A DNA stretch of 64,000 nucleotides from Ureibacillus sp. FSL W7-1570 (GTDB taxonomy: Bacteria > Bacillota > Bacilli > Bacillales_A > Planococcaceae): the NCBI RefSeq assembly GCF_038593265.1, contig NZ_CP151979.1, forward strand, positions 2,060,001 through 2,124,000, in the 5' to 3' direction. Below are positions 1-64,000 of the stretch, in pieces. A model generated the notes under the pieces. The model was not told where the DNA came from. It worked only from the letters and a program-made list of their open reading frames with translations, and did not search any database. Every line of letters starts with the position of its first letter. The first letter of the stretch is position 1. The position numbers and the translations under genes are program-made.

Positions 1-269
1 TTCTTTATGAACATCCAGCCGTGAAGGAAGCGGCTGTTATCGCGGTTCCTCATGAAAAATGGGGGGAAACGCCACATGCCATCGTTGTATTAAAAGAAGG
101 CCACAGCGTTACTGAACAAGAACTCATTGACTTCACCCGTTCGAAATTGGCCCACTTTAAAGCGATCAAAAGCGCGTCTTTCGTGGATGAATTGCCAAAA
201 ACAGCGTCCGGTAAAATCCAAAAAGTCCAATTGCGCAAACAATATGTCGAATCAATCCAAAAAGTATAA
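1..269 (+). CDS. Acyl-CoA synthetase (AMP-forming), C-terminal fragment
   Basis: The gene enters from the left edge and only about 89 codons are visible, reading in frame from base 3. It is the small C-terminal domain of an ANL-superfamily ligase, which activates a carboxylic acid with ATP to an acyl-adenylate and then forms the CoA thioester. The sequence shows the typical end of the family: HPAVKEAAVIAVPHEKWGE, then a KLAHFK segment, and PKTASGKIQK, whose Lys is the catalytic lysine of the adenylation half-reaction. Most similar in feel to medium/long-chain fatty acid-CoA ligases, but the substrate cannot be told from this part. It ends 8 bases before the inverted-repeat element at 277. Confidence 0.85.
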   Translation, partial: LYEHPAVKEAAVIAVPHEKWGETPHAIVVLKEGHSVTEQELIDFTRSKLAHFKAIKSASFVDELPKTASGKIQKVQLRKQYVESIQKV

Positions 270-276
270 AAAATAT

Positions 277-541
277 AAAAGAGGCTGGGACATAACTAAT
301 AAAGTGAACGAGCTGCAAAAAGAATTTTTGTAAAAAATTGATTGGAGTGACGGGGCGACTCCTGCGGGAACAGCCCGAGTCTCGAGACCCCGCAGGAGCG
401 AAGGATTGAGCTCCGAGGAGGCTCGAGCCGGGCCCGCGGAAAGCGTCCCCGGAACGGAAATCAATTTTCTTCAATTATCAAAAAAACACCATTTTCTCCC
501 GGGAGAAAATGGTGTTTTTTATCTTTTGTCCCAGCCTCTTT
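277..541. repeat. GC-rich MITE-like repeat with 15-bp terminal inverted repeats
   Basis: The ends are perfect inverted repeats: AAAGAGGCTGGGACA at 278-292 and its complement at 527-541. The interior (about 350-460) is far more GC-rich than its surroundings and is itself full of inverted repeats: CTCCTGCGGG at 359-368 pairs with CCCGCAGGAG at 389-398, and AAATTGATT pairs with AATCAATTT further out. A 40-bp palindrome at 481-520 lies near the right end. From memory the interior belongs to a dispersed intergenic repeat common in Bacillaceae genomes. It has no ORF of its own and sits between two convergent genes, where its palindrome can end both transcripts. No clear target duplication is visible. 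Confidence 0.75.
481..520. terminator. Perfect 20+20 bp palindromic bidirectional terminator
   Basis: AAAAAACACCATTTTCTCCC is followed directly by its exact complement. The arm gives an A-tract on one side and a T-tract on the other, so it can terminate both the acyl-CoA synthetase (+) and cshA (-). Confidence 0.85.
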
Positions 542-547
542 CATTTC

Positions 548-1972
548 CTATCTGCCTTTGCGGCGTCCGCTTCTCTCTTTTCGGCCACGGACTTCTTTCC
601 GTACCCCGCCGCGTCCCCCTCCACGACCGCTTGTGGAGCGTTCTCTTCGTTTTGGAAGAGGAGCTTCTTCTGTAATTTTTACCGGTGTAGCATCCGGCTC
701 TTTTGTGAATGATTTGATCGCTGCAGCTACAAGATCCACCGCTTCATAGTTTTCCAAAAGTTCCGTCGCAAGTATGCGGTAATCTTTTAAGTCGTTCGCT
801 TGAACAATTTCGATGAGCCTTTCAACAGCCAATTTTTGTTGACCTGCCAAAGCTTCATCTTGCGTGGGTGGCCGAAGGGGCGAAATGCGTTTTTTCGTTG
901 TTTCTTCCACAATTCGCAAATATCCCATTTCCCGAGGCGTTACAAACGTAACGGCAATGCCTGATTTCCCCGCACGGCCAGTTCGCCCGATGCGGTGAAC
1001 ATAACTTTCCGGATCTTGCGGAATGTCAAAATTGTAGACGTGAGAAACACCGGAAATATCCAGTCCCCGTGCCGCAACATCCGTTGCAACAAGGATATCA
1101 ATTTTATTTTCTTTAAATTGACGCAACACAGATAATCGTTTTGATTGGCTTAAATCCCCGTGAATGCCTTCCGCCAAATATCCACGGATGTTCAGCGCTT
1201 GCGCTAATTCATCGACGCGGCGTTTTGTCCGGCCAAAAACAATCGCGAGTTCAGGCTGATGGACATCCAATAAGCGGGTTAAAATGTCAAATTTTTCTCG
1301 TTCTTGGGATTTTACAAAGTATTGCTCGATATTTTCAACCGTCATTTCCTTGGATTTAATTTTCACTTCTTGCGGATTACTCATAAATTTCGTTGCAATT
1401 TTGCGAATCGCCGGCGGCATTGTTGCAGAGAACAACAGCATTTGGCGATTTTTAGGCACTTTCTCCAAAATCGCATTGATATCATCGATAAAGCCCATGT
1501 TCAACATTTCATCCGCTTCATCCAAAACAAGGGTTTGAACTTGATCAAGTTTCAATGTGCGACGGTTGATATGGTCAATGATCCGGCCTGGCGTACCTAC
1601 AATGATTTGAGGTTTATTTTTCAAAGCGCGGATTTGCCGCCCGATATCTTGGCCCCCATAAACCGATAAAATTTTCACCCGCTTATCATATCCAATTTTA
1701 TAAAGTTCTTCTGACACTTGGATCGCGAGCTCACGTGTCGGTGCAATAATTAAAGCTTGAATCTCAGGATTTTTCGTATCGATTTTCTCAATGATCGGGA
1801 TACCGAACGCCGCCGTTTTACCTGTACCTGTTTGTGCTTGACCGATAATGTCGCGACCTTCCAAAGCAAACTTGATTGTCCCTTCCTGGATTGGTGTTGC
1901 TTCTTCAAATCCCATCCGTTTTAATGAACGTAATGTAGATTCGCTGATATTAAATTCTGAAAAATTTGTCAA
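548..1972 (-). CDS. cshA: DEAD-box RNA helicase CshA
   Basis: ATP-dependent RNA helicase of the CshA group, involved in RNA decay and ribosome assembly, particularly in the cold. All helicase motifs are visible: Q motif (FEEATPIQ), motif I AQTGTGKT near residue 50, PTRELA, GTPGR, DEAD near residue 150, SAT, and [10 protein letters not shown] in the second RecA domain. After about residue 350 comes a family-specific C-terminal domain and a basic RGG-rich tail (GRGGGRGG). Start choice: the frame can open at a TTG at 1981, but that is one base from the AAGGAG site. The TTG at 1972 is about 10 bases away and gives an N-terminus ([10 protein letters not shown]) matching family length, so I prefer it. 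The gene is convergent with the upstream ligase. Confidence 0.93.
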
Positions 1973-2105
1973 ACTCTTCAATCTCCTTTTTTCTTAAGTC
2001 GACAAATGGTTACATTTTTCAGATGAAGTGTCGGCAAATGTCGAGCTATAAATTGAAACGTTGCGTCAAAATAATCATTTTCTCATTCAGATAATTCAAA
2101 TTATA

Positions 2106-2134
2106 TGAAAAGGAAAGCCCGGTCTTTGCCGAGC
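2106..2134 (-). terminator. Hairpin with short T-rich tail upstream of cshA
   Basis: On the minus strand GCTCGG pairs with CCGGGC around a CAAAGA loop, followed by TTTCCTTTTC. It may back up the terminator at 2185-2219 or lie in the cshA leader and act as an attenuator. Confidence 0.45.
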
Positions 2135-2184
2135 GGTTCCATTCTATGCTTTACTCAGTTTTGGATAGAATAAAACCGATTCAT

Positions 2185-2219
2185 TCAAAAAAAAGTACTC
2201 TTCACACCTTTTGAAGAGC
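2185..2219 (-). terminator. Terminator after the esterase gene
   Basis: On the minus strand GCTCTTCA pairs with TGAAGAGT and is followed by ACTTTTTTTT. Confidence 0.65.
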
Positions 2220-2305
2220 CTTTGGTACAAAATGTATCCATTGCTTTCCCTAGTCTAACAGGTACTCACAAAGGATGCAATGATATTGCTTAAAAAGTAT
2301 CATTT

Positions 2306-2995
2306 TTACGACTTTAAAAAATGCAAAACATCCGAAAACCATGTGTCGCAATCTTCACTGAAGCAAATATGGTGTTTTCCGCAAGATGAAAAATAAATAT
2401 ATTTTTCCGTTGTGGGAAGTTTGTCATATAGATATTGAGCCGTCGAATATGGGACGATCCCATCGCATTTACCTTGCACAATGAATGTCGGGATATCGAT
2501 CGTTTCAATATAAGGTTCCACCCGCCGAACGATTCGCATGAATTGAATTGCGGCACTAACAGGTACACTTCTTAGCTTGTACTCATATTGCTTAAATAAT
2601 TCATTATTTTTCAATTGTCCTTCCACCGCTTCCTTGGCAATTTTTTGCAGCTCCACAATCAACTGCTTCGGCGCGATGTATTTTACAGCTGCACTCAGAA
2701 GCACAAGTTTCTTTACCGGATAACGCATCGCCAAATATAATGCGATGACTCCTCCCATGGAAAAGCCCACAACATAGACGTTTTCCACCTTTTCGGACAA
2801 TCTTTTATAGGCCAATTCCGCATCAATCAGCCAATGCTCCGCAGTGAAACCTTTTAATGAAAGTTCCTCTCCATGGCCGCATAATGTTGGTGTTTCCACA
2901 ATCCAATCCGTATTGTTTTTGATGTATTCCGTCAAAGGCTCCATTTCATAAGGCCCTCCGGAAAATCCATGCAACATTAATACACCGATAGACAC
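2306..2995 (-). CDS. Alpha/beta hydrolase, carboxylesterase of the Est30 type
   Basis: Serine hydrolase likely to cleave short or medium-chain esters in the cytoplasm. Visible are the oxyanion-hole motif LHGFSGGPYE near the N-terminus, the nucleophile elbow GFSMGG, the acid in KCDGIVP and the histidine in GKHHICF near the C-terminus; length is normal for Bacillus carboxylesterases. Start choice: the frame is open to 3085, but bases 3016-3085 form the murF terminator, and the GTG at 2995 follows a GGGGGG ribosome site by 6 bases and gives MSIGVLMLHGF, the expected N-terminus. Longer starts at 3085, 3076 or 3055 lack this support. The natural substrate is unknown. Confidence 0.8.
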   Translation of the reverse strand: MSIGVLMLHGFSGGPYEMEPLTEYIKNNTDWIVETPTLCGHGEELSLKGFTAEHWLIDAELAYKRLSEKVENVYVVGFSMGGVIALYLAMRYPVKKLVLLSAAVKYIAPKQLIVELQKIAKEAVEGQLKNNELFKQYEYKLRSVPVSAAIQFMRIVRRVEPYIETIDIPTFIVQGKCDGIVPYSTAQYLYDKLPTTEKYIYFSSCGKHHICFSEDCDTWFSDVLHFLKS

Positions 2996-3015
2996 AGCAA
3001 TCCCCCCGTTGTTCA

Positions 3016-3085
3016 ATAAAAAAGTGAAATTCACTTCGACCATCCGTTGGTTCATTTTAATCGGTGGAGCCTCCATGAATTTCAC
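3016..3085 (-). terminator. murF terminator with large branched loop
   Basis: On the minus strand GTGAAATTCA (3085-3076) pairs perfectly with TGAATTTCAC (3033-3024), followed by TTTTTT. The roughly 42-base loop contains a second small hairpin (TGGAGGCTCCA). It lies 16 bases after the murF stop codon. Confidence 0.7.
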
Positions 3086-3100
3086 TTTCTTGATGAATCC

Positions 3101-4471
3101 TTATTTATTTTGTTGAAAAGCTCTTAAGATGGTTTCCAGCTTCATGCCCCGGGATCCTTTTAATAAAATCAGCGAATCTTCATTTGCATGCTGTTTGATA
3201 TACTCAATGATTTTTCCGTAATCCTCTTTCGTATGAATAATGCGTCCTGAAAATTTTGGAGCCAGCCGGTAATATAACCATTCCATCCGGGGGCCGAACA
3301 AACAAATTCTCGAAATCCGGTTTTCATCAATATACTCCGCCAATTGTTCATGGAACTCGCGCTCTTTTTCCCCAAGCTCCAACATATCTCCTAAAACAAG
3401 CCATTTATCCTTCCGCATCGATGTGGTTTGGACAAAGTCAATGGCGGCTTTCATGGATGTCGGAGCTGCATTGTATGCATCGTTAATAAATAAGACATCT
3501 CCCAAAGGAATAAGCTGCATCCGCATATCTGTCAAAGAAACTTGGGACAAACCTTTGCGGATTTGCTCTTCGGACAAGCCCAAAGATTTGGCCACGAGCA
3601 TGGCGCCCAAGGAATTTTTCACTTGATGTTTGCCTAAAATCGGGATGAAAAATTCTCCGTTTAACTCTCCTTCGACAATAAAGCGGCTTCCTTTTTCCGT
3701 CGTTTCGATTGCTTTGACCATCAAATCGTTGCCTGTTCCAAAACCGAATGCTTTTGACTTTAATTGAGGCGTTTTTTCAACCAACGCCCTCAATAAAGGT
3801 TCATCGCCGTCGTAACAAAGAACGCCGTCCGAATCGAAACCTTTGATAATTTCAAATTTCGCCCTCGCGATCCCCTCTCTGGAACCGAGCTCCTGCATAT
3901 GGGCTTCCCCAATGTTTGTAATAATCGCATAATGCGGTTTCGCGAGTGTGGATAAAAATTCAATCTCGCCAAACCCGCTCATCCCCATTTCCAACACGGC
4001 CATTTCCGTATCCTCATCAAGAGACAGGATAGTCAGGGGCAAGCCCAGTTCATTGTTGAAGTTCCCGATCGTTTTTTGCACTTTATAGTAAGGGGAAAGC
4101 AAGCTTGCCAAAATATCTTTTGAAGATGTTTTCCCGTTTGAACCGGTAATTCCGATAAAAGTCGCTTTCAACTCTTCGCGGTACTTGCGCGCCATTTGCT
4201 GCAACGCCGCCTCGGAATTTTCCACGAAAAGAAGCGGAACATCCTTTGGGGGATTCGGTTCATCTTTCAGCCATAGAGAACAGCTTGCTCCTTTTTCAAA
4301 TGCCTGACGTACATATTGATGCCCATTTGTTTTTTCTCCGCGAAAAGGAATGAACAAATCCCCTTCCTTAATGGTTCTTGTATCGATGGAAACCCCCGTT
4401 ACAATTTTCTCGCCGTCATTTCCGGCATCAATATTTAACCATTTTGCAATGTCTTGAATTCTTTTTCTCAT
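3101..4471 (-). CDS. murF: UDP-N-acetylmuramoyl-tripeptide--D-alanyl-D-alanine ligase
   Basis: Last cytoplasmic ligase of peptidoglycan precursor synthesis: adds D-Ala-D-Ala to UDP-MurNAc-tripeptide with ATP. At 456 residues it has normal length. Domain order is the N-terminal substrate-binding domain (residues 1-95), the central ATPase with the Mur-ligase P-loop GITGSNGKTSSKD near residue 110 and the NIGEAHMQELGS segment, and the C-terminal domain with NDAYNAAPTSM and LGDMLELG. It lies 12 bases after ddl, which makes its dipeptide substrate, so the two are clearly one operon; the terminator at 3016-3085 ends it. Confidence 0.96.
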   Translation of the reverse strand: MRKRIQDIAKWLNIDAGNDGEKIVTGVSIDTRTIKEGDLFIPFRGEKTNGHQYVRQAFEKGASCSLWLKDEPNPPKDVPLLFVENSEAALQQMARKYREELKATFIGITGSNGKTSSKDILASLLSPYYKVQKTIGNFNNELGLPLTILSLDEDTEMAVLEMGMSGFGEIEFLSTLAKPHYAIITNIGEAHMQELGSREGIARAKFEIIKGFDSDGVLCYDGDEPLLRALVEKTPQLKSKAFGFGTGNDLMVKAIETTEKGSRFIVEGELNGEFFIPILGKHQVKNSLGAMLVAKSLGLSEEQIRKGLSQVSLTDMRMQLIPLGDVLFINDAYNAAPTSMKAAIDFVQTTSMRKDKWLVLGDMLELGEKEREFHEQLAEYIDENRISRICLFGPRMEWLYYRLAPKFSGRIIHTKEDYGKIIEYIKQHANEDSLILLKGSRGMKLETILRAFQQNK

Positions 4472-4483
4472 CGTTCATCCCAA

Positions 4484-5557
4484 CTATTCTCTGTTAAATT
4501 GAAGTTGTTGTTTTTCTTTGTGTCGTTCAATCGCAAGTTCAATGAGCTGATCAATCAATTCCGGATAATTTAATCCGGTGTTCTGCCATAAAAGCGGATA
4601 CATGCTAAACGGCGTAAAACCTGGCATTGTATTCACTTCATTGATCAATACTTCATCTCCGCGCACAAAGAAATCGGCTCTCACCAAGCCGGCGCAATCC
4701 AAGATTTTAAATGCACGGATGGCCATATCTTTCATTTTCGCTTCCACTTCCGGAGAAACTTCGGCAGGAATGATCAATTGGGTGGATCCGTCCTTATATT
4801 TTGATTCGTAATCATAAAACTCCGTCGTCGGTTTGATTTCGCCTGGAACAGACACTTTCGGTTCATTGTTGCCAAGCACAGCCATCTCGATTTCCCGCGC
4901 TTCGATCCCCTGTTCAACAACAACTTTCCGGTCATATTTAAAAGCGATGTGGATGGCCTTTTCCAATTCCTCTCTATTGGATGCTTTGTTGATGCCGACG
5001 CTGGAACCTAAATTGGCCGGTTTGACGAACATCGGATAAGTCAATTCATTCTCGCATTTTGAAAGCAACGCTTCTTTATTTTGATCCCATTCGTAGCGGA
5101 TAAAATACACGAATGGCACTTGGTTCAATCCTGCTACGCTGAACAATTGCTTCATGATCACTTTATCCATGCCGGCAGCGGAAGATAATACACCATTTCC
5201 AACATAAGGCAGATTCAACAGCTCAAGAAGCCCTTGAACAGTGCCGTCTTCTCCATATGTGCCGTGGAGCAAAGGAAAAACCACATCAAATTTGGCTTGT
5301 TTGTCATTTTCATCTAAAATGAACTCGAGAATATAATTCGGATTGCTTTCTTCCTTCGTAAATTTCAATTCTTCAACAGATTCCGCCGGTTTTGTCAGTT
5401 GGGGACCTCTGCACCATTCACCGTCAAGGGTGATATAAATCGGAATTACTTCATATTTGTCAAAATCAATGGCTTTCGTTACCGCAGTGGCAGTAATCAA
5501 TGATACTTCATGCTCTGCGGATTTCCCCCCATACAATAATCCGATCCGTTTTTTCAT
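4484..5557 (-). CDS. ddl: D-alanine--D-alanine ligase
   Basis: Makes the D-Ala-D-Ala dipeptide used by MurF. It is an ATP-grasp enzyme of 357 residues. The N-terminus has [14 protein letters not shown]; further on are [12 protein letters not shown], the [12 protein letters not shown] lysine loop, and the metal-binding end [23 protein letters not shown]. The Tyr/Phe residue of the active site is within [18 protein letters not shown], as in vancomycin-sensitive D-Ala-D-Ala ligases. The start has a good AGGTC-containing site (GGAGGTCGAACA) before ATG. First gene of the ddl-murF operon. Confidence 0.96.
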
Positions 5558-5621
5558 TGTTCGACCTCCAAGTTTTAAGTAATACTAGTTTATCATGAAA
5601 AGAATGTCTTCATGAATACAA

Positions 5622-5660
5622 AAGAAAAACTCCCTGTCATCTGCACCCTTGGACAGGGAA
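5622..5660 (-). terminator. Terminator after the 249-aa unknown gene
   Basis: On the minus strand TTCCCTGTC pairs with GACAGGGAG, followed by TTTTTC. It separates the unknown gene at 5663 from ddl. Confidence 0.7.
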
Positions 5661-5662
5661 GT

Positions 5663-6412
5663 TTACGTCAGTTTAATCAGTTCGTCATAGTCCTGTTTCA
5701 GAATGATTTTCAAATCGTTCCATACTTCATCAGGGTAATCATAGTCGGAGAGTGTGCGAATTTCAACACCAAAATGATTTTCCGGTTTTTCCATCTTGTA
5801 GATCGAAATAAGTGCGCCCTCTTTGAAATAACTGCGATATGCTTTTAATGAAGCGGCATCCATTTTTGGGATTCTCTCTTTCGATCTTCTTCGCCAGAAC
5901 CCTCCATTACCACCGTTTTCCTTTATAATATTATTGATGAGGGTTGAGATCAGCATTTCAAAATCTTCCAAATAACGGAAGTAAATTTTCGTTGTTTTAT
6001 CATCCGCAGATGAACAATACACATAACGATTTTGCAATTTCACAAAAAATGGTGTAGTGACAGGTTCTTTTTTATGCCCTAAATATAATAATTCTGCCTG
6101 CTCCATGGGAGTGAGCTGATTGATTTGCTTTTCGTCCGAAAAATCCACCCAGCATAAGTCACGATTTGAATCTTCCATCTTTTTCACAAAGTTTTTTATT
6201 TCGTCATTCGGAATATAATCCAGCTGGGTATGCATATTAAATAAACCATCTTCGTAATTGTGCTTTAAAAGCAAAATATTTTTTATGGAATCAACAGATC
6301 CAATAAACTGTTTCAAAGTCAAACCGCTAAAAATAACAAACCGATCGACATCATTCATATGTATAAACAAATGATAAAAGTAGTCGTCAACCGTCTTATG
6401 TTTTTTTGCCAT
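5663..6412 (-). CDS. Conserved-looking protein of unknown function
   Basis: I do not recognise the family. The protein is 249 residues, soluble, with no signal peptide or membrane segment and no cysteine cluster. It starts MAKKHKTVDDYFYHLFIH and contains DVDRFVIFSG and a basic patch (FWRRRSKERIP) around residue 180. The ATG at 6412 is preceded by GGAG at 9 bases; an upstream in-frame GTG at 6433 has no ribosome site. It is transcribed away from rodA, with its own terminator, so the neighbourhood says little about its job. The lack of frame damage and normal codon use indicate a real gene. Confidence 0.7.
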   Translation of the reverse strand: MAKKHKTVDDYFYHLFIHMNDVDRFVIFSGLTLKQFIGSVDSIKNILLLKHNYEDGLFNMHTQLDYIPNDEIKNFVKKMEDSNRDLCWVDFSDEKQINQLTPMEQAELLYLGHKKEPVTTPFFVKLQNRYVYCSSADDKTTKIYFRYLEDFEMLISTLINNIIKENGGNGGFWRRRSKERIPKMDAASLKAYRSYFKEGALISIYKMEKPENHFGVEIRTLSDYDYPDEVWNDLKIILKQDYDELIKLT

Positions 6413-6618
6413 CCAATCACTCTCCATTACCACAACCGTTAAGTTTATTATATGATGTAATTATGTTTTTTTGAAACAATTTCATATTGTATTCGTCTTT
6501 AACTAATGTTTAAATCTGTAATGGGCATTTTTTTGGGATAATGCATAATAAAATATGATACAGTATATTGATAGATGAACATTGTAAAATGCAATATTAT
6601 AGAACATAGGTGGACAAA

Positions 6619-7812
6619 ATGGAAAATAACAGAAACTTTGCAGAAAGATTCGATTGGAAACTTGCTGCTATACTCATTACATTTTTAATTATCAGTTTGT
6701 TGGCCATATCCTCAGCCCAAACGACGGGGCAATATGGCGAAACAAATTTCGTCATAAAACAATTGCAATGGTACGTCATCGGCGCCTTCATCATTGCTTT
6801 TGTCATGTACTTCGAGCCGGAACAATACAAAAAAATGTCTTGGTATTTATATGGCTTCGGAATTTTTCTATTAGTTTTGCTCATTTTTATGCCGGAAGGC
6901 CCAGGACAAATCGGTGAACCAAAAAACGGAGCCAAAAGCTGGTACCACCTTCCAATTGGAAGCATTCAACCTTCCGAATTCATGAAGACTTTTTATATAC
7001 TGGCAGCCGCAAGACTGATCAGTGCTCACCACGAAAAATACACAATCAAAACCATTAAAACCGATTTATTATTATTAGGAAAAATCGCTCTCACTTTATT
7101 CGTTCCGCTTGCATTTATCATGCAACAGCCCGACTTGGGATCTTCATTGGTGTTTATTGCCATTACCGCCGCGTTAATTGTTGCAGCAGGTATTTCTTGG
7201 AAAATTATTCTTCCGATTTTTATAGGCGGCGCCGCTATAGGAAGTACCGTAATTTGGATGGCTTTATATATGCAGGATTTCCTTGCAGACCACTTGGGTG
7301 TGAAGCCATACCATTTTGGACGGATTTATTCATGGCTTGATCCATATTCCTATGCGGATGAAGCGGGTTATCACTTGATCACTTCCCTTAACGCCATCGG
7401 ATCAGGGGAAATCTTCGGCAAAGGGTATATGAACCGGGAAGTTTATGTTGCCGAAAACCACACCGATTTCATTTTTTCAGTCATTGGTGAAGAATGGGGA
7501 TTTATCGGCGCAAGTTTTGTTATCTGCCTTTACTTCCTGTTGATTTACCATTTAACCAAAATCACCCTTACCTTAAAAGATCCATTCTGTACATATGTTT
7601 GTGCCGGAATTATCGCAATGATCACTTTCCATGTATTCGAAAACATCGGAATGACGATCCAATTACTTCCAATCACGGGTATTCCTTTGCCTTTCATCAG
7701 TTACGGAGGAAGTTCACTCATGGGAAACGCCCTGGCGATCGGACTTGTCTTCAGCATGAAGTACCATTACAGAAAATACATGTTCTCGGCAAAAGATGAG
7801 GATGATTTATAA
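6619..7812 (+). CDS. rodA: SEDS-family peptidoglycan glycosyltransferase, RodA/FtsW type
   Basis: Polytopic membrane enzyme that polymerises lipid II into glycan strands together with a class B PBP. About ten membrane segments are visible over 397 residues. Family hallmarks are QPDLGSS near residue 175, the WLDPYSYADEAGYH loop with the essential Asp, the GSGEIFGKGY segment, the FIFSVIGEEWGF motif, and the C-terminal GIPLPFISYGGSSL. The GSIQPSEFMK and WYHLPIGS motifs favour RodA over FtsW. The ATG at 6619 follows AGGTGG; the GTG at 6610 lies on top of this site and is unlikely. A terminator follows directly. Assignment as RodA rather than another SEDS paralogue is the less certain part. Confidence 0.88.
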   Translation: MENNRNFAERFDWKLAAILITFLIISLLAISSAQTTGQYGETNFVIKQLQWYVIGAFIIAFVMYFEPEQYKKMSWYLYGFGIFLLVLLIFMPEGPGQIGEPKNGAKSWYHLPIGSIQPSEFMKTFYILAAARLISAHHEKYTIKTIKTDLLLLGKIALTLFVPLAFIMQQPDLGSSLVFIAITAALIVAAGISWKIILPIFIGGAAIGSTVIWMALYMQDFLADHLGVKPYHFGRIYSWLDPYSYADEAGYHLITSLNAIGSGEIFGKGYMNREVYVAENHTDFIFSVIGEEWGFIGASFVICLYFLLIYHLTKITLTLKDPFCTYVCAGIIAMITFHVFENIGMTIQLLPITGIPLPFISYGGSSLMGNALAIGLVFSMKYHYRKYMFSAKDEDDL

Positions 7813-7846
7813 AAAAATTCCCGCTATGCGGGAATTTTTATTTTTG
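7812..7846 (+). terminator. Terminator after rodA
   Basis: AAATTCCCGC, ATGC turn, GCGGGAATTT, then TTTATTTTT. It begins at the rodA stop codon and may also serve the small minus-strand gene at 7857. Confidence 0.85.
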
Positions 7847-7856
7847 TTCATCCGAA

Positions 7857-7988
7857 TTAACATTGGGTAGTTGTTTTTGGTGGTGCCAATACTTTCAACA
7901 ATTCCAACCGTGATTTCGTTACTGTTACCGTTACACCTGTTTTTGATAATTTCAAAGCGATTTTCCTCAAATCCACGTCCTTCGCCAT
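7857..7988 (-). CDS. Small basic protein, 43 aa
   Basis: The frame runs from ATG at 7988 to TAA at 7857 and encodes a 43-residue basic peptide starting MAKDVDLRKIALKLSKTG and ending PPKTTTQC. A ribosome site AGGTGGTAGGT stands directly before the ATG. Between the basic N-terminal helix and the threonine-rich end there is a short valine/threonine stretch; there is no signal peptide or membrane segment. I do not recognise a family. It is convergent with rodA, and the rodA terminator hairpin also follows its stop codon, in the right place to end it. The strong start site and compact fit suggest a real gene. Confidence 0.6.
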   Translation of the reverse strand: MAKDVDLRKIALKLSKTGVTVTVTKSRLELLKVLAPPKTTTQC

Positions 7989-8233
7989 ACCTACCACCTA
8001 TCCCTTAAAAATATATATTATAAATAACGTTCAAATAGTGGAAAAGTTTCGCGCACTACATCTTCAAGTTATTGTAACATGATAATCTTCCTTTATATTT
8101 TTCAAATATATTACAAGTTTATGAAAAAGGGGATTTTTTACAGTATACCATTTACTTGTTTTCAAAAAAAGGTAAAGTTACAATGTACATGTTCATACTA
8201 ATTAAAAAATAAAAAAATAAAGGCAGGAAGATT

Positions 8234-9400
8234 ATGAAAAATATATCCTTATTGTTATCCATACAATTTCTCGTCTATTTGGGCTTTGGAATCATCATTC
8301 CTGTTTTGCCGGAAGTGGTTGTGGAAAATCAATGGAATGATGTTCATGTAGGCGGATTATTGACGGTTTATGCATTAGCCAGCTTCTTCACGGCCCCTTT
8401 CTGGGGAAACATTTCGGATAAAATCGGAAGAAAGCCATTGATACTGGTAGGTTTGGTCGGTTTTAGTTTAAGTTTTCTTATTTTCAGCCTATTTATCGAT
8501 CATTTATTCATTTTATACCTTTCCCGTTTTATTGGCGGTTTGTTCTCTGGTGCGCTCTATACTTCCGTTACTGGATATATCAGCGATGTTTCCACAAACG
8601 AAAACCGAAACAAATACATGGGACTTATGGGAATGACGATCGGTCTTGGATTCATCTTCGGACCGGCTGTAGGCGGTGTGCTCGGTGAAATTCAACTGCA
8701 CTTGCCGTTTACAATTTCTGCCGCATTGATTGCCGTTCTCTTTATTATTGCACTGATTTTGTTGAAAGAGCCGGAAAGAAAAGGGGAGGCAACGAAACGG
8801 GAACTGCTTCCAAAAGGGGCATCTACACTTTTTAAATATCGTGTCCGTTATTTATTCTTCTTTTCATTTTTCGTTACATTCATCTTAGCCGGTGTAGAAG
8901 CCACATTCCAGCTTTTCCAAATTGATCGCATCGATATCACACCGTCGCAATTAGGATCTTTATTTATGTTTAGCGGATTCGTCGATGCATTCGTTCAAGG
9001 AGGCATCATTCGTCGAATCAAAGATGGTACTGAAACAAAATGGTTATTTGCAGCTCAGATCATTTCTGCCATCGGACTGGTATTAATCACCATGACATCC
9101 GGTTTGGTAATGGCGGGTGTTGCTCTCTGTGTCTTCACAGCAGGAAATGCATTAGCCAGAACTTGTGTCGTTTCTTTAACGACGAAAGAATCCGGCGGAA
9201 AGTATGGTCTCGCTTCCGGACTTTCCTACTCCATGGATAACTTGGGAAGAATTATCGGCCCGCTGTTTTTTACCGGATTATTTAATTTCGGAACAAATCT
9301 GACTTATTATGTTGCAACAGTGATAGCCCTGATTGTAATCGGTTTAATTTTCTTCTTCAAACAGTCAAAGAAATCTCTTCGTGCAGAGTATGAAGGTTGA
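8234..9400 (+). CDS. MFS transporter, drug:H+ antiporter type
   Basis: Membrane transporter of 388 residues with about twelve membrane segments. The DHA1 motif A is present between segments 2 and 3 (GNISDKIGRKP), and the GAALGP-like motif C region appears as GFIFGPAVGGVLG near residue 140. This layout is that of the NorA/Bmr/TetA group, which export drugs or metabolites using the proton gradient; the substrate is not evident. The start has GGAAGATT before ATG. It is a single-gene unit with a terminator at 9457-9486 and no adjacent regulator. Confidence 0.82.
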   Translation: MKNISLLLSIQFLVYLGFGIIIPVLPEVVVENQWNDVHVGGLLTVYALASFFTAPFWGNISDKIGRKPLILVGLVGFSLSFLIFSLFIDHLFILYLSRFIGGLFSGALYTSVTGYISDVSTNENRNKYMGLMGMTIGLGFIFGPAVGGVLGEIQLHLPFTISAALIAVLFIIALILLKEPERKGEATKRELLPKGASTLFKYRVRYLFFFSFFVTFILAGVEATFQLFQIDRIDITPSQLGSLFMFSGFVDAFVQGGIIRRIKDGTETKWLFAAQIISAIGLVLITMTSGLVMAGVALCVFTAGNALARTCVVSLTTKESGGKYGLASGLSYSMDNLGRIIGPLFFTGLFNFGTNLTYYVATVIALIVIGLIFFFKQSKKSLRAEYEG

Positions 9401-9456
9401 TTGGATAAACTCCATTCAGAAACAACTTATCTTAAAAAAATTTGTAAAACTGATCT

Positions 9457-9486
9457 GTGCCTGGATTCTCCAGGCGCTTTTTTATC
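9457..9486 (+). terminator. Terminator after the MFS gene
   Basis: GCCTGG, ATTCT loop, CCAGGC, then GCTTTTTTAT. Confidence 0.8.
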
Positions 9487-9571
9487 AATAATTTTAAAAA
9501 ACATGTTAAATGGTGCATATATTTTTTATAAACGGTTATAAGAATATAAAAATTATGTTGGAGGATCAAAC

Positions 9572-10363
9572 TTGGACTTTTTACATTCATTCCCTCTGCC
9601 ATCCCAATTTGAAGGAATCCGAACAAGACTTGAAGCATCATCGTTGAAAACGATTAATATCTATCCTAAAATACAACAAACCGGTCTTACGGACAGCAAA
9701 TTTTCCGGGATTCCGTACTTGCCAAAAACAATGCACTATCCTAAAGACATTGATGGAAATCATTTGATTTTCCTTGCCCAAATAAATTTTGAACAAGTTC
9801 ATTCATTTCATCCTTTTCCTTCAAAAGGGATTTTACAATTTTTCATCTCCCCTTCTTTTGTTACATATCAGATGGGTGAAGAAATTTTTCAGCAATATTT
9901 TAAAGTGCGGTATTTTCCAACCATTTTGCCCGAAAAGGAACTGGCCACCGATTTTTCGTTCTTGCCAAAAACCACATACTCCCCGTTTAAACACCCGATG
10001 GCGCTTCGATTTATCAATTCGATCGAACCTGTCTCCGCCATGGATTATCGGCTGAAAAAATATATCGGCCTCGGTGATCTTACGAAGCGTCTTCATGACG
10101 GACGCACTCTTGAAGAACACTACTTTGAACATTTTTTGGGAGCGGAACATAAAATCGGCGGTTATCCATACTTTATTCACTACGATACCAGAAGTCATTC
10201 AACCCTTCTAAAGCGGTATGATACGCTGCTTTTACAAATCGTTTCGGATGATGAACAAAACATCATGTGGGGAGACTCGGGAATCATCAAGTTTTTTATC
10301 AATAGCAAAAAGCTCGCCCAAGGTGACTTTACTGATATTTATTTGCAAACTGAACAATACTGA
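9572..10363 (+). CDS. DUF1963 family protein (YwqG-like)
   Basis: A 263-residue soluble protein with the DUF1963 pattern: the SKFSGIPYLPKTMHYP segment near residue 45, the HLIFLAQINFEQV strand after it, LQFFISP, and towards the end the HKIGGYPYFIHYD and LLLQIVSDDEQNIMWGDSGIIKFFI segments typical of the family. The biochemical role of these proteins is not known. The start codon is TTG with a strong GGAGGATC site 8 bases before it. It is monocistronic, with a terminator directly after. Confidence 0.8.
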   Translation: MDFLHSFPLPSQFEGIRTRLEASSLKTINIYPKIQQTGLTDSKFSGIPYLPKTMHYPKDIDGNHLIFLAQINFEQVHSFHPFPSKGILQFFISPSFVTYQMGEEIFQQYFKVRYFPTILPEKELATDFSFLPKTTYSPFKHPMALRFINSIEPVSAMDYRLKKYIGLGDLTKRLHDGRTLEEHYFEHFLGAEHKIGGYPYFIHYDTRSHSTLLKRYDTLLLQIVSDDEQNIMWGDSGIIKFFINSKKLAQGDFTDIYLQTEQY

Positions 10364-10368
10364 TGATT

Positions 10369-10402
10369 GGGCAACCAACTGAAAAGAAGGTTGCCTTTTT
10401 AT
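10369..10402 (+). terminator. Terminator after the DUF1963 gene
   Basis: GGCAACC and GGTTGCC arms separated by AACTGAAAAGAA, then TTTTTATA. Confidence 0.8.
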
Positions 10403-10478
10403 ATACCAATAATTTCTATTTGAATGGTAATTAAGTTATAATGATATATAATAATGCGGGGGAGTAGGTGGGTATGGA

Positions 10479-11933
10479 ATGAGTGTCATCATTAATTCAA
10501 TTCCTTTCATTCCAATTTTATTTGTTTTAAATATTATTCTCGCCATCACCATTATCTTTTTGGAGAGAAGAGATGCATCTTCCACTTGGGCATGGATTCT
10601 TGTGCTATTTTTCCTGCCGTTACTTGGATTTATTTTATATTTAATGCTTGGCAGACAGTTGCGGAAAAAGCATTTGTTCCGCTGGGATGGCAAAAAGGAT
10701 ATTGGCATCGACAATTTAATTAAGTATCAAATTGATGCGCTTGAAAGTGATACTTTTCATTTTAATGAGGACTATGTGAAAAATTATAAAAACCTCATTC
10801 AAATGAACCTGATTACCGGAGACGCAGTCCTGACCCAAGACAATAAGATCCGGATCTTTGATGATGGGGTCGAAAAATTCCAATCTTTGATCAATGATAT
10901 CTCCAATGCCAAAGATCATATTCACATACAATATTACATTTTTAAGCTCGATAATTTAGGGCAAAGAATTTATGATGTGCTGAAAAAGAAAGCAAAACAA
11001 GGGGTTAAGGTCCGAATCCTGTACGATGAAATGGGGTCAAGGGGAATCAAAAAAAGACAATTTAAAGAGCTGATTGAATTGGGCGGAGAAGTTGAAGTCT
11101 TTTTCCCTTCCATTTTCCCCCTACTGAATCCGCGGCTGAATTTCAGAAACCACCGGAAAATCGTGGTGATTGATGGCCGTATCGGATACATTGGCGGATT
11201 CAATGTCGGTGATGAATATATCGGTTTGAACAGCAAATTCGGTTATTGGAGAGATACCCATCTGCGCATTGAAGGCAGTTCGGTTCATCCTCTTCAAACG
11301 CGGTTTATATTGGATTGGAACCAGGCGAGCGAACATAAAATCGAATATGCGGAACGCTATTTTCCGGCCATCCCGAAAAAAGGGGATGTGGCAATGCAAA
11401 TCATCTCCAGCGGCCCGGATACGGATTGGCCTGCCATTAAAAATGCTTATTTGAAATTATTGATGGAAGCGAAACGGTATATTTATATACAAACCCCCTA
11501 TTTTATTCCGGATAACAGTTTCTTGAATGCCATAGAAGTCGCCAGCCTTTCCGGGATTGATGTGCGCATCATGATTCCAAACAAACCTGACCATATGTTC
11601 GTTTATTGGGCCACGTATTCCTACATCGGTGAATTGTTGAAGGCAGGGGCGAAAGTCTATATTTATGACAAAGGTTTCATTCATGCGAAAATGATCGTCA
11701 TCGATGACGAAGCCGCTTCAGTCGGCACTGCCAACATTGATGTCCGCAGTTTCAGATTGAACTTTGAAGTTAATGCATTTATCTATGATCGTCAAATTTC
11801 CCATGAATTGGCCGAAATCTTTGAAAAGGATATTTTGGATTCCCGGGAATTGACTTTGGAGCATTATGATAACCGTTCATATGGCATTAAATTCAAAGAA
11901 TCCATTTCAAGGCTGCTCTCCCCGATCCTATAA
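10479..11933 (+). CDS. cls: Cardiolipin synthase (phospholipase D superfamily)
   Basis: Condenses two phosphatidylglycerols to cardiolipin plus glycerol at the membrane. At 484 residues it has the usual length: two N-terminal membrane segments, then two phospholipase D domains. The HKD motifs are both intact, NHRKIVVIDGRIGYIGG near residue 225 and FIHAKMIVIDDEAASVGTAN near residue 400. The ATG follows a GGAGTAGGTGGG region. A symmetrical hairpin follows the stop codon and separates it from the convergent carboxypeptidase gene. Confidence 0.93.
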   Translation: MSVIINSIPFIPILFVLNIILAITIIFLERRDASSTWAWILVLFFLPLLGFILYLMLGRQLRKKHLFRWDGKKDIGIDNLIKYQIDALESDTFHFNEDYVKNYKNLIQMNLITGDAVLTQDNKIRIFDDGVEKFQSLINDISNAKDHIHIQYYIFKLDNLGQRIYDVLKKKAKQGVKVRILYDEMGSRGIKKRQFKELIELGGEVEVFFPSIFPLLNPRLNFRNHRKIVVIDGRIGYIGGFNVGDEYIGLNSKFGYWRDTHLRIEGSSVHPLQTRFILDWNQASEHKIEYAERYFPAIPKKGDVAMQIISSGPDTDWPAIKNAYLKLLMEAKRYIYIQTPYFIPDNSFLNAIEVASLSGIDVRIMIPNKPDHMFVYWATYSYIGELLKAGAKVYIYDKGFIHAKMIVIDDEAASVGTANIDVRSFRLNFEVNAFIYDRQISHELAEIFEKDILDSRELTLEHYDNRSYGIKFKESISRLLSPIL

Positions 11934-11991
11934 AAAAGAATTCGTTTCTCCAAAAGGGACTTTTACCCTTGGAAAAACGAATTCTTTTTAT
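11932..11991. terminator. Bidirectional terminator between cls and the carboxypeptidase
   Basis: AAAAAAGAATTCGTTT pairs with AAACGAATTCTTTTT, with an inner CCAAAAGGG/CCCTTGG stem. A and T tracts flank both sides. Confidence 0.85.
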
Positions 11992-12875
11992 TAATTAATC
12001 CCCAAATATTCTTCTAATGTCAGTCCGGAATCTTTTACTTTCGTGGCAAGCTCCACTCCTAAATAACGGAAATGCCATGCTTCATACATATAGCCTGTAA
12101 TATGTTCTTTCCCCTTCGGATATCTTAATATGAATCCGTATTTATGAGCATTTTCAGCAAGCCATTTGCCGGCAGGCGACTCTCCAAATGCTTCTTCCAA
12201 CCATAAATCTTCCCGCCCTTTTTCTCCAATATCAAAGGCGAGCCCTGTCTGGTGTTCGGAATATCCTGGACGCGCGCTGTAGCGGTCCGCCTTTTCTTTT
12301 CCATCCCTCGCTACATAATTGTTATAAAGCGTCGCTTGATATTCATAAGAACGATAGGTGCTGAATGCCACTAACTCAAATCCTTGTTTTTTTGCATCTT
12401 GCGCCATTTTTTCAAAGGCTGCCCGGGCTTCTTTGTTTTCCCCTGGAGCAAAATCCTTTGGAAGCGGATATTTTTTATTGGCGATCAGCACGCCTTGAAT
12501 ATACGTCGGCTTAGTTGGAAGTTGTTGACCTTCAATATATCCGTTGTTCCCTTTTGTTCCCTGCTCTTTTTGCTGTTGTTCAGTTTTAGGTTGTTGTTGT
12601 TCCGGCTGTTTGACTTGCGGTTGTTCCTGCGGTTCTTCTTTTGAAGGAGTGGCTTCTTCCTGCAATTCGCCGGATTTGTCCTTTTCTTCCTGAGGTTCTT
12701 CTTTATCTGCCTCATTTTCTTTTTCTTCAGGACTTACGGCAACATTTTCTTCCTCATCCTTCAATGACTCATTTGCATCGCGGTTCATATTGACGGCCAA
12801 TATAATCGCCACGATGGCAACCACCGCCACAAGCAATGAACCGATCAGTATATAATTCTTTTTGTTATTTTTCAT
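11991..12875 (-). CDS. D-alanyl-D-alanine carboxypeptidase, VanY/M15B family
   Basis: Membrane-anchored zinc peptidase that trims peptidoglycan stem peptides. The first 30 residues hold one hydrophobic segment (signal anchor), residues 35-115 form a low-complexity Glu/Gln/Lys/Pro linker, and the rest is a VanY domain. The metal and catalytic motifs are present: SEHQTGLAFDIG with zinc ligands His and Asp, and AWHFRYLG with the third ligand His. A ribosome site AGGTGAT precedes the ATG. The long charged linker would let the catalytic domain reach into the wall. Absence of vanR/S or vanX nearby argues for a housekeeping rather than a resistance role. Confidence 0.88.
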   Translation of the reverse strand: MKNNKKNYILIGSLLVAVVAIVAIILAVNMNRDANESLKDEEENVAVSPEEKENEADKEEPQEEKDKSGELQEEATPSKEEPQEQPQVKQPEQQQPKTEQQQKEQGTKGNNGYIEGQQLPTKPTYIQGVLIANKKYPLPKDFAPGENKEARAAFEKMAQDAKKQGFELVAFSTYRSYEYQATLYNNYVARDGKEKADRYSARPGYSEHQTGLAFDIGEKGREDLWLEEAFGESPAGKWLAENAHKYGFILRYPKGKEHITGYMYEAWHFRYLGVELATKVKDSGLTLEEYLGIN

Positions 12876-12943
12876 ATCATCACCTGATTCCGTCCTATCT
12901 GAAAAATTTGCTCTTTTATTTTATCACTAATTTCATAGTTTTA

Positions 12944-12984
12944 CTGCAAAAAAATGAGCCGAGCCGTAAAGACTCGACCTTTGT
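12944..12984 (-). terminator. Terminator after yidC
   Basis: On the minus strand GTCGAG pairs with CTCGGC around TCTTTACGG, followed by TCATTTTTTT. Confidence 0.7.
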
Positions 12985-12986
12985 GC

Positions 12987-13745
12987 TTATTTTGCTTGTT
13001 CAACAGGATGTTCGGAATAATATTTTCTTCCCAAGTAAGTTTGGAATATAAGCAATAAACCGCTGACAGACCAATATAAAGGTAAAGCAGCCATTGATGA
13101 AAGCGAGAAAACGACAATCATGATCGGCGAAATATAAACCATCATCTTCATTTGCTGCTTTTGGGCTTCCGGAACTGTCCATAATGAGACTTTTGCCTGA
13201 ACGAAATAAACAAGTCCCGCAATGGCTGTAATAATGAGATCAGGGTTTCCTAAATTGAACCATAAAAATTTATGGGACAGCACTTCATCGGAATAGCGGA
13301 TGGCAAAATATAATCCCATGATGATCGGTGTTTGAATCAAAATAGGCAAGCAACCTAAATTCAATGGATTGATATTGTGTTCGCGGTATAAGGCCATCAT
13401 TTCCTGTTGCACTTTCATTTGTTCTTCTTTTGTTTTCGCCTTTTTCAATCTTTCCTGGATCTCATCCATTTTCGGTTTGATGATATCCATTTTGGATTTC
13501 ATGATGGATTGTTGACGATAATTGCGCAACATAAAAGGCATCAAAATGAGGCGGACAAAAATTGTAATCGCAATGATGGCCAATCCGTAACTGCCGCCGA
13601 ACCATTCGCCCAACGTATTCAATAACCAATCCATCGGCTTGACAAATGTGTGGTAAAAGAATCCTTCTTGATTTTCAACTGCTTGGCACCCCGACAAAAC
13701 AAACAGCGCAATGCCGAAAAGTAAAAATAACATTATTTTCTTCAT
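12987..13745 (-). CDS. yidC: Membrane protein insertase YidC/Oxa1, lipoprotein form
   Basis: Inserts proteins into the membrane and helps fold them, alone or with SecYEG. The 252-residue protein starts with a lipoprotein signal peptide (lipobox LSGC near residue 19) and has the five membrane segments of Gram-positive YidC. The conserved Arg of the hydrophilic groove is in FVRLILMPF, followed by the charged cytoplasmic loop MDEIQERLKKAKTKEEQ and the NPLNLGCLPILIQ segment. It is not next to rnpA or jag, so this is probably the second paralogue (YqjG/YidC2 rather than SpoIIIJ). It has its own promoter at 13794-13822. Confidence 0.9.
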   Translation of the reverse strand: MKKIMLFLLFGIALFVLSGCQAVENQEGFFYHTFVKPMDWLLNTLGEWFGGSYGLAIIAITIFVRLILMPFMLRNYRQQSIMKSKMDIIKPKMDEIQERLKKAKTKEEQMKVQQEMMALYREHNINPLNLGCLPILIQTPIIMGLYFAIRYSDEVLSHKFLWFNLGNPDLIITAIAGLVYFVQAKVSLWTVPEAQKQQMKMMVYISPIMIVVFSLSSMAALPLYWSVSGLLLIFQTYLGRKYYSEHPVEQAK

Positions 13746-13793
13746 TTTTCCACCTACTAATTATTTTTCACTAAGTTGAAGTATACGGAATAA

Positions 13794-13822
13794 ACATTAT
13801 AATTTCAAATAGCAGGTGTCAA
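13794..13822 (-). promoter_or_regulatory. Sigma-A promoter of yidC
   Basis: TTGACA (13822-13817), 17-base spacer, TAATGT (13799-13794), about 50 bases before the yidC start. The leader is too short for a MifM-type regulatory peptide gene. Confidence 0.7.
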
Positions 13823-13835
13823 AATGAACAGCATC

Positions 13836-14648
13836 TTATTTTTCTTTTTCGACATTCGCTGTTTCCGGAAATTCGAATCGATAAAATTCATGATGCAATT
13901 CATCTCTGAAGTGTTTTGGCGTAACTCCCGTATACTTCTTAAAAATTCGAGTAAAATAGCTTTGATTGCAAAAATGAAATTGTTCAGAAATTGAAGTGAT
14001 GCTTTTATTCGTATGTCTCAAATAATATTGCGACTCTTCAACTCTTCTCACATTTAAATATTCCACCAACGTGATCCCGACATGTTCTCGGAAAATGCGG
14101 GAAAGATGGCTTGTACTAATGTGGAATTTTTGTGCGATACTTTCTACCGTCAAGTCATTTTCCAATTCATCATTTATGTACATGATGACTTTGTTGACTG
14201 TTTGATGGCGGAATGTAGGCTGTTTCCGGTCGGCGATAAAACTTACATAGAAGTCGATCAACTCATCTGCAAATTGTAAAAATTCCGCATCCTTCATTTT
14301 ATTTTGAATCATGTCAATGCAAGCAACATTAAAGGCAAAAGCTTTTTTCGAAGGCACTTGGTTCTCCATAAGCTTTCTAGCAACTATGGACGAAAGGGTC
14401 ATAAAATAATTTCTTACTTCTTTAATGACTTGTTTTCCAAAACGAATCGATAAAATATCAATAATTTCATGCAATGACTTTTTTGCTTTTTCCGCCTCTA
14501 AATGAAATATTTCAAACAACAGTTTTGATTCAATATTAAAAAAGTCTTCAATCCCATTATATTGATTAATACTATCAATTTCCTGAAAATATCGTTTCGA
14601 AATTGTTTCAGAAATTGAATGTTGCTGTAACTGCATCATTAACCCCAT
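13836..14648 (-). CDS. AraC-family transcriptional regulator
   Basis: The C-terminal 100 residues hold two helix-turn-helix units of the AraC/XylS type: ESIAQKFHISTSHLSRIFRE and SISEQFHFCNQSYFTRIFKKYTGVTPKHFR, the second being the family signature. The N-terminal 160 residues (QHSISETISKRYFQEIDSI onward) are helical and I cannot assign them to a ligand-binding family; they lack the cupin pattern. The ATG at 14648 has only a weak upstream site (GAAAGATGGGGTTA), so ATG codons slightly downstream remain possible. The long AT-rich region to its right is a likely divergent control region with the LytTR gene. Its target is unknown. Confidence 0.85.
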   Translation of the reverse strand: MGLMMQLQQHSISETISKRYFQEIDSINQYNGIEDFFNIESKLLFEIFHLEAEKAKKSLHEIIDILSIRFGKQVIKEVRNYFMTLSSIVARKLMENQVPSKKAFAFNVACIDMIQNKMKDAEFLQFADELIDFYVSFIADRKQPTFRHQTVNKVIMYINDELENDLTVESIAQKFHISTSHLSRIFREHVGITLVEYLNVRRVEESQYYLRHTNKSITSISEQFHFCNQSYFTRIFKKYTGVTPKHFRDELHHEFYRFEFPETANVEKEK

Positions 14649-15118
14649 CTTTCTTCAGAATGAAATTTGCATCATATGTCCATAATCACTATACTGGTAT
14701 ATTCAGCGTAAATCTGATAAAAATAAAAAAATTTTAACATGCGAAAGGTGCCTTTTTGAGTATAAAATGCTAAAATTTTATCTATTATCGCAAAAAAATT
14801 CAAAAATTTAAATAATTATTTATAACTAAAGTGAATATTACCATAATTTTCGTTTTTTTTTCAACACTATTTAGCAAATTAAATTACTGAAAAATATTAT
14901 ATATTGTTTACACTATGTAAAATATCATAAATGCATAAAAAAATACTAAAAAAATATTGCTAAAATGTTTTAAAATAAACTATGCTATTGTTCAAGAAAA
15001 AATAAATTTCATTACAAAATGTTCTCACAATTATACATTCTTCTCTATTTCATTTCTAAAAATATGTAGTAAAATAAAAATATTAAAACATTAATGTGGA
15101 CAAACGAGGTGTTTAAAA
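14649..15118. other. AT-rich divergent control region
   Basis: About 470 very AT-rich bases between the AraC and LytTR genes, with no reading frame. A 15-base palindrome TTTACACTATGTAAA lies at 14907-14921. A plausible promoter for the plus-strand gene is TTGCTA (14957-14962), 18-base spacer, TATGCT (14981-14986). The length and AT content suit binding of several regulators, but no family-specific operator can be named by eye. Confidence 0.45.
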
Positions 15119-15769
15119 GTGGATCCAAAAGAAATAGAAGAAATTATGGATGTGATTAAAGAATTCTTCCCGGAAAATACATCCATCGCTATTTCAGATA
15201 CTAAAGAATATATATATTATCAGCCAAGTAAACTTGTAGACTTGAAAATTAAACCTGGTGATCCGATCAAAGAAGGTTCTGCTGCCTATAAAGCGATACA
15301 GTACGGAAAAAAAATCAACACTTACATCGAATCGGATGTTTTTGGAGTCCCTTACTACGGAATGAGCATTCCTTTAATCACTGAAGGAGAAATTAAAGGG
15401 GCAGTCACTGCTATTTTCCCTCAAAAGCCATCACCATTTTTGACAAACTACATCACAATTAAAATCGATGACTGCTGGTACCCAATCAAACATAATGAAG
15501 TTGTTTATTTGGAAACCCAACTTCGCAAAACTTTCGTCAAAACAATGGATAAAGAAGGATTCCATCGTTTAAATCTCAGCGATCTTGAGTTATTCCTGTC
15601 CAGCGACCATTTCATTCGTTGCCATCGCTCTTACATTGTGAATATTGATTTTATCGATGAAATTCAACCTGATTCCCATTCGACATTCCTTTTAGTGATG
15701 AGAGATGGAACAAGAATTCCTGTAAGCCAAAGATATGCAAGCTACTTCCGTCGTTCATTGGGATTCTGA
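15119..15769 (+). CDS. PAS-like sensor domain fused to LytTR DNA-binding domain
   Basis: A one-component regulator of 216 residues. The N-terminal 100 residues (DTKEYIYYQPSKLVDLKI, VGVPYYGMSIPL-like segment, IKGAVTAIFP) look like the single PAS/cache-like sensor domain found in some soluble chemoreceptors, probably binding a small metabolite. The C-terminal half is a LytTR domain (DDCWYPIKHNEVVYLET, HRLNLSDLELFLSSDHFIRCHRSYIVN, then RIPVSQRYASYFRR). There is no receiver domain or phospho-Asp site. The start is GTG after GAGGTG. It ends with its own terminator and precedes the CoA-transferase by 325 bases, so control of that gene is a reasonable inference. Confidence 0.8.
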   Translation: MDPKEIEEIMDVIKEFFPENTSIAISDTKEYIYYQPSKLVDLKIKPGDPIKEGSAAYKAIQYGKKINTYIESDVFGVPYYGMSIPLITEGEIKGAVTAIFPQKPSPFLTNYITIKIDDCWYPIKHNEVVYLETQLRKTFVKTMDKEGFHRLNLSDLELFLSSDHFIRCHRSYIVNIDFIDEIQPDSHSTFLLVMRDGTRIPVSQRYASYFRRSLGF

Positions 15770-15811
15770 TTTGGTATCAAATATATATGGCTTCTCTTTC
15801 TATTTCTATGG

Positions 15812-15858
15812 TAAAAAAATCACCATTTTTCCGAAACGGAAAATGGTGATTTTTTGTC
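15812..15858 (+). terminator. Terminator after the LytTR gene
   Basis: AAAAAAATCACCATTTTTCCG pairs with CGGAAAATGGTGATTTTTT around AAA. Confidence 0.85.
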
Positions 15859-16094
15859 CTTTCAATTTGTTATTAAGTTTACCGAATCTTGGTTTTCCAA
15901 AATAATATATTTGTCGAAAAATCTCGTATTTTCTCGTTAATACTTTTATTAAGCATTTTCATGCAACACATGAAGATTGTGTGACAAAGACGTGCTATTA
16001 TTAATTTACTCTTGAGCGCAGTTTAATTGCTCGCCCAATATACTGAAAATTCTTACAAAGTTTTCTCTGTATAACAAATAAAGGGGAGGATACT
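15859..16094. promoter_or_regulatory. Leader/promoter region of the CoA-transferase gene
   Basis: About 235 bases following the LytTR terminator and preceding the CoA-transferase. It ends in a strong GGGGAGG ribosome site. An extended -10-like TGCTATTAT lies near 15992-16000 but no good -35 partner is seen, which would fit a promoter that needs an activator. No riboswitch fold was recognised. Confidence 0.35.
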
Positions 16095-17615
16095 ATGGAT
16101 TCAATCATTGAAAAAAGAATTGGTGTACCAAAACTAAGAGATCGTATTGTTTCTGCTGAAGAGGCAGCTGCCCTTATTCCTGATGGCGCAGTTGTGGGCT
16201 TGAGCGGTTTTACACGTGCTGGGGATGCGAAAGTTGTTCCGATGGCTCTTGTTGAACGGGCGAAAAAAGAGAAATTCAAAATTGACGTCTATACAGGTGC
16301 TTCCCTTGGACCTGAAGTAGACCATTATTTAGCTGAGGCGGGCGTTATTCGCAAACGTGGGCCATACCAAGGTGAAAAAGCGATGCGCAACCTTATCAAT
16401 AAAGGGGACATTTTATATGTAGATGCCCACCTTTCCCACAATGCCGAATTGGTTCGCCAAGGAATCATCGGCCCTATTAAATATGCAATTATCGAAGTTT
16501 GTGCGATTACTGAAGACGGGTTATTGATTCCGACAACTTCTGTAGGTAACTCACCGATTTTCGCTCAATACGCTGAAAATATTATTCTTGAATTAAATAT
16601 TTCACATTCTGATACATTAATCGGTATTCATGATATTTATGTACCAGGTCCACAAGGTAAACGTGAACCGATTCCTATTACAAATGCAAATCAACGCATC
16701 GGTGAAAAAGGTATCCGCGTTGACCTTGACAAAATTAAAGCGATTGTCATTTCCGAAGAGCCAGATGCTCCATCATTAATCGTAGCGCCAGATGAAGAAA
16801 CACAAAGAATGGCAGATCTATTGCTTGACTTCTTCCGTTCTGAAATCAAAGCTGGACGCTTAACAAACGAATTAATGCCAATCCAATCAGGTGTAGGTTC
16901 AGTAGCAAACGCTGTATTGGACGGCTTCAAAGAATCTGAATTCGAAAATCTGCAAGTATACTCTGAATGTCTGCAAGACGCAGTATTTAATTTGATTGAC
17001 GCTGGAAAAGTAAACTTTGCATCAGCAACATCCATTACTTTAACTGCTGAAGCACAACAAAAAGTATATGGCAACATTGAAAAATATGCGGATAAAATTT
17101 GCTTACGTCCACAAGAAATTTCCAACCACCCAGAAGTTGTCCGCCGACTCGGATTAATTTCAATCAATGCTGCTCTTGAAGTGGATATTTATGGTAACGT
17201 AAACTCTACACACGTAGCAGGTACAAAAATGATGAACGGTATCGGCGGTTCCGGCGACTTCGCCCGAAATGCCCGCCTAACAGTATTCGTTACAAAATCT
17301 TATGCAAAAGGCGGCGCTATTTCATCCATCGTTCCTATGGTTTCACACGTTGACCATACAGAACATGATGTTGATGTAATCGTGACTGAACAAGGTATTG
17401 CCGATTTACGCGGTCTTGCTCCAAAAGAACGTGTGCCATTGATCATTGAAAACTGTGCACATCCAGACTTCAAAGATCAATTATGGGATTACTACAACCG
17501 CGCTGTTGAAGCAACAGGCAATTCCCAAACACCTCATATCCTTGAGGAAGCATTAAGCTGGCACATCAATCTTTTGAAAAACAATACAATGAAAAAAAAT
17601 GTAGAAGTTAAATAA
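16095..17615 (+). CDS. Succinate/acetate CoA-transferase (acetyl-CoA hydrolase/transferase family)
   Basis: Moves CoA between succinyl-CoA and acetate, or hydrolyses acetyl-CoA; class I CoA-transferase of the AarC/Cat1/ACH1 group, 506 residues. The catalytic glutamate is Glu291 in VYSECLQD. Family segments FTRAGDAKVVP near residue 40, GASLGPEVD, VAGTKMMNGIGGSGDFARNA near residue 385 and VTEQGIADLRGLAPKER near the end are all visible. It is a single-gene unit with its own terminator. The preceding sensor-LytTR gene may regulate it. Acetate overflow metabolism or acetate use during TCA-cycle limitation is the likely role; exact donor and acceptor cannot be read from the sequence. Confidence 0.9.
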   Translation: MDSIIEKRIGVPKLRDRIVSAEEAAALIPDGAVVGLSGFTRAGDAKVVPMALVERAKKEKFKIDVYTGASLGPEVDHYLAEAGVIRKRGPYQGEKAMRNLINKGDILYVDAHLSHNAELVRQGIIGPIKYAIIEVCAITEDGLLIPTTSVGNSPIFAQYAENIILELNISHSDTLIGIHDIYVPGPQGKREPIPITNANQRIGEKGIRVDLDKIKAIVISEEPDAPSLIVAPDEETQRMADLLLDFFRSEIKAGRLTNELMPIQSGVGSVANAVLDGFKESEFENLQVYSECLQDAVFNLIDAGKVNFASATSITLTAEAQQKVYGNIEKYADKICLRPQEISNHPEVVRRLGLISINAALEVDIYGNVNSTHVAGTKMMNGIGGSGDFARNARLTVFVTKSYAKGGAISSIVPMVSHVDHTEHDVDVIVTEQGIADLRGLAPKERVPLIIENCAHPDFKDQLWDYYNRAVEATGNSQTPHILEEALSWHINLLKNNTMKKNVEVK

Positions 17616-17632
17616 TCACTGCACACCTTAAC

Positions 17633-17670
17633 AGGACAAGCCAACATTTTGGTTTGTCCTATTTTTTTGC
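17633..17670 (+). terminator. Terminator after the CoA-transferase
   Basis: GGACAAGCCAA, CATTT loop, TTGGTTTGTCC, then TATTTTTTT. Confidence 0.85.
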
Positions 17671-17883
17671 TGGACCGCATATTTCATCAAGTATCTCCAC
17701 TTATGCGCTATGTATCGGAACTGCGTTGATGAGGAATTTCCAGTTGGGGCTGTGCGCTTTCAAGAGGAACTGTTGCAAAACTTCTCCTTCATGGATTTGA
17801 AGAATTCGGGGATTCAAAGGGAGGTTTCGTTTACAGGCATCATTCCATTAAATTAAAGGGAAATTGCAAGATACTTTTAAAAC
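17671..17883. other. Gene-free stretch with an unsupported short frame
   Basis: Between two terminators. A 48-codon plus-strand frame runs 17710-17856 (starts MYRNCVDEEFPVGAVRF, ends FTGIIPLN) but no ribosome site precedes it and I recognise no family. It may be a leftover of a decayed gene. Nothing else is visible. Confidence 0.3.
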
Positions 17884-17924
17884 GAAATAGCCGCACAATG
17901 AATAGCTGTTGCGGCTATTTGTTA
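17884..17924 (-). terminator. Terminator after the YtxH-like gene
   Basis: AAATAGCCGCA and TGCGGCTATTT are perfect arms around a 16-base loop; on the minus strand it is followed by CGTTTT. It could also work on the plus strand. Confidence 0.75.
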
Positions 17925-17942
17925 TTTCTTATTAATATTTGG

Positions 17943-18245
17943 TTATTGCACTTCCTGATTGTTTTCATTGTAATAAATAACGGCCGTTTGCAACCCGCTT
18001 TCAGCGATCATATTATTTTCTCTGATTTTTGTTTCCGTATCATCCGCTGCCGTTTCCGCAATTTCCCTCAAATCATTATTATTGGTTTTGCTATATCTTT
18101 TTTCACCGAAGTCGGTTTCCTTTGAGAAAGTGGATCTCATATTCTTTATCATCCTCACCGTTTTGTCACGATTTTCTTTTTTGCTCAAATAGGCTGTCAC
18201 ACCCGCCAAAAACGCAGTCATCAAGACGCCTTTCCCTTTTGCCAT
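17943..18245 (-). CDS. YtxH-like general stress protein
   Basis: A 100-residue protein with a single short hydrophobic N-terminal segment (GVLMTAFLAGVTAYLS) followed by a charged helical tail, the layout of YtxH-domain proteins, which are membrane-associated and often induced by general stress. The ATG at 18245 has an excellent AAAGGAG site 6 bases upstream; the in-frame start at 18263 is upstream of this site and is rejected. The tail (residues 40-100) shows no known domain. Family assignment is by layout rather than by a strong motif. Confidence 0.6.
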   Translation of the reverse strand: MAKGKGVLMTAFLAGVTAYLSKKENRDKTVRMIKNMRSTFSKETDFGEKRYSKTNNNDLREIAETAADDTETKIRENNMIAESGLQTAVIYYNENNQEVQ

Positions 18246-18308
18246 GTTTTTTCTCCTTTCCATCTTTATTACTTACTTTTTCCCATCTTTCTTATTTTCA
18301 TTCTGAAC

Positions 18309-18353
18309 AATAAAAAAGTGACATAAAAACAAAACTGTTCTTATGTCACTTAT
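18309..18353 (-). terminator. Terminator after the GNAT gene
   Basis: On the minus strand AAGTGACATAAGAACAG forms a stem with its partner ending ATGTCACTT, followed by TTTTATT. Confidence 0.75.
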
Positions 18354-18356
18354 CAT

Positions 18357-18635
18357 TTACGCTTTTACGTCGTCATATTCACCTTTTTGGAATTCAGCCA
18401 CCACATAGGAGCAGATTGGATTCATTTTATATTGATGCTCCCTTGCATAGGCCACGGCTTTCTCAAGCAACTTTTTTGCAACCCCTTGGCCGCGGAGTTT
18501 AGGAGAAACGAAAGTATGGGTCATATCCATCGTTCCATCATGCTCATTCCATGTGATTTCAGCCAACATTTCCCCATTTTCTTCATACTCGAAAGCAAAA
18601 TAGTTCGTTCCTCTTTCAACAAGTTTGAACTCCAT
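18357..18635 (-). CDS. Small GNAT-family N-acetyltransferase (COG2388 type)
   Basis: A 92-residue member of the short GNAT group that contains little more than the acetyl-CoA-binding core. Visible are the beta-strand segment MLAEITWNEHDGTMDMTHTFVSPKLRGQGVAKKLLEKAVAYAR split by the pyrophosphate loop LRGQGVA, and the following ICSYV strand with a cysteine. The substrate is unknown. A GGGAGG site lies 7 bases before the ATG. It is a monocistronic gene next to ypuA. Confidence 0.85.
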   Translation of the reverse strand: MEFKLVERGTNYFAFEYEENGEMLAEITWNEHDGTMDMTHTFVSPKLRGQGVAKKLLEKAVAYAREHQYKMNPICSYVVAEFQKGEYDDVKA

Positions 18636-18687
18636 TCACATTCCTCCCTTTTGAAATTACTATATCACAGGGAGTGGATATTGTAAT

Positions 18688-19602
18688 TTAATTTGATTTT
18701 TCTTCCTTGGAGGAGAACCATGATGAAATCGTATCGATCAATTTATTGAAGAAGTTTTTCACTTTTTCCCAAAATCCTTCATCTTTCAAAAATCCCAGCT
18801 TTTCTTCGATTGTTGAACTCAAATCTGACAATTGGTCTTTCCATTGGGAAAAATCGATGTCCAATTTGCGAATGCGGTCCATTAAATCAATCAGCATTTG
18901 ACGGTCGGCATCACTCAACTCAATGTTCAGTTTTGATAGTTGATCTTGTACGATTTGTTCCACTTCTTCTCTCGTCTGAGGATCGATTTCGGCAATTTGC
19001 TTTTTAATTTCCGTCAATAATTGGGCCACTTGTTCATCTGTGATATTGGCGTTATCCGCCAGTTCCGTTGCGACTTGCAATTCATCGTTCGCAACATCTG
19101 TTCTTTCTACGTCCAATGTTTCCCCTGTCTTTACTTCATAAGCTTTGTAAATTCCGACAAGAGCGGAATGTCCTGTTACCGGTTTGGGTGCTGCCACTTC
19201 GATCGTTGCATCTTTGAGTCCGGCTGTTAACATGGCGTTCGCATACATTTCAGAAGTCACTTCTGTAATATTTTCAGGCGTCACAATGCTTACGGTAAGA
19301 CCTTTCCCTTCTTCTTCACGGGTAATTTTTGCGGAGGAATACATCCGGGCATTTGGATTGCTATTGCTGATATATTTTGCCAAGTCCTGGCCGGAGACCG
19401 TAATTTCATCGACTTCCGGTTCTTCATCTACTCTCAAAACTTCTTTTACCTTTTCTTTTTCAGAATCAGAAAGGTTTGCTCCATAAACTACAATTGGAAC
19501 TCCCAATTTTTCATTAATCGCTTTGGGTGCTGCAAATGCTTGTCGAGGAATAAACGATGCCACCAAAAACAATGCGGCAAGAATAGACAGCCATCTCTTC
19601 AT
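18688..19602 (-). CDS. ypuA: DUF1002 family secreted protein (YpuA-like)
   Basis: A 304-residue exported protein of unknown role. The N-terminus is a cleavable signal peptide (MKRWLSILAALFLVASFIP, likely cut after AFA). The DUF1002 core follows, with VVYGANLSDSEKEKVKEVL near residue 38, the GLTVSIVTPENIT segment, MYANAMLTAGLKDATIEVAAP and VTGHSALVGIYKAYE. The last 100 residues are acidic coiled-coil-like helices ending in a hydrophobic FFNKLIDTISSWF stretch. Expected outside the membrane, near the cell wall. It has no partner gene in the same unit. Confidence 0.85.
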   Translation of the reverse strand: MKRWLSILAALFLVASFIPRQAFAAPKAINEKLGVPIVVYGANLSDSEKEKVKEVLRVDEEPEVDEITVSGQDLAKYISNSNPNARMYSSAKITREEEGKGLTVSIVTPENITEVTSEMYANAMLTAGLKDATIEVAAPKPVTGHSALVGIYKAYEVKTGETLDVERTDVANDELQVATELADNANITDEQVAQLLTEIKKQIAEIDPQTREEVEQIVQDQLSKLNIELSDADRQMLIDLMDRIRKLDIDFSQWKDQLSDLSSTIEEKLGFLKDEGFWEKVKNFFNKLIDTISSWFSSKEEKSN

Positions 19603-19654
19603 TGATCATTCTCCTTTCAAACCTATCCTTTCAGGTTTGCCATTAATTAGTACG

Positions 19655-19697
19655 ACAAAAAACACAAAAGGTTTCCGTCATCGTCCTTTTGTGTATT
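19655..19697 (-). terminator. Terminator after cvfB
   Basis: On the minus strand ACACAAAAGG pairs with CCTTTTGTGT, then TTTTTTGTCG. Confidence 0.85.
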
Positions 19698-19707
19698 CAT
19701 AGAAGCC

Positions 19708-20562
19708 CTATATAAGTTCTGTCCAACCATCCTTTTGTTTCACTTTTTTCTGTTTCATCAGAACGCCTAATGCCCTTTTGAATGCCCCTTTGCTCATATC
19801 GAACATAGCATTGATTTCTTCCGGAGTCGATTCATCACTGAACGGCATCTTGCCTCCCACACTTTTCAAGTATTCATAAATTTTTTCGGCATCTTTTCCC
19901 AATCTTTCATAGTTGCGCGGAAGCAATGAGCCATTCATTGTTCCGTCCTCTTTTACTCCGATGATCCGTACTTCCACATCTTGACCTAACCTTGGTTCAG
20001 CCTCCATTTGGCTGTGATGCACAAAAATGCGGTAAGGAATATCAATTCCCAACAAAAAAGACCCAACCGGCAAAAGCCTATAGGCCCGCGCTTTTATATT
20101 TTTATTAAACAACTGTTCCGAAGCTTCTTCATACAGTTCATTCACCTTTTCTTCCGTAACGAGGCGGCCAAATAATTCTCCCTTTCGGTTTGTATATAAG
20201 GTGATGTATAAATGATCTCCCGCTTTTGGCCAAAGTGAGCGCAGTTTGGGCAAATCCTCGGCTTTTACAAGCGCTTCCCGGGAAGTGCCGATATCCACGA
20301 AGGCACCTTCCTCTGTCACTTTCATCACTTTTGCCCAGCCATAGGTTCCTTGCACAATATGCGGTATAAATGTCGTTGCTGACAGCTCTCCACGACGATT
20401 CGCATACAAAAATACTTTTATACGATCCCCGGCTTCAAGGGGTGTAGTGACTTCCGAGCTATTCAACGGAATTTCCGTATTGCCATCGGTTAAAATCCAA
20501 CGCGACCCGGCATTTTCTAAGACTGTAAACTCTACTGCTTGACCAGCTTTCAATTCTTCCAT
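19708..20562 (-). CDS. cvfB: CvfB/YitL family RNA-binding protein (S1-like)
   Basis: Multi-domain RNA-binding protein of the CvfB group, known in staphylococci for effects on virulence-gene expression. The 284 residues contain three S1-like beta domains (for instance GTYGWAKVMKVTEEGAFVDI near residue 80 and RIIGVKEDGTMNGSLLPR near 205) and a C-terminal winged helix (EEINAMFDMSKGAFKRALG). The start at 20562 has AAGGA 8 bases upstream and fits relatives; an ATG at 20586 overlaps the mntR stop (TAATG) and would add eight residues. The gene follows mntR directly, so both are likely co-transcribed, ended by the terminator at 19655. Confidence 0.87.
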   Translation of the reverse strand: MEELKAGQAVEFTVLENAGSRWILTDGNTEIPLNSSEVTTPLEAGDRIKVFLYANRRGELSATTFIPHIVQGTYGWAKVMKVTEEGAFVDIGTSREALVKAEDLPKLRSLWPKAGDHLYITLYTNRKGELFGRLVTEEKVNELYEEASEQLFNKNIKARAYRLLPVGSFLLGIDIPYRIFVHHSQMEAEPRLGQDVEVRIIGVKEDGTMNGSLLPRNYERLGKDAEKIYEYLKSVGGKMPFSDESTPEEINAMFDMSKGAFKRALGVLMKQKKVKQKDGWTELI

Positions 20563-20585
20563 TATCGCTTTCCTTCCACCAATCA

Positions 20586-20999
20586 TTATTGTTGTTGTTT
20601 CATTTTTTCAAGCTTTTTTACGATTTCTTTATCTTCCTCTAACAACTGGACCAAATCGGCGATGCGGTCGATGGAATTCCAACTCAAATGATGTTCGATC
20701 CCCTCCACATCCTGGTAGATTTTATCTTCATCAACACCAATGAGACGCAAAAATTGTTCAAGAAGCTCATGTCTTTTCACCAGCCTCTTCCCAAGCTTTT
20801 CTCCCTTTGGTGTTAGTGTTAACCCTCTATACTTTTCATATACTAAATACCCATCTTTATCTAATTTTTGCACCATTTTTGTTACGGAGGAAGGCAAAAC
20901 CGATAAAGCTTCCGCTATGTCAGACACCCTGGCATATCCTTTTGTTTCAATTAATAAATATATTTGTTCGATATGATCCTCCATGCTTGGTGTAGGCAT
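20586..20999 (-). CDS. mntR: Manganese-responsive transcriptional regulator MntR (DtxR family)
   Basis: Represses manganese uptake genes when bound to Mn(II). The 137 residues match Bacillus MntR closely: the N-terminus [14 protein letters not shown] carries ligands Asp8 and Glu11, a winged helix ([22 protein letters not shown]) follows, then [10 protein letters not shown] with the conserved His, and [11 protein letters not shown] with the remaining Glu and His ligands. The start at 20999 has GAGGGG 7 bases upstream; the GTG at 21014 lies on that site and is rejected. No Mn transporter gene is in the window, so its targets are elsewhere. Confidence 0.95.
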
Positions 21000-21085
21000 A
21001 ACATGACCCCTCACTTTCCATCTATCATATTCAGTTTACTACAATATAAGGAAAAAATGTAACAGTTAAAGGCTTTCCAAAAAGT

Positions 21086-21125
21086 AAAAAGCCCAAAAAG
21101 TTTTTCATCACTTTTTGGGCTTTTC
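21086..21125 (-). terminator. Terminator after comFB
   Basis: AAAAGCCCAAAAAGT and its complement around TTTTCATC; followed on the minus strand by TTTTTAC. Confidence 0.85.
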
Positions 21126-21408
21126 ATACCACATGGTTTCTTCTTTTTCCAACATCATAGATGGCGCGGATGATTTCTTTGTTGATGGTTTCAATGTTTT
21201 TCGAAACTTTCAATTCATTGAAGATTTTTTCCCGATCGGTTTTGGACGCTACATAATACGGAGGTAAATTATTCAGCGCTTTTGCCACAACTTCCAATTC
21301 ACATTCATCACAATTGCAAAATGTTTGATAATCAGGACTGCGCAAAAAGTACCGGACAAGACCACTGACCATTTCTTCCATGACGTTCACCAACTTTTGT
21401 CGTGACAT
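21124..21408 (-). CDS. comFB: ComFB-family protein
   Basis: A 94-residue member of the family first seen in the B. subtilis comF competence operon. The pattern is intact: VMEEMVSGLVRYFL, the zinc-binding cluster CNCDEC near residue 31, ALNNLPPYYVASKTDREK, and IIRAIYDVGKRR near the end. ComFB proteins have recently been reported to bind cyclic dinucleotides in other bacteria; whether this one does is open. Unlike the classical arrangement, it stands alone without comFA or comFC. A GGGAGGG site precedes the ATG. Confidence 0.85.
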   Translation of the reverse strand: MSRQKLVNVMEEMVSGLVRYFLRSPDYQTFCNCDECELEVVAKALNNLPPYYVASKTDREKIFNELKVSKNIETINKEIIRAIYDVGKRRNHVV

Positions 21409-21625
21409 ATTTACCCTCCCTATTCAAAATTAGTATTTTATATTTATAACTATATACATTTAATACAAAATACTCAATAGTAAGAGGACTATTTTTCTTA
21501 ATTTTCTTAAAAACATATAGGTCTTTAACATCATTTTCCGTTATGAGATTCTTTTTTTCAGCGCTAATTCCATATTGGATTGAACATCTCCTGTGCTATT
21601 AGACCTATTGAAGTATGGTTGATGA

Positions 21626-22408
21626 TCATTCCACCTTTTTAAAATGCATCCGGGATTCATTCAATTCCAGGGCAACTGGGCAATGATCGCTTCCCAAAAT
21701 TTCCGAGTGGATTTCACTGTCAACGACAGCCTCCCTAATCCGATCAGAAACAATAAAATAGTCTATGCGCCATCCAATATTCCGTTCTCTTACTTTATTC
21801 ATATATGACCACCATGTATAGGCATCTTTGCGATTTGGATACAAAAATCGGAACGTATCGGTAAACCCGGCCGATAATAGCCTTGTCATTTTTCCCCTTT
21901 CTTCAAAAGTAAATCCGGAATTTCCAATATTGGATTTTGCGTTTTTCAAATCGATTTCTTGATGGGCCACGTTCAAATCGCCGCAATAAATAACGGGTTT
22001 TTTTCCATCCAATTCTTTCAAATAAATAAACAGTTCATCTTCCCATTGCAATCGTTTGTCCAACCGCGCCAAATCTCTCTGGGAATTTGGTGTGTAAACA
22101 TTGACTAAATAAAATGATTCATATTCCAAAGTGATAATTCGTCCTTCCGGCTCCGAATCTCTTTCACCGACACCATACTTGACTGAAAGAGGCATATGCT
22201 TTGTAAATACGGCCGTCCCGGAATATCCTTTTTTCTCGGCATAGTTCCAAAATTGATGATAGCCTTCAAGCGGCAACTCTACTTGTCCATCCTGGCATTT
22301 TGTTTCTTGGATACAGAAAAAATCCGCATCCATTTGATTAAAATAATCCAAGAACCCCTTTTTCAAACAAGCCCGTATCCCATTGACATTCCATGATACA
22401 AATTTCAT
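21626..22408 (-). CDS. exoA: Exodeoxyribonuclease III / AP endonuclease
   Basis: DNA repair enzyme that cuts at abasic sites and removes 3' blocking groups. The 260 residues show the complete ExoIII signature: SWNVNGIRA at the start, QETKCQ, GDLNVAH with the catalytic Asp and Asn near residue 150, WRIDYF, and the final GSDHCPV with the catalytic His. The ATG at 22408 follows AGGTGAGATT; an in-frame start at 22468 would add 20 unrelated residues and is rejected. It lies downstream of murB in the same direction, with a 130-base gap. Confidence 0.95.
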   Translation of the reverse strand: MKFVSWNVNGIRACLKKGFLDYFNQMDADFFCIQETKCQDGQVELPLEGYHQFWNYAEKKGYSGTAVFTKHMPLSVKYGVGERDSEPEGRIITLEYESFYLVNVYTPNSQRDLARLDKRLQWEDELFIYLKELDGKKPVIYCGDLNVAHQEIDLKNAKSNIGNSGFTFEERGKMTRLLSAGFTDTFRFLYPNRKDAYTWWSYMNKVRERNIGWRIDYFIVSDRIREAVVDSEIHSEILGSDHCPVALELNESRMHFKKVE

Positions 22409-22452
22409 AATCTCACCTGCTATGTATGGAAATTCTTTCATTGCACAAAATA

Positions 22453-22497
22453 AAGGAGCAGCAGCCATTTATGTTTACGAAGGATGCTGTCTCCCTA
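22453..22497 (-). terminator. Weak terminator after murB
   Basis: On the minus strand GGAG-CAGC (one bulged A) pairs with GCTGCTCC, followed by TTTATTTTG. It is weaker than the other terminators here. Confidence 0.4.
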
Positions 22498-22538
22498 TGA
22501 ATCAAAAATTTTCACGATACTTTTTACTTTTTCTGAAA

Positions 22539-23450
22539 TCAATCTTCGCCTACAATTTTCACTTCCAGTTCCAAATCGACGCCAAACTTTTCCTTAACCG
22601 TTCTTTGAACCATTTTTATGGTTTCAATATAATCCGTCGCTGTAGCATTTCCTTTATTAATGATAAAACCAGCATGTTTTGTGGAAACTTCCGCTCCGCC
22701 AACCCCTTTTCCTTGAAGGCCGCTATCTTGAATCAACTTTCCGGCGAAATATCCCGGCGGACGTTTAAAGACGCTTCCGGCTGAAGGGTACTCCAATGGC
22801 TGCTTCGATTGCCGTTTAAAAGTCAAATCCGCAATTTTCGCATCAATCTCTTCTTTATTCCCTTTCTCCAATCGGAATAGCGATGAAAGAACAATATAGT
22901 TTTTATCCGCAATGATACTTTTTCGGTATCCTAATTCCAGTTCTTCCTTCGATAATACGAGTCTTTCGCCTTCCCTCGTCAAAACAGTTGAATGAACAAT
23001 GACGTCATTGATTTCCCCGCCATAAGCTCCGGCATTCATCGCCATGGCTCCGCCGACAGACCCTGGAATGCCGCAAGCAAATTCAAAACCTGTCAAACTT
23101 GCTTCCGCCGCTTTTTTCGAAACATCCATAATCAGCGCGCCGCTTTGGGCATACACTTCCGTTCCTTCAATCCGGATTTCATTCAGCTTCGATAAATTCA
23201 TGACAATGCCCCGGACGCCTCCGTCACGCACAATCATATTGGAACCGTTCCCCAGGATTAATAAAGGGATTTTATTGTTGTGTGTATATTTTACAATCCC
23301 TTCCGCTTCTTCTTCCGTTTCAGGCATCACCAATATATCCGCATTTCCGCCAATTTTCGTCATAGTATATTTTTTCAACGATTCATTGATTTTTATATTT
23401 TCTTGACTTGTAATGTCCGCTAACTCCTTAGCCCATTGATCAATTGTCAT
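22539..23450 (-). CDS. murB: UDP-N-acetylenolpyruvoylglucosamine reductase
   Basis: FAD enzyme that reduces UDP-GlcNAc-enolpyruvate to UDP-MurNAc, the second committed step of peptidoglycan synthesis. At 303 residues it is the short type II form usual in Bacillus. The FAD-binding motif GNGSNMIVRDGG lies near residue 82, ACGIPGSVGGAMAMNAGAYG near 125, and the active-site serine region EYPSAGSVFKRPPG near 220. Start: ATG with AAAGGA about 10 bases upstream. It is separate from ddl-murF. Confidence 0.95.
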   Translation of the reverse strand: MTIDQWAKELADITSQENIKINESLKKYTMTKIGGNADILVMPETEEEAEGIVKYTHNNKIPLLILGNGSNMIVRDGGVRGIVMNLSKLNEIRIEGTEVYAQSGALIMDVSKKAAEASLTGFEFACGIPGSVGGAMAMNAGAYGGEINDVIVHSTVLTREGERLVLSKEELELGYRKSIIADKNYIVLSSLFRLEKGNKEEIDAKIADLTFKRQSKQPLEYPSAGSVFKRPPGYFAGKLIQDSGLQGKGVGGAEVSTKHAGFIINKGNATATDYIETIKMVQRTVKEKFGVDLELEVKIVGED

Positions 23451-23936
23451 AAAAGCATATTCCTTTCTTGTATTAAACCTTGTATCTGTAATTGTATACT
23501 TTCTGAAAAATAATTATATGCTTTCACTTCCATAAAACTTATGGCTATTTTTCGACTATTGCCTGCAATAGCCGAGCTGTTATCAATAAGTGTACCATGT
23601 TTCATTTTATTGCAAAAGTTTTGGAGTGATGATACATAATACTTGGAAGTATTGTTTCTGTAACAATATCCTATGTTGTAAAATCCCTTTTTTATACAAT
23701 CGGTTACATTGAATTTTAAGCGCTGGAATTCAGGCGTTTTTGCCCGCCATCTCCATTATAAAAAAATACTCCCAATTAGAAAAATGAATGCATCCATCCA
23801 TCTTTCCATCGGGAGATAAAACTTGCGGTTATTTCGGTTTCCAAATCATCACCGCATTATGCTTGATGAAACGATTATAAAGAATCTGCAAAATCAAAAT
23901 TAAGATCGCTTGTTCAATAAATGCTTCCCTTTTCCA
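23451..23936. other. Gene-free stretch between azoR and murB
   Basis: About 490 bases with no supported gene. It contains a small perfect hairpin CTATTGC/GCAATAG near 23560-23576 without a T-tract. Directly after the azoR stop the frame stays open for 35 codons (AFIEQAILILILQILYNRF in part), but there is no start codon or ribosome site. Confidence 0.35.
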
Positions 23937-24575
23937 TTAAACTGTCACGGCCGCCAATTTTTGCGCGGAACCTTTTACCCGTTTCAGCCCTTCTTCTATA
24001 ATTTCATTTGCTCGATTTGGCTCTGCGTTATGGCCTTCGATGATCACTTCATCAAGAAGTTCCATACCCGCAATATTGCCTAATACATTTTTAATATAAT
24101 TTACGCTCATTTCCATAGGTTGTGCTTCCGGTGAAGAGTAGTATCCCCCACGGGCATTTAGAATGACAAATTTCTTATCTGTCAATAATTGCACCAATTG
24201 TCCTTGTTCATTGTATTTAAACATGAATCCGGCTTGATAAATATAGTCGATGAATGTATGCAACGGAGCAGGAATTGTCAAGTTCCATAATGGGAACGCA
24301 AGAACGATGATTTCCGCTTCTGTTACCAAATCCATCGCTTTCTTCTTGGCTGCAAGCAAACGGGCTTCTGATTCCGTCAACGCTTTTCCTTCACTTTGCT
24401 TCGCCAATGCATCAAATAATTGTTGTCCAAAGTATGGCATATCCTCTTCGAAAACATTGTAAATTTTCAGATTGATATCTTCCACTTTTTTCGCTTCTTC
24501 GATATATGTTTCGAACATTTTTGTAGAAATCCCGTCTGGTCGGTTATTTGCCTTAATGACTAATACATTTTTCAT
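23937..24575 (-). CDS. azoR: FMN-dependent NADH-azoreductase
   Basis: Flavodoxin-like quinone/azo reductase that uses NADH and FMN, protecting against quinone and thiol stress. The 212 residues show the FMN-binding pattern: VLVIKANNRPDGISTKMF at the start, FPLWNLTIPAPLHTFIDYI near residue 95, and LNARGGYYSS near 145. Length and motifs match AzoR/YvaB-type enzymes. The ATG is 12 bases from an AAAGGAG site. It is upstream of no obvious partner; the DsbA-like gene is in the same direction 116 bases upstream. Confidence 0.92.
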   Translation of the reverse strand: MKNVLVIKANNRPDGISTKMFETYIEEAKKVEDINLKIYNVFEEDMPYFGQQLFDALAKQSEGKALTESEARLLAAKKKAMDLVTEAEIIVLAFPLWNLTIPAPLHTFIDYIYQAGFMFKYNEQGQLVQLLTDKKFVILNARGGYYSSPEAQPMEMSVNYIKNVLGNIAGMELLDEVIIEGHNAEPNRANEIIEEGLKRVKGSAQKLAAVTV

Positions 24576-24691
24576 GCTGTCTAACGGCTCCTTTCCCTAT
24601 TTTCAAATATCTCGGTTTCAAGATACGTTAAATAGTATAAAGGAGCCCAAACATTATATCAAGAAAGCACTTCTCATACTTTTGGCTGAAT

Positions 24692-25396
24692 TTATAGATC
24701 GCATTGCCCATCAGAGCAGAAGTTTCCTTCTTCTCCAACCATTTGCAATGATGGCTTCATCCCTTTTTCTTCCGCCACTTTCTTGACCGCCTGTTCGAAA
24801 ATTTCCTGCGGCTGAGCCCCGGAAATGCCATATTTATTTTCTATTACGAAGAACGGAACTCCCCGGATGCCATAGACTTGCGCCTGTTGGATCTCTTTTT
24901 CGACTTCTTTCAAAAATTGATTGCCATCCAATACTTCTGCGGCTTCTTTCCCGTTCAGCCCGGCTTCTTCCGCCAACCGAATCAACACATCCCGTTTTCC
25001 GATCTCCTTGCCTTCAATGAAGTAGGCATGGAATACCCGTTCACTAAACTCCGAACCTTTTCCTTTTGTGTAAGCCCATTTGGCCAATTGATGGGCCTTT
25101 AACGTATTCGCTGTTTTTAATTGCTCGAAATTATATTGGAGCCCCACTTCCTTGGCCCGCTGTACGACGCTCTCTGTCATTTTCTTCACTTCATCCAACG
25201 GCATCCCGTATTTTTTTGATAAGTGCTCGTAGGTGGATTCATTCGAATTTTCATCTGTTGTCGGATCTAGTAAAAAACTTTTCAACTCCACTTCCACTTG
25301 ACCGGCATACCCCAAATCTCGGATGGCTTTTTCAAGCTGTCTCTTCCCGATATAACAAAATGGACAAACGAAATCTGACCAAACTTCAATTTTCAT
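24692..25396 (-). CDS. DsbA-family oxidoreductase (FrnE/YwbO-like)
   Basis: Cytoplasmic thioredoxin-fold protein of 234 residues. The N-terminal VWSDFVCPFCYIGKRQLE carries the CPFC active site, followed by the helical insertion typical of DsbA/FrnE and the cis-proline loop RGVPFFVIENKYGISGAQ near residue 180. An additional pair of cysteines ends the protein (CSDGQCDL), as in several FrnE-like proteins. FrnE homologues are linked to oxidative-stress resistance in other bacteria; a signal peptide is absent. The site GGGGGAG precedes the ATG. Confidence 0.88.
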   Translation of the reverse strand: MKIEVWSDFVCPFCYIGKRQLEKAIRDLGYAGQVEVELKSFLLDPTTDENSNESTYEHLSKKYGMPLDEVKKMTESVVQRAKEVGLQYNFEQLKTANTLKAHQLAKWAYTKGKGSEFSERVFHAYFIEGKEIGKRDVLIRLAEEAGLNGKEAAEVLDGNQFLKEVEKEIQQAQVYGIRGVPFFVIENKYGISGAQPQEIFEQAVKKVAEEKGMKPSLQMVGEEGNFCSDGQCDL

Positions 25397-25522
25397 GTGT
25401 TCTCCCCCTTTTCCGCTATTTTACTTTTCCCTTCTTAAAACAACAACAGATTTGCTTTCATTGAATAATGTGCCAGTTTTTTTAGCATACTCCTAAAAAA
25501 CGGTGATTTAGGAGGATTTGTT

Positions 25523-26899
25523 ATGCAAAATTCGCTCTGGTTGCAAAATGTGACCCCTACCTCTTTGAATTCTTTATCCTCTTCATTGAATTGCGATGTT
25601 TGCATTGTGGGAGGGGGATTGACAGGGATATATACGGCCTATCTCCTTGCAAAAAAAGGGGTCGATGTCGTTTTGTTGGAAGCAAACTCCTCAATCGCTT
25701 CCGGCACAACGGGGCATTCCACTGGAAAATTAACCCCTCAACATGGAGCAGTCTTTGATCCATTGTTGAATACTTTTAATGAAGAGGAAGTGCGGACCTA
25801 TTATGAAGCGAATGTGAACGCGATCGAAAACGCTCTTCGGGAAGCGGCGGCAGAAACTTTCAGGCATGCCGATTCTTACTTGTATGCAACGACAGACCAA
25901 GGAGCAGAAACAATAAAAAAGGAATTGGCAGCTTATCATAAAGTTGGTATACAAGGCATCGAAACAACGGAGACGGAACTTCCCTTCGAAGTGAAGACCG
26001 CATTGAAGATGGAAAACACCTATCAAATTCATCCCGTCAACTTTGCCCAACATTTTGCCGAGTTGGCATTGAAAGCCGGGGCTAAATTATACGTGAATAC
26101 AAGGGTTACGAAGCTGGCCGTTGATGAACATTGCCTGCTGACAGAGAATGATTTTGAAGTGAATTTCAAGTCGGTTGTTCTTGCAACCCACTATCCGATC
26201 GAAGCAATCAAGGGACTGCACATTGCAAAGTTAACTATTGACCGCTCCTATTTAATGGCAACAAAAACTTCGGCATTATTAAAAGGGCAATATTTGTCCA
26301 CCGATTCATCTTCCCGGACGGTGCGCACAGCCTTCATTGACAATCAGCCTTACTTTATTTTCGGAGGCAGTTCCCACACAGCAGGGGCTGTGCAAAATAC
26401 ACAAGTATATTATGAAATGCTGGAGAAAGAGCTTGTTTCGGAATATGGTTTGCCTAAACCGGAATATTTGTGGAGCGCGCAAGATCCGAACACTGCCGAC
26501 TATATTCCGTATGTCGGACGCATTTCGGACAGTGAGCCGAGAATCTATATTGCCACAGGATACCGAAAATGGGGACTTTCCAACTCCCTTGTTGCGGGAG
26601 AAATCATTTCCACAGAACTGACAAGTGGAAAACATCCAGCCCAGCACCTGTACAGCCCTTCAAGAAATTTATTTGGCAAAACGTTTATGCGGATGTTGAA
26701 GGCGATCGGCTTCACGGTATCAAATCTTGCGGAAGGTTATTTAATACGGGCGGAAGCTCCAAAATGCACCCATTTGGGATGCAAAACCCAATGGAATGAA
26801 GCGGATGAAACCTGGGATTGCCCTTGCCACGGATCCCGGTTTGATAAATACGGCAATGTCATCGAAGGGCCGGCAGTGTATCCTCTCATTTTAGAATAA
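25523..26899 (+). CDS. FAD-dependent oxidoreductase with C-terminal Rieske domain (YhfW-like)
   Basis: A 458-residue fusion. The N-terminal 370 residues are a DAO-type flavoprotein with the dinucleotide fold CDVCIVGGGLTGIYTAYLLA near residue 25 and SGTTGHSTGKLTPQHG after it. The last 55 residues are a Rieske [2Fe-2S] domain with CTHLGC and CPCHGSRFD, supplying the two Cys and two His ligands. The same architecture occurs in B. subtilis YhfW; the substrate is unknown. The start has GGAGGATTTGTT. It is divergent from the DsbA-like gene and ended by a bidirectional terminator. Confidence 0.9.
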   Translation: MQNSLWLQNVTPTSLNSLSSSLNCDVCIVGGGLTGIYTAYLLAKKGVDVVLLEANSSIASGTTGHSTGKLTPQHGAVFDPLLNTFNEEEVRTYYEANVNAIENALREAAAETFRHADSYLYATTDQGAETIKKELAAYHKVGIQGIETTETELPFEVKTALKMENTYQIHPVNFAQHFAELALKAGAKLYVNTRVTKLAVDEHCLLTENDFEVNFKSVVLATHYPIEAIKGLHIAKLTIDRSYLMATKTSALLKGQYLSTDSSSRTVRTAFIDNQPYFIFGGSSHTAGAVQNTQVYYEMLEKELVSEYGLPKPEYLWSAQDPNTADYIPYVGRISDSEPRIYIATGYRKWGLSNSLVAGEIISTELTSGKHPAQHLYSPSRNLFGKTFMRMLKAIGFTVSNLAEGYLIRAEAPKCTHLGCKTQWNEADETWDCPCHGSRFDKYGNVIEGPAVYPLILE

Positions 26900-26942
26900 A
26901 AAACGGTGCCAAGGATTTTTCCTTGGACACCGTTTTTATTTT
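26896..26942. terminator. Bidirectional terminator between the flavoprotein gene and ppaC
   Basis: AAAAACGGTG-CCAAGGA pairs with TCCTTGG-CACCGTTTTT, T-tracts on both sides. Confidence 0.85.
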
Positions 26943-27869
26943 TTAGCTCAATGCATCTGTCAATACTGGAACTACCTGCTTTTTGCGGGATACAACGCCT
27001 GGCAAATCGAATTGGTTGTCCACCAATTCTTTGCCGAACGCTTTTGCGGCATCTTCAGCCGCATTTCCTGCAACGATCGCTACGGAATCGTTGTTTAAAA
27101 TATCAGTCACAAAGAAGAAGAATAAATTCAAACCTTTTTCTTCAACATTCTTGTTTAACAGGCTCACCAATTCTTCTTTTCGGCCCAATACATCGTTCAC
27201 ATCCACCGCATTCACTTGGGCAACTACGGATTTCACCGTGCCGAAAGTAAATTCTTTCGCATCTAAAGAAAGCAAGTCTTCTAAAGATTTATCAGAAAGG
27301 TCCGCACCGGCTTTCAACATGGCTAGACCATATTCTTCCGCATTGACGCCCGCGATTTCCGCCAACTCTTTCCCGGCTTGCACATCTTCATCTGTGCAAG
27401 TAGGGGATTTGAATAATAATGTATCCGAAATGATGGCTGAAAGCATCAGACCTGCAATGTTTGAAGGAATTTCAACATTTTTCTCTTTGAAAATTTTATT
27501 TAAAATCGTTGCTGTACATCCGACAGGTTCTGCACGGTAATATAATGGATCCGCTGTTTCGAAATTTGCAATGCGGTGATGATCGATAACTTCCGAAATT
27601 TTTACATTTTCGATTCCGTCAGCGGATTGTTGACGTTCATTGTGGTCCACAAGAATGACTTCTTTGGCTTCTTCCGCCACATTGGAAACCAATCTCGGCG
27701 CTTCGAATCCAAATTTTTCCAAAGCGTATTTTGTTTCGTTGTTTACTTCGCCAAGTCTTACCGCTTCAACTTCAGCTCCCAGCTGTTCTTTCAAATACGC
27801 ATACACAATAGCAGATGTGATGGAATCTGTATCAGGATTTTTATGTCCAAAAACTAATACTTTGCTCAT
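26943..27869 (-). CDS. ppaC: Manganese-dependent inorganic pyrophosphatase (family II)
   Basis: Hydrolyses pyrophosphate to keep biosynthetic reactions moving. DHH-family enzyme of 308 residues with all metal motifs: [11 protein letters not shown] at the N-terminus, VDHNE near residue 77, DHHR near 98, and the DHHA2 end with [10 protein letters not shown]. The ATG at 27869 follows GGGAGG by 10 bases; the frame also opens at 27887, which would put the ribosome site inside the coding region and is rejected. Monocistronic. Confidence 0.95.
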
Positions 27870-27965
27870 ACAATTAGTTCCTCCCAATCTTGTATATCAT
27901 CCCCGATTATTTTATCACAACTTCCTATAAATAGAAAAACGTAACTTGCAACTTGGCCATAAAAT

Positions 27966-28013
27966 AACAGCATATTCGTAAAATTCAAAGTTTTACGAAT
28001 ATGCTGTTATTAT
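27966..28013. terminator. Long hairpin after the RpiR regulator gene
   Basis: AACAGCATATTCGTAAAA pairs exactly with TTTTACGAATATGCTGTT around TTCAAAG. Flanking T-runs are short, so efficiency is uncertain. Confidence 0.7.
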
Positions 28014-28873
28014 CACTTCGTCGCGATTGTTTCCTCTTCCAATAGCCGGAGATCATGATCCAATTGTTCATTAAGATTGTAGTATTTTTTATAATGGTTT
28101 CTGTTAAGCAAAGTCATTCCTTCAATCAAAGCATGTACGATCGCGCTGGCGGCAGTGTCCGCTTCAAATGAAAATTGTTTTTGTGTTCCCACAACGAAGC
28201 TGATGTCTGCATAATCACGGACAAGAGAAATTGTTGAATTCGTAATAGCAATCACTTTAACTTTCTTATTTTTTGCAATTTTCAAAATTGTCAATACATC
28301 TTCCAATACAGAATCAAAAGCTATTACAAACAGCAGTGAATCCTTATCCATTCTTTTTATCTGTTTCACTATATCATTGACATCAAATTGGATTTGGGAT
28401 GCCTTTTTTCCGAAATTTTCTAACATTGAAGTCAGATAACTTGCTGAAGGGGCGCATTGCCTGAATCCCAAAGTATAAATCTCTTCCGCTTCATGCAAGT
28501 AGTGCGTGGCTTTTTGGAAGTTCTCAGCATCCACATATTGGATTGTATTTAAAATGCTTGTAACATCCCTATTCATGATTTCACTGAATAAATATTCGTG
28601 TTTTTTCCCGATGGTTAGCGGTTCCTTTGTTACAACCTTCTTTGATTCGGATAAATCTTTCCGAATTCTTTCTTGCAATTCGCTATAGCCGGATAAATCC
28701 ATCGCATAGCAAAAACGAATTACTGTCGACTCACTTACACCAATGAATTTTCCTACTTCAGAGGCGATATGGGTGGCAACGACATTCGGATTTTCGATCA
28801 CAAGTTGCGCCACCTTCCGCTGCCCCCTTGAAAGCCGGATAAAGCGTTTCTTCACTTCATCACAAAAACTCAT
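28013..28873 (-). CDS. RpiR/MurR-family regulator with SIS domain
   Basis: A 286-residue regulator. The N-terminal 80 residues form the RpiR helix-turn-helix (RGQRKVAQLVIENPNVVATH, then IASEVGKFIGVSESTVIRFCYAMDLSGYSELQE). Residues 125-260 are a SIS sugar-phosphate-binding domain (EIYTLGFRQCAPSASYL and VKVIAITNSTISLVRDYAD). Family members usually control sugar or amino-sugar use, with a phosphosugar as effector. No sugar catabolic gene is adjacent; the nearest is the divergent-free niaP, transcribed in the same direction upstream, so the target is unknown. The AAGGAGG site is 14 bases from the ATG, slightly long. Confidence 0.87.
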   Translation of the reverse strand: MSFCDEVKKRFIRLSRGQRKVAQLVIENPNVVATHIASEVGKFIGVSESTVIRFCYAMDLSGYSELQERIRKDLSESKKVVTKEPLTIGKKHEYLFSEIMNRDVTSILNTIQYVDAENFQKATHYLHEAEEIYTLGFRQCAPSASYLTSMLENFGKKASQIQFDVNDIVKQIKRMDKDSLLFVIAFDSVLEDVLTILKIAKNKKVKVIAITNSTISLVRDYADISFVVGTQKQFSFEADTAASAIVHALIEGMTLLNRNHYKKYYNLNEQLDHDLRLLEEETIATK

Positions 28874-29015
28874 TTTCTTTTAAAATTCCTCCTTCATGAG
28901 ATTCAAAATTATATCCAAGTTATAATAAAGTAGGTTAGCACGTATATTGATTGAATACAATGAGTTTTCAGAAAATATGATAGAGTAACATACCAATGTT
29001 CATGAATTTGTCAAA

Positions 29016-29054
29016 TTTATAAGGAAGCTTTTTCCTCTTAAAAAGCTTCCTTTA
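29016..29054 (-). terminator. Terminator after niaP
   Basis: AAGGAAGCTTTTT and AAAAAGCTTCCTT arms; the minus-strand tail is T-rich. Confidence 0.7.
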
Positions 29055-29060
29055 GGAAAA

Positions 29061-30299
29061 TTACTCCAATTCCACTTGTTTCGTTTCTTTTCCTAAAAAT
29101 ACCACTGCCGCTACTCCAATCACAATCGAAACACAGAATACAGCAAATATCGTTCCGAAGTCAAATTCCGCTGTACGCATCCAACCTACAAGGAGCGGTC
29201 CAAATATGCCGCCAATGCGTCCAACCGCCGCTGCCATACCGGCTCCTGTACCGCGAATCAACAATGGATACTGTTCCGGTGTATAAGCATATAATGCGCC
29301 CCACGCACCCAGGTTAAAGAACGATAATAGAATACCCGAAATTAATAGTACCGTCACAGATTCGGCTTGTCCAAACACATAAGCGCTTGCCGCTGTTCCC
29401 AATAAATAAGTGACGAGCACAAATTTTCGGCCGAGTTTTTCTACAAACCATGCCGCAGTGAAATAACCTGGAAGCTGTGCGATCGTCATGATTAATACAT
29501 ATTTAAAGCTGGAAATTAAGCTGAACCCTTTTCCAACCATGACACTTGGAAGCCATAAAAACATGCCATAGTAGGAAAACACGACGGTAAACCAAAGAAC
29601 CCATAACATCAACGTGGATTTGGCATAATTTTTGGACCATACCCCGGCAATGTTTTGAATGAAGGTGCGCCTTTTCGCTTCCGGTTTCGCGGAAAACTGA
29701 GGAGAATCCGGTAAATGCAAGCGAAGGAACACCGCATATAAAGCGGGAATTGCCGTCAAAATCAATGCTACACGCCATCCTGCAACCGGCCAAATGTCGC
29801 TTGGAATGACAAAATAAGCAATGATTGCGGCCAATAGCCAGCCCACAGCCCAAAAGCTTTCCAACAATACTACAATCCGTCCGCGCTCTTTGGCAGGAAC
29901 GCTTTCAGAAACCAGTGTGGAGGCTACGGGAAGCTCTCCTCCAAGCCCCATGCCGATGATGAAGCGCAATACTAAAAACATAGCCAATGTTGTTGTAAAG
30001 GCAGAAAGCCCACTGGCGATGGAGAAACATAATAAAGTCGTAATAAAAATTGCTTTTCTCCCGATTTTGTCTGCCAACAACCCAAAAAGAAAGGCACCCA
30101 CCGCCATTCCGATGGAGTTGATGCTTCCGATCCATCCCATTTCATTGGATGAAAGGTTCCAATCAACCGTTAATGCAGCAATGATAAATGACAGAATGCC
30201 TACATCCATTGCATCAAATAACCAGCCGATTCCTGCTACCCCCAGCAATTTATTGCGGGAAATTCCAGGGCCGGTGTTTTGCTCCGAATGATTCTTCAT
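29061..30299 (-). CDS. niaP: Niacin transporter NiaP (MFS)
   Basis: Twelve-segment MFS carrier of 412 residues that imports nicotinate for NAD synthesis. The sequence is very close to what I recall of B. subtilis NiaP: GVAGIGWLFDAMDVGILSFI near the start, LLADKIGRKAIF (motif A), GMGLGGELPVASTLVSE, RGRIVVLLESFWAVGW, SYYGMFLWLPSVM and LYAYTPEQYP. The ATG at 30299 follows AGGTGG by 8 bases; the GTG at 30311 is part of that site and is rejected. Monocistronic and convergent to nothing; NiaR control is expected from the family but I did not identify its operator. Confidence 0.88.
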   Translation of the reverse strand: MKNHSEQNTGPGISRNKLLGVAGIGWLFDAMDVGILSFIIAALTVDWNLSSNEMGWIGSINSIGMAVGAFLFGLLADKIGRKAIFITTLLCFSIASGLSAFTTTLAMFLVLRFIIGMGLGGELPVASTLVSESVPAKERGRIVVLLESFWAVGWLLAAIIAYFVIPSDIWPVAGWRVALILTAIPALYAVFLRLHLPDSPQFSAKPEAKRRTFIQNIAGVWSKNYAKSTLMLWVLWFTVVFSYYGMFLWLPSVMVGKGFSLISSFKYVLIMTIAQLPGYFTAAWFVEKLGRKFVLVTYLLGTAASAYVFGQAESVTVLLISGILLSFFNLGAWGALYAYTPEQYPLLIRGTGAGMAAAVGRIGGIFGPLLVGWMRTAEFDFGTIFAVFCVSIVIGVAAVVFLGKETKQVELE

Positions 30300-30542
30300 C
30301 TGCTTTTCCACCTGTCTTTACAATTGAATTGATACTTTTACAATATACCCATTCGCTTTTTATCGCAAGCAAATTACCAAACTTTTTCAAGTTCATCGGC
30401 ATGATGAAAAATGATAAAAAAATATTGTTAATAATCCTTTAAATTTTTGGTTTCCTATTGAAATATACTATTATTGTGCGTTAAAATGTCTTTTATATGA
30501 AAACAATTGTTCATCCAGCGAAAACAAAAGGAGACATTTATT

Positions 30543-31595
30543 ATGTGGAAAGGTCTATTGGAAGAATATAAAGAATTTTTACCTGTGACAGATAAAACAC
30601 CTGCATTAACTTTGAACGAAGGAAATACTCCTTTGATTTATTTGGGAAATTTATCAAAAAAACTGGGTATTGAATTATACGGCAAATATGAAGGATTAAA
30701 TCCAACCGGCTCCTTTAAGGACCGCGGCATGGTGGTTGCAGTGGCAAAAGCGGTGGAAGAAGGTGCAAAATGCGTCATTTGCGCATCGACTGGAAATACT
30801 TCTGCAGCGGCCAGCGCTTATGCTGCCCGGGCAGGCATTCAATCCATCGTTGTCATCCCTAAAGGAAAAGTGGCTCTTGGGAAACTTGCCCAAGCTTGCA
30901 TGTATGGTGCAAAAATCATCGAAATTGACGGTAATTTTGATGATGCATTGTCCATCGTCCGCAAAATCAGTGAAGAAGGAAAAGTGACGCTCGTAAACTC
31001 TGTGAATCCGTACCGCATTGAAGGACAAAAAACGGCGGCCTTTGAAATCGTTGATGCGTTAGGCAAAGCTCCTGACTATCTATGCATCCCTGTCGGTAAC
31101 GCCGGAAACATCACTGCCTATTGGAAAGGTTTTAAAGAATATCATGCAGCCAAAAATACCGGTCTTCCAAAAATGTACGGCTTCGAAGCGGAAGGGGCGG
31201 CAGCCATCGTAAAAGGCGAACCGATTGCCAATCCGGAAACGATTGCGACTGCCATCCGCATCGGTAATCCGGCAAGCTGGAAATTTGCAGAAGCTGCCCG
31301 CGATGAATCAGGCGGTATCATCGATTCGGTAACGGATGATGAAATCCTTGCAGCCTACAAAGAAATCGCAAGAAGCGAAGGTGTCTTTGTAGAACCGGGT
31401 TCCGCCGCTTCCCTTGCCGGCGTCATCAAATCCGTGAATAACGGTAAAATCGCAAAAGGCAGCACAGTGGTCACTGTATTTACAGGAAACGGACTAAAAG
31501 ATCCTGATACAGCGATGAACGCGTCAACGGTGGAAGTCGTTTCTTTGAAAAACGATATGGAAGAAATTCGAAACTATATTGAGGGTTTAGTATGA
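30543..31595 (+). CDS. thrC: Threonine synthase
   Basis: PLP enzyme that converts O-phosphohomoserine to threonine. The 350 residues belong to the short Gram-positive form: the PLP lysine is Lys59 in [10 protein letters not shown], the [18 protein letters not shown] and [14 protein letters not shown] (phosphate cup) motifs are present, and [11 protein letters not shown] lies near the end. The ATG at 30543 has AAAGGAG 9 bases upstream; the in-frame ATG at 30507 lacks one. The stop overlaps the thrB start by four bases, so translation is coupled. No T-box or leader peptide is evident upstream. Confidence 0.95.
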
Positions 31596-32512
31596 GTAAA
31601 AAATGGAAAATCACAGTTCCTGGCAGCACTGCGAATTTAGGACCTGGATTTGACTCAATCGGTCTCAGTCTATCTTTGTATTTGGAATTAACGGTTTCCC
31701 CACAGGACGAATGGGAAATTATCCATTTATCAGAAGGCTTGCCGAAAAAATTTGAATTAAAGGATCACTTGATCTATAAAATCGCCAATGAAACAGCCAA
31801 AAGATTCAATAAAGAGATGCCAGGCTGCCGAATTGAAATGACAAGCGAATTGCCTTTTGCCAGAGGAATCGGCAGCAGTGCGGCAGCGATTGTTGCAGGC
31901 ATTGAGATCGCCAATCTCCTTTGTGACCTTCATTTGACTGTTCAGGATAAATTAAATTTATCTTCACAGATTGAAGGCCACCCGGATAATGCGTCGGCAT
32001 CTGTTTTAGGGGGATTGACCATCTCCACAATGGATGAGGATGGGAATGTGGATACAATTCACATCCATGATCTTGATGCATCCTTTGTGCTATTTATCCC
32101 TGATGTGAAATTAAAAACTTCCGAGGCAAGGGACGTATTGCCGAAAACATTCCAGCGGCAATATGCCGTTCAGGCGAGCGCCGGGGCGAATATGCTTGCA
32201 GCTGCATTGGTTTTGAAAGATTATGAACGTGTCGGAAAATATATGGAATCGGATTTATTCCATGAACCATTCCGGGCAGATTTAATTCCTCACTATCATG
32301 AAATCCGCAAAGAAGCGAAAAAAGCCGGGGCCTTTGGCACTGCATTGAGCGGCGCCGGGCCAACCATGATTTCGATTATACCGCGCTCCATTGGCGAACA
32401 GTTCGTTGCAAAAATGGAGGAACTGTTCCCGACGCATAAAATCGTACTTACAAAACCGGACCAACGCGGCGTTCATGTAGAAGAAATCTCAAGCGTATCC
32501 AATGCAAAATAA
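31592..32512 (+). CDS. thrB: Homoserine kinase
   Basis: GHMP kinase that makes O-phosphohomoserine for ThrC. The 306 residues show [16 protein letters not shown] at the N-terminus, the ATP-binding [17 protein letters not shown] near residue 90, and the C-terminal [14 protein letters not shown] motif. The gene begins inside the thrC stop (ATGA) and its ribosome site GAGGGTTTAGT lies in the thrC end. A strong terminator follows directly, ending the thrCB operon; hom is not present here. Confidence 0.95.
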
Positions 32513-32513
32513 T

Positions 32514-32562
32514 AAAGGAGTTGTTCGGGGGCCAAAGCTTTCGAACAACTCCTTTCCCTTTT
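32514..32562. terminator. Bidirectional terminator between thrB and the ZIP gene
   Basis: AAAGGAGTTGTTCG pairs with CGAACAACTCCTTT, T-rich tail TCCCTTTT on the plus strand. Confidence 0.8.
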
Positions 32563-33376
32563 AAGCTAATAAAATCAAACTTACGGCCATGACAGCCATC
32601 CCCGCAATCAGCCCATAGATGGACGAATGGGTCTCATCGTATTTCTTCGCGGCAGGAAGCAGTTCATCAAGGGAAATAAACACCATAATCCCCGCAACCG
32701 CTGAAAAAATAACCCCAAACATCACATCATTCAAAAATGGCAGCAAAATTAAATAGGCGACCAATGCCCCGACAGGTTCCGCCAATCCGGAAAAGAAGGA
32801 CAATTTAAAAGCTTTTTTTCTCTTCCCTGTTGCATAAAATATCGGGATTGCCACGGCGATTCCTTCAGGGATGTTGTGAATGGCAATGGCAATGGCGATG
32901 GCAATGCCGACGCTCGGATCATGAATCGCTGACATAAAAGTCGCAATTCCTTCAGGGAAATTATGAATGCCAATCGCAAGTGCCGTAAAAATACCAACCT
33001 TCATTAACTTTGCTTCTTCGGACTCTTTATGCGTCTGTTCCGCCCGATGTACATCCTCCACCGTTTTGACTTCGTGGGGATTTGTTTTGGTCGGAATGAA
33101 ATTATCAATCAGCGCGATGAACAGCATTCCTCCAAAAAAGCCGATCACCGTCATCCAGTAACCTTTTGTATCTCCCAATGCAACCGTTAAGGCATCTTTT
33201 GCTTTAAAGAAAATTTCAATCAATGAAACATAGATCATAACTCCTGCTGAAAATCCTAATGCGGCTGATAAAAACTTTTTATTTGTCCGCTCAGTAAAAA
33301 ATGCAATGAGCGCACCGAGGCCTGTCGCCAATCCCGCCAATAACGTCAAGCCAAACGCTAAAACGATGTCGTTCAT
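32561..33376 (-). CDS. ZIP-family divalent metal transporter
   Basis: Eight-segment metal importer of 271 residues, of the ZupT/GufA type, probably for zinc and other divalent ions. The metal-binding helices are clear: IGIHNFPEGIATF and IAIHNIPEGIAVAIP hold the HNxPEG motifs of segments 4 and 5. A histidine/glutamate-containing loop (HRAEQTHKESEE) precedes segment 4. The start has AAAGGATGTTCAT before ATG. No adjacent metal regulator; MntR is 12 kb away and no link can be shown. Confidence 0.88.
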   Translation of the reverse strand: MNDIVLAFGLTLLAGLATGLGALIAFFTERTNKKFLSAALGFSAGVMIYVSLIEIFFKAKDALTVALGDTKGYWMTVIGFFGGMLFIALIDNFIPTKTNPHEVKTVEDVHRAEQTHKESEEAKLMKVGIFTALAIGIHNFPEGIATFMSAIHDPSVGIAIAIAIAIHNIPEGIAVAIPIFYATGKRKKAFKLSFFSGLAEPVGALVAYLILLPFLNDVMFGVIFSAVAGIMVFISLDELLPAAKKYDETHSSIYGLIAGMAVMAVSLILLA

Positions 33377-33483
33377 ATGAACATCCTTTCATCCTGTATC
33401 CTTTGTTTATTATACACATGATTTTTTCCTTAGTGCAACTTTTTTTGATGAAACTATATTTTGTGCACCTGGAAAACTTGTGA

Positions 33484-33513
33484 TAAAAAAAGAAACGCTT
33501 GATCAGCGTTTCA
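33484..33513 (-). terminator. Terminator overlapping the PAP2 gene stop
   Basis: On the minus strand GAAACGC, TGATCAA, GCGTTTC, then TTTTTTT. The gene's stop codon lies inside the hairpin. Confidence 0.85.
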
Positions 33514-34114
33514 TACCCGTATGCCCCTTTTCCTTATGTTTATACCAATATATGCAAATGCATAGCCAAGTAATACCTAAACACCATCCGGCAATCACAT
33601 CCGTTGCAAAATGCCGGCTTTCCGCCACTCTTGATAACCCAACGAAAAAGGCAATAAAAATTGCACCAATCCAGTACCACCATTTCTTTTTTTCATCATG
33701 TGTGCGCTCTGACAATAAATAAGCGATTGTCAACAAATAAAGGATTCCCAACATCGCATGACCCGATGGAAAGCTGAAGGTTTTCAGCTGATTTTCGATC
33801 TCAGGTCTTGGGCGCTCCACCCATCGTTTCACCAACTGATTAAGCAAAAAGCCCATTGGAATAGTCAATATCACCAAAAGCATCCCCCGGTAATGGTGAA
33901 GTTTCAACCATAGCCACAACAACAAAACCAATGTAATGAAAATAATAAATTTCATTTCCCCTAGATAATGGAAAATACCGATAAACCGATTCCCGCCAAC
34001 CAATAATTGCATATTTTCATCAAAGGACTCAAACAGAGGAGAATTGTATGTGTATCGTAAAATCAAAAACAAAACAAAAGTGATAATGCCTGCAAGAATG
34101 ATTCGGTTATTCAA
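33503..34114 (-). CDS. PAP2-family membrane phosphatase
   Basis: Integral membrane lipid phosphatase of 203 residues with about six segments. All three catalytic motifs of the family are intact: KRWVERPRP near residue 110, FPSGHAM near 125, and SRVAESRHFATD near 165, the last two carrying the acid/base and nucleophile histidines. Candidate substrates are undecaprenyl pyrophosphate or phosphatidylglycerol phosphate; sequence cannot decide. The start is TTG with AGGAGAGG 6-8 bases upstream. Confidence 0.87.
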   Translation of the reverse strand: MNNRIILAGIITFVLFLILRYTYNSPLFESFDENMQLLVGGNRFIGIFHYLGEMKFIIFITLVLLLWLWLKLHHYRGMLLVILTIPMGFLLNQLVKRWVERPRPEIENQLKTFSFPSGHAMLGILYLLTIAYLLSERTHDEKKKWWYWIGAIFIAFFVGLSRVAESRHFATDVIAGWCLGITWLCICIYWYKHKEKGHTGMKR

Positions 34115-34213
34115 CGCTTCCCTCTCCTAAAAAGATGATTTTTTTCATTTTTTAAATTGCCTTTTTCATGTATCAATGATACATGGCTGGCATATCCATT
34201 ATATTTTTAATAT

Positions 34214-34245
34214 AAAAAAAGCCGTCCGGAAATGGACAGCTTCAT
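34214..34245 (-). terminator. Terminator after yclQ
   Basis: On the minus strand AGCTGTCC, ATTTCC, GGACGGCT, then TTTTTTT. Confidence 0.88.
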
Positions 34246-34251
34246 TTTTGA

Positions 34252-35280
34252 TTATTTTAATTCATCTAAGATTTCTTCGATTTTCATCATTTCAGATTGT
34301 AAACCGCCGCCAGCCAAGTACCATAGCGGACCGTCCAAGTAAACGATTTTGCCGTTTTTGTAAGCTTTGGTTTTTTTGATGATGTCGTTTTCCATGTCCG
34401 CTTCGATGTTGGATTGTCCACCTACAGCTGCTGTACGGTCAATTACGAACAATACTTCCGGATCGAATTTTAAGATCGATTCGAACCCGAAATCGGATCC
34501 GTGGGAAGAAGCTTCGATGTCGTCTGATACAGGAGTGAATCCATAAATGTCATAAACATATCCGTAACGTGAATTTGTGCCGAATCCGGATAATTTTCCT
34601 TCGTTGTACATTGTGACTAATGAAGTTTTGTATTGGCCAGCCAATTCTTTTAGTTCATTCAGTTTTTCATCGAATTTTGCCAACTGTTCTTCCGCTTCTT
34701 TTTCTTTGCCGAAAAGTTTTGCCGCGATATCAACAGATTTCTCAAATGTGCCCCAGTAATCATCTTGGGAAGTACCAACGAATACTACGTTTGGAGTGAT
34801 TTCTTTCAATTGGTCATAGAATGTGGCTTGGCGGCCTGAAATGAAGATTGCATCCGGCTCCAATGCCGCAATTTCTTCAAGGTTTGGAGTTTTTAAGTTT
34901 CCAACGCTTGCATATTCATCGCTACCAAATTTAGAAAGGTGTTCTGGTAATGTACCATCTTTTGCAACACCAACGATCCCTTCAACGCCTAAAGCATCAA
35001 GCGTATCTAAGAAACCGTAATCGAATACAACGATTCTTTCAGGCATTTTTTCGAAAGTTACATCATCAAATACTGTAGTTTGACCAGACTCTTCGTTTTT
35101 GCTTTCAGAAATTGTAGAGGAGATAGTGATTGGGAATGAAGCATTTTCTCCCTGTGCTGCTTCTTGTTTCGTGTCATCAGTATTTGTATTTTTGTCTTGT
35201 TCAGCTTTTTCGTCACCGCATGCAGCCAAAACAATGACGAACATAGCTAGAATAACTGCGAAAAGCTTCCATTGTTTCAT
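34252..35280 (-). CDS. yclQ: Iron-siderophore ABC transporter substrate-binding lipoprotein (YclQ-like)
   Basis: Extracellular lipoprotein that captures a ferric siderophore; the YclNOPQ system of B. subtilis imports petrobactin. The 342 residues start with a lipobox (VIVLAAC, Cys21), a charged linker to about residue 45, then the class III binding-protein fold with RIVVFDYGFLDTLDALGVEGIVG, NLEEIAALEPDAIFISGRQA, and the C-terminal lobe FDPEVLFVIDRTAA. The remaining ycl genes lie on the other side of an IS element. It retains its own promoter and Fur box (35316-35377). Substrate identity is inferred from family only. Confidence 0.88.
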   Translation of the reverse strand: MKQWKLFAVILAMFVIVLAACGDEKAEQDKNTNTDDTKQEAAQGENASFPITISSTISESKNEESGQTTVFDDVTFEKMPERIVVFDYGFLDTLDALGVEGIVGVAKDGTLPEHLSKFGSDEYASVGNLKTPNLEEIAALEPDAIFISGRQATFYDQLKEITPNVVFVGTSQDDYWGTFEKSVDIAAKLFGKEKEAEEQLAKFDEKLNELKELAGQYKTSLVTMYNEGKLSGFGTNSRYGYVYDIYGFTPVSDDIEASSHGSDFGFESILKFDPEVLFVIDRTAAVGGQSNIEADMENDIIKKTKAYKNGKIVYLDGPLWYLAGGGLQSEMMKIEEILDELK

Positions 35281-35315
35281 TTGATCGTTCTCTCCTATCT
35301 TTTTGTTTATTTGTC

Positions 35316-35334
35316 GATAATGATAATCATTATC
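35316..35334 (-). promoter_or_regulatory. Fur box upstream of yclQ
   Basis: The 19 bases GATAATGATAATCATTATC equal the classical Fur consensus. It lies just downstream of the predicted -10 element. Confidence 0.9.
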
Positions 35335-37144
35335 AATACCTGAATCTAATTATAATTATCAAATTTAGGCTAGTCAATATATTTTTTCTTCTTTTCAATA
35401 AAATGATGGGCTTGTCTAAAAAGTCCATAAAAACAGAGCGAATGGAGAAAACAATGAGTTTTTCCATTCGCTCTGTTTCCTTATTTTTGAAATTGGTTTG
35501 GGAATTTGCGGCCCATTTCAGTATGTTGTGGGCCATTGCCACAATCCCGAATTCTGTTCGGACTTTATGAAGCCCCCGTAACAGAAATCGAGTGAAACGC
35601 AAATTGCCCTTGATGTTCCCGAACACACTTTCGACATCCACTTTACGCTTCGCATAAAGAGCTGCTTTGGCTTTCGCTTTCATTTCTTCATAAATCGTGT
35701 TCCAATATACTCGACGATTTCCTTTGGCTTTCGTACACCCATTCTTCAACGGGCAATCCGTACAATCTTCACACTCGTACACTTTCAAATCTTGTATGTA
35801 TCCAGATGCATTTTTTCTTTTTTGATAATACTTGAATACGACTTTCCGATTGTTCGGACAGATAAAGCAATCGTCTTCTTCGATGTATTTCCAGTTTTGT
35901 ACTTTTGATAAATCCTTTTTAAACTTTTTACTTTGTTCCTTCAAATAGGTTTGGTATGGGGCTAATAATTCAAAACGAGGTTCTTTTTCTTCGCCAATCG
36001 CATATAAATAGTTTTCTTCACTCGCATATCCTGCATCGGCAATGACATACTTGAGTTTCTTTTCCTTCGGTATCGATTCCAATAACTTTTCCATAAATGG
36101 TTGGAAACAGCGAGTATCTCCTGGATTTTGATAAATTTCAAATCCCACGATAAATTGATGTTGTGTGGCGAGTTGAACATTATAACCCGCCTTGAGTTGG
36201 CCGTTTTTCATATGGTCCTCTTTCATTCGCATAAAAGTGGCCTCATGGTCGGTTTTCGAGTAGCTATTTCGTTCACCTAGAATCTGTTTTTGTACTTTGT
36301 ATTTTCGTAATCGTGGAAGATAATCCGTTTGAATCGTTTTCAGTTGTTTGGTGAGTTGGGATTTTTTAGAGCGAAGTTCTTTTTTTCTTTCTTTGTCTTC
36401 TTCCTGTTTATAATCTTTTTCCAAAGCTTCTATTCTCTCAGAAAGTTGTGCCGATGATTTTTCTAATTCTTCTTCTAATTGTTCTTCTTTTAATTCCTCC
36501 AAGGCGATTTGGTGCGCTTCTTGTAGAAACGATTGAATTTTGGCTCGTAGTTTCTGATCATATTTTTCTACGGATTTTCGCCATACAAACGTATATTTGT
36601 TGGCATTCGCTTCTATTTTCGTACCATCCACAAAAATATGGTCGAGGTCGATAAATCCTTGTTCTACTAGTTGAAGGACAAATTGTTCAAATACAGAATC
36701 CATCATGTTTGACATACGAACACTACGAAAATCATTTATTGTGCGATGGTCAGGGGTTTGCAATCCCGCCAACCACATCATCGGAAGATTTTCTTTCACC
36801 ATTTGCGCCATTTTCCGACTTGAATAAACGTTTTGAGTGTACGCATATAAAATCACTTTCAATAACATTTTAGGGTGATAGGGTGCACGACCCCCACCAA
36901 CATAATGAGTATACAACACTTCATCCGGAATCGATTCCACCATTTCATCCACTAAACGGGCGACATGATTTTCAGGAATATACATTTCGATATCTAAAAT
37001 GCTCATGACTTGACGATTGCAATAAGGTTGGAAAACTAGTTTTTTGCGTTTCTTGTTCTTTTGAACCTCTATTTTTTGAATACCCTCTAGAGTCATTTCT
37101 AATTGCGTGTTATAATTTTCTTGAATAGTCATTTGATTATTCAT
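35333..37144 (-). CDS. tnp: IS1182-family DDE transposase
   Basis: A 603-residue transposase. The N-terminal DUF772-like region has YVGGGRAPYHPKMLLKVILYAY near residue 85 and LQTPDHRTINDFRS near 130; the catalytic domain has IFVDGTKIEANANKY with the first Asp, VIADAGYASEENY with the second, and DVESVFGNIKGNLRFTRF with the Glu. A charged coiled coil lies at residues 190-270. Cysteines in a zinc-like cluster (CEDCTDCPLKNGC) precede the Glu. The last 24 codons run through the left inverted repeat into host DNA, and the stop falls inside the yclQ Fur box. Start: ATG with AAAGGACGA 6 bases upstream. No frame damage. Confidence 0.92.
   Translation of the reverse strand: MNNQMTIQENYNTQLEMTLEGIQKIEVQKNKKRKKLVFQPYCNRQVMSILDIEMYIPENHVARLVDEMVESIPDEVLYTHYVGGGRAPYHPKMLLKVILYAYTQNVYSSRKMAQMVKENLPMMWLAGLQTPDHRTINDFRSVRMSNMMDSVFEQFVLQLVEQGFIDLDHIFVDGTKIEANANKYTFVWRKSVEKYDQKLRAKIQSFLQEAHQIALEELKEEQLEEELEKSSAQLSERIEALEKDYKQEEDKERKKELRSKKSQLTKQLKTIQTDYLPRLRKYKVQKQILGERNSYSKTDHEATFMRMKEDHMKNGQLKAGYNVQLATQHQFIVGFEIYQNPGDTRCFQPFMEKLLESIPKEKKLKYVIADAGYASEENYLYAIGEEKEPRFELLAPYQTYLKEQSKKFKKDLSKVQNWKYIEEDDCFICPNNRKVVFKYYQKRKNASGYIQDLKVYECEDCTDCPLKNGCTKAKGNRRVYWNTIYEEMKAKAKAALYAKRKVDVESVFGNIKGNLRFTRFLLRGLHKVRTEFGIVAMAHNILKWAANSQTNFKNKETERMEKLIVFSIRSVFMDFLDKPIILLKRRKNILTSLNLIIIIRFRY
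35349..35377 (-). promoter_or_regulatory. Sigma-A promoter of yclQ
   Basis: TTGACT (35377-35372), 17-base spacer, TATAAT (35354-35349). It stands between the IS left end and the Fur box, so yclQ does not depend on the interrupted upstream operon. Confidence 0.82.
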
Positions 37145-37276
37145 AAAAAATCGTCCTTTCTTTAGAATGTTTTTTGGTCAATTTCATTCTATAAAAAAGG
37201 ACGATTTTTTTGTACCCTAAAAACAGAAAAAAGGGCTGAGCCGAAGGTCGATTCAATCGACTTTTCGGACAGCCCC
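35408..37276 (-). mobile_element. IS1182-family insertion sequence, apparently intact
   Basis: The ends are imperfect inverted repeats: GGGCTTGTCTAAAAAGTC on the left and, read inward from the right, GGGGCTGTCCGAAAAGTC. About 1.87 kb with a single transposase. The similarity continues outside these ends as AAAATGAT (35400-35407) and ATCATTTT (37277-37284), so either the repeats are longer or the element entered a 16-base palindrome; no direct target repeat is seen. The right end contains a further hairpin (37233-37276). The left part holds a strong terminator. It lies 13 bases past the yclP stop and splits yclNOP from yclQ. Confidence 0.85.
35430..35480 (-). terminator. Strong hairpin inside the IS, within the transposase 3' end
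   Basis: On the minus strand AAACAGAGCGAATGGA pairs exactly with TCCATTCGCTCTGTTT and is followed by TTTATGG. It overlaps the transposase reading frame about 30 codons before the left end, so transcripts may stop before the frame does. Confidence 0.7.
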
Positions 37277-37289
37277 ATCATTTTGACGA

Positions 37290-38057
37290 TCACGTATTAG
37301 AATTGAAGTATACACAAATACGGCAACCATTTTGTTCTTGGACGGGAATATGCATATCGTAAATTTCACGTAACGCTTCCGAGTTGATGATCTCTTCTGT
37401 AGGCCCGTTTTTCACAACTCTTCCGTCTTTTAAGGCAACAATGTAATCCGAGTATACGGAAGCAAAGTTGATATCATGCAATACGATGACAACGGTTTTT
37501 CCCAAATCATCAACCAACTGGCGCAATATTTTCATAATCTGCACCGAATGTTTCATATCCAGATTGTTCAATGGTTCATCCAACAAAATATAATCCGTAT
37601 CTTGCGCAATCACCATCGCTATAAATGCCCGCTGTTTTTGCCCTCCAGATAACTGGTCCAAAAATTTGTGTTCTATTTCCTGCAAATTCATGTACTCAAT
37701 GGCTTGATTTACATGCTGCTCATCTTCAGGCGTCAAACGGCCCTTTGAATAAGGATAGCGTCCAAAAGATACTAATTCTCTTACCGTCAAACGGACATTA
37801 ATAAAATTCGATTGTTTTAAAATCGATACACGTTTTGCGAATTCATTGGATTTCCATTTCTTCACATTTTGTTGATCCAATAATACTTCACCTGTATCCG
37901 CATCAATCAGCCTGCTCACCATGGACAACAACGTGGACTTCCCGGCACCATTCGGCCCGATGAAGGAAGTGATCGCATGAGGCTTGATAGACAATGAGAC
38001 ATCACTAACGACCGGTTTATTATTGTATTTTTTCGTCAACCCTTTAATTTCAATCAT
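37290..38057 (-). CDS. yclP: Siderophore ABC transporter ATPase (YclP-like)
   Basis: Cytoplasmic ATPase energising ferric siderophore uptake. The 255 residues show Walker A GPNGAGKST near residue 36, the Q-loop ILKQSNF, the signature LSGGQKQRAF near 138, Walker B YILLDEPLNNLD near 160 and the H-loop VIVLHDINFA. It begins inside the yclO stop (ATGA), so the genes are translationally coupled. Its natural downstream partner yclQ is now separated by the IS. Confidence 0.93.
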   Translation of the reverse strand: MIEIKGLTKKYNNKPVVSDVSLSIKPHAITSFIGPNGAGKSTLLSMVSRLIDADTGEVLLDQQNVKKWKSNEFAKRVSILKQSNFINVRLTVRELVSFGRYPYSKGRLTPEDEQHVNQAIEYMNLQEIEHKFLDQLSGGQKQRAFIAMVIAQDTDYILLDEPLNNLDMKHSVQIMKILRQLVDDLGKTVVIVLHDINFASVYSDYIVALKDGRVVKNGPTEEIINSEALREIYDMHIPVQEQNGCRICVYFNSNT

Positions 38058-39010
38058 CCAGCAGCCCTACTCTCCTTTAGTAATAAATAAATGAAGTAGA
38101 CTCCACCAATAAAGTTGATAATGACACTCAAAGTGGTGTTGAATTCAAAAACATGTTCCACTAAAAACTGTCCGCCAACCAATGCAATCACACTGATTAA
38201 ACCGGCGCCTAAAATCAAAACGGAATGTTTATATGTTGTGAATAAATGATAAGAAAGATTTGCAACAATCAACCCAAAGAAGGTGATCGGTCCAACCAGC
38301 GCCGTCGATGTTGAAATAAGCACCGCAGATAAAACCAGCACATTCATTACCAAACGATCGTAGTTCACGCCCAAATTAATGGCATTTTCCCGGCCCAATA
38401 TCGCCACATCCAATTGATGCAACAATTTGTAACCAACAATAAAAGCGATGAATAAAATGGCACATGAAATGTATAGAAGTTCCACTTTGATTCTCGTAAA
38501 GCTTGCAAACAACAGGTTCTGCAAACTTAAATATTCCACCGGATCGATCAACACTTGCAGGAAAGATACGAGACTTCCCAAGAAAGTGCCAATTATCATC
38601 CCGATCAATAAAAGCAAAAAGATTGGATACTTATCCGCTCTAAATAGTGTGCGGTATAGTAAAATGGCAAAAACCACCATTGCAATTAATGCCGTAAAGT
38701 AATTCAAATATTGATTCGCTACCCAAATCGACGCTGATCCCGCAAAGAAGAAAATGAGCGTTTGGACAACTTGATACATCGAATCAATCCCCATAATCGA
38801 TGGGGTCAAAATCCGGTTATGGGTGATTGTCTGGAATACGACAGTTGAATAAGAAATCGCAAAACCGGTTACAACCATCGCGCCAACACGCATCATACGC
38901 CGAGGGAAAGCATAACTGAAACCGCCTTTGATATCATAAAATCCGTAAAGCAAGATACAAATGATTGCTATAACCGCTAAAATGATGAGTTTCAATATAT
39001 TATTTCGCAT
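38054..39010 (-). CDS. yclO: Siderophore ABC transporter permease (YclO-like)
   Basis: FecCD-type permease of 318 residues, about eight to nine membrane segments, second half of the channel dimer with YclN. It carries the FecCD cytoplasmic-loop pattern AILGRENAINLGVNYDRLVMNVLVLSA, split here, and LVGPITFFGLIVANLSYHLF near residue 240, the coupling helix contacting the ATPase. It overlaps yclN by 11 bases and yclP by 4. Confidence 0.92.
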   Translation of the reverse strand: MRNNILKLIILAVIAIICILLYGFYDIKGGFSYAFPRRMMRVGAMVVTGFAISYSTVVFQTITHNRILTPSIMGIDSMYQVVQTLIFFFAGSASIWVANQYLNYFTALIAMVVFAILLYRTLFRADKYPIFLLLLIGMIIGTFLGSLVSFLQVLIDPVEYLSLQNLLFASFTRIKVELLYISCAILFIAFIVGYKLLHQLDVAILGRENAINLGVNYDRLVMNVLVLSAVLISTSTALVGPITFFGLIVANLSYHLFTTYKHSVLILGAGLISVIALVGGQFLVEHVFEFNTTLSVIINFIGGVYFIYLLLKESRAAG

Positions 39011-39953
39011 ATGCTCTCCCCCTAAACAACATGATTAAGAAGAGCAAACTGCCTATTACTGCGACTGTCACATTGACCGGAATTTCGAAAGGATAAACCA
39101 CTACCCGGCCAATAATGTCGCAAATTAACAGGAACACAATTCCTAACATAATTGTATGAGGAATCGTTTTCCGCAAGTTGTCCCCCATATAAAGGGACAC
39201 AATATTCGGAACAATCAGCCCCAAGTAAGGGATTACACCGACCGTCAATACGACTGTCGTTGAAATGACTGCAACAAGAATTAAACCAAGATTCAATACG
39301 GCTTTGTAACTGAGCCCCAAGTTTTTGGCAAAATCCTCGCCCATTCCGGCAACCGTAAATTTATTTGCATATAAATAAGCCAATAGGATGGCAGGAACAC
39401 TTACATACAGCAGTTCATACCGCCCGGAGATGACCAATGTAAAACTGCCCATCAACCAAGTGTTGATATTTTGAATCAAGTCTCCCTCATATGCAAAGAA
39501 AGTTGTAATGGAAGATAAAATATTTCCATACATGATACCGATCAGCGGAACAAAAACGGCATCTTTAAACTTGATGCGATCTAAAATTTGCATAAATAAA
39601 ATGGTACCGCCGAACGCAAAGATGAAGCTAAAAAGAATTTTTTCCATATATGCTGCTTGTGAAAACAACAAGATGGAAATGAGAATTCCCAATTTTGCTG
39701 CATCCAATGTGCCTGCTGTAGTTGGTGAAACGAACTTATTGCGACTTAAACTTTGCATGATTAAACCAGCAATACTCATTCCTGCGCCTGCCAAAATAAT
39801 CGCCATCAGCCTTGGCACCCTACTGATCAGGAATATTTGCGTTTGCTGGGATTCCCAGTCCAATAAATCAGTCGGTTTTATATCAATCGCGCCAATAAAC
39901 AGCGAAACGAGCGACAGGATGATTGCTGTAAGTATCAACATCCATAGCCTCAT
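39000..39953 (-). CDS. yclN: Siderophore ABC transporter permease (YclN-like)
   Basis: FecCD-type permease of 317 residues, first gene of the ycl operon. Typical segments are RVPRLMAIILAGAGMSIAGLIMQSL near residue 48, the NLGLSYKAVLNLGLILVAV region, and VGVIPYLGLIVPNIVSLYMGDN near 240. A good promoter and a Fur box precede it (39987-40052). Pairs with YclO to form the membrane channel; YclP drives it and YclQ feeds it. Confidence 0.92.
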   Translation of the reverse strand: MRLWMLILTAIILSLVSLFIGAIDIKPTDLLDWESQQTQIFLISRVPRLMAIILAGAGMSIAGLIMQSLSRNKFVSPTTAGTLDAAKLGILISILLFSQAAYMEKILFSFIFAFGGTILFMQILDRIKFKDAVFVPLIGIMYGNILSSITTFFAYEGDLIQNINTWLMGSFTLVISGRYELLYVSVPAILLAYLYANKFTVAGMGEDFAKNLGLSYKAVLNLGLILVAVISTTVVLTVGVIPYLGLIVPNIVSLYMGDNLRKTIPHTIMLGIVFLLICDIIGRVVVYPFEIPVNVTVAVIGSLLFLIMLFRGRAYAK

Positions 39954-39986
39954 TTTTTATCCCCAAATTTCCCTATATTTTCAAAT

Positions 39987-40005
39987 GAGAATGAAAATGA
40001 TTCTC
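39987..40005 (-). promoter_or_regulatory. Fur box upstream of yclN
   Basis: GAGAATGAAAATGATTCTC matches 15 of 19 positions of the Fur consensus. It lies between the -10 element and the yclN start. A second AT-rich palindrome (TTATCATTA/TAATGATAA) overlaps the -10 at about 40019-40036 and may be a further Fur site. Confidence 0.8.
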
Positions 40006-40023
40006 ATCTTTGAGTACATTATC

Positions 40024-40052
40024 ATTATAATGATAAAACAATAAAAAATCAA
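40024..40052 (-). promoter_or_regulatory. Sigma-A promoter of yclN
   Basis: TTGATT (40052-40047), 17-base spacer, TATAAT (40029-40024). Confidence 0.75.
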
Positions 40053-40082
40053 TTCCATATGAAAAGATTACAAGCTAATAAA

Positions 40083-40118
40083 AAAGGACCGATAGAAAAT
40101 TTTCCATCGGTCAAATTA
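40083..40118 (-). terminator. Terminator after the peptide transporter gene
   Basis: On the minus strand GACCGATGGAAAA pairs with TTTTCTATCGGTC, then CTTTTTTATT. Confidence 0.85.
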
Positions 40119-40144
40119 ATAATACATATATAAGTTGTAAATTT

Positions 40145-41632
40145 TTACTTAATTCCTCTCATGGCTTTGGAAATGATTGGAGTCAATAATAATATGATCA
40201 TGCCCAAGATAATGGACAATCCGCCCAATGCTCCGAAGTAAGTAAATTCCGTTACTGCTTCATAAAGTCTTACAAGCTGTGCGTTAATTGCTTGCGCAGC
40301 CGCACTTGTCAAGAACCAGAGGGCCATTGTCTGAGATGCAAAGGCTTGAGGGGCAAGTTTTGTCGTTGCAGACAATCCAACCGGAGAAAGCAACAATTCC
40401 CCAATAACAACTAAAAAGAATGATAACACCAGCCATAATGGGCTTACCAATTCTGTTCCACCGGAAAGCTTGGATGGAATCATCATGATTAAGAAAGATG
40501 CTCCTGCGAAGAATAGGGCAATGGAAAACTTGAGCGGGGTTGATGGCTGGCGATCGCCAAGTTTTATCCATATCCATGCGAAAACCGGAGCGAAGATGAT
40601 GACAAACAATGGATTTAATGATTGGAACCAGGAAGCTTTTAATTCAAAACCCCCGACATTCAAATTTGTTCTCGTATCAGCATATGTCGCCAATATTGTT
40701 GCCCCTTGTTCCTGTATTGCCCAGAACATCACCGCGGCAATGAATAATGGAATATATGCCAACACCCGGGATTTTTCATCCTTTGTCGTTTTCGGGCTTC
40801 GGTACATGATGATAAAGAACGCTGTTGGAATCAACACACCCAATGTTGTAATGATTGTGCTGAATACCGCCATTGTCAAATTACCGGAAATGTACAATCC
40901 GCCCAGTACAACGGCAATTGCAGCAAAAATCAACGTAAAATACATGACGGCTTTTTTCTTTTCAGAATCATTCAATGGGTTTGGCACTTGAACCCCTGCC
41001 AGACCAAGATTTTTCTTTTGGGTTGCCAAGTAAGTAATCAACCCGATCAACATACCAATACCCGCTAAACCGAATCCTAAATGGAAGCTGTATGTTTCAC
41101 CGATTGTCCCAACAATAAACGGTGATAAAAACGCACCCATATTGATTCCCATATAGAAAATACTAAAACCGGAGTCGCGACGGGCATCATTTTCGGCATA
41201 CATGTCACCAACGATCGAGGACACATTCGTTTTTAATAGGCCTGTGCCAATAATGATGAAAGCCATCGAAATAACAAGGCCGGTCAATGCAAGAGGCAAA
41301 GCCAAAATAAAATGCCCTATCATAATTAATATGCCGCCATAAAATACCGTCTTGCGGGGGCCCCATACGCGGTCAGAGAACCAACCGCCGATAATGCCGG
41401 ACATATATACCAACGAACCATAGATGGCCATAATGGAGTTTGCGGTACCTTTGTCCAGTCCCAAACCGCCTTCGTTCAATTCATAATACATGTAGAATAT
41501 TAAAATCGCCCGCATTCCATAATAGGAAAAGCGTTCCCAGAACTCGGTAAAGAACAATGTGAACAATCCTTTAGGATGTCCTACAAATCCCTTTTGGGGG
41601 ACCGATTTTACAATCTCTTCCTTGGATAACAT
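40145..41632 (-). CDS. dtpT: POT-family di-/tripeptide:proton symporter
   Basis: Proton-coupled peptide importer (PTR2/POT), 495 residues. The family signatures are clear: FFTEFWERFSYYGMRAILIFYM near residue 25 with the ExxERFxYY motif, DRVWGPRKTVFYGG, GINMGAFLSPFIVG, and the helix 10 EQGATI motif (FWAIQEQGATILATYAD). Twelve to fourteen membrane segments. The ATG at 41632 follows AAGGAG by 6 bases; the frame also opens at 41650 upstream of that site. B. subtilis has a related yclF close to its ycl genes, and the same neighbourhood is seen here. Confidence 0.92.
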   Translation of the reverse strand: MLSKEEIVKSVPQKGFVGHPKGLFTLFFTEFWERFSYYGMRAILIFYMYYELNEGGLGLDKGTANSIMAIYGSLVYMSGIIGGWFSDRVWGPRKTVFYGGILIMIGHFILALPLALTGLVISMAFIIIGTGLLKTNVSSIVGDMYAENDARRDSGFSIFYMGINMGAFLSPFIVGTIGETYSFHLGFGLAGIGMLIGLITYLATQKKNLGLAGVQVPNPLNDSEKKKAVMYFTLIFAAIAVVLGGLYISGNLTMAVFSTIITTLGVLIPTAFFIIMYRSPKTTKDEKSRVLAYIPLFIAAVMFWAIQEQGATILATYADTRTNLNVGGFELKASWFQSLNPLFVIIFAPVFAWIWIKLGDRQPSTPLKFSIALFFAGASFLIMMIPSKLSGGTELVSPLWLVLSFFLVVIGELLLSPVGLSATTKLAPQAFASQTMALWFLTSAAAQAINAQLVRLYEAVTEFTYFGALGGLSIILGMIILLLTPIISKAMRGIK

Positions 41633-41882
41633 TGATTCTCCTTCTTTCATTTATTACACTTTTTTCTTTTTTCTGAAAATTCCGCCACTTAGATTCAACT
41701 ACATTAACTAGTTATAAATAATAACCAAAACTTTTTCAATATATTTGCATAATGTTTAAATTTTAAGTTAATTTCGTATTTTTCTAAATTTCCAATCATT
41801 CCAACTGTTTCGTTCAAATTACATTCCGTTTTATTCCTATATTAAAATAACTTATAACCTTCCGCATAGTTCAATTAAAATA

Positions 41883-41921
41883 AAAAACGGAAGAAATTAG
41901 ATTCCTTCCGCTCTTTTTTAT
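41883..41921 (-). terminator. Terminator after hflX
   Basis: On the minus strand GAGCGGAAGGAATC pairs with GATTTCTTCCG-type arm, then TTTTTTATTTT. Confidence 0.75.
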
Positions 41922-41922
41922 A

Positions 41923-43203
41923 CTATTTCACCACATATTCCTCAAACTTTTTAAAATCCGCTTCCTTTAATTCCACTTTTAATCTCGTACCGTCTTCTTC
42001 ATATTCCGTCGAAATGATGGATGCAATATCATTCAAATATGAAACGATATCCCCCCGATGGAAAGGGATGATCATTTCACACGTATAATAATCGGAGAAA
42101 ATATGTTTCCGAATACAATCGATCAACTCATCCAGCCCTTTTTCTTCTTTTGCAGAAATCCAGAGGTCATCTCCGTAAACTTGTGGGTAAGGGACTCCGG
42201 CCAAATCACACTTATTATAAATGTAAAGGGTTGGCACATTTTCAACCCCGATTTCTTTTAACGTCTGATTTGTCACATCCATCATAAACCTGTATTCCTT
42301 GTTGGAAACATCAACAACATGCAGCAACAGATCCGCTTCCCTTGCTTCTTCCAATGTGGAACGGAAAGCTTTTACCAATTGATGGGGAAGCTTGCTGACA
42401 AATCCAACGGTATCCGTAAGCAAAAACTGTTTTTTATCCGGCAATTCAATTTTTCTGACTGAGGTATCCAATGTGGCGAAAAGCATATCCTTTTCAAATA
42501 CTTCTTTTTCCGCATGGCCGAATTTCCCAATCAATTTGTTCATGATCGTCGATTTTCCGGCATTTGTATACCCCACAAGCGATACGACGGGTATTTCATT
42601 TTTTCGCCGTTTCTTTCGCTGGGTCTCCCTCTGCTCTTCCACTTCCTCAAGCTCTTTTCGCAGCCTTGCAATTTGGTCCTCGATTTTCCGGCGATCGAGC
42701 TCCAACTTTGTTTCACCAAGCCCTCTGTTCCGGAGACTACCGCCTGTCGCACCGGCTTGTCTCGATAAGGAAGAATGCAGTCCCACAAGCCTTGGCAGCA
42801 TGTATTGCAGCTGAGCCAACTCCACTTGCAATTTTGCTTCTTTCGTTTTTGCACGCCGATCAAAAATATCCAAAATTAATGTTGTCCGGTCAATAACTTT
42901 GCAATCCAAATCATGTTCCAAATTGCGAATTTGAGATGGAGAAAGTTCATCGTTGAATATGATGAGGTTCGCTCCCGTCTCATCAAAGAAATTCTTTATT
43001 TCAACCACTTTTCCTTTTCCCACATAATGCGAAGGGTTGATGCGTTCCAAATTTTGTGTCACTTGCCCCAACACTTCCACTTCCAAAGCTTCCGCAAGAT
43101 TTGCCAATTCTTCCATGGAATATTCAAAATTTGGATCGCCTAAATTGACGCCGACTAATATCGCTTTTTCTTTCGGCGCCTCCACTTCTTTTAATCGCGT
43201 CAT
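41923..43203 (-). CDS. hflX: Ribosome-associated GTPase HflX
   Basis: Splits stalled or stressed 70S ribosomes in a GTP-dependent way. The 426 residues have the HflX N-terminal domain (VLGQVTQNLERINPSHYVGKG and NDELSPSQIRNLE, VIDRTTLILDIF), a glycine-rich SRQAGATGGSLRNRGLGE linker with a coiled coil, then the G domain: G1 GYTNAGKST near residue 205, DTVGFV (G3) and NKCD (G4). A short C-terminal domain follows. The ATG at 43203 has GGAGGG 6 bases upstream; the earlier in-frame ATG at 43227 is rejected. Single-gene unit. Confidence 0.94.
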   Translation of the reverse strand: MTRLKEVEAPKEKAILVGVNLGDPNFEYSMEELANLAEALEVEVLGQVTQNLERINPSHYVGKGKVVEIKNFFDETGANLIIFNDELSPSQIRNLEHDLDCKVIDRTTLILDIFDRRAKTKEAKLQVELAQLQYMLPRLVGLHSSLSRQAGATGGSLRNRGLGETKLELDRRKIEDQIARLRKELEEVEEQRETQRKKRRKNEIPVVSLVGYTNAGKSTIMNKLIGKFGHAEKEVFEKDMLFATLDTSVRKIELPDKKQFLLTDTVGFVSKLPHQLVKAFRSTLEEAREADLLLHVVDVSNKEYRFMMDVTNQTLKEIGVENVPTLYIYNKCDLAGVPYPQVYGDDLWISAKEEKGLDELIDCIRKHIFSDYYTCEMIIPFHRGDIVSYLNDIASIISTEYEEDGTRLKVELKEADFKKFEEYVVK

Positions 43204-43255
43204 CCTTTTCCCTCCAATACGGCTCATCCTTATAATTTCAGTATACCATTCCCAT

Positions 43256-43286
43256 AAAAAGAAAGACCCACACCTATTGTGTGGAT
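43256..43286 (-). terminator. Terminator after putP
   Basis: On the minus strand CCACAC, AATAG, GTGTGG, then GTCTTTCTTTTT. Confidence 0.75.
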
Positions 43287-43302
43287 CCTTCTATATAATA
43301 TA

Positions 43303-44793
43303 TTATTTTTCTTTTTCCGTTTTTAAAACTTCCAAAGTTTGATTGAATTCCTCTTCAATTTCCGGATTTGGTTTATACGTGATTAAACTTACAACCAACG
43401 CAACGATCAAGCAGGAGAAGAATCCTGGCACCATTTCATAAATGATTCCGGAAAGTGTGGAAGATTGACCCCAAATAAATGCAACCACGGCACCGACGAG
43501 CATTCCGCTTAATGCACCGATATTCGTCAGCTTTCTCCAATATAATGCCAAAAGGATAATCGGACCAAAGGCTGAACCGAACCCTGCCCAAGCGAATCCT
43601 ACCAAATCCAAAATGGAGTTATTTGGATTCCAAGCTAAAATCATGGCGATAATGGATACAACCAAAACGGCTAATCGTCCGGCTGTCACATAATGCTTGT
43701 CGGAAGCGTCTTTTTTAAATAATGCTTTATAAATATCCTCAATCAAAGCGGAAGAAGTAACGATTAATTGAGATGAAATTGTACTCATAATCGCCGCCAA
43801 AATGGCTGCCAATAAAACTCCGGCAACAAATGGATGGAACAAGATTTGCCCCATTTCAATGAAAATGGTTTCCGGATCGTCAAGCGTCAATCCATTTTGT
43901 TGGAAATACGCAACCCCTACAAGCGCTGTACAGATCGCACCGACCAAACTTAGAATCATCCACCCAATTCCAATGCGACGGGCACTTTTCATTTCTTTCA
44001 CCGTGTTTATCGCCATGAAGCGAACGATGATGTGCGGTTGACCGAAATATCCAAGACCCCATGCGACTGATGAAATAATTCCGGCTGCAGCCGCTGTTGA
44101 CGGAAGTAAAGATAAATGCTCCGTATTTACAGTTGTGATGGCACTGTGGGTATCTCCGAAACCACCTGTTACGAAAATACCTACAAGCGGAACCAAGATC
44201 AACGCCAGGAACATGATTGTCCCTTGTACCACATCCGTATAACTTACCGCCAAGAAGCCGCCAAAAAGTGTATATATAACGACTACCGCAGCCACAATGA
44301 TCATCCCTAAGTGGTAATCAAGCCCGAAGGAACTTTGGAAAAACTTCCCTCCAGATACCATACCGGATGACACGTAGAATGTGAAGAATACTAGAATGAC
44401 GATTCCTGAAGCAATTCGCAACAATTTTGTATTGTCACGTAGACGGTTATCCAAAAAGCTTGGGATCGTAATGGAATCTTTTGAAACTTGTGTATAAACC
44501 CGCAAACGCGGCGCTACTAAAACGTAGTTCAAATATTGTCCGACTGTCAGCCCGATGGCGATCCATGCTTCCACTAGACCGGCTGCATAAATCGCGCCAG
44601 GCAATCCCATCAAGAGCCAGCCGGACATGTCTGCAGCACCGGCACTTAACGCAGTTGTAATAGGACCTAATCCCCGGCCTCCCAACATGAATTCTTTTAA
44701 GTTGCTAGTTCTTTTGAATGCATACCAACCGATAAATAACATTGCGGCCATATACAAAACGATTGCCAGCATCTGGTAGTGATATTCTTGCAT
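43303..44793 (-). CDS. putP: Sodium:proline symporter (PutP/OpuE)
   Basis: SSSF-family Na+-coupled importer of proline for nutrition or osmoprotection. The 496 residues show about thirteen segments with the family motifs GGRGLGPITTALSAGAADMSGWLL near residue 45, the IADAIWK-like GLVEAWIAIGLTVGQYLNY, the SSF signature region GWGLGYFGQPHIIVRFMA near 255, and ISSQLIVTSSALIEDIY near 340. The ATG at 44793 follows GGAGG by 8 bases. No putBCA genes are adjacent, which would favour osmotic (OpuE-like) use; this is inference. Confidence 0.92.
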   Translation of the reverse strand: MQEYHYQMLAIVLYMAAMLFIGWYAFKRTSNLKEFMLGGRGLGPITTALSAGAADMSGWLLMGLPGAIYAAGLVEAWIAIGLTVGQYLNYVLVAPRLRVYTQVSKDSITIPSFLDNRLRDNTKLLRIASGIVILVFFTFYVSSGMVSGGKFFQSSFGLDYHLGMIIVAAVVVIYTLFGGFLAVSYTDVVQGTIMFLALILVPLVGIFVTGGFGDTHSAITTVNTEHLSLLPSTAAAAGIISSVAWGLGYFGQPHIIVRFMAINTVKEMKSARRIGIGWMILSLVGAICTALVGVAYFQQNGLTLDDPETIFIEMGQILFHPFVAGVLLAAILAAIMSTISSQLIVTSSALIEDIYKALFKKDASDKHYVTAGRLAVLVVSIIAMILAWNPNNSILDLVGFAWAGFGSAFGPIILLALYWRKLTNIGALSGMLVGAVVAFIWGQSSTLSGIIYEMVPGFFSCLIVALVVSLITYKPNPEIEEEFNQTLEVLKTEKEK

Positions 44794-45073
44794 AAAATAT
44801 TCCTCCATTTCTTTTACTATTTCTTTTTCGAATACTTTGATACATAAAGCAGCGGAAAGGGGACGATTCTTAGAAAATTATTTTATAGTATTACTTTACC
44901 ACATGAATATGTTTCTTGAATATAATATTATTTCAAAAAATTCGATTTTCTAATAAAATTCCGCATACGAAATTTTTACTTTATTTTTTCCATGGGCTTT
45001 CCACCTTATTCAAAACCACGGATTATATGTTAAACTAATGACGATTATCCTATATCAAAGAAGGTTGATAGTA

Positions 45074-46240
45074 ATGGAATTTGATGGAATGAAGCAGCTG
45101 TTGCTGGAACTGATCCAACAAAAAAAATTGGTTTCAGCTACAATCAGTCAGCCCAGAAAAAAATCCGACGGGCTGAAAAGGATAAAATTGAAACCAGTTG
45201 AGATTAAAGGACAGTACCACATTCAGCTGGAATATCAATTTGAAAGAATATTAAAGCATGAAAATGTTTTACTGGAAAATTTTTGTTCAGTCTTAGATAG
45301 TATTTTTAAAAAATTCAGACAATTCCATGGGCAATTCACTGATCGCATAATACAAGTCCAATTGTCGAAAAAGAATAAAGTTTTCTGGAAAGAAGAGAAA
45401 ACGGAATCAATCAAAGAAGTGTCTTTATCCCATAATCGCAAAAAGAATTATTTGCTGAATGAATCCACTCCATATCCGTTCCTGGTGCGCCTTGGTGTCC
45501 AAACCCCTGATGGAAAAGTGAAAAAACAAAAATACGATAAATTTCGCCAAATCAACCGCTTTCTTGAATTTATTGATGATTCGCTCGATTATTTGTCGAA
45601 AGACCGGCAAATCCGGATCCTCGATTTCGGTTCAGGAAAATCCTATTTAACCTTCGCCTTATATCATTATTTAAAAATGGAGAAGGGACTGGATATCAAA
45701 GTAACGGGCCTGGACTTGAAAAAAGAAGTGATTGAGGAATGCAACAAGATTGCAAAAGATTTGCAATATGACCATTTGGAGTTTCTTGTAGGGGACATCA
45801 GCGATTATCATGATGAAACTTCCGTGGACATGGTTGTCACGTTGCATGCTTGCGATGTTGCAACCGATATGGCGTTGGCCCGCGCAGTAAAATGGGGGGC
45901 TAAAGTCATTTTGAGCGTGCCATGCTGCCAACATGAATTGAACCGCCAATTGAATGCTCCCCAATTGGAAATTATGACACAGCATGGATTAATCAAAGAG
46001 CGCTTCGCCGCCCTAGCAACGGATTCCATCCGTGCAGAAATCCTGAAATTGGTCGGATACGAAGTGCAACTGATGGAATTCATTGATATGGAGCATACAC
46101 CAAAAAATATATTAATCCGAGCCTATTATACCGGCAGAAAACCAACCAAACACGAATTCGAACGATACAAAGGGTTTATTGATTTCTTATCGGCAAAACC
46201 GTTTTTGCAAAAGGAACTGGAAGAATATTTCATATCATGA
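45074..46240 (+). CDS. SAM-dependent methyltransferase of unknown target
   Basis: A 388-residue protein in two parts. Residues 1-150 are a basic region without a recognised domain (ISQPRKKSDGLKRIKLKPVEIK). Residues 165-330 form a class I methyltransferase fold: ILDFGSGKSYLTFALYHYL is the SAM-binding motif I, GLDLKKEVIEECN follows, and VTLHACDVATD plus SVPCCQHELN replace the usual motif IV; the Cys pair in PCCQHELN is characteristic of this methyltransferase group (related to TRM13-like proteins). The target, perhaps RNA, is not known. Start 45074 chosen for its AAGGTTG site; 45038 has none. Confidence 0.78.
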   Translation: MEFDGMKQLLLELIQQKKLVSATISQPRKKSDGLKRIKLKPVEIKGQYHIQLEYQFERILKHENVLLENFCSVLDSIFKKFRQFHGQFTDRIIQVQLSKKNKVFWKEEKTESIKEVSLSHNRKKNYLLNESTPYPFLVRLGVQTPDGKVKKQKYDKFRQINRFLEFIDDSLDYLSKDRQIRILDFGSGKSYLTFALYHYLKMEKGLDIKVTGLDLKKEVIEECNKIAKDLQYDHLEFLVGDISDYHDETSVDMVVTLHACDVATDMALARAVKWGAKVILSVPCCQHELNRQLNAPQLEIMTQHGLIKERFAALATDSIRAEILKLVGYEVQLMEFIDMEHTPKNILIRAYYTGRKPTKHEFERYKGFIDFLSAKPFLQKELEEYFIS

Positions 46241-46251
46241 GAAACCATAAT

Positions 46252-46295
46252 AAAGTATATTAATGTGGCTGTGCCCGTTAATATACTTTTTTCTT
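46252..46295 (+). terminator. Terminator after the methyltransferase
   Basis: AAAGTATATTAA and TTAATATACTTT arms around GTGGCTGTGCCCG, then TTTTCTTT. Confidence 0.82.
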
Positions 46296-46450
46296 TCTCC
46301 ATTGATCCATCTGAAAAAATTGTTACAAATAATATTACAGGAATGTAAATTTTGTCATTTTCGACACCTCTATTCTATGGTTTTGGACTATTTTTTGCTA
46401 TCATAAAAAAGGTTTGAATAAACTAACGCATATCAGGGGGCATTACATTC

Positions 46451-47071
46451 ATGTTTAATCCAAGAAAATCAGATCCATTTTTTTCGTCATTGCACAAGAT
46501 TGCAGAAAACATGCGGGATGCAGTTCATTATGCCAATGACTTCAATGTTGATTCTATGGCTGATTTAAAAGAATTAAGTATCAAAGTAAAACAGTATGAA
46601 ACAGATGGGGACAATTTGATTCATGAACTGATTGTGATGTTAAACAAATCATTCATGACGCCTATCGAAAGGGAAGATATATTAGCATTAGCAATCAAGA
46701 TGGACGATGTATTAGATGGTATAGAACAATGTTTTGCACACTTGGAAATGTTCTCAATTCCTGAATTGGATGACAACATGCGCGCATTTCTAAAATACAT
46801 AACAAGAAGTGCAGATGAAATTGTAGCCGCAATCGACTTATTAAATAAGAAAGATTTACCTTCCATGAGAAACCATATTATTTTAATTAAGGACTATGAA
46901 CGTGAGTGTGATGAAATATCCCGTTCTTCCATCAAACAATTATTTTTAAATGAAAAAGATCCAATCCGTTTAATTAAATACAAAGATATTTACAATCAAT
47001 TAGAAGACATTGCAGATTATTGTCAAGACGTAGCAAACACCCTAGAAACAATCATCATGCGTAATGCGTAA
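46451..47071 (+). CDS. ykaA: DUF47/PhoU-like protein partner of the phosphate carrier
   Basis: A 206-residue all-helical protein of the PhoU_div/DUF47 family. The motifs FFSSLHKIAENMRDAV near the start, YETDGDNLIHELI near residue 45 and TPIEREDILALAIKMDDVLDGIEQ near 75 supply the Glu/Asp metal-binding pattern of PhoU proteins. Such proteins are almost always encoded with a Pit carrier and are thought to modulate it. The next gene, pit, begins 22 bases downstream, so they form an operon. The site GGGGGC before ATG is good. Two TTACA repeats lie about 110 bases upstream. Confidence 0.88.
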   Translation: MFNPRKSDPFFSSLHKIAENMRDAVHYANDFNVDSMADLKELSIKVKQYETDGDNLIHELIVMLNKSFMTPIEREDILALAIKMDDVLDGIEQCFAHLEMFSIPELDDNMRAFLKYITRSADEIVAAIDLLNKKDLPSMRNHIILIKDYERECDEISRSSIKQLFLNEKDPIRLIKYKDIYNQLEDIADYCQDVANTLETIIMRNA

Positions 47072-47093
47072 AAACGGAGTGGAGAAATAGGAT

Positions 47094-48110
47094 ATGGATA
47101 CCATTTTTATCATAACAATATTAATCGTGATTTGTGCATTAGCATTCGACTTTATTAACGGATTTCATGATACAGCAAACGCCATTGCTACGTCTGTTTC
47201 AACTCGTGCACTACCACCGCGCACAGCTGTAATGCTTGCTGCTATTATGAACTTCCTTGGTGCGATTTCATTCGTAGGTGTGGCTAAAGCCATTGCCAGC
47301 GACATCGTAGACCCATTTTCGTTGAATCAAACACCGGATGATACAACCGGTTCAGTCGTAATTTTAGCAGCATTGCTTTCTGCAATATTATGGAATTTAG
47401 TTACTTGGTATTTTGGGATTCCATCAAGCTCATCCCATACGTTAATCGGTTCCATTGCAGGAGCCGCCATTGCTGCAGCAGGATTTGATATTCTAAACTA
47501 CTCCGGATTTCTTGGAATTTTAAAAGCTTTAATCTTTTCGCCTTTCATCGCTTTTGCTGTCGGCTTTTTATTTATGACTTTGTTTAAACTGATGTTTAAG
47601 AATTTGAATCTTTATCGCACCAATAAAGGTTTCCGTACAATGCAAATTTTCACTGCCTCATTACAGGCATTTACGCACGGTACAAACGATGCCCAAAAAG
47701 CCATGGGGATTATTACAATGGCTTTAATTGCAGCAGGTATGCAACATGATAATGAAGTACAAGAATGGGTGCGAATTGCCTGCGCCATTGCAATGGGATT
47801 AGGTACTTCCATCGGGGGATACAAAATCATCAAAACCGTTGGAACAAAGATTATGAAAATTCGTCCTGTCAACGGCGCTGCAGCTGACTTGGCATCCGCA
47901 ACGGTCATCTTCGGGGCAACATTGATTCATTTACCTGTATCAACAACCCACGTTATTTCTTCATCCATTATGGGGGTTGGATCTGCCCAACGTGCGAAGG
48001 GGGTAAATTGGGGAGTTGCCCGCAAAATCGTGTTGACTTGGATTATCACAATGCCGATATCCGCTGTAATCTCTGCAGGCATTTACCTTATTTTGAATCT
48101 GTTCTTCTAA
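47094..48110 (+). CDS. pit: Low-affinity inorganic phosphate transporter (PiT family)
   Basis: Cation-coupled phosphate importer of 338 residues with about ten segments. Both PiT signature repeats are visible: DFINGFHDTANAIATSVSTRAL near residue 20 and FTHGTNDAQKAMGII near residue 200. GIPSSSSHTLIGSIAGAAIA and LPVSTTHVISSSIMGVG are the other conserved halves of the inverted repeat. Second gene of the ykaA-pit operon; the terminator follows the stop at once. Confidence 0.94.
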   Translation: MDTIFIITILIVICALAFDFINGFHDTANAIATSVSTRALPPRTAVMLAAIMNFLGAISFVGVAKAIASDIVDPFSLNQTPDDTTGSVVILAALLSAILWNLVTWYFGIPSSSSHTLIGSIAGAAIAAAGFDILNYSGFLGILKALIFSPFIAFAVGFLFMTLFKLMFKNLNLYRTNKGFRTMQIFTASLQAFTHGTNDAQKAMGIITMALIAAGMQHDNEVQEWVRIACAIAMGLGTSIGGYKIIKTVGTKIMKIRPVNGAAADLASATVIFGATLIHLPVSTTHVISSSIMGVGSAQRAKGVNWGVARKIVLTWIITMPISAVISAGIYLILNLFF

Positions 48111-48111
48111 A

Positions 48112-48148
48112 AAAAAGCACGAGCTTTGATGCTCGTGTTTATATTTTT
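48112..48148. terminator. Terminator between pit and the 52-aa gene
   Basis: GCACGAGC, TTTGAT, GCTCGTGTTT, then ATATTTTTTTA on the plus strand; A-rich on the other side, so it can serve the convergent small gene. Confidence 0.8.
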
Positions 48149-48297
48149 TTATTGGATGAAATGAATTCCAAAGATTGAGTGCTTTGATTGATGGATGGTT
48201 CATAAACGGCGTAAAAAATGGTCAATGCAATAACGACCAACAGACTTACTAAAAGAATAATGCCCATAAGAATGATTGCCGCTTTTTTTCCGCTCAT
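48139..48297 (-). CDS. Small single-span membrane protein, 52 aa
   Basis: The frame runs from ATG at 48297 to TAA at 48139. The 52 residues are a short basic N-terminus (MSGKKAA), one hydrophobic segment (IILMGIILLVSLLVVIALTIF) that is long enough to span the membrane, and a polar tail ending SSNKKI. A ribosome site AAGGGG lies about 8 bases before the ATG. I do not recognise a family. It is convergent with pit and its stop codon lies at the edge of the shared terminator. Confidence 0.6.
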   Translation of the reverse strand: MSGKKAAIILMGIILLVSLLVVIALTIFYAVYEPSINQSTQSLEFISSNKKI

Positions 48298-48382
48298 TCG
48301 AAATCCCCTTTTCTAATAATCGTTCGACTGCCTTTCACAGTTTAGTATACAATACCTCATCACCCGCGGGGCATGGAATTTG

Positions 48383-49462
48383 TTATAGCGTTTTCGTCGC
48401 AGTCTCCTTAATTTTCTTTCTCTCTTCGTAAATATTTTTCACAATGACTTTCAATACGGCATAAGTCGGAATGCCAATGATGATTGCAACAAATCCGCCA
48501 ATATTCCCTGCAGCGAGTACAATGGTAATAACCGTTAATGGATGAATGTCCAAAGATTTACCCATGATATTTGGAGTGATTAAATTGCTTTCCAATTGCT
48601 GAGCAACCAGAGTAATGACACATACCCAAATCACCAAAATCGGGTCTTGGATGATGGCGACAAGAATCGCCGGCGCCAGAGAGAGCCACGGACCGATGAA
48701 CGGGATCATGTTCATGAAGAATGAGAAAATTGCAAGTAATAGCGCATATTCGAGACCGATGATCAAATACCCGATCAGCATCATTGTGGCAAGAATCAAA
48801 CTGACGAGCACTTGTCCCTGCACATAATTTTTCAACACTTCATTGATGTCTTCCAATGTATTTTTCACCCAAGTCCGGCGTTCACCGGTAAAGAGTTTAT
48901 AAATATTGGGTGCAAACTTTTCATGATCCTTTAACATGAATATATAAAAGAACGGCACCAAAATCAGGGTAAAAATCGTTGAAACGGTACCACTTACCAG
49001 GTTTACAATGCTTTTGCTTCCCACCACTACAATATCTTGAATGGAATTTGTAACGGAATCGATAAAGTTTTCAACTTGCGGCGGCAAATTATCTTTATTT
49101 TCCAAAATAAAATCCGTTGTATCCATAATTTTGTCCCCTATACTTGGCGCGTTTTGCACTAAACGGTTCACCTGTTCGGCAATCGGGTTTCCGATAATCA
49201 ACAACAATCCGGTCACCAAACCCGCAAAAACCAGGACAATTGTAGATATGCTTGCCCATCTTGGCAGCCCCTTTTTTTCCAGCCAGCGTTGAAGAGGTTC
49301 TGATATGTAAAAAAGTACACCGCTCAATAATACAGGTACAAAAATCGTTTTTATGATGATCACAATTGGATTAAAAATCCAATGTATTTCTATTACATAT
49401 TTAATAATTAGTAGAGCAATTAAAATACCAATGCCCACTTGAAACCATAGTTTTTTTGTCAT
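48383..49462 (-). CDS. AI-2E family transporter (UPF0118/PerM type)
   Basis: Polytopic membrane protein of 359 residues, about seven to eight segments. The family pattern is visible: PVLLSGVLFYISEPLQRWLEKK near residue 40, the soluble loop with NRLVQNAPSIGDKIMD, then GQVLVSLILATMMLIGYLIIGLEYALLLAIFSFFMNMIPFIGPWLS split over two segments, and LESNLITPNIMGKSLDIHPL near 300. Members are described as exporters of autoinducer-2 or as Na+(Li+)/H+ antiporters, so the substrate is uncertain. ATG with GGGAGTGATGGAGCG upstream. Confidence 0.85.
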   Translation of the reverse strand: MTKKLWFQVGIGILIALLIIKYVIEIHWIFNPIVIIIKTIFVPVLLSGVLFYISEPLQRWLEKKGLPRWASISTIVLVFAGLVTGLLLIIGNPIAEQVNRLVQNAPSIGDKIMDTTDFILENKDNLPPQVENFIDSVTNSIQDIVVVGSKSIVNLVSGTVSTIFTLILVPFFYIFMLKDHEKFAPNIYKLFTGERRTWVKNTLEDINEVLKNYVQGQVLVSLILATMMLIGYLIIGLEYALLLAIFSFFMNMIPFIGPWLSLAPAILVAIIQDPILVIWVCVITLVAQQLESNLITPNIMGKSLDIHPLTVITIVLAAGNIGGFVAIIIGIPTYAVLKVIVKNIYEERKKIKETATKTL

Positions 49463-49696
49463 CGCTCCATCACTCCCTTATCCAAGTCTACCCACTTATA
49501 AGCACCCCCTATACAACCTGTACCAAATTGGGGTTCACTTAATAAAATTATCTTACAAAAAATGTATATAAACAACAAATGTTATTTTTTTATACGGCCA
49601 GATTAAACAAAAAGTTCCAGCTATCTATATTTTTCCCTCCATCTATATACTAAACTGAGATAAAAGGGGAAGAATCAGTGGAAATGAGGGAATGTC

Positions 49697-50200
49697 ATGA
49701 TTTATGAATTTATTGCATGCAATCAAAAATTGCCCACTTTTCAAGAAGCGCTTGAAGATGAACAGATGAAATCCTATAACGAACTTTTGGCATTGGGGCT
49801 TTCGGAAGAGCAAATTGCCATACGGGGGGTGGATTTAAAAGGCATCGACCGTGACAAAAAGGTTTTCTGGATCCGGTTGCCGGATGAACTTTTGAATAGC
49901 CCGCTGCTAGTGGAAAAAGACTCTCATAATCCTTACGCCCGATACTTATCGGACAAAAAATATGTCTATAAACTGTCTAATGTCAGCAGCGAAATCATTC
50001 CACATGTCGCCTATTATTTGTTGAAATATGCGAATTTATGGAGAGAATTGGAGATATGGCGAGTCATCCAGGACGATTACTTAATCGACATGGCGGAAAT
50101 TCCCCATCGAATCATTCCTTTGCATGTATTAACATTGGAAGATTTAGAAGCTTTTTTTGATCGTCCAGCTCCCCGGAAAATGACGATTACCCAACCGTAA
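49697..50200 (+). CDS. Protein of unknown function, 167 aa
   Basis: I do not recognise it. It is a soluble, acidic protein with no signal peptide, membrane segment or metal cluster. It begins MIYEFIACNQKLPTFQEAL and has a mixed alpha/beta look (DKKVFWIRLPDELL, then YVYKLSNVSSEIIPHVAYYLL) and an aromatic stretch LWRELEIWRVIQDDYL near residue 120. The ATG follows a GAGGGAATGTC region. It stands alone and has no clear terminator on its own strand, the hairpin after it being oriented for yeeI. Confidence 0.65.
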   Translation: MIYEFIACNQKLPTFQEALEDEQMKSYNELLALGLSEEQIAIRGVDLKGIDRDKKVFWIRLPDELLNSPLLVEKDSHNPYARYLSDKKYVYKLSNVSSEIIPHVAYYLLKYANLWRELEIWRVIQDDYLIDMAEIPHRIIPLHVLTLEDLEAFFDRPAPRKMTITQP

Positions 50201-50241
50201 CTAAGACAACAACTGTCAATTCTTACAATTTTTCAAGCGAC

Positions 50242-50284
50242 AAAAAATGCCTCCTCATTCGTGACAATACTTTTGAGGAGGCAG
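50242..50284 (-). terminator. Terminator after yeeI
   Basis: On the minus strand TGCCTCCTCA, 16-base loop, TGAGGAGGCA, then TTTTTTG. It lies about 115 bases after the yeeI stop. Confidence 0.78.
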
Positions 50285-50397
50285 GATATCGCAATCCATT
50301 GAGATAAAATCAAGATGTATATGACAGTCCGTATCGTTGATTGCGACTTTTGCTAATTTTGTTTGTTGGGAAATATTAATTCCAACATTCAGGAATA

Positions 50398-51117
50398 TTA
50401 ATCTTCCAAATCCGCATTGTGGTAGACGCGTTGCACATCTTCCAAATCTTCCAACGCATCAATCATTTTTTCGAATTTTGCTTTATCTTCCCCAGTTAAT
50501 TTTACTTCCGTTTGAGGAATCATTGTAAGTTCGGCTACTGCAAATTCCTCAATTCCCGCCGCTTTGAACGCTTCTTGTGCAGCATGGAACTGATTTGGTT
50601 CCGCATAAACAATGGTCATTCCATCTTCCTCAAATACATCCCGTGCATCAATGTCCGCTTCCAATAATATTTCCAACACTTCATCCACGGATTTTCCTTC
50701 AATTCCAAATACGGCTGTAGGATCGAACATATAAGAAACGGATCCTGCCACTCCCATGTTTCCGCCGTTTTTCCCGAAAGCGGCACGCACTTCAGATACG
50801 GTACGATTCACGTTATTTGTTAAAGCGTCGACAATCACCATTGTTCCGCCTACGCCAAATCCTTCGTAACGCAATTCGTCATAATCTTCTCCGCCCGCAC
50901 CTTTTGCTTTTTCAATAGCACGGTCAATAATATGTCTCGGTACATTATACGTTTTCGCTCTTTCCAGAACGGCTTTTAACGCCTGGTTCAACTCTGGGTC
51001 CGGATCACCTTTTTTCGCAGCTACATAAATTTCCTTACCGAATTTCGCATAAATTCGGCTGGTGTTTTTATCTTTTTCCGCCTTTTTATCTTTAATATTG
51101 TTCCATTTACGACCCAT
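50398..51117 (-). CDS. yeeI: YebC/PmpR-family protein, YeeI type
   Basis: A 239-residue protein with the three-domain YebC fold. The N-terminus [21 protein letters not shown] is that of the YeeI/YeeN branch (the YebC1 branch starts MAGHSKW). Further motifs: [23 protein letters not shown] near residue 65 and [28 protein letters not shown] near 110. Formerly seen as a transcription factor; recent work on the family points to a ribosome-associated role relieving stalls at proline stretches. Start at 51117 gives the conserved N-terminus; the in-frame ATG at 51126 is three codons earlier. Confidence 0.92.
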
Positions 51118-51244
51118 TGGATTCACTCTCTTTCCTGGTTTAAGATATCAATTTAATCAGCATTCAATTTATATGACTGTACCATTATACAACATGATTT
51201 GTATTATGAAAATAATCCCTACTTGATTTTTCTCCGCAATACCT

Positions 51245-51724
51245 TTATAATGTTTGGTCCCCAATTTCCATATCTTCTAAAATTTTATTCAATAATGCTT
51301 CACATCCATCGGTCACCAATTCATATGTTTCTTGGAAATCGCCTGTATAATATGGATCCGGAACATCCTTTTTGTGTTCTGTCAAATCCAAAAAGCGGAA
51401 TATTTTAGGATGGTCGGGCTGACCTAACAATCGACGGATATTCCTTACATTGCTTTCATCCATACCGACAATATAATCAAATTTTTCAAAATCCTCTTTT
51501 TTCAACTGACGGGCAATGATACCGTCCGTGGGAATGTTATGTTCCCTCAATTTACTTACCGTGCCGTAATGGGGCGGTTCACCGACATGCCAGGAACTTG
51601 TACCTGCCGAATCCACTTCTATCTTGCCTTCCAACCCTCTCTTTTTCAACATGTCCCTGAACACCGCTTCAGCCATCGGTGAGCGGCAGATATTCCCCAA
51701 GCACACAAATATCACACGTTTCAT
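51245..51724 (-). CDS. Low-molecular-weight protein tyrosine phosphatase
   Basis: A 159-residue phosphatase that removes phosphate from tyrosine (YfkJ/PtpA type). The P-loop CLGNICRSPMAEAVF stands at residues 8-22 with nucleophile Cys and Arg, and the general-acid loop is DVPDPYYTGD near residue 120. The ATG at 51724 has GGGGG 8 bases upstream; the in-frame start at 51748 lies before a terminator hairpin and is unlikely. It follows plsC, separated by that terminator. Confidence 0.93.
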   Translation of the reverse strand: MKRVIFVCLGNICRSPMAEAVFRDMLKKRGLEGKIEVDSAGTSSWHVGEPPHYGTVSKLREHNIPTDGIIARQLKKEDFEKFDYIVGMDESNVRNIRRLLGQPDHPKIFRFLDLTEHKKDVPDPYYTGDFQETYELVTDGCEALLNKILEDMEIGDQTL

Positions 51725-51734
51725 CACATAACCC

Positions 51735-51766
51735 CCTTTAAAAAGCACCTTCCGAAGACGGAAAGT
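51735..51766 (-). terminator. Terminator between plsC and the phosphatase gene
   Basis: On the minus strand AGCACTTTCCG, TCTT, CGGAAGGTGCT, then TTTT. The phosphatase ribosome site follows within 10 bases. Confidence 0.82.
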
Positions 51767-51767
51767 G

Positions 51768-52370
51768 CTATTTCATTTCTATTTTTTGTTTCAGTTCTTC
51801 CGTTAGTCTTTGAAACTCTTTCTCCAAAAAAGCGGTATATTCTTCCCTGGCCTCTTTGCCTGCAGGAACTGTAAAAGGCTTTCCATAAATCAAATACGCT
51901 TTTTTCCGTTGAAACACTTCCTTCAGATTTTTTGGACCAATATAAGCCGCCGGAACGACTTTCGCTTTTGCAAGTTGCGCAATGGTGATCGCCCCTTGTT
52001 TCAATTCGCTATTATTCGTCGTTCGGGTGCCGCTCGGAAAAATACCAACAATTTCCCCTTTTTTCAATAATTGAAGCGGGATTTTAATGACGCTTGGCCC
52101 CGGATTGTCACGGTCAACGGGAAAAGCGTTCAACTTCGTAATCAACCATCCCAGACCTTTTATATCAAACAGCTGTTTCTTTGCCATAAAGTGAATTTGT
52201 CTGGGATAAATGGAAAGGCCCAGATTCAAAATATCAATATATCCGTTGTGGGTACATGCCAAAACATACCCTTCATCCTTCGGTATATTTTCTTTGCCGA
52301 ATTCTTTCGCTCTTGAACCGTTCAATGACAGAAACGGCCCCACTATTTTTGCTCCGATATCATATAACAC
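51768..52370 (-). CDS. plsC: 1-acyl-sn-glycerol-3-phosphate acyltransferase
   Basis: Acylates lysophosphatidic acid to phosphatidic acid at the membrane. The 200 residues show motif I as HNGYID (HX4D) near residue 41, motif II in AFPVDRDNPGPS, and motif III as FPSGTR, where the usual Glu (FPEGTR) is replaced by Ser. Motif IV is VVPAAYIGP. The start is GTG with AGG 8 bases upstream. The Ser substitution may alter substrate handling; some Firmicute homologues share it from memory. Confidence 0.88.
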   Translation of the reverse strand: MLYDIGAKIVGPFLSLNGSRAKEFGKENIPKDEGYVLACTHNGYIDILNLGLSIYPRQIHFMAKKQLFDIKGLGWLITKLNAFPVDRDNPGPSVIKIPLQLLKKGEIVGIFPSGTRTTNNSELKQGAITIAQLAKAKVVPAAYIGPKNLKEVFQRKKAYLIYGKPFTVPAGKEAREEYTAFLEKEFQRLTEELKQKIEMK

Positions 52371-52440
52371 AGCAGATTCCTACCCTTAATCTAGTTTTAT
52401 TAATCTATTTTAAAAAAAACGTCCTGTTCTTTCAATCGAA

Positions 52441-53286
52441 TCACCGTTGACATTCCCCCACCAGCAATTCCAGATCGATGGTCACTTCATTTAAATCAAT
52501 CCCTCTTGTTTCCGCATGCCATCCCAATGGCGTCATTTCAATTAATCTTGGAACCAGATCCTTTTCAATCGGCATCTTGTACGTAATCCTTTGTCTTTGC
52601 ACATAAGGGAATTGCTCATAAAAACGTTTGACGGTCCGTTCATTGGTATAGTTTTCTTTTTCGGAGTCGACAAAAATTTGCTTCCGCAATTCCATCAAAT
52701 ATCCCGATTGGGGAACCACCTTTATGATTTTCCCATCACTTTTCAGCAATCGTTTAAATTCATCGTAATTGGCAGGTGACAAAATATTCAGGATGACATC
52801 AAAGGACCGTTCCCGAAAAGGGCTGCTCGCCAAGTCCCCAACACACCAAATTTTCTTTTCATAGTACTTTGCCGCGGTCATAATCCCTTCCTTTGCAATA
52901 TCGATCCCTACACCAACCGCTTCTTTGTTGTTTAATCGCCCGCAGATTCCCACCAAGTGGGAACCTTCCCCGCAACCGGTATCCAATATGGTTTGAACGG
53001 AATCCCCGATGACTTTTGCAATCTGATTATGCAATTCATTGTATAATCCTGCATCTATCACCATTTTTCTCGATTCAAACAAATTTTTCGTATACATGGA
53101 ACGGACCGGCTTCGTCAAAAAATTGACGTACCCCTGTTTTGCGATGGTAAAGCTATGGCGATTGCCGCAAACCACTTCTCCTTGTTCCAGTACCTCCATT
53201 GCTTCGTTGCAAATCGGACAGCTGAAAAGCCTATCATTTTCTTTCATATAATCAATGCTGTTTTGCCGTTTTGAGCGTTTTTCCAT
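52441..53286 (-). CDS. rlmA: 23S rRNA (guanine-N1)-methyltransferase RlmA family
   Basis: Methylates a guanine in domain II of 23S rRNA (G745 or G748 type). The 281 residues have an N-terminal zinc ribbon (CPICNEAMEVLEQGEVVCGNRHSF contains the Cys4/His pattern, split here: CPIC at about 23, CGNRH at about 40), then a class I methyltransferase with ILDTGCGEGSHL near residue 100, GIDIAKEGI, and LNILSPANYDEF near 170. The C-terminal part binds the substrate hairpin. ATG at 53286 with AAAGGAC 6 bases upstream. Whether it is RlmAI or RlmAII cannot be told. Confidence 0.88.
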   Translation of the reverse strand: MEKRSKRQNSIDYMKENDRLFSCPICNEAMEVLEQGEVVCGNRHSFTIAKQGYVNFLTKPVRSMYTKNLFESRKMVIDAGLYNELHNQIAKVIGDSVQTILDTGCGEGSHLVGICGRLNNKEAVGVGIDIAKEGIMTAAKYYEKKIWCVGDLASSPFRERSFDVILNILSPANYDEFKRLLKSDGKIIKVVPQSGYLMELRKQIFVDSEKENYTNERTVKRFYEQFPYVQRQRITYKMPIEKDLVPRLIEMTPLGWHAETRGIDLNEVTIDLELLVGECQR

Positions 53287-53312
53287 TGCCATGTCCTTTC
53301 AATTTGTTGATT

Positions 53313-53981
53313 CTAATGATTTGTAGCATGATTCATATGAAATGAAGTGTTTTGGCCGCCGGTATATTGTTTCAAGGTTTGATAAACCGAATCGATTTCT
53401 TGTGCCGACATCTTTTGTTCCGTTCCGGCTTTCCAAAAATGTTTCATTTCATTTATCTTCATGACTGAAACATTGTTTGATTTTACAACGATTTTCTTAA
53501 AGGAACAATTGTCCGTAAAAAGAATGACTAAGTGGAACAAATCACTTTTTTCATTCGCGATTTGATCCTGCAAATCAAGGATCGATTTTTTCGTTTCAAT
53601 AATCGGATTAGCGAATGGTATCAGTTTATTTTTATTATTAGTCGCCTGGGCCCATTGCTCATCCTGTTCCCGTCCATAAATCCAACCGTTTTTATGTTGG
53701 ATATTGAAGACGTAAATGCCCGATTCATGGATGACAATGGCATCCAATTTTCTTTTTCCGCCCGATGTTGGAAAGGCCAAGTTTAATAATAATTTATATT
53801 CCCCTTGTAAATATTTTAAAGATTGCACTAATAAATATGTATTTTTTATGTGTGGGTTTGTCCAAATATTAAATAAAGAATACCCAGTCATTTTCCTAAA
53901 TTCACTATTTTCATATGTATACACACGAAAGGCGAATAAGATTCCTATCAAAATGAAAATAGTAAGAAACAAAATTGCCAT
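53313..53981 (-). CDS. NERD-domain membrane protein
   Basis: A 222-residue protein with one N-terminal membrane segment (AILFLTIFILIGILFAF) and a NERD domain, a nuclease-related fold. The core is visible at residues 60-115: EYKLLLNLAFPTSGGKRKLDAIVIHESGIYVFNIQHKNGWIYG holds the LDAIV Asp and the GIYV strand, split here as LDAIVIHESGIYVF and NIQHKNGWIYG. The position that is usually Glu in the E-x-K nuclease motif reads Gln (QHK), so catalysis may be lost. GGAGGG precedes the ATG. Its role is unknown. Confidence 0.78.
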   Translation of the reverse strand: MAILFLTIFILIGILFAFRVYTYENSEFRKMTGYSLFNIWTNPHIKNTYLLVQSLKYLQGEYKLLLNLAFPTSGGKRKLDAIVIHESGIYVFNIQHKNGWIYGREQDEQWAQATNNKNKLIPFANPIIETKKSILDLQDQIANEKSDLFHLVILFTDNCSFKKIVVKSNNVSVMKINEMKHFWKAGTEQKMSAQEIDSVYQTLKQYTGGQNTSFHMNHATNH

Positions 53982-54196
53982 ATTCGTCCCTCCTTATATA
54001 TTACTCATTATTCTACCAAACACCCCATATGTTGGCTATGTTATCATGAAAACATTCAATACATGTCGAAAATCATTGATATTTCCTTGGAAATATTGTC
54101 GATTGAATCTCTTTACACTCTTTCCTTGTCGATTGTTACTTTTCTTTTGTCCATACAACCAATTCAATGAAGAGACAAAAAAGGAGAAAATGATAA

Positions 54197-55867
54197 ATGA
54201 AGAAACTGATCATTGCCGTTCTGATACTGATAGTGATTGTTGCTTTGGGCGTTATGTTGACTTTGAATCGAAGCCATAAAACCTCAAATGATGGAGATTC
54301 GCCTATTAACCCGCCATCACAAAACGAGGAACAGACTGCGGAAGAACTCATCCGGCAAATTATGAAAAATGCGGAAGAGGGCAAAGTGTTTCATATCCCG
54401 GTTATTGCAGGAAATACGAAACGGGAAGAGGCGGAAAACATTTTGGGTTCACCTGAAAAAACCGAAAAATCGTCCGTTGGTGAATATGCCTACTATCCAG
54501 CCCATCATTTGTCCCTTGGATTTGATGGACCACTGGTTTTTGATGTCCGATCCTATGATGAACGGTTATCCGCTATTCATTTGCAGGATATTCAGGATAC
54601 TTTGGGAGAGCCGGAGAAGGAAACTTACTATGAAGATGGCACGATTTCTCAAATCATTCTGTATTACACCGTAAATAATGATTATTTGATCAAATGGATT
54701 TTACAGAAACCGACAACAGCTTCGCCAAATCCTGAAGTTCATCATATTTCCGTCATTACAGCAGATAATCCATCAAAAATCGCGAATGCAGTGGCCAATA
54801 TGTCATTGGAAGAAAAAATCGGGCAAATGGTTTTTGCCGGCTTTTCCGGAGAACAAACGAACGAACATATCAAACAATTGGTTGTCGAAAGAAAAATTGG
54901 CGGCATCATCTTTCTTAAAGAAAACTTAAAATCCAGCCGTCAAATTACTCCATTATTAAATGAAGTCAAAAATTTGAACAGCGGCAATCCATATCCGCTT
55001 TTTCTGGGTATCGACCAGGAAGGCGGCAGCATCAATCGGCTCCCGGATGAAGTGGCCGTTTTGCCATCCAATCATTTGATTGGATTAAAGAACAATGCCG
55101 CTTATGCCTACGACTTTGGAAGACTGTTGGGAAAACAATTATCCGCATTCGGCTTTAACGTGGATTTTGCTCCGGTTTTGGACGTGAACAGCAATCCGAA
55201 TAATCCGGTCATTGGCAACCGCGCTATCAGCAACGACCCTGAAACAGTATCAAATTTGGGCATTCAAATCATGAAAGGCATACAAGCTGAGAATATTATT
55301 TCTGTCATTAAGCATTTTCCCGGCCACGGCGATACTTCCGTCGATTCCCATCTGGCACTTCCTGTAGTAAACAAATCGATGAATGAATTAAAAAAAATGG
55401 AATTGCTTCCATTTAAAAACGCAATAGAAAACGGCGCGGATGCGGTAATGATAGCCCATATTTTACTGCCTCAAATCGATCAGCATTATCCTGCATCCAT
55501 GTCAAAAACGGTCATCACCGATTTATTGAGAAAAAACCTCGGCTTTGACGGAGTTGTCATCACGGATGATCTGACGATGAAAGCCATTACGAACCAATAC
55601 TCCTTGGAAAAAGCCGCTATATCCTCTGTCAAAGCCGGCAGTGATATCGTATTGATTGCCCATCATGAAGAAAAAATAGCTTCCGTTCTTAACCGGCTTA
55701 TTTCCGCCGTCGAGCGCGGCGAAATTTCCGAGCAACAAATCAACGAAAGCGTCATTCGGATTCTCCGTCTGAAGGAAAAATATCAGCTAACGCATTCATC
55801 GGTGGAATATGCCAGCATTGAAGAATTGAACAAAGAAATTCATACAATTCTTGACAAGTATAATTAA
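54197..55867 (+). CDS. nagZ: Family 3 beta-N-acetylglucosaminidase with N-terminal DUF4309-like domain
   Basis: Cell-wall recycling hydrolase of 556 residues, membrane-anchored. Residues 1-25 are a signal anchor (LIIAVLILIVIVALGVML); residues 50-200 look like a DUF4309/YjgB domain (two copies of the KREEAENILGSPEKTEKS-type LG.P pattern, around residues 75 and 135). From residue 200 follows the NagZ domain: GGIIFLKENL, GIDQEGGSINRLPD, VIKHFPGHGDTSVDSH with the Asp-His acid/base dyad, and VVITDDLTMKAI with the nucleophile Asp. It lacks the extra C-terminal domain seen in B. subtilis NagZ. RBS AAGGAG 8 bases upstream. Function is inferred from the GH3 motifs. Confidence 0.88.
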   Translation: MKKLIIAVLILIVIVALGVMLTLNRSHKTSNDGDSPINPPSQNEEQTAEELIRQIMKNAEEGKVFHIPVIAGNTKREEAENILGSPEKTEKSSVGEYAYYPAHHLSLGFDGPLVFDVRSYDERLSAIHLQDIQDTLGEPEKETYYEDGTISQIILYYTVNNDYLIKWILQKPTTASPNPEVHHISVITADNPSKIANAVANMSLEEKIGQMVFAGFSGEQTNEHIKQLVVERKIGGIIFLKENLKSSRQITPLLNEVKNLNSGNPYPLFLGIDQEGGSINRLPDEVAVLPSNHLIGLKNNAAYAYDFGRLLGKQLSAFGFNVDFAPVLDVNSNPNNPVIGNRAISNDPETVSNLGIQIMKGIQAENIISVIKHFPGHGDTSVDSHLALPVVNKSMNELKKMELLPFKNAIENGADAVMIAHILLPQIDQHYPASMSKTVITDLLRKNLGFDGVVITDDLTMKAITNQYSLEKAAISSVKAGSDIVLIAHHEEKIASVLNRLISAVERGEISEQQINESVIRILRLKEKYQLTHSSVEYASIEELNKEIHTILDKYN

Positions 55868-55987
55868 TATTTTTTTCTAATTTGTAAATAATAAAGCTAA
55901 AATCCAGAATCAATGTAAAAATGTTTATTCAATGTTTCGTTCTCTGGAAACTAGAAATCATCCAATACAAGGACGGAGGTTTTCACT

Positions 55988-56431
55988 GTGGAAATCATGG
56001 ATTACAATGCAATTCCGGCCTACTTAGAATCAACGGAGCTGACCTTTGAATTGGAAAGTGTTGGAATATACGAAAACATCATGTTTCCGGTATCAGCGAA
56101 GGAAATTTCTCCTCAAGTGGAAGTTCAATATAATGTAGAAGTGGAAAAAAACACTCAAAAAAGCGTCGATAAAGGGCATTCCCCTTGGAGGCTCGATCCT
56201 GTTGCAACAACCCAAGTGTTCGTCAGCCTGCAAATTTCGCCAAGCGGCATTGAAGGGGAGTATCCAATTGAACTGAACAATTTAAAATTGCTTCACAGCG
56301 ATAATGAAGTGGCGATTGTAGAAGTAAATGATCCAGATACAAATATCCATACCGTTTATTTAAAAAGGCTCATTCGGCAAGAGGAATCAGGCATTTGGAC
56401 CGTAGTTGGATATGATGAAAACGGAAAATGA
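55988..56431 (+). CDS. Protein of unknown function, 147 aa
   Basis: I do not recognise the family. It begins MEIMDYNAIPAYLESTELTF and is a mainly beta-type, acidic protein without signal peptide or membrane segment; the middle holds VDKGHSPWRLDPVATTQVF and the end WTVVGYDENGK. It starts with GTG after a strong ACGGAGG site and lies 120 bases after the GH3 gene; co-transcription is possible as no terminator is seen between them. A terminator follows. Confidence 0.68.
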   Translation: MEIMDYNAIPAYLESTELTFELESVGIYENIMFPVSAKEISPQVEVQYNVEVEKNTQKSVDKGHSPWRLDPVATTQVFVSLQISPSGIEGEYPIELNNLKLLHSDNEVAIVEVNDPDTNIHTVYLKRLIRQEESGIWTVVGYDENGK

Positions 56432-56436
56432 AAACG

Positions 56437-56476
56437 GGCTGCCCGGAAAATTCGCTTTCCAGGCAGCCTGCTTATT
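56437..56476 (+). terminator. Terminator after the 147-aa gene
   Basis: GGCTGCC-GGAAA pairs with TTTCC-GGCAGCC (one bulge), then TGCTTATTTTT. Confidence 0.8.
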
Positions 56477-56572
56477 TTTCATTCACAACAATGAATGCAG
56501 AATTCCTTGTATAAGGACCAAACATCCGTGGGGAACTCTCAACCTTCCCAAATAAATATTCTTCCTCCCATA

Positions 56573-57212
56573 ATCGAGTAGGAGGGAGCGATTAACTCCC
56601 GTCCTCTCACACCACCGTACGTACGGTTCCGTATACGGCGGTTCAATTAAGATGATTGACGCAAGTCTTTATAACTTCCGTGAATAGCTGTTCTCTTTAT
56701 GCCAGTGGTCACTCCACCCTCCAAGAGGTCTCCCACGGGATTCACCGCTTCCTTCCTCAAGTGAGGTACTACGTTTTCTGTGTTCATCATGACTCACTGA
56801 ATGCCAAGGGCTATTCTCTCTTAATTGTTCGGTCCTTCTTAGTAGTTCTAAACCAACTAATACTATGACCTCTGCTGACTTCTGACGGTTCAGCTACTTA
56901 TCACTAAGTAGGTTATGAAGCGTACTTCACCTATCCGCCAGACCTCCCCGGGTAAGTACATGCACTTTCACACCATCTATCCGCCTCATCTACTCGATAT
57001 GACCTTCGACAGAAAGAGCTTTGTTTTGTTTTGCAAACTCACTCAATCATACCTAGCCTTATATGAGGTTCGTGTTCCTCGGACCGGTGTTTTGCCTCCA
57101 GCTTCCTTCAGATTCCGCGTCACCACGGACACCCTTGCTCTTGGCTAACCTCTACTTCTGTCTTCGGGGTTCGGGACTTACACCCTATAGTTCATGTACA
57201 TGCCGGGCGCAC
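56573..57212 (-). mobile_element. Group IIC intron without its reverse-transcriptase gene
   Basis: Read on the minus strand, the 640-base element starts GTGCGCCCGGCATG at 57212 and ends CTACTCGAT at 56573. Domain I segments GTGTAAGTCCCGAA, AAGGGTGTCCGTGG, AATCTGAAGGAAGC and TTACCCGGGGAGGTCTGG match what I recall of the Oceanobacillus iheyensis group IIC ribozyme. Domain V is the hairpin at about 56609-56644 (CCGCCGTATACGG ... GTACGTACGGTGG) and domain VI follows (GGGAGTTAATCGCTCCC). Domain IV is only about 200 bases and carries no RT. The 5' junction is directly after the opuAC terminator, as expected of class C introns. The RNA may fold but needs a maturase in trans to move. Confidence 0.85.
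56647..56790 (-). pseudogene. 47-codon remnant in intron domain IV
   Basis: A frame from ATG at 56790 to TAA at 56647 lies where class C introns normally carry the reverse transcriptase. It begins MMNTENVVPHLRKEAVNP and ends GSYKDLRQSS. No RT, maturase or endonuclease motif is present, and the ribosome site is weak, so it is best read as what is left after deletion of the intron-encoded protein. Whether it is translated is unknown. Confidence 0.5.
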
Positions 57213-57213
57213 C

Positions 57214-57249
57214 AAAAGAGCGAATGAAACGCTTCATCCGCTCTTTTTG
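57214..57249 (-). terminator. Terminator of the opuA operon, target of the intron
   Basis: On the minus strand AAAAGAGCGGATGAA, GCGT, TTCATTCGCTCTTTT (one G-U pair). The intron begins two bases after the T-run. Confidence 0.88.
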
Positions 57250-57261
57250 AAATTCTTTCCC

Positions 57262-58134
57262 TTATTTATTTCCTGACGTCCATTCAGCGACTTTTTCCGC
57301 ATTTTCTTCCACCCATTTGCCCGCTGCTTCTTCCGGACTCATGCCATTCGATATATCAAGCATGACCGCTTCCATATCATCGGTTGTCCAGTGGAACTTG
57401 TCCAACACTTGATAAGCTTCCGGCATGTCTTCTTCCAACCCTTTTCTCACAAAGGTATGAATGGATTCTTCCCCGCCAAATACCCCTTTTGGATCATCCA
57501 AATATTTCAAATCGTATTTTGCAAATTTCCAGTGAGGCGTCCATCCAGTTACAACAATCTCTTCGCCCTTTTTGATCGCTTCTCCCAAAGCGACCGCCAT
57601 CGCACCTGATGATGATGGAACCAATTCCCAGTCCTTTAAATTAGCATATTCTTGAATGGCTCTTTCCGTTGCCTGCATCACACCAGCACCCGATTCGATT
57701 CCAGTGATTTGCATATTTGCATGTTTTGATAAATCTTCAATCGAATTGACATCATCCATATAGGATGGAACCACCAATCCGATTTTGGCACCTGTCAAGT
57801 TTTCCCCCAAGTCGACAATATCCTCTTTATATTCTTCATATTGGGCACCATGGGTCACCGGTAGCCAAGCCGCTACGGATGCATCGGCTTCCCCATTGGC
57901 AACCGCTTCCCACATAATGGCGTTGTCCAATGGTGTCAGTGTTACATCATAACCTAAATCCTCCAACACTTTTCCGATCACATGGGTGGATGCAATTTCC
58001 GAATCCCACTCGACATAGGCCAAGTTGATGGCTTTCTCTTCCTTTTTGGAAGTGCCTTCACCCTCATTTCCCCCACATGCGGCCAATAGGAGGCCTATTG
58101 CAAAAACAATTAACATGAGCTTCCTTATTTTCAT
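57262..58134 (-). CDS. opuAC: Glycine betaine ABC transporter substrate-binding lipoprotein (OpuAC)
   Basis: Binds glycine betaine outside the membrane for osmoprotection. The 290 residues start with a lipobox (LLLAAC, Cys about 20), then a class II binding fold with NLAYVEWDSEIASTHVIG, the NAIMWEAVANGEADASVAAWLPVTHG segment near residue 95 with aromatic cage tryptophans, and IVVTGWTPHWKFAKYDLKYLDDPKG near 205 (each quoted in part by its key residues Trp/Tyr). Third gene of the opuA operon, ending at a terminator that carries the intron insertion. Confidence 0.92.
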   Translation of the reverse strand: MKIRKLMLIVFAIGLLLAACGGNEGEGTSKKEEKAINLAYVEWDSEIASTHVIGKVLEDLGYDVTLTPLDNAIMWEAVANGEADASVAAWLPVTHGAQYEEYKEDIVDLGENLTGAKIGLVVPSYMDDVNSIEDLSKHANMQITGIESGAGVMQATERAIQEYANLKDWELVPSSSGAMAVALGEAIKKGEEIVVTGWTPHWKFAKYDLKYLDDPKGVFGGEESIHTFVRKGLEEDMPEAYQVLDKFHWTTDDMEAVMLDISNGMSPEEAAGKWVEENAEKVAEWTSGNK

Positions 58135-58152
58135 AAAAATCTTCCTCCCTGA

Positions 58153-59007
58153 TCAGTATTTCTTTTTATTCAAGCTTTGCGTTAAACGGTCGATGATTAT
58201 GGCGAAAATCACCAGACTGATCCCCGCAACAAATCCGTTTCCGACTTGAGCCCTTTGCAATGCGGAAAGCACATCGCGGCCCAATCCAGGTGCACCGATC
58301 ATCGATGCAATTACGACCATCGATAATGATAAAAGCACCGTTTGATTGATCCCTGCCATAATGGTCGATTTGGCCAATGGAAGTTCCAACTTGAACAGCT
58401 TCTGCCATCCCGTGCTTCCATAGGAATCCGCCGCTTCTTCCAGCTCTTTCGGCACTTGGCGAATCCCCAAATTCGTAAATCTTACCGTCGGCGGCAATGC
58501 GAATATGACCGATGCAAACACCCCCGGAACGACCCCAATGCCGAAAAAGGCGACAGCCGGAATCAAATATACAAACCCCGGCATGGTTTGCATGAAATCC
58601 AAAATCGGTTTAATGATGTTGTCCGCCACTCTGCTTTTTGACATGAAAATGCCAATGGGAATGCCGATCAGAATGGCGATCACACTTGAAAATACCACCA
58701 ATGTAACGGTGTTCATCAATTCTTTCCAAAGCCCCTGATTATAAATAAACAGCAAACCTACAACCGAAAATACGGCCAAACCAAATTTCTTTTTCGTCGC
58801 AAAAAATGCAATGATTGCCACAATCAAGATAAATACAACGGGTGGAATATATAACAATGCGTCCGTAAAAGATTCCATTGAATTCTTCCCTGCTTTTTGA
58901 ATGAAACTGAACATGGACGAAAAATCTTCCGTCAACCAATCCATCAACGTTTCCACCCAATCAGCAACCGGGAGTGAAGGAATCGCATCCAACATTTTAT
59001 TCATCAT
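58153..59007 (-). CDS. opuAB: Glycine betaine ABC transporter permease (OpuAB)
   Basis: Membrane channel of the OpuA importer, 284 residues. The ABC permease coupling motif [26 protein letters not shown]-type region is visible near residue 200 ([16 protein letters not shown]), preceded by [20 protein letters not shown]. About six to seven membrane segments after an N-terminal amphipathic part. The ATG at 59007 has GTGGAGGTG 5 bases upstream and overlaps opuAA by 11 bases; an earlier in-frame start at 59046 is not needed. Confidence 0.92.
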
Positions 59008-60199
59008 CAACACCTCCACTTCTGTTCGATGCAGATAACGCTTCAATAACGACTCCTCTTATCAATACGCCCATAAGTTTCTCGTCCTTTACAACAGCAA
59101 TCGGTGTCGACGAATCGGAAATCGGGCTTAATACATCTTGGATCAACGTATCTGGTGAAACGGTCAACATATCTTGCCTCAATATTCCATGAAGATGCTT
59201 TTCACCCCGTTTTGAAGCTTCGTGAGCATCACTAGCTGTAATATAACCTTTGAAATTTCTTTGCTTATCAACAGCCAAAATGACGCTCACTTTTTCCTCC
59301 CTCATCAGCTGTAAAGCGACTTTTGGACCGTCCGTTTCAATATTGATGGACACAGGCCGTATCATGGCGTTTTCCACCGTCAACACTTTTGAACGATCCA
59401 CATCTTCCGTGAAGCTTCGAACATAATCGTTTGCCGGATTTGTCAATATTTCTTCTCCTGTTCCAATTTGGATGATTTGTCCATCCTTCATCAATGCAAT
59501 GCGATCCCCTATTCTAAGAGCTTCATTTAAGTCGTGGGTAATAAAGACAATCGTCTTTTTCATTTTTTGTTGCAGTTCTAACAATTCATCCTGCATTTCT
59601 TTCCGAATGAGTGGATCGAGAGCAGAAAAAGCTTCATCCATCAATAATATGTCTGGATCATTTGCAAGGGCTCTTGCAAGACCGACCCTCTGTTGCATAC
59701 CGCCTGACAATTGACTTGGATACTGGTCCTTATAAGCCAATAAACCGGCATTGTCTAAAGCCTTTTCTGCTTTCAATCGTCTTTCCTCTTTTGGGACTCC
59801 CTTCACTTCGAGGCCATATTCCGTATTTTGCAAGATCGTTCGATGGGGAAATAAACCGAAGTTCTGAAATACCATGCTCATTTTCTCTCTCCGGATGTTT
59901 CTCAATTCCTTCTTATTCAGTTTCGATATATTTTGACCATCGATATAGATGTTCCCGCTTGTAGGATCAATCAACCGGTTTAACAAACGGATCAATGTCG
60001 ACTTACCGCTTCCGGAAAGTCCCATGATGACAAATATCTCACCTTCATTCACCGTGAAATTTGCATCGTACACTCCGATTGTCGCACCGGTTTCGTTCAA
60101 TATTTCCGTCTTGCTCTTTTTCTGTTTTACAAGTTTTAGAGCAGCATTTACATGTTTTCCGAATATTTTCGTCACATGTTCCACTTTAATTTTTTCCAT
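58997..60199 (-). CDS. opuAA: Glycine betaine ABC transporter ATPase with CBS domains (OpuAA)
   Basis: Energises the OpuA importer. The 400 residues hold an ABC domain with Walker [10 protein letters not shown] near residue 62, signature [15 protein letters not shown] near 165, Walker [16 protein letters not shown] near 185, and [12 protein letters not shown]. Residues 280-390 form tandem CBS domains ([20 protein letters not shown] and [19 protein letters not shown]), which in OpuA proteins sense ionic strength or c-di-AMP. First gene of opuAA-AB-AC; its promoter lies at 60248-60277. ATG at 60199 with GAGAGGTGA upstream. Confidence 0.94.
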
Positions 60200-60233
60200 G
60201 TTTATCACCTCTCTGCAAACCAGCTCCCGAAAA

Positions 60234-60271
60234 AAAGTAACAACTCAATACTAACAAGAAGTTGTTACTTT
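60234..60271 (-). promoter_or_regulatory. Inverted-repeat operator at the opuA promoter
   Basis: AAAGTAACAACT (60234-60245) and its exact complement AGTTGTTACTTT (60260-60271), 14 bases apart. One arm fills the space next to the -35, the other covers the start point. The layout is that of a repressor operator; the neighbouring BusR-like regulator is the obvious candidate. Confidence 0.7.
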
Positions 60272-60277
60272 AGTCAA
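60248..60277 (-). promoter_or_regulatory. Sigma-A promoter of opuA
   Basis: TTGACT (60277-60272), 18-base spacer, TAGTAT (60253-60248), about 50 bases before the opuAA start. Confidence 0.7.
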
Positions 60278-60310
60278 ATTATCAATCTCAAAAACTGCAA
60301 AAAAATAATA

Positions 60311-60356
60311 GAAAAGGCTCACAAAAGCTCGAAATTGCTTTTGTAAGCCTTTTTTA
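60311..60356 (-). terminator. Terminator after the busR-like gene
   Basis: On the minus strand AAAAGGCTTACAAAAGC pairs with GCTTTTGTGAGCCTTTT, then CTATT. It separates the regulator transcript from opuA. Confidence 0.82.
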
Positions 60357-60989
60357 ATTAGGAAACAGAAATTTTTGAACCCTTTCCAAGCATTCATCAT
60401 TACCAATGAAATAAATTACATCATCCATCTCGATGGTCGCATAGGGGCCTGGGGAAATAATCAATTCTTCCCCTCTGCGGATACCGACAATGGTTGCCAT
60501 TGTGTGGTGCCAAAAGTTGATTTCTCCAATGGTCTTGGACAAGTGCGGAGAATCCCCTTTTATTTCAATATGGAAAGGAACAAAAGGATTGATTGAACGA
60601 AATCGTTCCGTACGGCTGACCAATCTTTCGGTAATCTCTTTCAAATTTTCAAGTTCTTTCTTTTGCCGATTGATGCTTTCAAACATCTCCAACTGAATTT
60701 GATGAATGGATTCTACATCCAAAAATTGTTTTATAAAATTTGCCGCTTTTTCGTAAGACTTGATGACAACACCGCTGCCCTTTGTCGCTTCCACAATCTC
60801 CAAATCCTGAAGAACAGCGATTGCTCTTCTTGCCGTCTCCGCTGAAACCCCGTACTGGCTGGCAAGGGAAGATCTGGCGTAAATTTTTTCACCAATGGTA
60901 TATTTGCCTTCTACAATTTTGGAGGCGATATCGGCGGCAATCTTTTGATATTTTGGCTGCTTCACAATTTTTAAATCTTTATTTTCCAT
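60354..60989 (-). CDS. busR: GntR-type regulator with RCK_C domain, BusR-like
   Basis: A 211-residue regulator. Residues 1-75 are a GntR winged helix (IAADIASKIVEGKYTIGEKIYARSSLASQYGVSAETARRAI, key part SLASQYGVSAETARRAIAVL). A coiled coil at 85-125 (MFESINRQKKELENLKEITERL in part) leads to a C-terminal RCK_C/TrkA-C domain (IVGIRRGEELIISPGPYATI and MDDVIYFIGNDECLERV). This is the architecture of BusR, which in lactococci and streptococci binds c-di-AMP and represses the betaine importer genes. Its position directly upstream of opuA fits that role. ATG at 60989 with AAAGGTT upstream. Confidence 0.82.
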   Translation of the reverse strand: MENKDLKIVKQPKYQKIAADIASKIVEGKYTIGEKIYARSSLASQYGVSAETARRAIAVLQDLEIVEATKGSGVVIKSYEKAANFIKQFLDVESIHQIQLEMFESINRQKKELENLKEITERLVSRTERFRSINPFVPFHIEIKGDSPHLSKTIGEINFWHHTMATIVGIRRGEELIISPGPYATIEMDDVIYFIGNDECLERVQKFLFPN

Positions 60990-61081
60990 TTTCGACAACC
61001 TTTCATTCCTTCACTACAAATTTAAATATAATCCATGCTGAATTTTGTAGCCAGTTTTTCTTCATTATTTTGATTTTTCTA

Positions 61082-61112
61082 TTGACCTTTACGTTGCGTC
61101 AACCTTTAAGAT
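61082..61112 (+). promoter_or_regulatory. MerR-type promoter with 19-base spacer
   Basis: TTGACC (61082-61087), 19-base spacer containing a partly symmetrical ACGTTGCGT core, TAAGAT (61107-61112). The long spacer is typical of promoters activated by MerR proteins, suggesting autoregulation of the following gene. Confidence 0.65.
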
Positions 61113-61134
61113 GAGATTGTCAGGAGGGATTTCA

Positions 61135-61896
61135 ATGGAATACACGATCAGCCAATTAGCGAAATTGGCAGGAATCAGTACAAGAACGTTGCGATACTAC
61201 GATGAAATCAACTTATTGAAACCGAAAAGAATCAACAGCTCCGGCTACCGGATTTATGGCCAAGAAGAAGTCGACCGGTTGCAACAAATTTTATTTTTCC
61301 GGGAATTGGGCGTCAGTATTGAAACAATCTTATCCATCATGAATGACCCAAACTTTGATTCACTCAAAGCTTTGGAAAGCCACTTGGCACAGCTGATGAA
61401 AAAGAGATCCCGACTGGACAACTTGATCGATTCTGTGAAAAAAACGATCGCCCATGAAAAAGGAGAGATGACAATGAATAATGAAGAAAAATTTGAAGCT
61501 TTCAAAGAGCGGTTAATAGAAGAAAATGAACAAAAATACGGCGGAGAAATCCGTCAAAAGTACGGCGACGATGCAGTCAACGGGTCCAATAATAAATTCC
61601 GCAATATGTCAAAAGAAGACTTTGAGGCATTCAAACAACTGGCAGAAGAAATTCTTGATCTGTTGGAAAAGGCTAAGAGAACGGGTGACCCTGCTTCCCC
61701 TCTTGCCCGGGAACTGGCCGCAAAACATAAACAATGGCTCACTTACACTTGGTCCTCTTATTCAAAAGAGGCCCATCGCGGATTGGTAGAAATGTATGTG
61801 GCAGACGACCGTTTTAAAGCCTACTACGACAAAAAAGGTGAAGGGGCGGCGGAATTTTTGAGAGACGCCGTTATTCATTATTTGGAGGAAAATTAA
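61135..61896 (+). CDS. mta: MerR-family regulator with TipAS domain (Mta-like)
   Basis: A 253-residue activator. The N-terminal 75 residues are the MerR winged helix (YTISQLAKLAGISTRTLRYYDEINLLKP, key GISTRTLRYYDEI), a coiled-coil dimerisation helix runs to about 115, and the rest is a TipAS antibiotic-recognition domain (YGDDAVNGSNNKFRNMSKEDFEAF and YVADDRFKAYYDKKGEGAAEFL, in part). B. subtilis Mta of this type activates multidrug efflux genes. ATG at 61135 follows CAGGAGGG; the upstream start at 61111 overlaps the promoter and is rejected. No efflux pump lies beside it. Confidence 0.87.
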   Translation: MEYTISQLAKLAGISTRTLRYYDEINLLKPKRINSSGYRIYGQEEVDRLQQILFFRELGVSIETILSIMNDPNFDSLKALESHLAQLMKKRSRLDNLIDSVKKTIAHEKGEMTMNNEEKFEAFKERLIEENEQKYGGEIRQKYGDDAVNGSNNKFRNMSKEDFEAFKQLAEEILDLLEKAKRTGDPASPLARELAAKHKQWLTYTWSSYSKEAHRGLVEMYVADDRFKAYYDKKGEGAAEFLRDAVIHYLEEN

Positions 61897-61909
61897 TATA
61901 AACTTGATG

Positions 61910-61946
61910 AAAAGCCGTTCCGAATAGTCGGAGCGGTTTTTTTCCA
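61910..61946 (+). terminator. Terminator after the MerR gene
   Basis: GCCGTTCCGA, ATAG, TCGGAGCGGT, then TTTTTTCC. Confidence 0.8.
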
Positions 61947-62037
61947 TTTTTTTATAAAATTTGAATGATTTTTTAATTATTTGGAAAGAATAGTTGAAGA
62001 AAATGCCACCAACTGCACATAAAGGAGATTTGCCCTG

Positions 62038-62718
62038 ATGATGCAAAAAAAGGAGAACAAATTAACAAAAACTAAATACCATTATGACAATCGAGAATAC
62101 ATAATCCTGAACAAATGCCCTCACTGCAATTTGGATATTCATCCAACGGTCGAAAACACTTACCGGTTTGAAAATAAAAGTTTTCATATCCAAGTGTTAT
62201 CGTTGACTTGCCCTTCCTGCAGAAACGATTATTTTGTCGTCAATAAATGCGAGGCATTGAGCAATGCCCAAAATCAATATTTATTTACGATTCCTGAATA
62301 CACCTTTCGAAACGAATCCCTGATTCAAAACACATCAAAAAAATTTCAAAATTTATATACCCAATCCGTACATGCGGAATTGCACGGCAATCATGATATC
62401 GCCTTTTTCGGTTATATCAAATCCCTTGAAGTTCTTGTAAAAGACATTGTAATCATTGAGCACCCGGATTCGGAAGATACGGTGCTGTTCAGCAGTCTCA
62501 TCCACTGCTTGGAAAAATTCCATTCAACCAATATCCACTTATTCTCAAAAAAATTATTGGAAGTCTTAAAAAATGACTATCTACATTATCAAAAGGGACC
62601 GGAATTCTCCTCATATACTGAACTCGTAAAAGATTGCATCGATTATTTTTTACTATATTTAGAGTTATTGCAAAAAACTTTTTCATTAAATGAAAAACGC
62701 AAAGAAAAAGAAGCGTAA
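62038..62718 (+). CDS. Zinc-ribbon protein with helical DUF4145-like domain
   Basis: A 226-residue protein. Two CxxC knuckles (CPHC at 27-30 and CPSC at 58-61) form a zinc ribbon. Residues 110-215 are helical; the pattern LHGNHDIAFFGYIKSLEVLVKD recalls DUF4145, a domain often found with DNA-processing or restriction systems, but the match is by eye only. A small final part is Lys/Glu-rich. The ATG follows AAAGGAG by 10 bases. It lies 72 bases before bpsA without a visible terminator, so the two may be co-transcribed. Confidence 0.6.
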   Translation: MMQKKENKLTKTKYHYDNREYIILNKCPHCNLDIHPTVENTYRFENKSFHIQVLSLTCPSCRNDYFVVNKCEALSNAQNQYLFTIPEYTFRNESLIQNTSKKFQNLYTQSVHAELHGNHDIAFFGYIKSLEVLVKDIVIIEHPDSEDTVLFSSLIHCLEKFHSTNIHLFSKKLLEVLKNDYLHYQKGPEFSSYTELVKDCIDYFLLYLELLQKTFSLNEKRKEKEA

Positions 62719-62790
62719 AAAAGGCGCTTCATGATTTTGCATAACCGGTCAACCGCCTGGAAATGATAGATAAAAAAAGGAAGGTCACAA

Positions 62791-63873
62791 ATGCCTAAAA
62801 TTGTTTCGGTCAGCACCCATAAACCACAATACACTCTCCATCAGCATGAAATTGAGCAGTTTACAAAGGCATTATTTCAAAATAAAATTCCCCGATTAGA
62901 AAGGCTATTAAAAGTGTTTGAAAATGGGGAAATCAAGACCCGGCATTTTTGCGTGCCGTTGGAATGGCACAAAGTAGAACATACCTTTGAAGAACGGAAT
63001 GAATTATATATTCAAATTGCGGTGGAATATAGCGTGAAGGCGATTCAAAATTGCCTTCAGAATGAAATCTTTTTGAATCGGCCGATATCGACGGAAGAAA
63101 TTGACGCCATCTTTTTTGTATCCAGCACCGGCATTTCCACTCCCAGCATTGATGCACGCATCATGAACAAACTGAAATTTTCCGACCGGATCAAACGGTT
63201 GCCGATTTGGGGGCTCGGCTGTGTGGGAGGCGCATCCGGCATCAGTAGGGCATTTGATTATTGCCTTGCCCATCCCAAAGAAAAAGTGCTCGTTGTCTGC
63301 GTCGAATTATGCAGCCTCACCTTTCAGCGCAACGATTATTCAAAAAGCAACCTGGTCGGAGCTTCCCTTTTCGCGGACGGTACCGCTTGCGCTTTGGTCT
63401 GCGGCGATGAAGCGGAAGTGGAAACCCGGAAACAGATCCCCTATATTCTGCGAACGGCTTCAAAATGGATGCCCGATTCAGAAAATGTAATGGGATGGGA
63501 TATAAAAAATGATGGTTTTCATGTCATCTTTTCAAAAGATATCCCGACAATTATTTCAAATTGGCTTGGGCCGTTTATTCAATCATTTTTCAACGAAGCA
63601 GGCGTTTCATTAAAAGATCTGGAACATTTCATCGCTCATCCCGGAGGAAAGAAAGTGCTGCTTGCCTATCAGGATGCGCTTCAACTGAGCGAAAACCATA
63701 CCGCCCTTTCCAAAAAAGTTCTGCAAGAAAACGGCAATATGTCTTCACCGACCGTATTATACGTTTTGGATGAATATATGAAAATTGCGGGTAAAGCCGG
63801 GGCATACGGTTTACTGGTCGCTCTGGGACCCGGATTTAGCGGGGAAGCCGTACTGCTCCAATGGAGGGATTAA
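62791..63873 (+). CDS. bpsA: Type III polyketide synthase (BpsA)
   Basis: Chalcone synthase-like enzyme of 360 residues that makes alkylpyrones or triketides from long-chain acyl-CoA and malonyl-CoA. The catalytic triad is visible: Cys144 in GLGCVGGASG, the His in FIAHPGG near residue 287, and the Asn in ENGNMSSPT near 320. The final GFSGEAVLLQW loop is typical. It is followed directly by bpsB, whose product methylates the pyrones in B. subtilis. Start ATG with AAGGAAGG upstream. Confidence 0.92.
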   Translation: MPKIVSVSTHKPQYTLHQHEIEQFTKALFQNKIPRLERLLKVFENGEIKTRHFCVPLEWHKVEHTFEERNELYIQIAVEYSVKAIQNCLQNEIFLNRPISTEEIDAIFFVSSTGISTPSIDARIMNKLKFSDRIKRLPIWGLGCVGGASGISRAFDYCLAHPKEKVLVVCVELCSLTFQRNDYSKSNLVGASLFADGTACALVCGDEAEVETRKQIPYILRTASKWMPDSENVMGWDIKNDGFHVIFSKDIPTIISNWLGPFIQSFFNEAGVSLKDLEHFIAHPGGKKVLLAYQDALQLSENHTALSKKVLQENGNMSSPTVLYVLDEYMKIAGKAGAYGLLVALGPGFSGEAVLLQWRD

Positions 63874-63874
63874 G

Positions 63875-64000
63875 TTGCAGATTTTTATTTTTACCATCTC
63901 CTTCGTCATTTTGCAAAGAATCAGCGAATTGATTATCGCAAAACGGAATGAAAAACAAATGCGGAAACTTGGTGCATACGAAGTGGGAGCTTCCCATTAT
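63875..64000 (+). CDS. bpsB: Isoprenylcysteine carboxyl methyltransferase-like protein BpsB, 5' part
   Basis: The gene runs off the right edge after 42 codons. It begins with TTG one base after the bpsA stop; GGAGGG lies 6 bases before it. The visible residues give one hydrophobic segment (FIFTISFVILQRISELI) then AKRNEKQMRKLGAYEVGA, which matches the start of BpsB/YpbQ. In B. subtilis this membrane methyltransferase O-methylates the alkylpyrones made by BpsA, so the pair is a small lipid-polyketide operon. Confidence 0.85.
   Translation, partial: MQIFIFTISFVILQRISELIIAKRNEKQMRKLGAYEVGASHY

Follow-up and report, generated by a model that had tools for sequence, protein, structure and literature searches.

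The window analysed here, a stretch of 64,000 nucleotides of Ureibacillus sp. FSL W7-1570, carries the opuA operon for a betaine importer, and the question that it raises is how this operon is controlled. In B. subtilis, opuA is controlled by other means and is not known to be a BusR target. From the sequence, the first-pass annotation had pointed to a BusR-like gene of the GntR-RCK_C type beside the importer and to a perfect 12-bp inverted repeat over the opuA promoter as its operator. Both elements were followed in the window, in 151 genomes of the same family and in more distant relatives within the class and the phylum.

The busR gene and its product

The busR gene is found directly upstream of opuAA-AB-AC and on the same strand. 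Along the minus strand, the order is busR, a terminator-like hairpin (RNA fold of 60300-60360: −24.6 kcal/mol, z −7.5), the promoter with the repeat (60277-60234) and the operon (60199-57262); the features are collected in Table 1. The start of busR was placed at ATG 60989, the ORF list beginning at the upstream TTG 60998; that of opuAB at ATG 59007 (list start TTG 59046); and that of opuAA, picked by eye, at ATG 60199 (list start GTG 60208).

Table 1. Features of the busR-opuA locus, in window coordinates.
Feature	Position	Strand	Basis
busR, GntR-RCK_C repressor (predicted), 211 aa	60354..60989	-	ORF, Pfam, PDB sequence matches
Terminator-like hairpin 3' of busR	60312..60353	-	Sequence and RNA fold
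opuA promoter -35 (predicted), TTGACT, abuts operator	60272..60277	-	Promoter match; conserved TTGAC
Putative BusR operator, perfect 12-bp inverted repeat, gap 14	60234..60271	.	Sequence; kept in relatives
Upstream half-site AGTAAC	60264..60269	-	Sequence, pattern AGTNAC-N22-GTNACT
opuA promoter -10 (predicted), TAGTAT, TG before, within 22-bp spacer	60248..60253	-	Promoter match; spacer consensus
Downstream half-site GTTACT, 22 bp from upstream one	60236..60241	-	Sequence, pattern AGTNAC-N22-GTNACT
opuAA, betaine importer ATPase with CBS	58997..60199	-	ORF, Pfam ABC_tran and CBS
opuAB, permease	58153..59007	-	ORF, Pfam
opuAC, substrate-binding protein	57262..58134	-	ORF, Pfam

Pfam placed GntR at residues 13-76 and TrkA_C at residues 142-208 of the product, both above the cut-off. 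The closest PDB sequences were 7wjg (8.8e-49) and 7b5t (1.1e-44), and the alignment with the latter, which is the full-length BusR of S. agalactiae, was itself full-length. The domains and this alignment give the BusR architecture, an N-terminal GntR winged helix-turn-helix (wHTH) and a C-terminal RCK_C (TrkA_C), which in BusR are linked through a coiled coil, so that, with opuAA-AB-AC adjacent, the proposed BusR-like gene beside the importer was borne out. The stretch between wHTH and RCK_C has 87 residues, the same as in two BusR of Enterococcus. The nearest named relatives of the protein are those of Ureibacillus terrenus (96% identity) and U. thermosphaericus (90%). Among the residues that contact DNA in S. 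agalactiae, R38, R53, G70, and G72 are kept as R39, R54, G71, and G73; K36, which is required for DNA binding there (PMC8517857), is replaced by Y37, and K54 by R55. A MerR-TipAS regulator gene (61111-61896) lies divergent to busR; it was present where the BusR of the locus was at least 74% identical and was not seen at 69% identity or less. Beyond it, the protein of 62791-63873 is presumably type III polyketide synthase-like (chalcone-synthase-like).

Ten of the 11 residues of the c-di-AMP pocket named in PMC8517857 are identical here, the exception being V158, replaced by F; the interface residue F182 is changed to Y, a frequent change (PMC8517857). Considering that the pocket residues are kept and that a single diadenylate cyclase domain is encoded in the genome, we infer, by analogy, that the window BusR would be controlled by c-di-AMP. 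Another signal, for example ionic strength alone, could act on a homologue that binds the same operator, as the DNA binding of L. lactis BusR responds to ionic strength too (PMC10243994). Moreover, the pocket Trp is present in 23 and absent in 69 of 92 GntR-RCK_C loci (most of them found in the phylum search, with 3 from plasmids and 3 second copies added), and some of those that miss it still have half-sites nearby. The window BusR keeps both the Trp-His and the SPGPY of the pocket, which, with the cyclase domain, makes a different signal unlikely, and c-di-AMP is the ligand that we prefer. Three genomes of genus g7 (L245, L246, and L247) encode, besides BusR, a distant GntR-RCK_C protein of 32-34% identity that has the Trp and lacks the SPGPY ending.

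The inverted repeat in the opuA promoter

The arms of the repeat are at 60234-60245 and 60260-60271, and its sequence, AAAGTAACAACT-N14-AGTTGTTACTTT, holds AGTAAC-N22-GTTACT. The half-sites of BusR are 22 bp apart in the four sites determined, the "molecular ruler", and binding was lost when this spacing was changed by +5 or −10 bp (PMC8517857). Two half-sites at this same distance are thus present at the promoter of a betaine importer in the window. The 5'-GAC-3' triplet is important in BusR half-sites, a rule taken from four sites (PMC8517857). The window half-sites are without it and have AAC at that position, and across the family GAC was found in 3/50 upstream and 13/50 downstream half-sites. 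In our view GAC is a sequence preference and does not define the BusR family; its absence counts against a strict BusR reading.

The promoter was called from TTGACT (60277-60272) and TAGTAT (60253-60248), 18 nt apart on the minus strand, with a score of 9/12. Within 1 kb there are 5 matches of that score, with 2.6 expected, which is near chance, and therefore the call relies on its conservation. In 50 out of 50 distinct 58-base stretches of the family, the -35 TTGAC has its first base 8 positions ahead of the upstream half-site, and within the spacer the family sites keep TTTGTTA..aT, which we read as a TG-extended -10. Taking into account the fixed place of the -35 and the -10 in the spacer, the operator would enclose the promoter. 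One arm falls between -35 and -10 and the other just downstream of -10, so the repeat does lie as it had been described, with its arms flanking the -10.

The 64 kb hold 11 places with a perfect repeat of at least 12 bp and a gap no longer than 30, the opuA one among them; when 60209-60300 was shuffled by dinucleotides, such a repeat arose in 0 out of 3000 shuffles. The short pattern AGTNAC-N22-GTNACT showed no genomic enrichment (5 places versus 16 for the reversed control); the main weight of the operator case is on conservation. The window has a second match at 18317-18350, which we do not take for an operator: a GNAT-like gene is followed there by a terminator-like hairpin (span 18308-18356; RNA fold −19.3, z −5.6) that carries AGTGAC-N22-GTCACT by chance. 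In U. terrenus both arms of that hairpin are changed together (GTGGC/GCCAC), and the length of its loop varies among four aligned genomes, so that the 22 bp are not kept. None of the 3 remaining genomic places has the extended arms described below, and at one of them (L003) the match falls inside a coding ORF, at its 3' end. The extended site occurs once in the genome at up to two mismatches, among the matches listed, and this single site is at opuA; autoregulation of busR was discarded on that ground. Elsewhere in the window, at 27963-28011, two 21-bp arms 7 nt apart form another perfect inverted repeat.

The opuA repeat can also fold as RNA (−14 kcal/mol, z −2.5) with T residues following, as an attenuator or terminator of opuA would. 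Against this function, the predicted start lies downstream of one arm, an A in one arm faces a C in the other in several relatives, the run of T residues is not conserved, the spacer retains promoter-like elements, and the exact sequence recurs at promoters of osmolyte-import genes only; we consider an RNA element extremely improbable and continue with the repeat as a putative operator.

Distribution of the site among relatives

From 83 two-gene loci, the own one and those of relatives, 54 distinct busR-opuA intergenic regions were obtained. AGTNAC and GTNACT were exact at 22 bp in 45 of them, and among the other spacings from 5 to 44 there was one match, at 33 bp. With one mismatch allowed, the short motif gave also 20, 12, and 8 matches at spacings 8, 9, and 31, which we take to be putative internal partial repeats. 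With two mismatches it is met by chance (2/13 regions without busR), so the count of the extended pattern, AGTNACAACY-N14-RGTTGTNACT, was preferred: 45 regions had it exactly, 6 with one mismatch, and 3 with two.

The busR gene was detected in 63 of the 151 family genomes (own included) and in 8/19 genera. The exact extended site was present in 50/63 genomes with busR versus 0/88 without it, and the exact reversed control in 0/151; the co-occurrence has a Fisher value of 3e-28 with kinship ignored. At up to two mismatches the site was found in 85/151 genomes, that is, 63/63 with busR and 22/88 without, a level at which the reversed control is likewise common. Three of these matches in busR-less genomes (L133, L134, and L090) were located, two inside long ORFs and one just past an ORF. 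A close opuAA exists in 8/28 busR-less genomes (13 genes) and none in 20/28, at an E limit of 1e-120; within 450 bp upstream of those 13 genes the motif was not found, and the extended pattern matched at best with 5-8 mismatches. The repeat is therefore conserved where the regulator gene occurs, which, together with the 22-bp geometry, upholds its assignment to BusR. Repressors of the OpuAR type, of the GbsR family, do act on opuA elsewhere (PMC6207618), and such a regulator might use the repeat with busR as a mere neighbour; since the exact site tracks busR and has the BusR geometry, we judge this very improbable and retain BusR as the protein that would bind. A busR-opuA locus of the Lysinibacillus type (L071) was seen in a metagenome-assembled genome labelled Pelosinus, probably by contamination.

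The 151 genomes hold 72 exact sites: 43 at opuA, 29 ahead of genes of the OpuAC family, and none elsewhere. By coordinates, 42 of the opuA sites adjoin busR and one is at opuAA on a split contig; the 29 downstream genes match OpuAC or its permuted form. At up to one mismatch, 38 loci other than opuA hold 44 sites, of which 42 precede an OpuAC-family gene and 2 do not (L294 and L295); a further inexact site, L133, is within an ORF of a busR-less genome. Pfam recognized OpuAC in 8/8 of these proteins that were run, and in 6 of them the best stretch begins near profile position 110. This start and the swapped order of the pieces point to circular permutation in some OpuAC-family binding proteins. 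The halves of the profile are swapped in the products of L099, L110, L111, L117, L138, and L141, OpuAC-family genes with operators of the BusR type. In genus g13 (L140, L141, L142, L144, L145, and L149) there are two consecutive binding-protein genes, each with one site. In some busR-opuA gaps of this genus two sites abut, both with 2 mismatches, for instance G144:C13:2182319-2182386; this pair resembles the two sites of S. agalactiae. The window genome has the exact site at opuA only; the predicted binding-protein regulon is a feature of its relatives.

Outside the family, GntR-RCK_C relatives were found in 85/398 genomes and 60/267 genera of the phylum (E 1e-25), and in 31/398 genomes and 20/146 genera of the class (E 1e-30). 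Class loci of other families with opuA above 68% either keep AGTGAC-N22-GTCACT before opuA (L257-L261) or, as in L262 and L263, did not show it. The 92 loci mentioned above and 20 from the class search make 112. Of these, 7 hold an exact RACAAC-Nk-GTTGTY with a spacing of 22 bp, 15 with 23 bp, and 1 with 24 bp, and spacings of 20, 30, and 34 bp occur in one locus each; shuffled sequences had about 0.03 per spacing, with a maximum of 2 in 40 rounds. This 22/23-bp peak is post hoc, because the ACAAC half-site was picked after inspecting 16 loci. An unbiased count of 7-mer palindromes near 32 busR-like genes did not peak at 22 (13 pairs there, versus 9 to 20 for spacings of 12-21), AGTNAC and GTNACT were exact in those 32 loci 3 times at 22, once at 23, and once at 20, and near busR an ACAAC-type site was lacking in 55/92 loci even at one mismatch.

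The length between wHTH and RCK_C was tried as a simple cause of 22 versus 23 bp and rejected: it is constant, 87 residues in 22/23 Trp-type loci of the phylum and in 11/11 family proteins, and the exception, L157 (79), is broken. In L157, TAG and TAA interrupt the frame of the busR relative, which neighbours an opuA-like gene, and the operator there forms a long perfect palindrome; the regulator may be decaying, or its gene recoded. Judged from these sequences and post hoc, BusR-type proteins may have a ruler with two settings, 22 or 23 bp, which is the boldest of our readings and the least supported. The broader reading, which we rate slightly below even, is that the (G)ACAAC half-site is widespread, and that the ruler would be set at 22 bp in the family and the enterococci or at 23 bp in several other families of the phylum despite an equal wHTH-to-RCK_C length. 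The coiled coil would then be no simple length ruler, the 1-bp register may insulate related circuits, and in Lysinibacillus and relatives BusR would govern a small set of genes for betaine-binding proteins, part of them circularly permuted. The 22/23-bp split would let natural variants test the molecular-ruler idea.

The proposed circuit and known systems

The protein family, the operator geometry, its conservation, and the confinement of exact sites to osmolyte-import genes were observed, and from them we infer DNA binding, repression, a tetramer, and c-di-AMP as the co-repressor. It is highly probable, in our judgement, that a BusR tetramer on half-sites 22 bp apart represses betaine import by opuA with c-di-AMP. 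BusR, probably tetrameric, would occupy the two AGTAAC half-sites and cover the -10 and start region, and import of glycine betaine would be off. If the protein behaves like its S. agalactiae counterpart, c-di-AMP bound to RCK_C would favour the DNA-binding form, so that at high c-di-AMP, with enough K+ and turgor, opuA would be off; upon osmotic upshift c-di-AMP would fall and opuA be derepressed.

The circuit is of a known type, in a lineage for which no published description was found: the openly licensed PMC literature yielded neither BusR in Ureibacillus or Lysinibacillus nor binding-protein genes as BusR targets. The present results place predicted BusR control of betaine uptake in these two genera and their kin, with an operator that is clean and computable. 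The finding also bears on the question, present in the literature, of BusR targets beyond the importer, as the exact sites of the family are confined to osmolyte-import genes. The parallel drawn earlier with lactic acid bacteria stands, and BusR is not restricted to these bacteria, given the phylum relatives described above and Clostridium. A paper on c-di-AMP in C. difficile reportedly treats BusR. The name is already in print for Clostridium (PMC6108528, PMC5919688).

The BusR-busA systems of L. lactis and S. agalactiae have the same GntR-RCK_C repressor and half-sites 22 bp apart (PMC8517857, PMC5919688, PMC6108528); the S. agalactiae footprint spans -35, -10, and start, and in L. lactis busR is immediately upstream of its operon, as in the window (PMC5919688). 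They differ in that the window half-site is AGTAACAACY and the known ones are GAC-centred, that opuAB and opuAC are separate genes, that Tyr37 and Arg55 stand for K36 and K54, and that binding-protein genes of the relatives share the opuA operator. Two plasmid loci of Enterococcus (L185 and L186), whose BusR are 50% and 45% identical to that of the window, repeat the gene order of the window, busR and opuA flanking AGTGAC-N22-GTCACT; they differ by a G at the fourth base of the half-site and by a permease and binding protein fused in one gene. The OpuAR system also has its repressor gene beside opuA, but the protein belongs to another family, and GntR, BusR, and c-di-AMP are absent from its description (PMC6207618).
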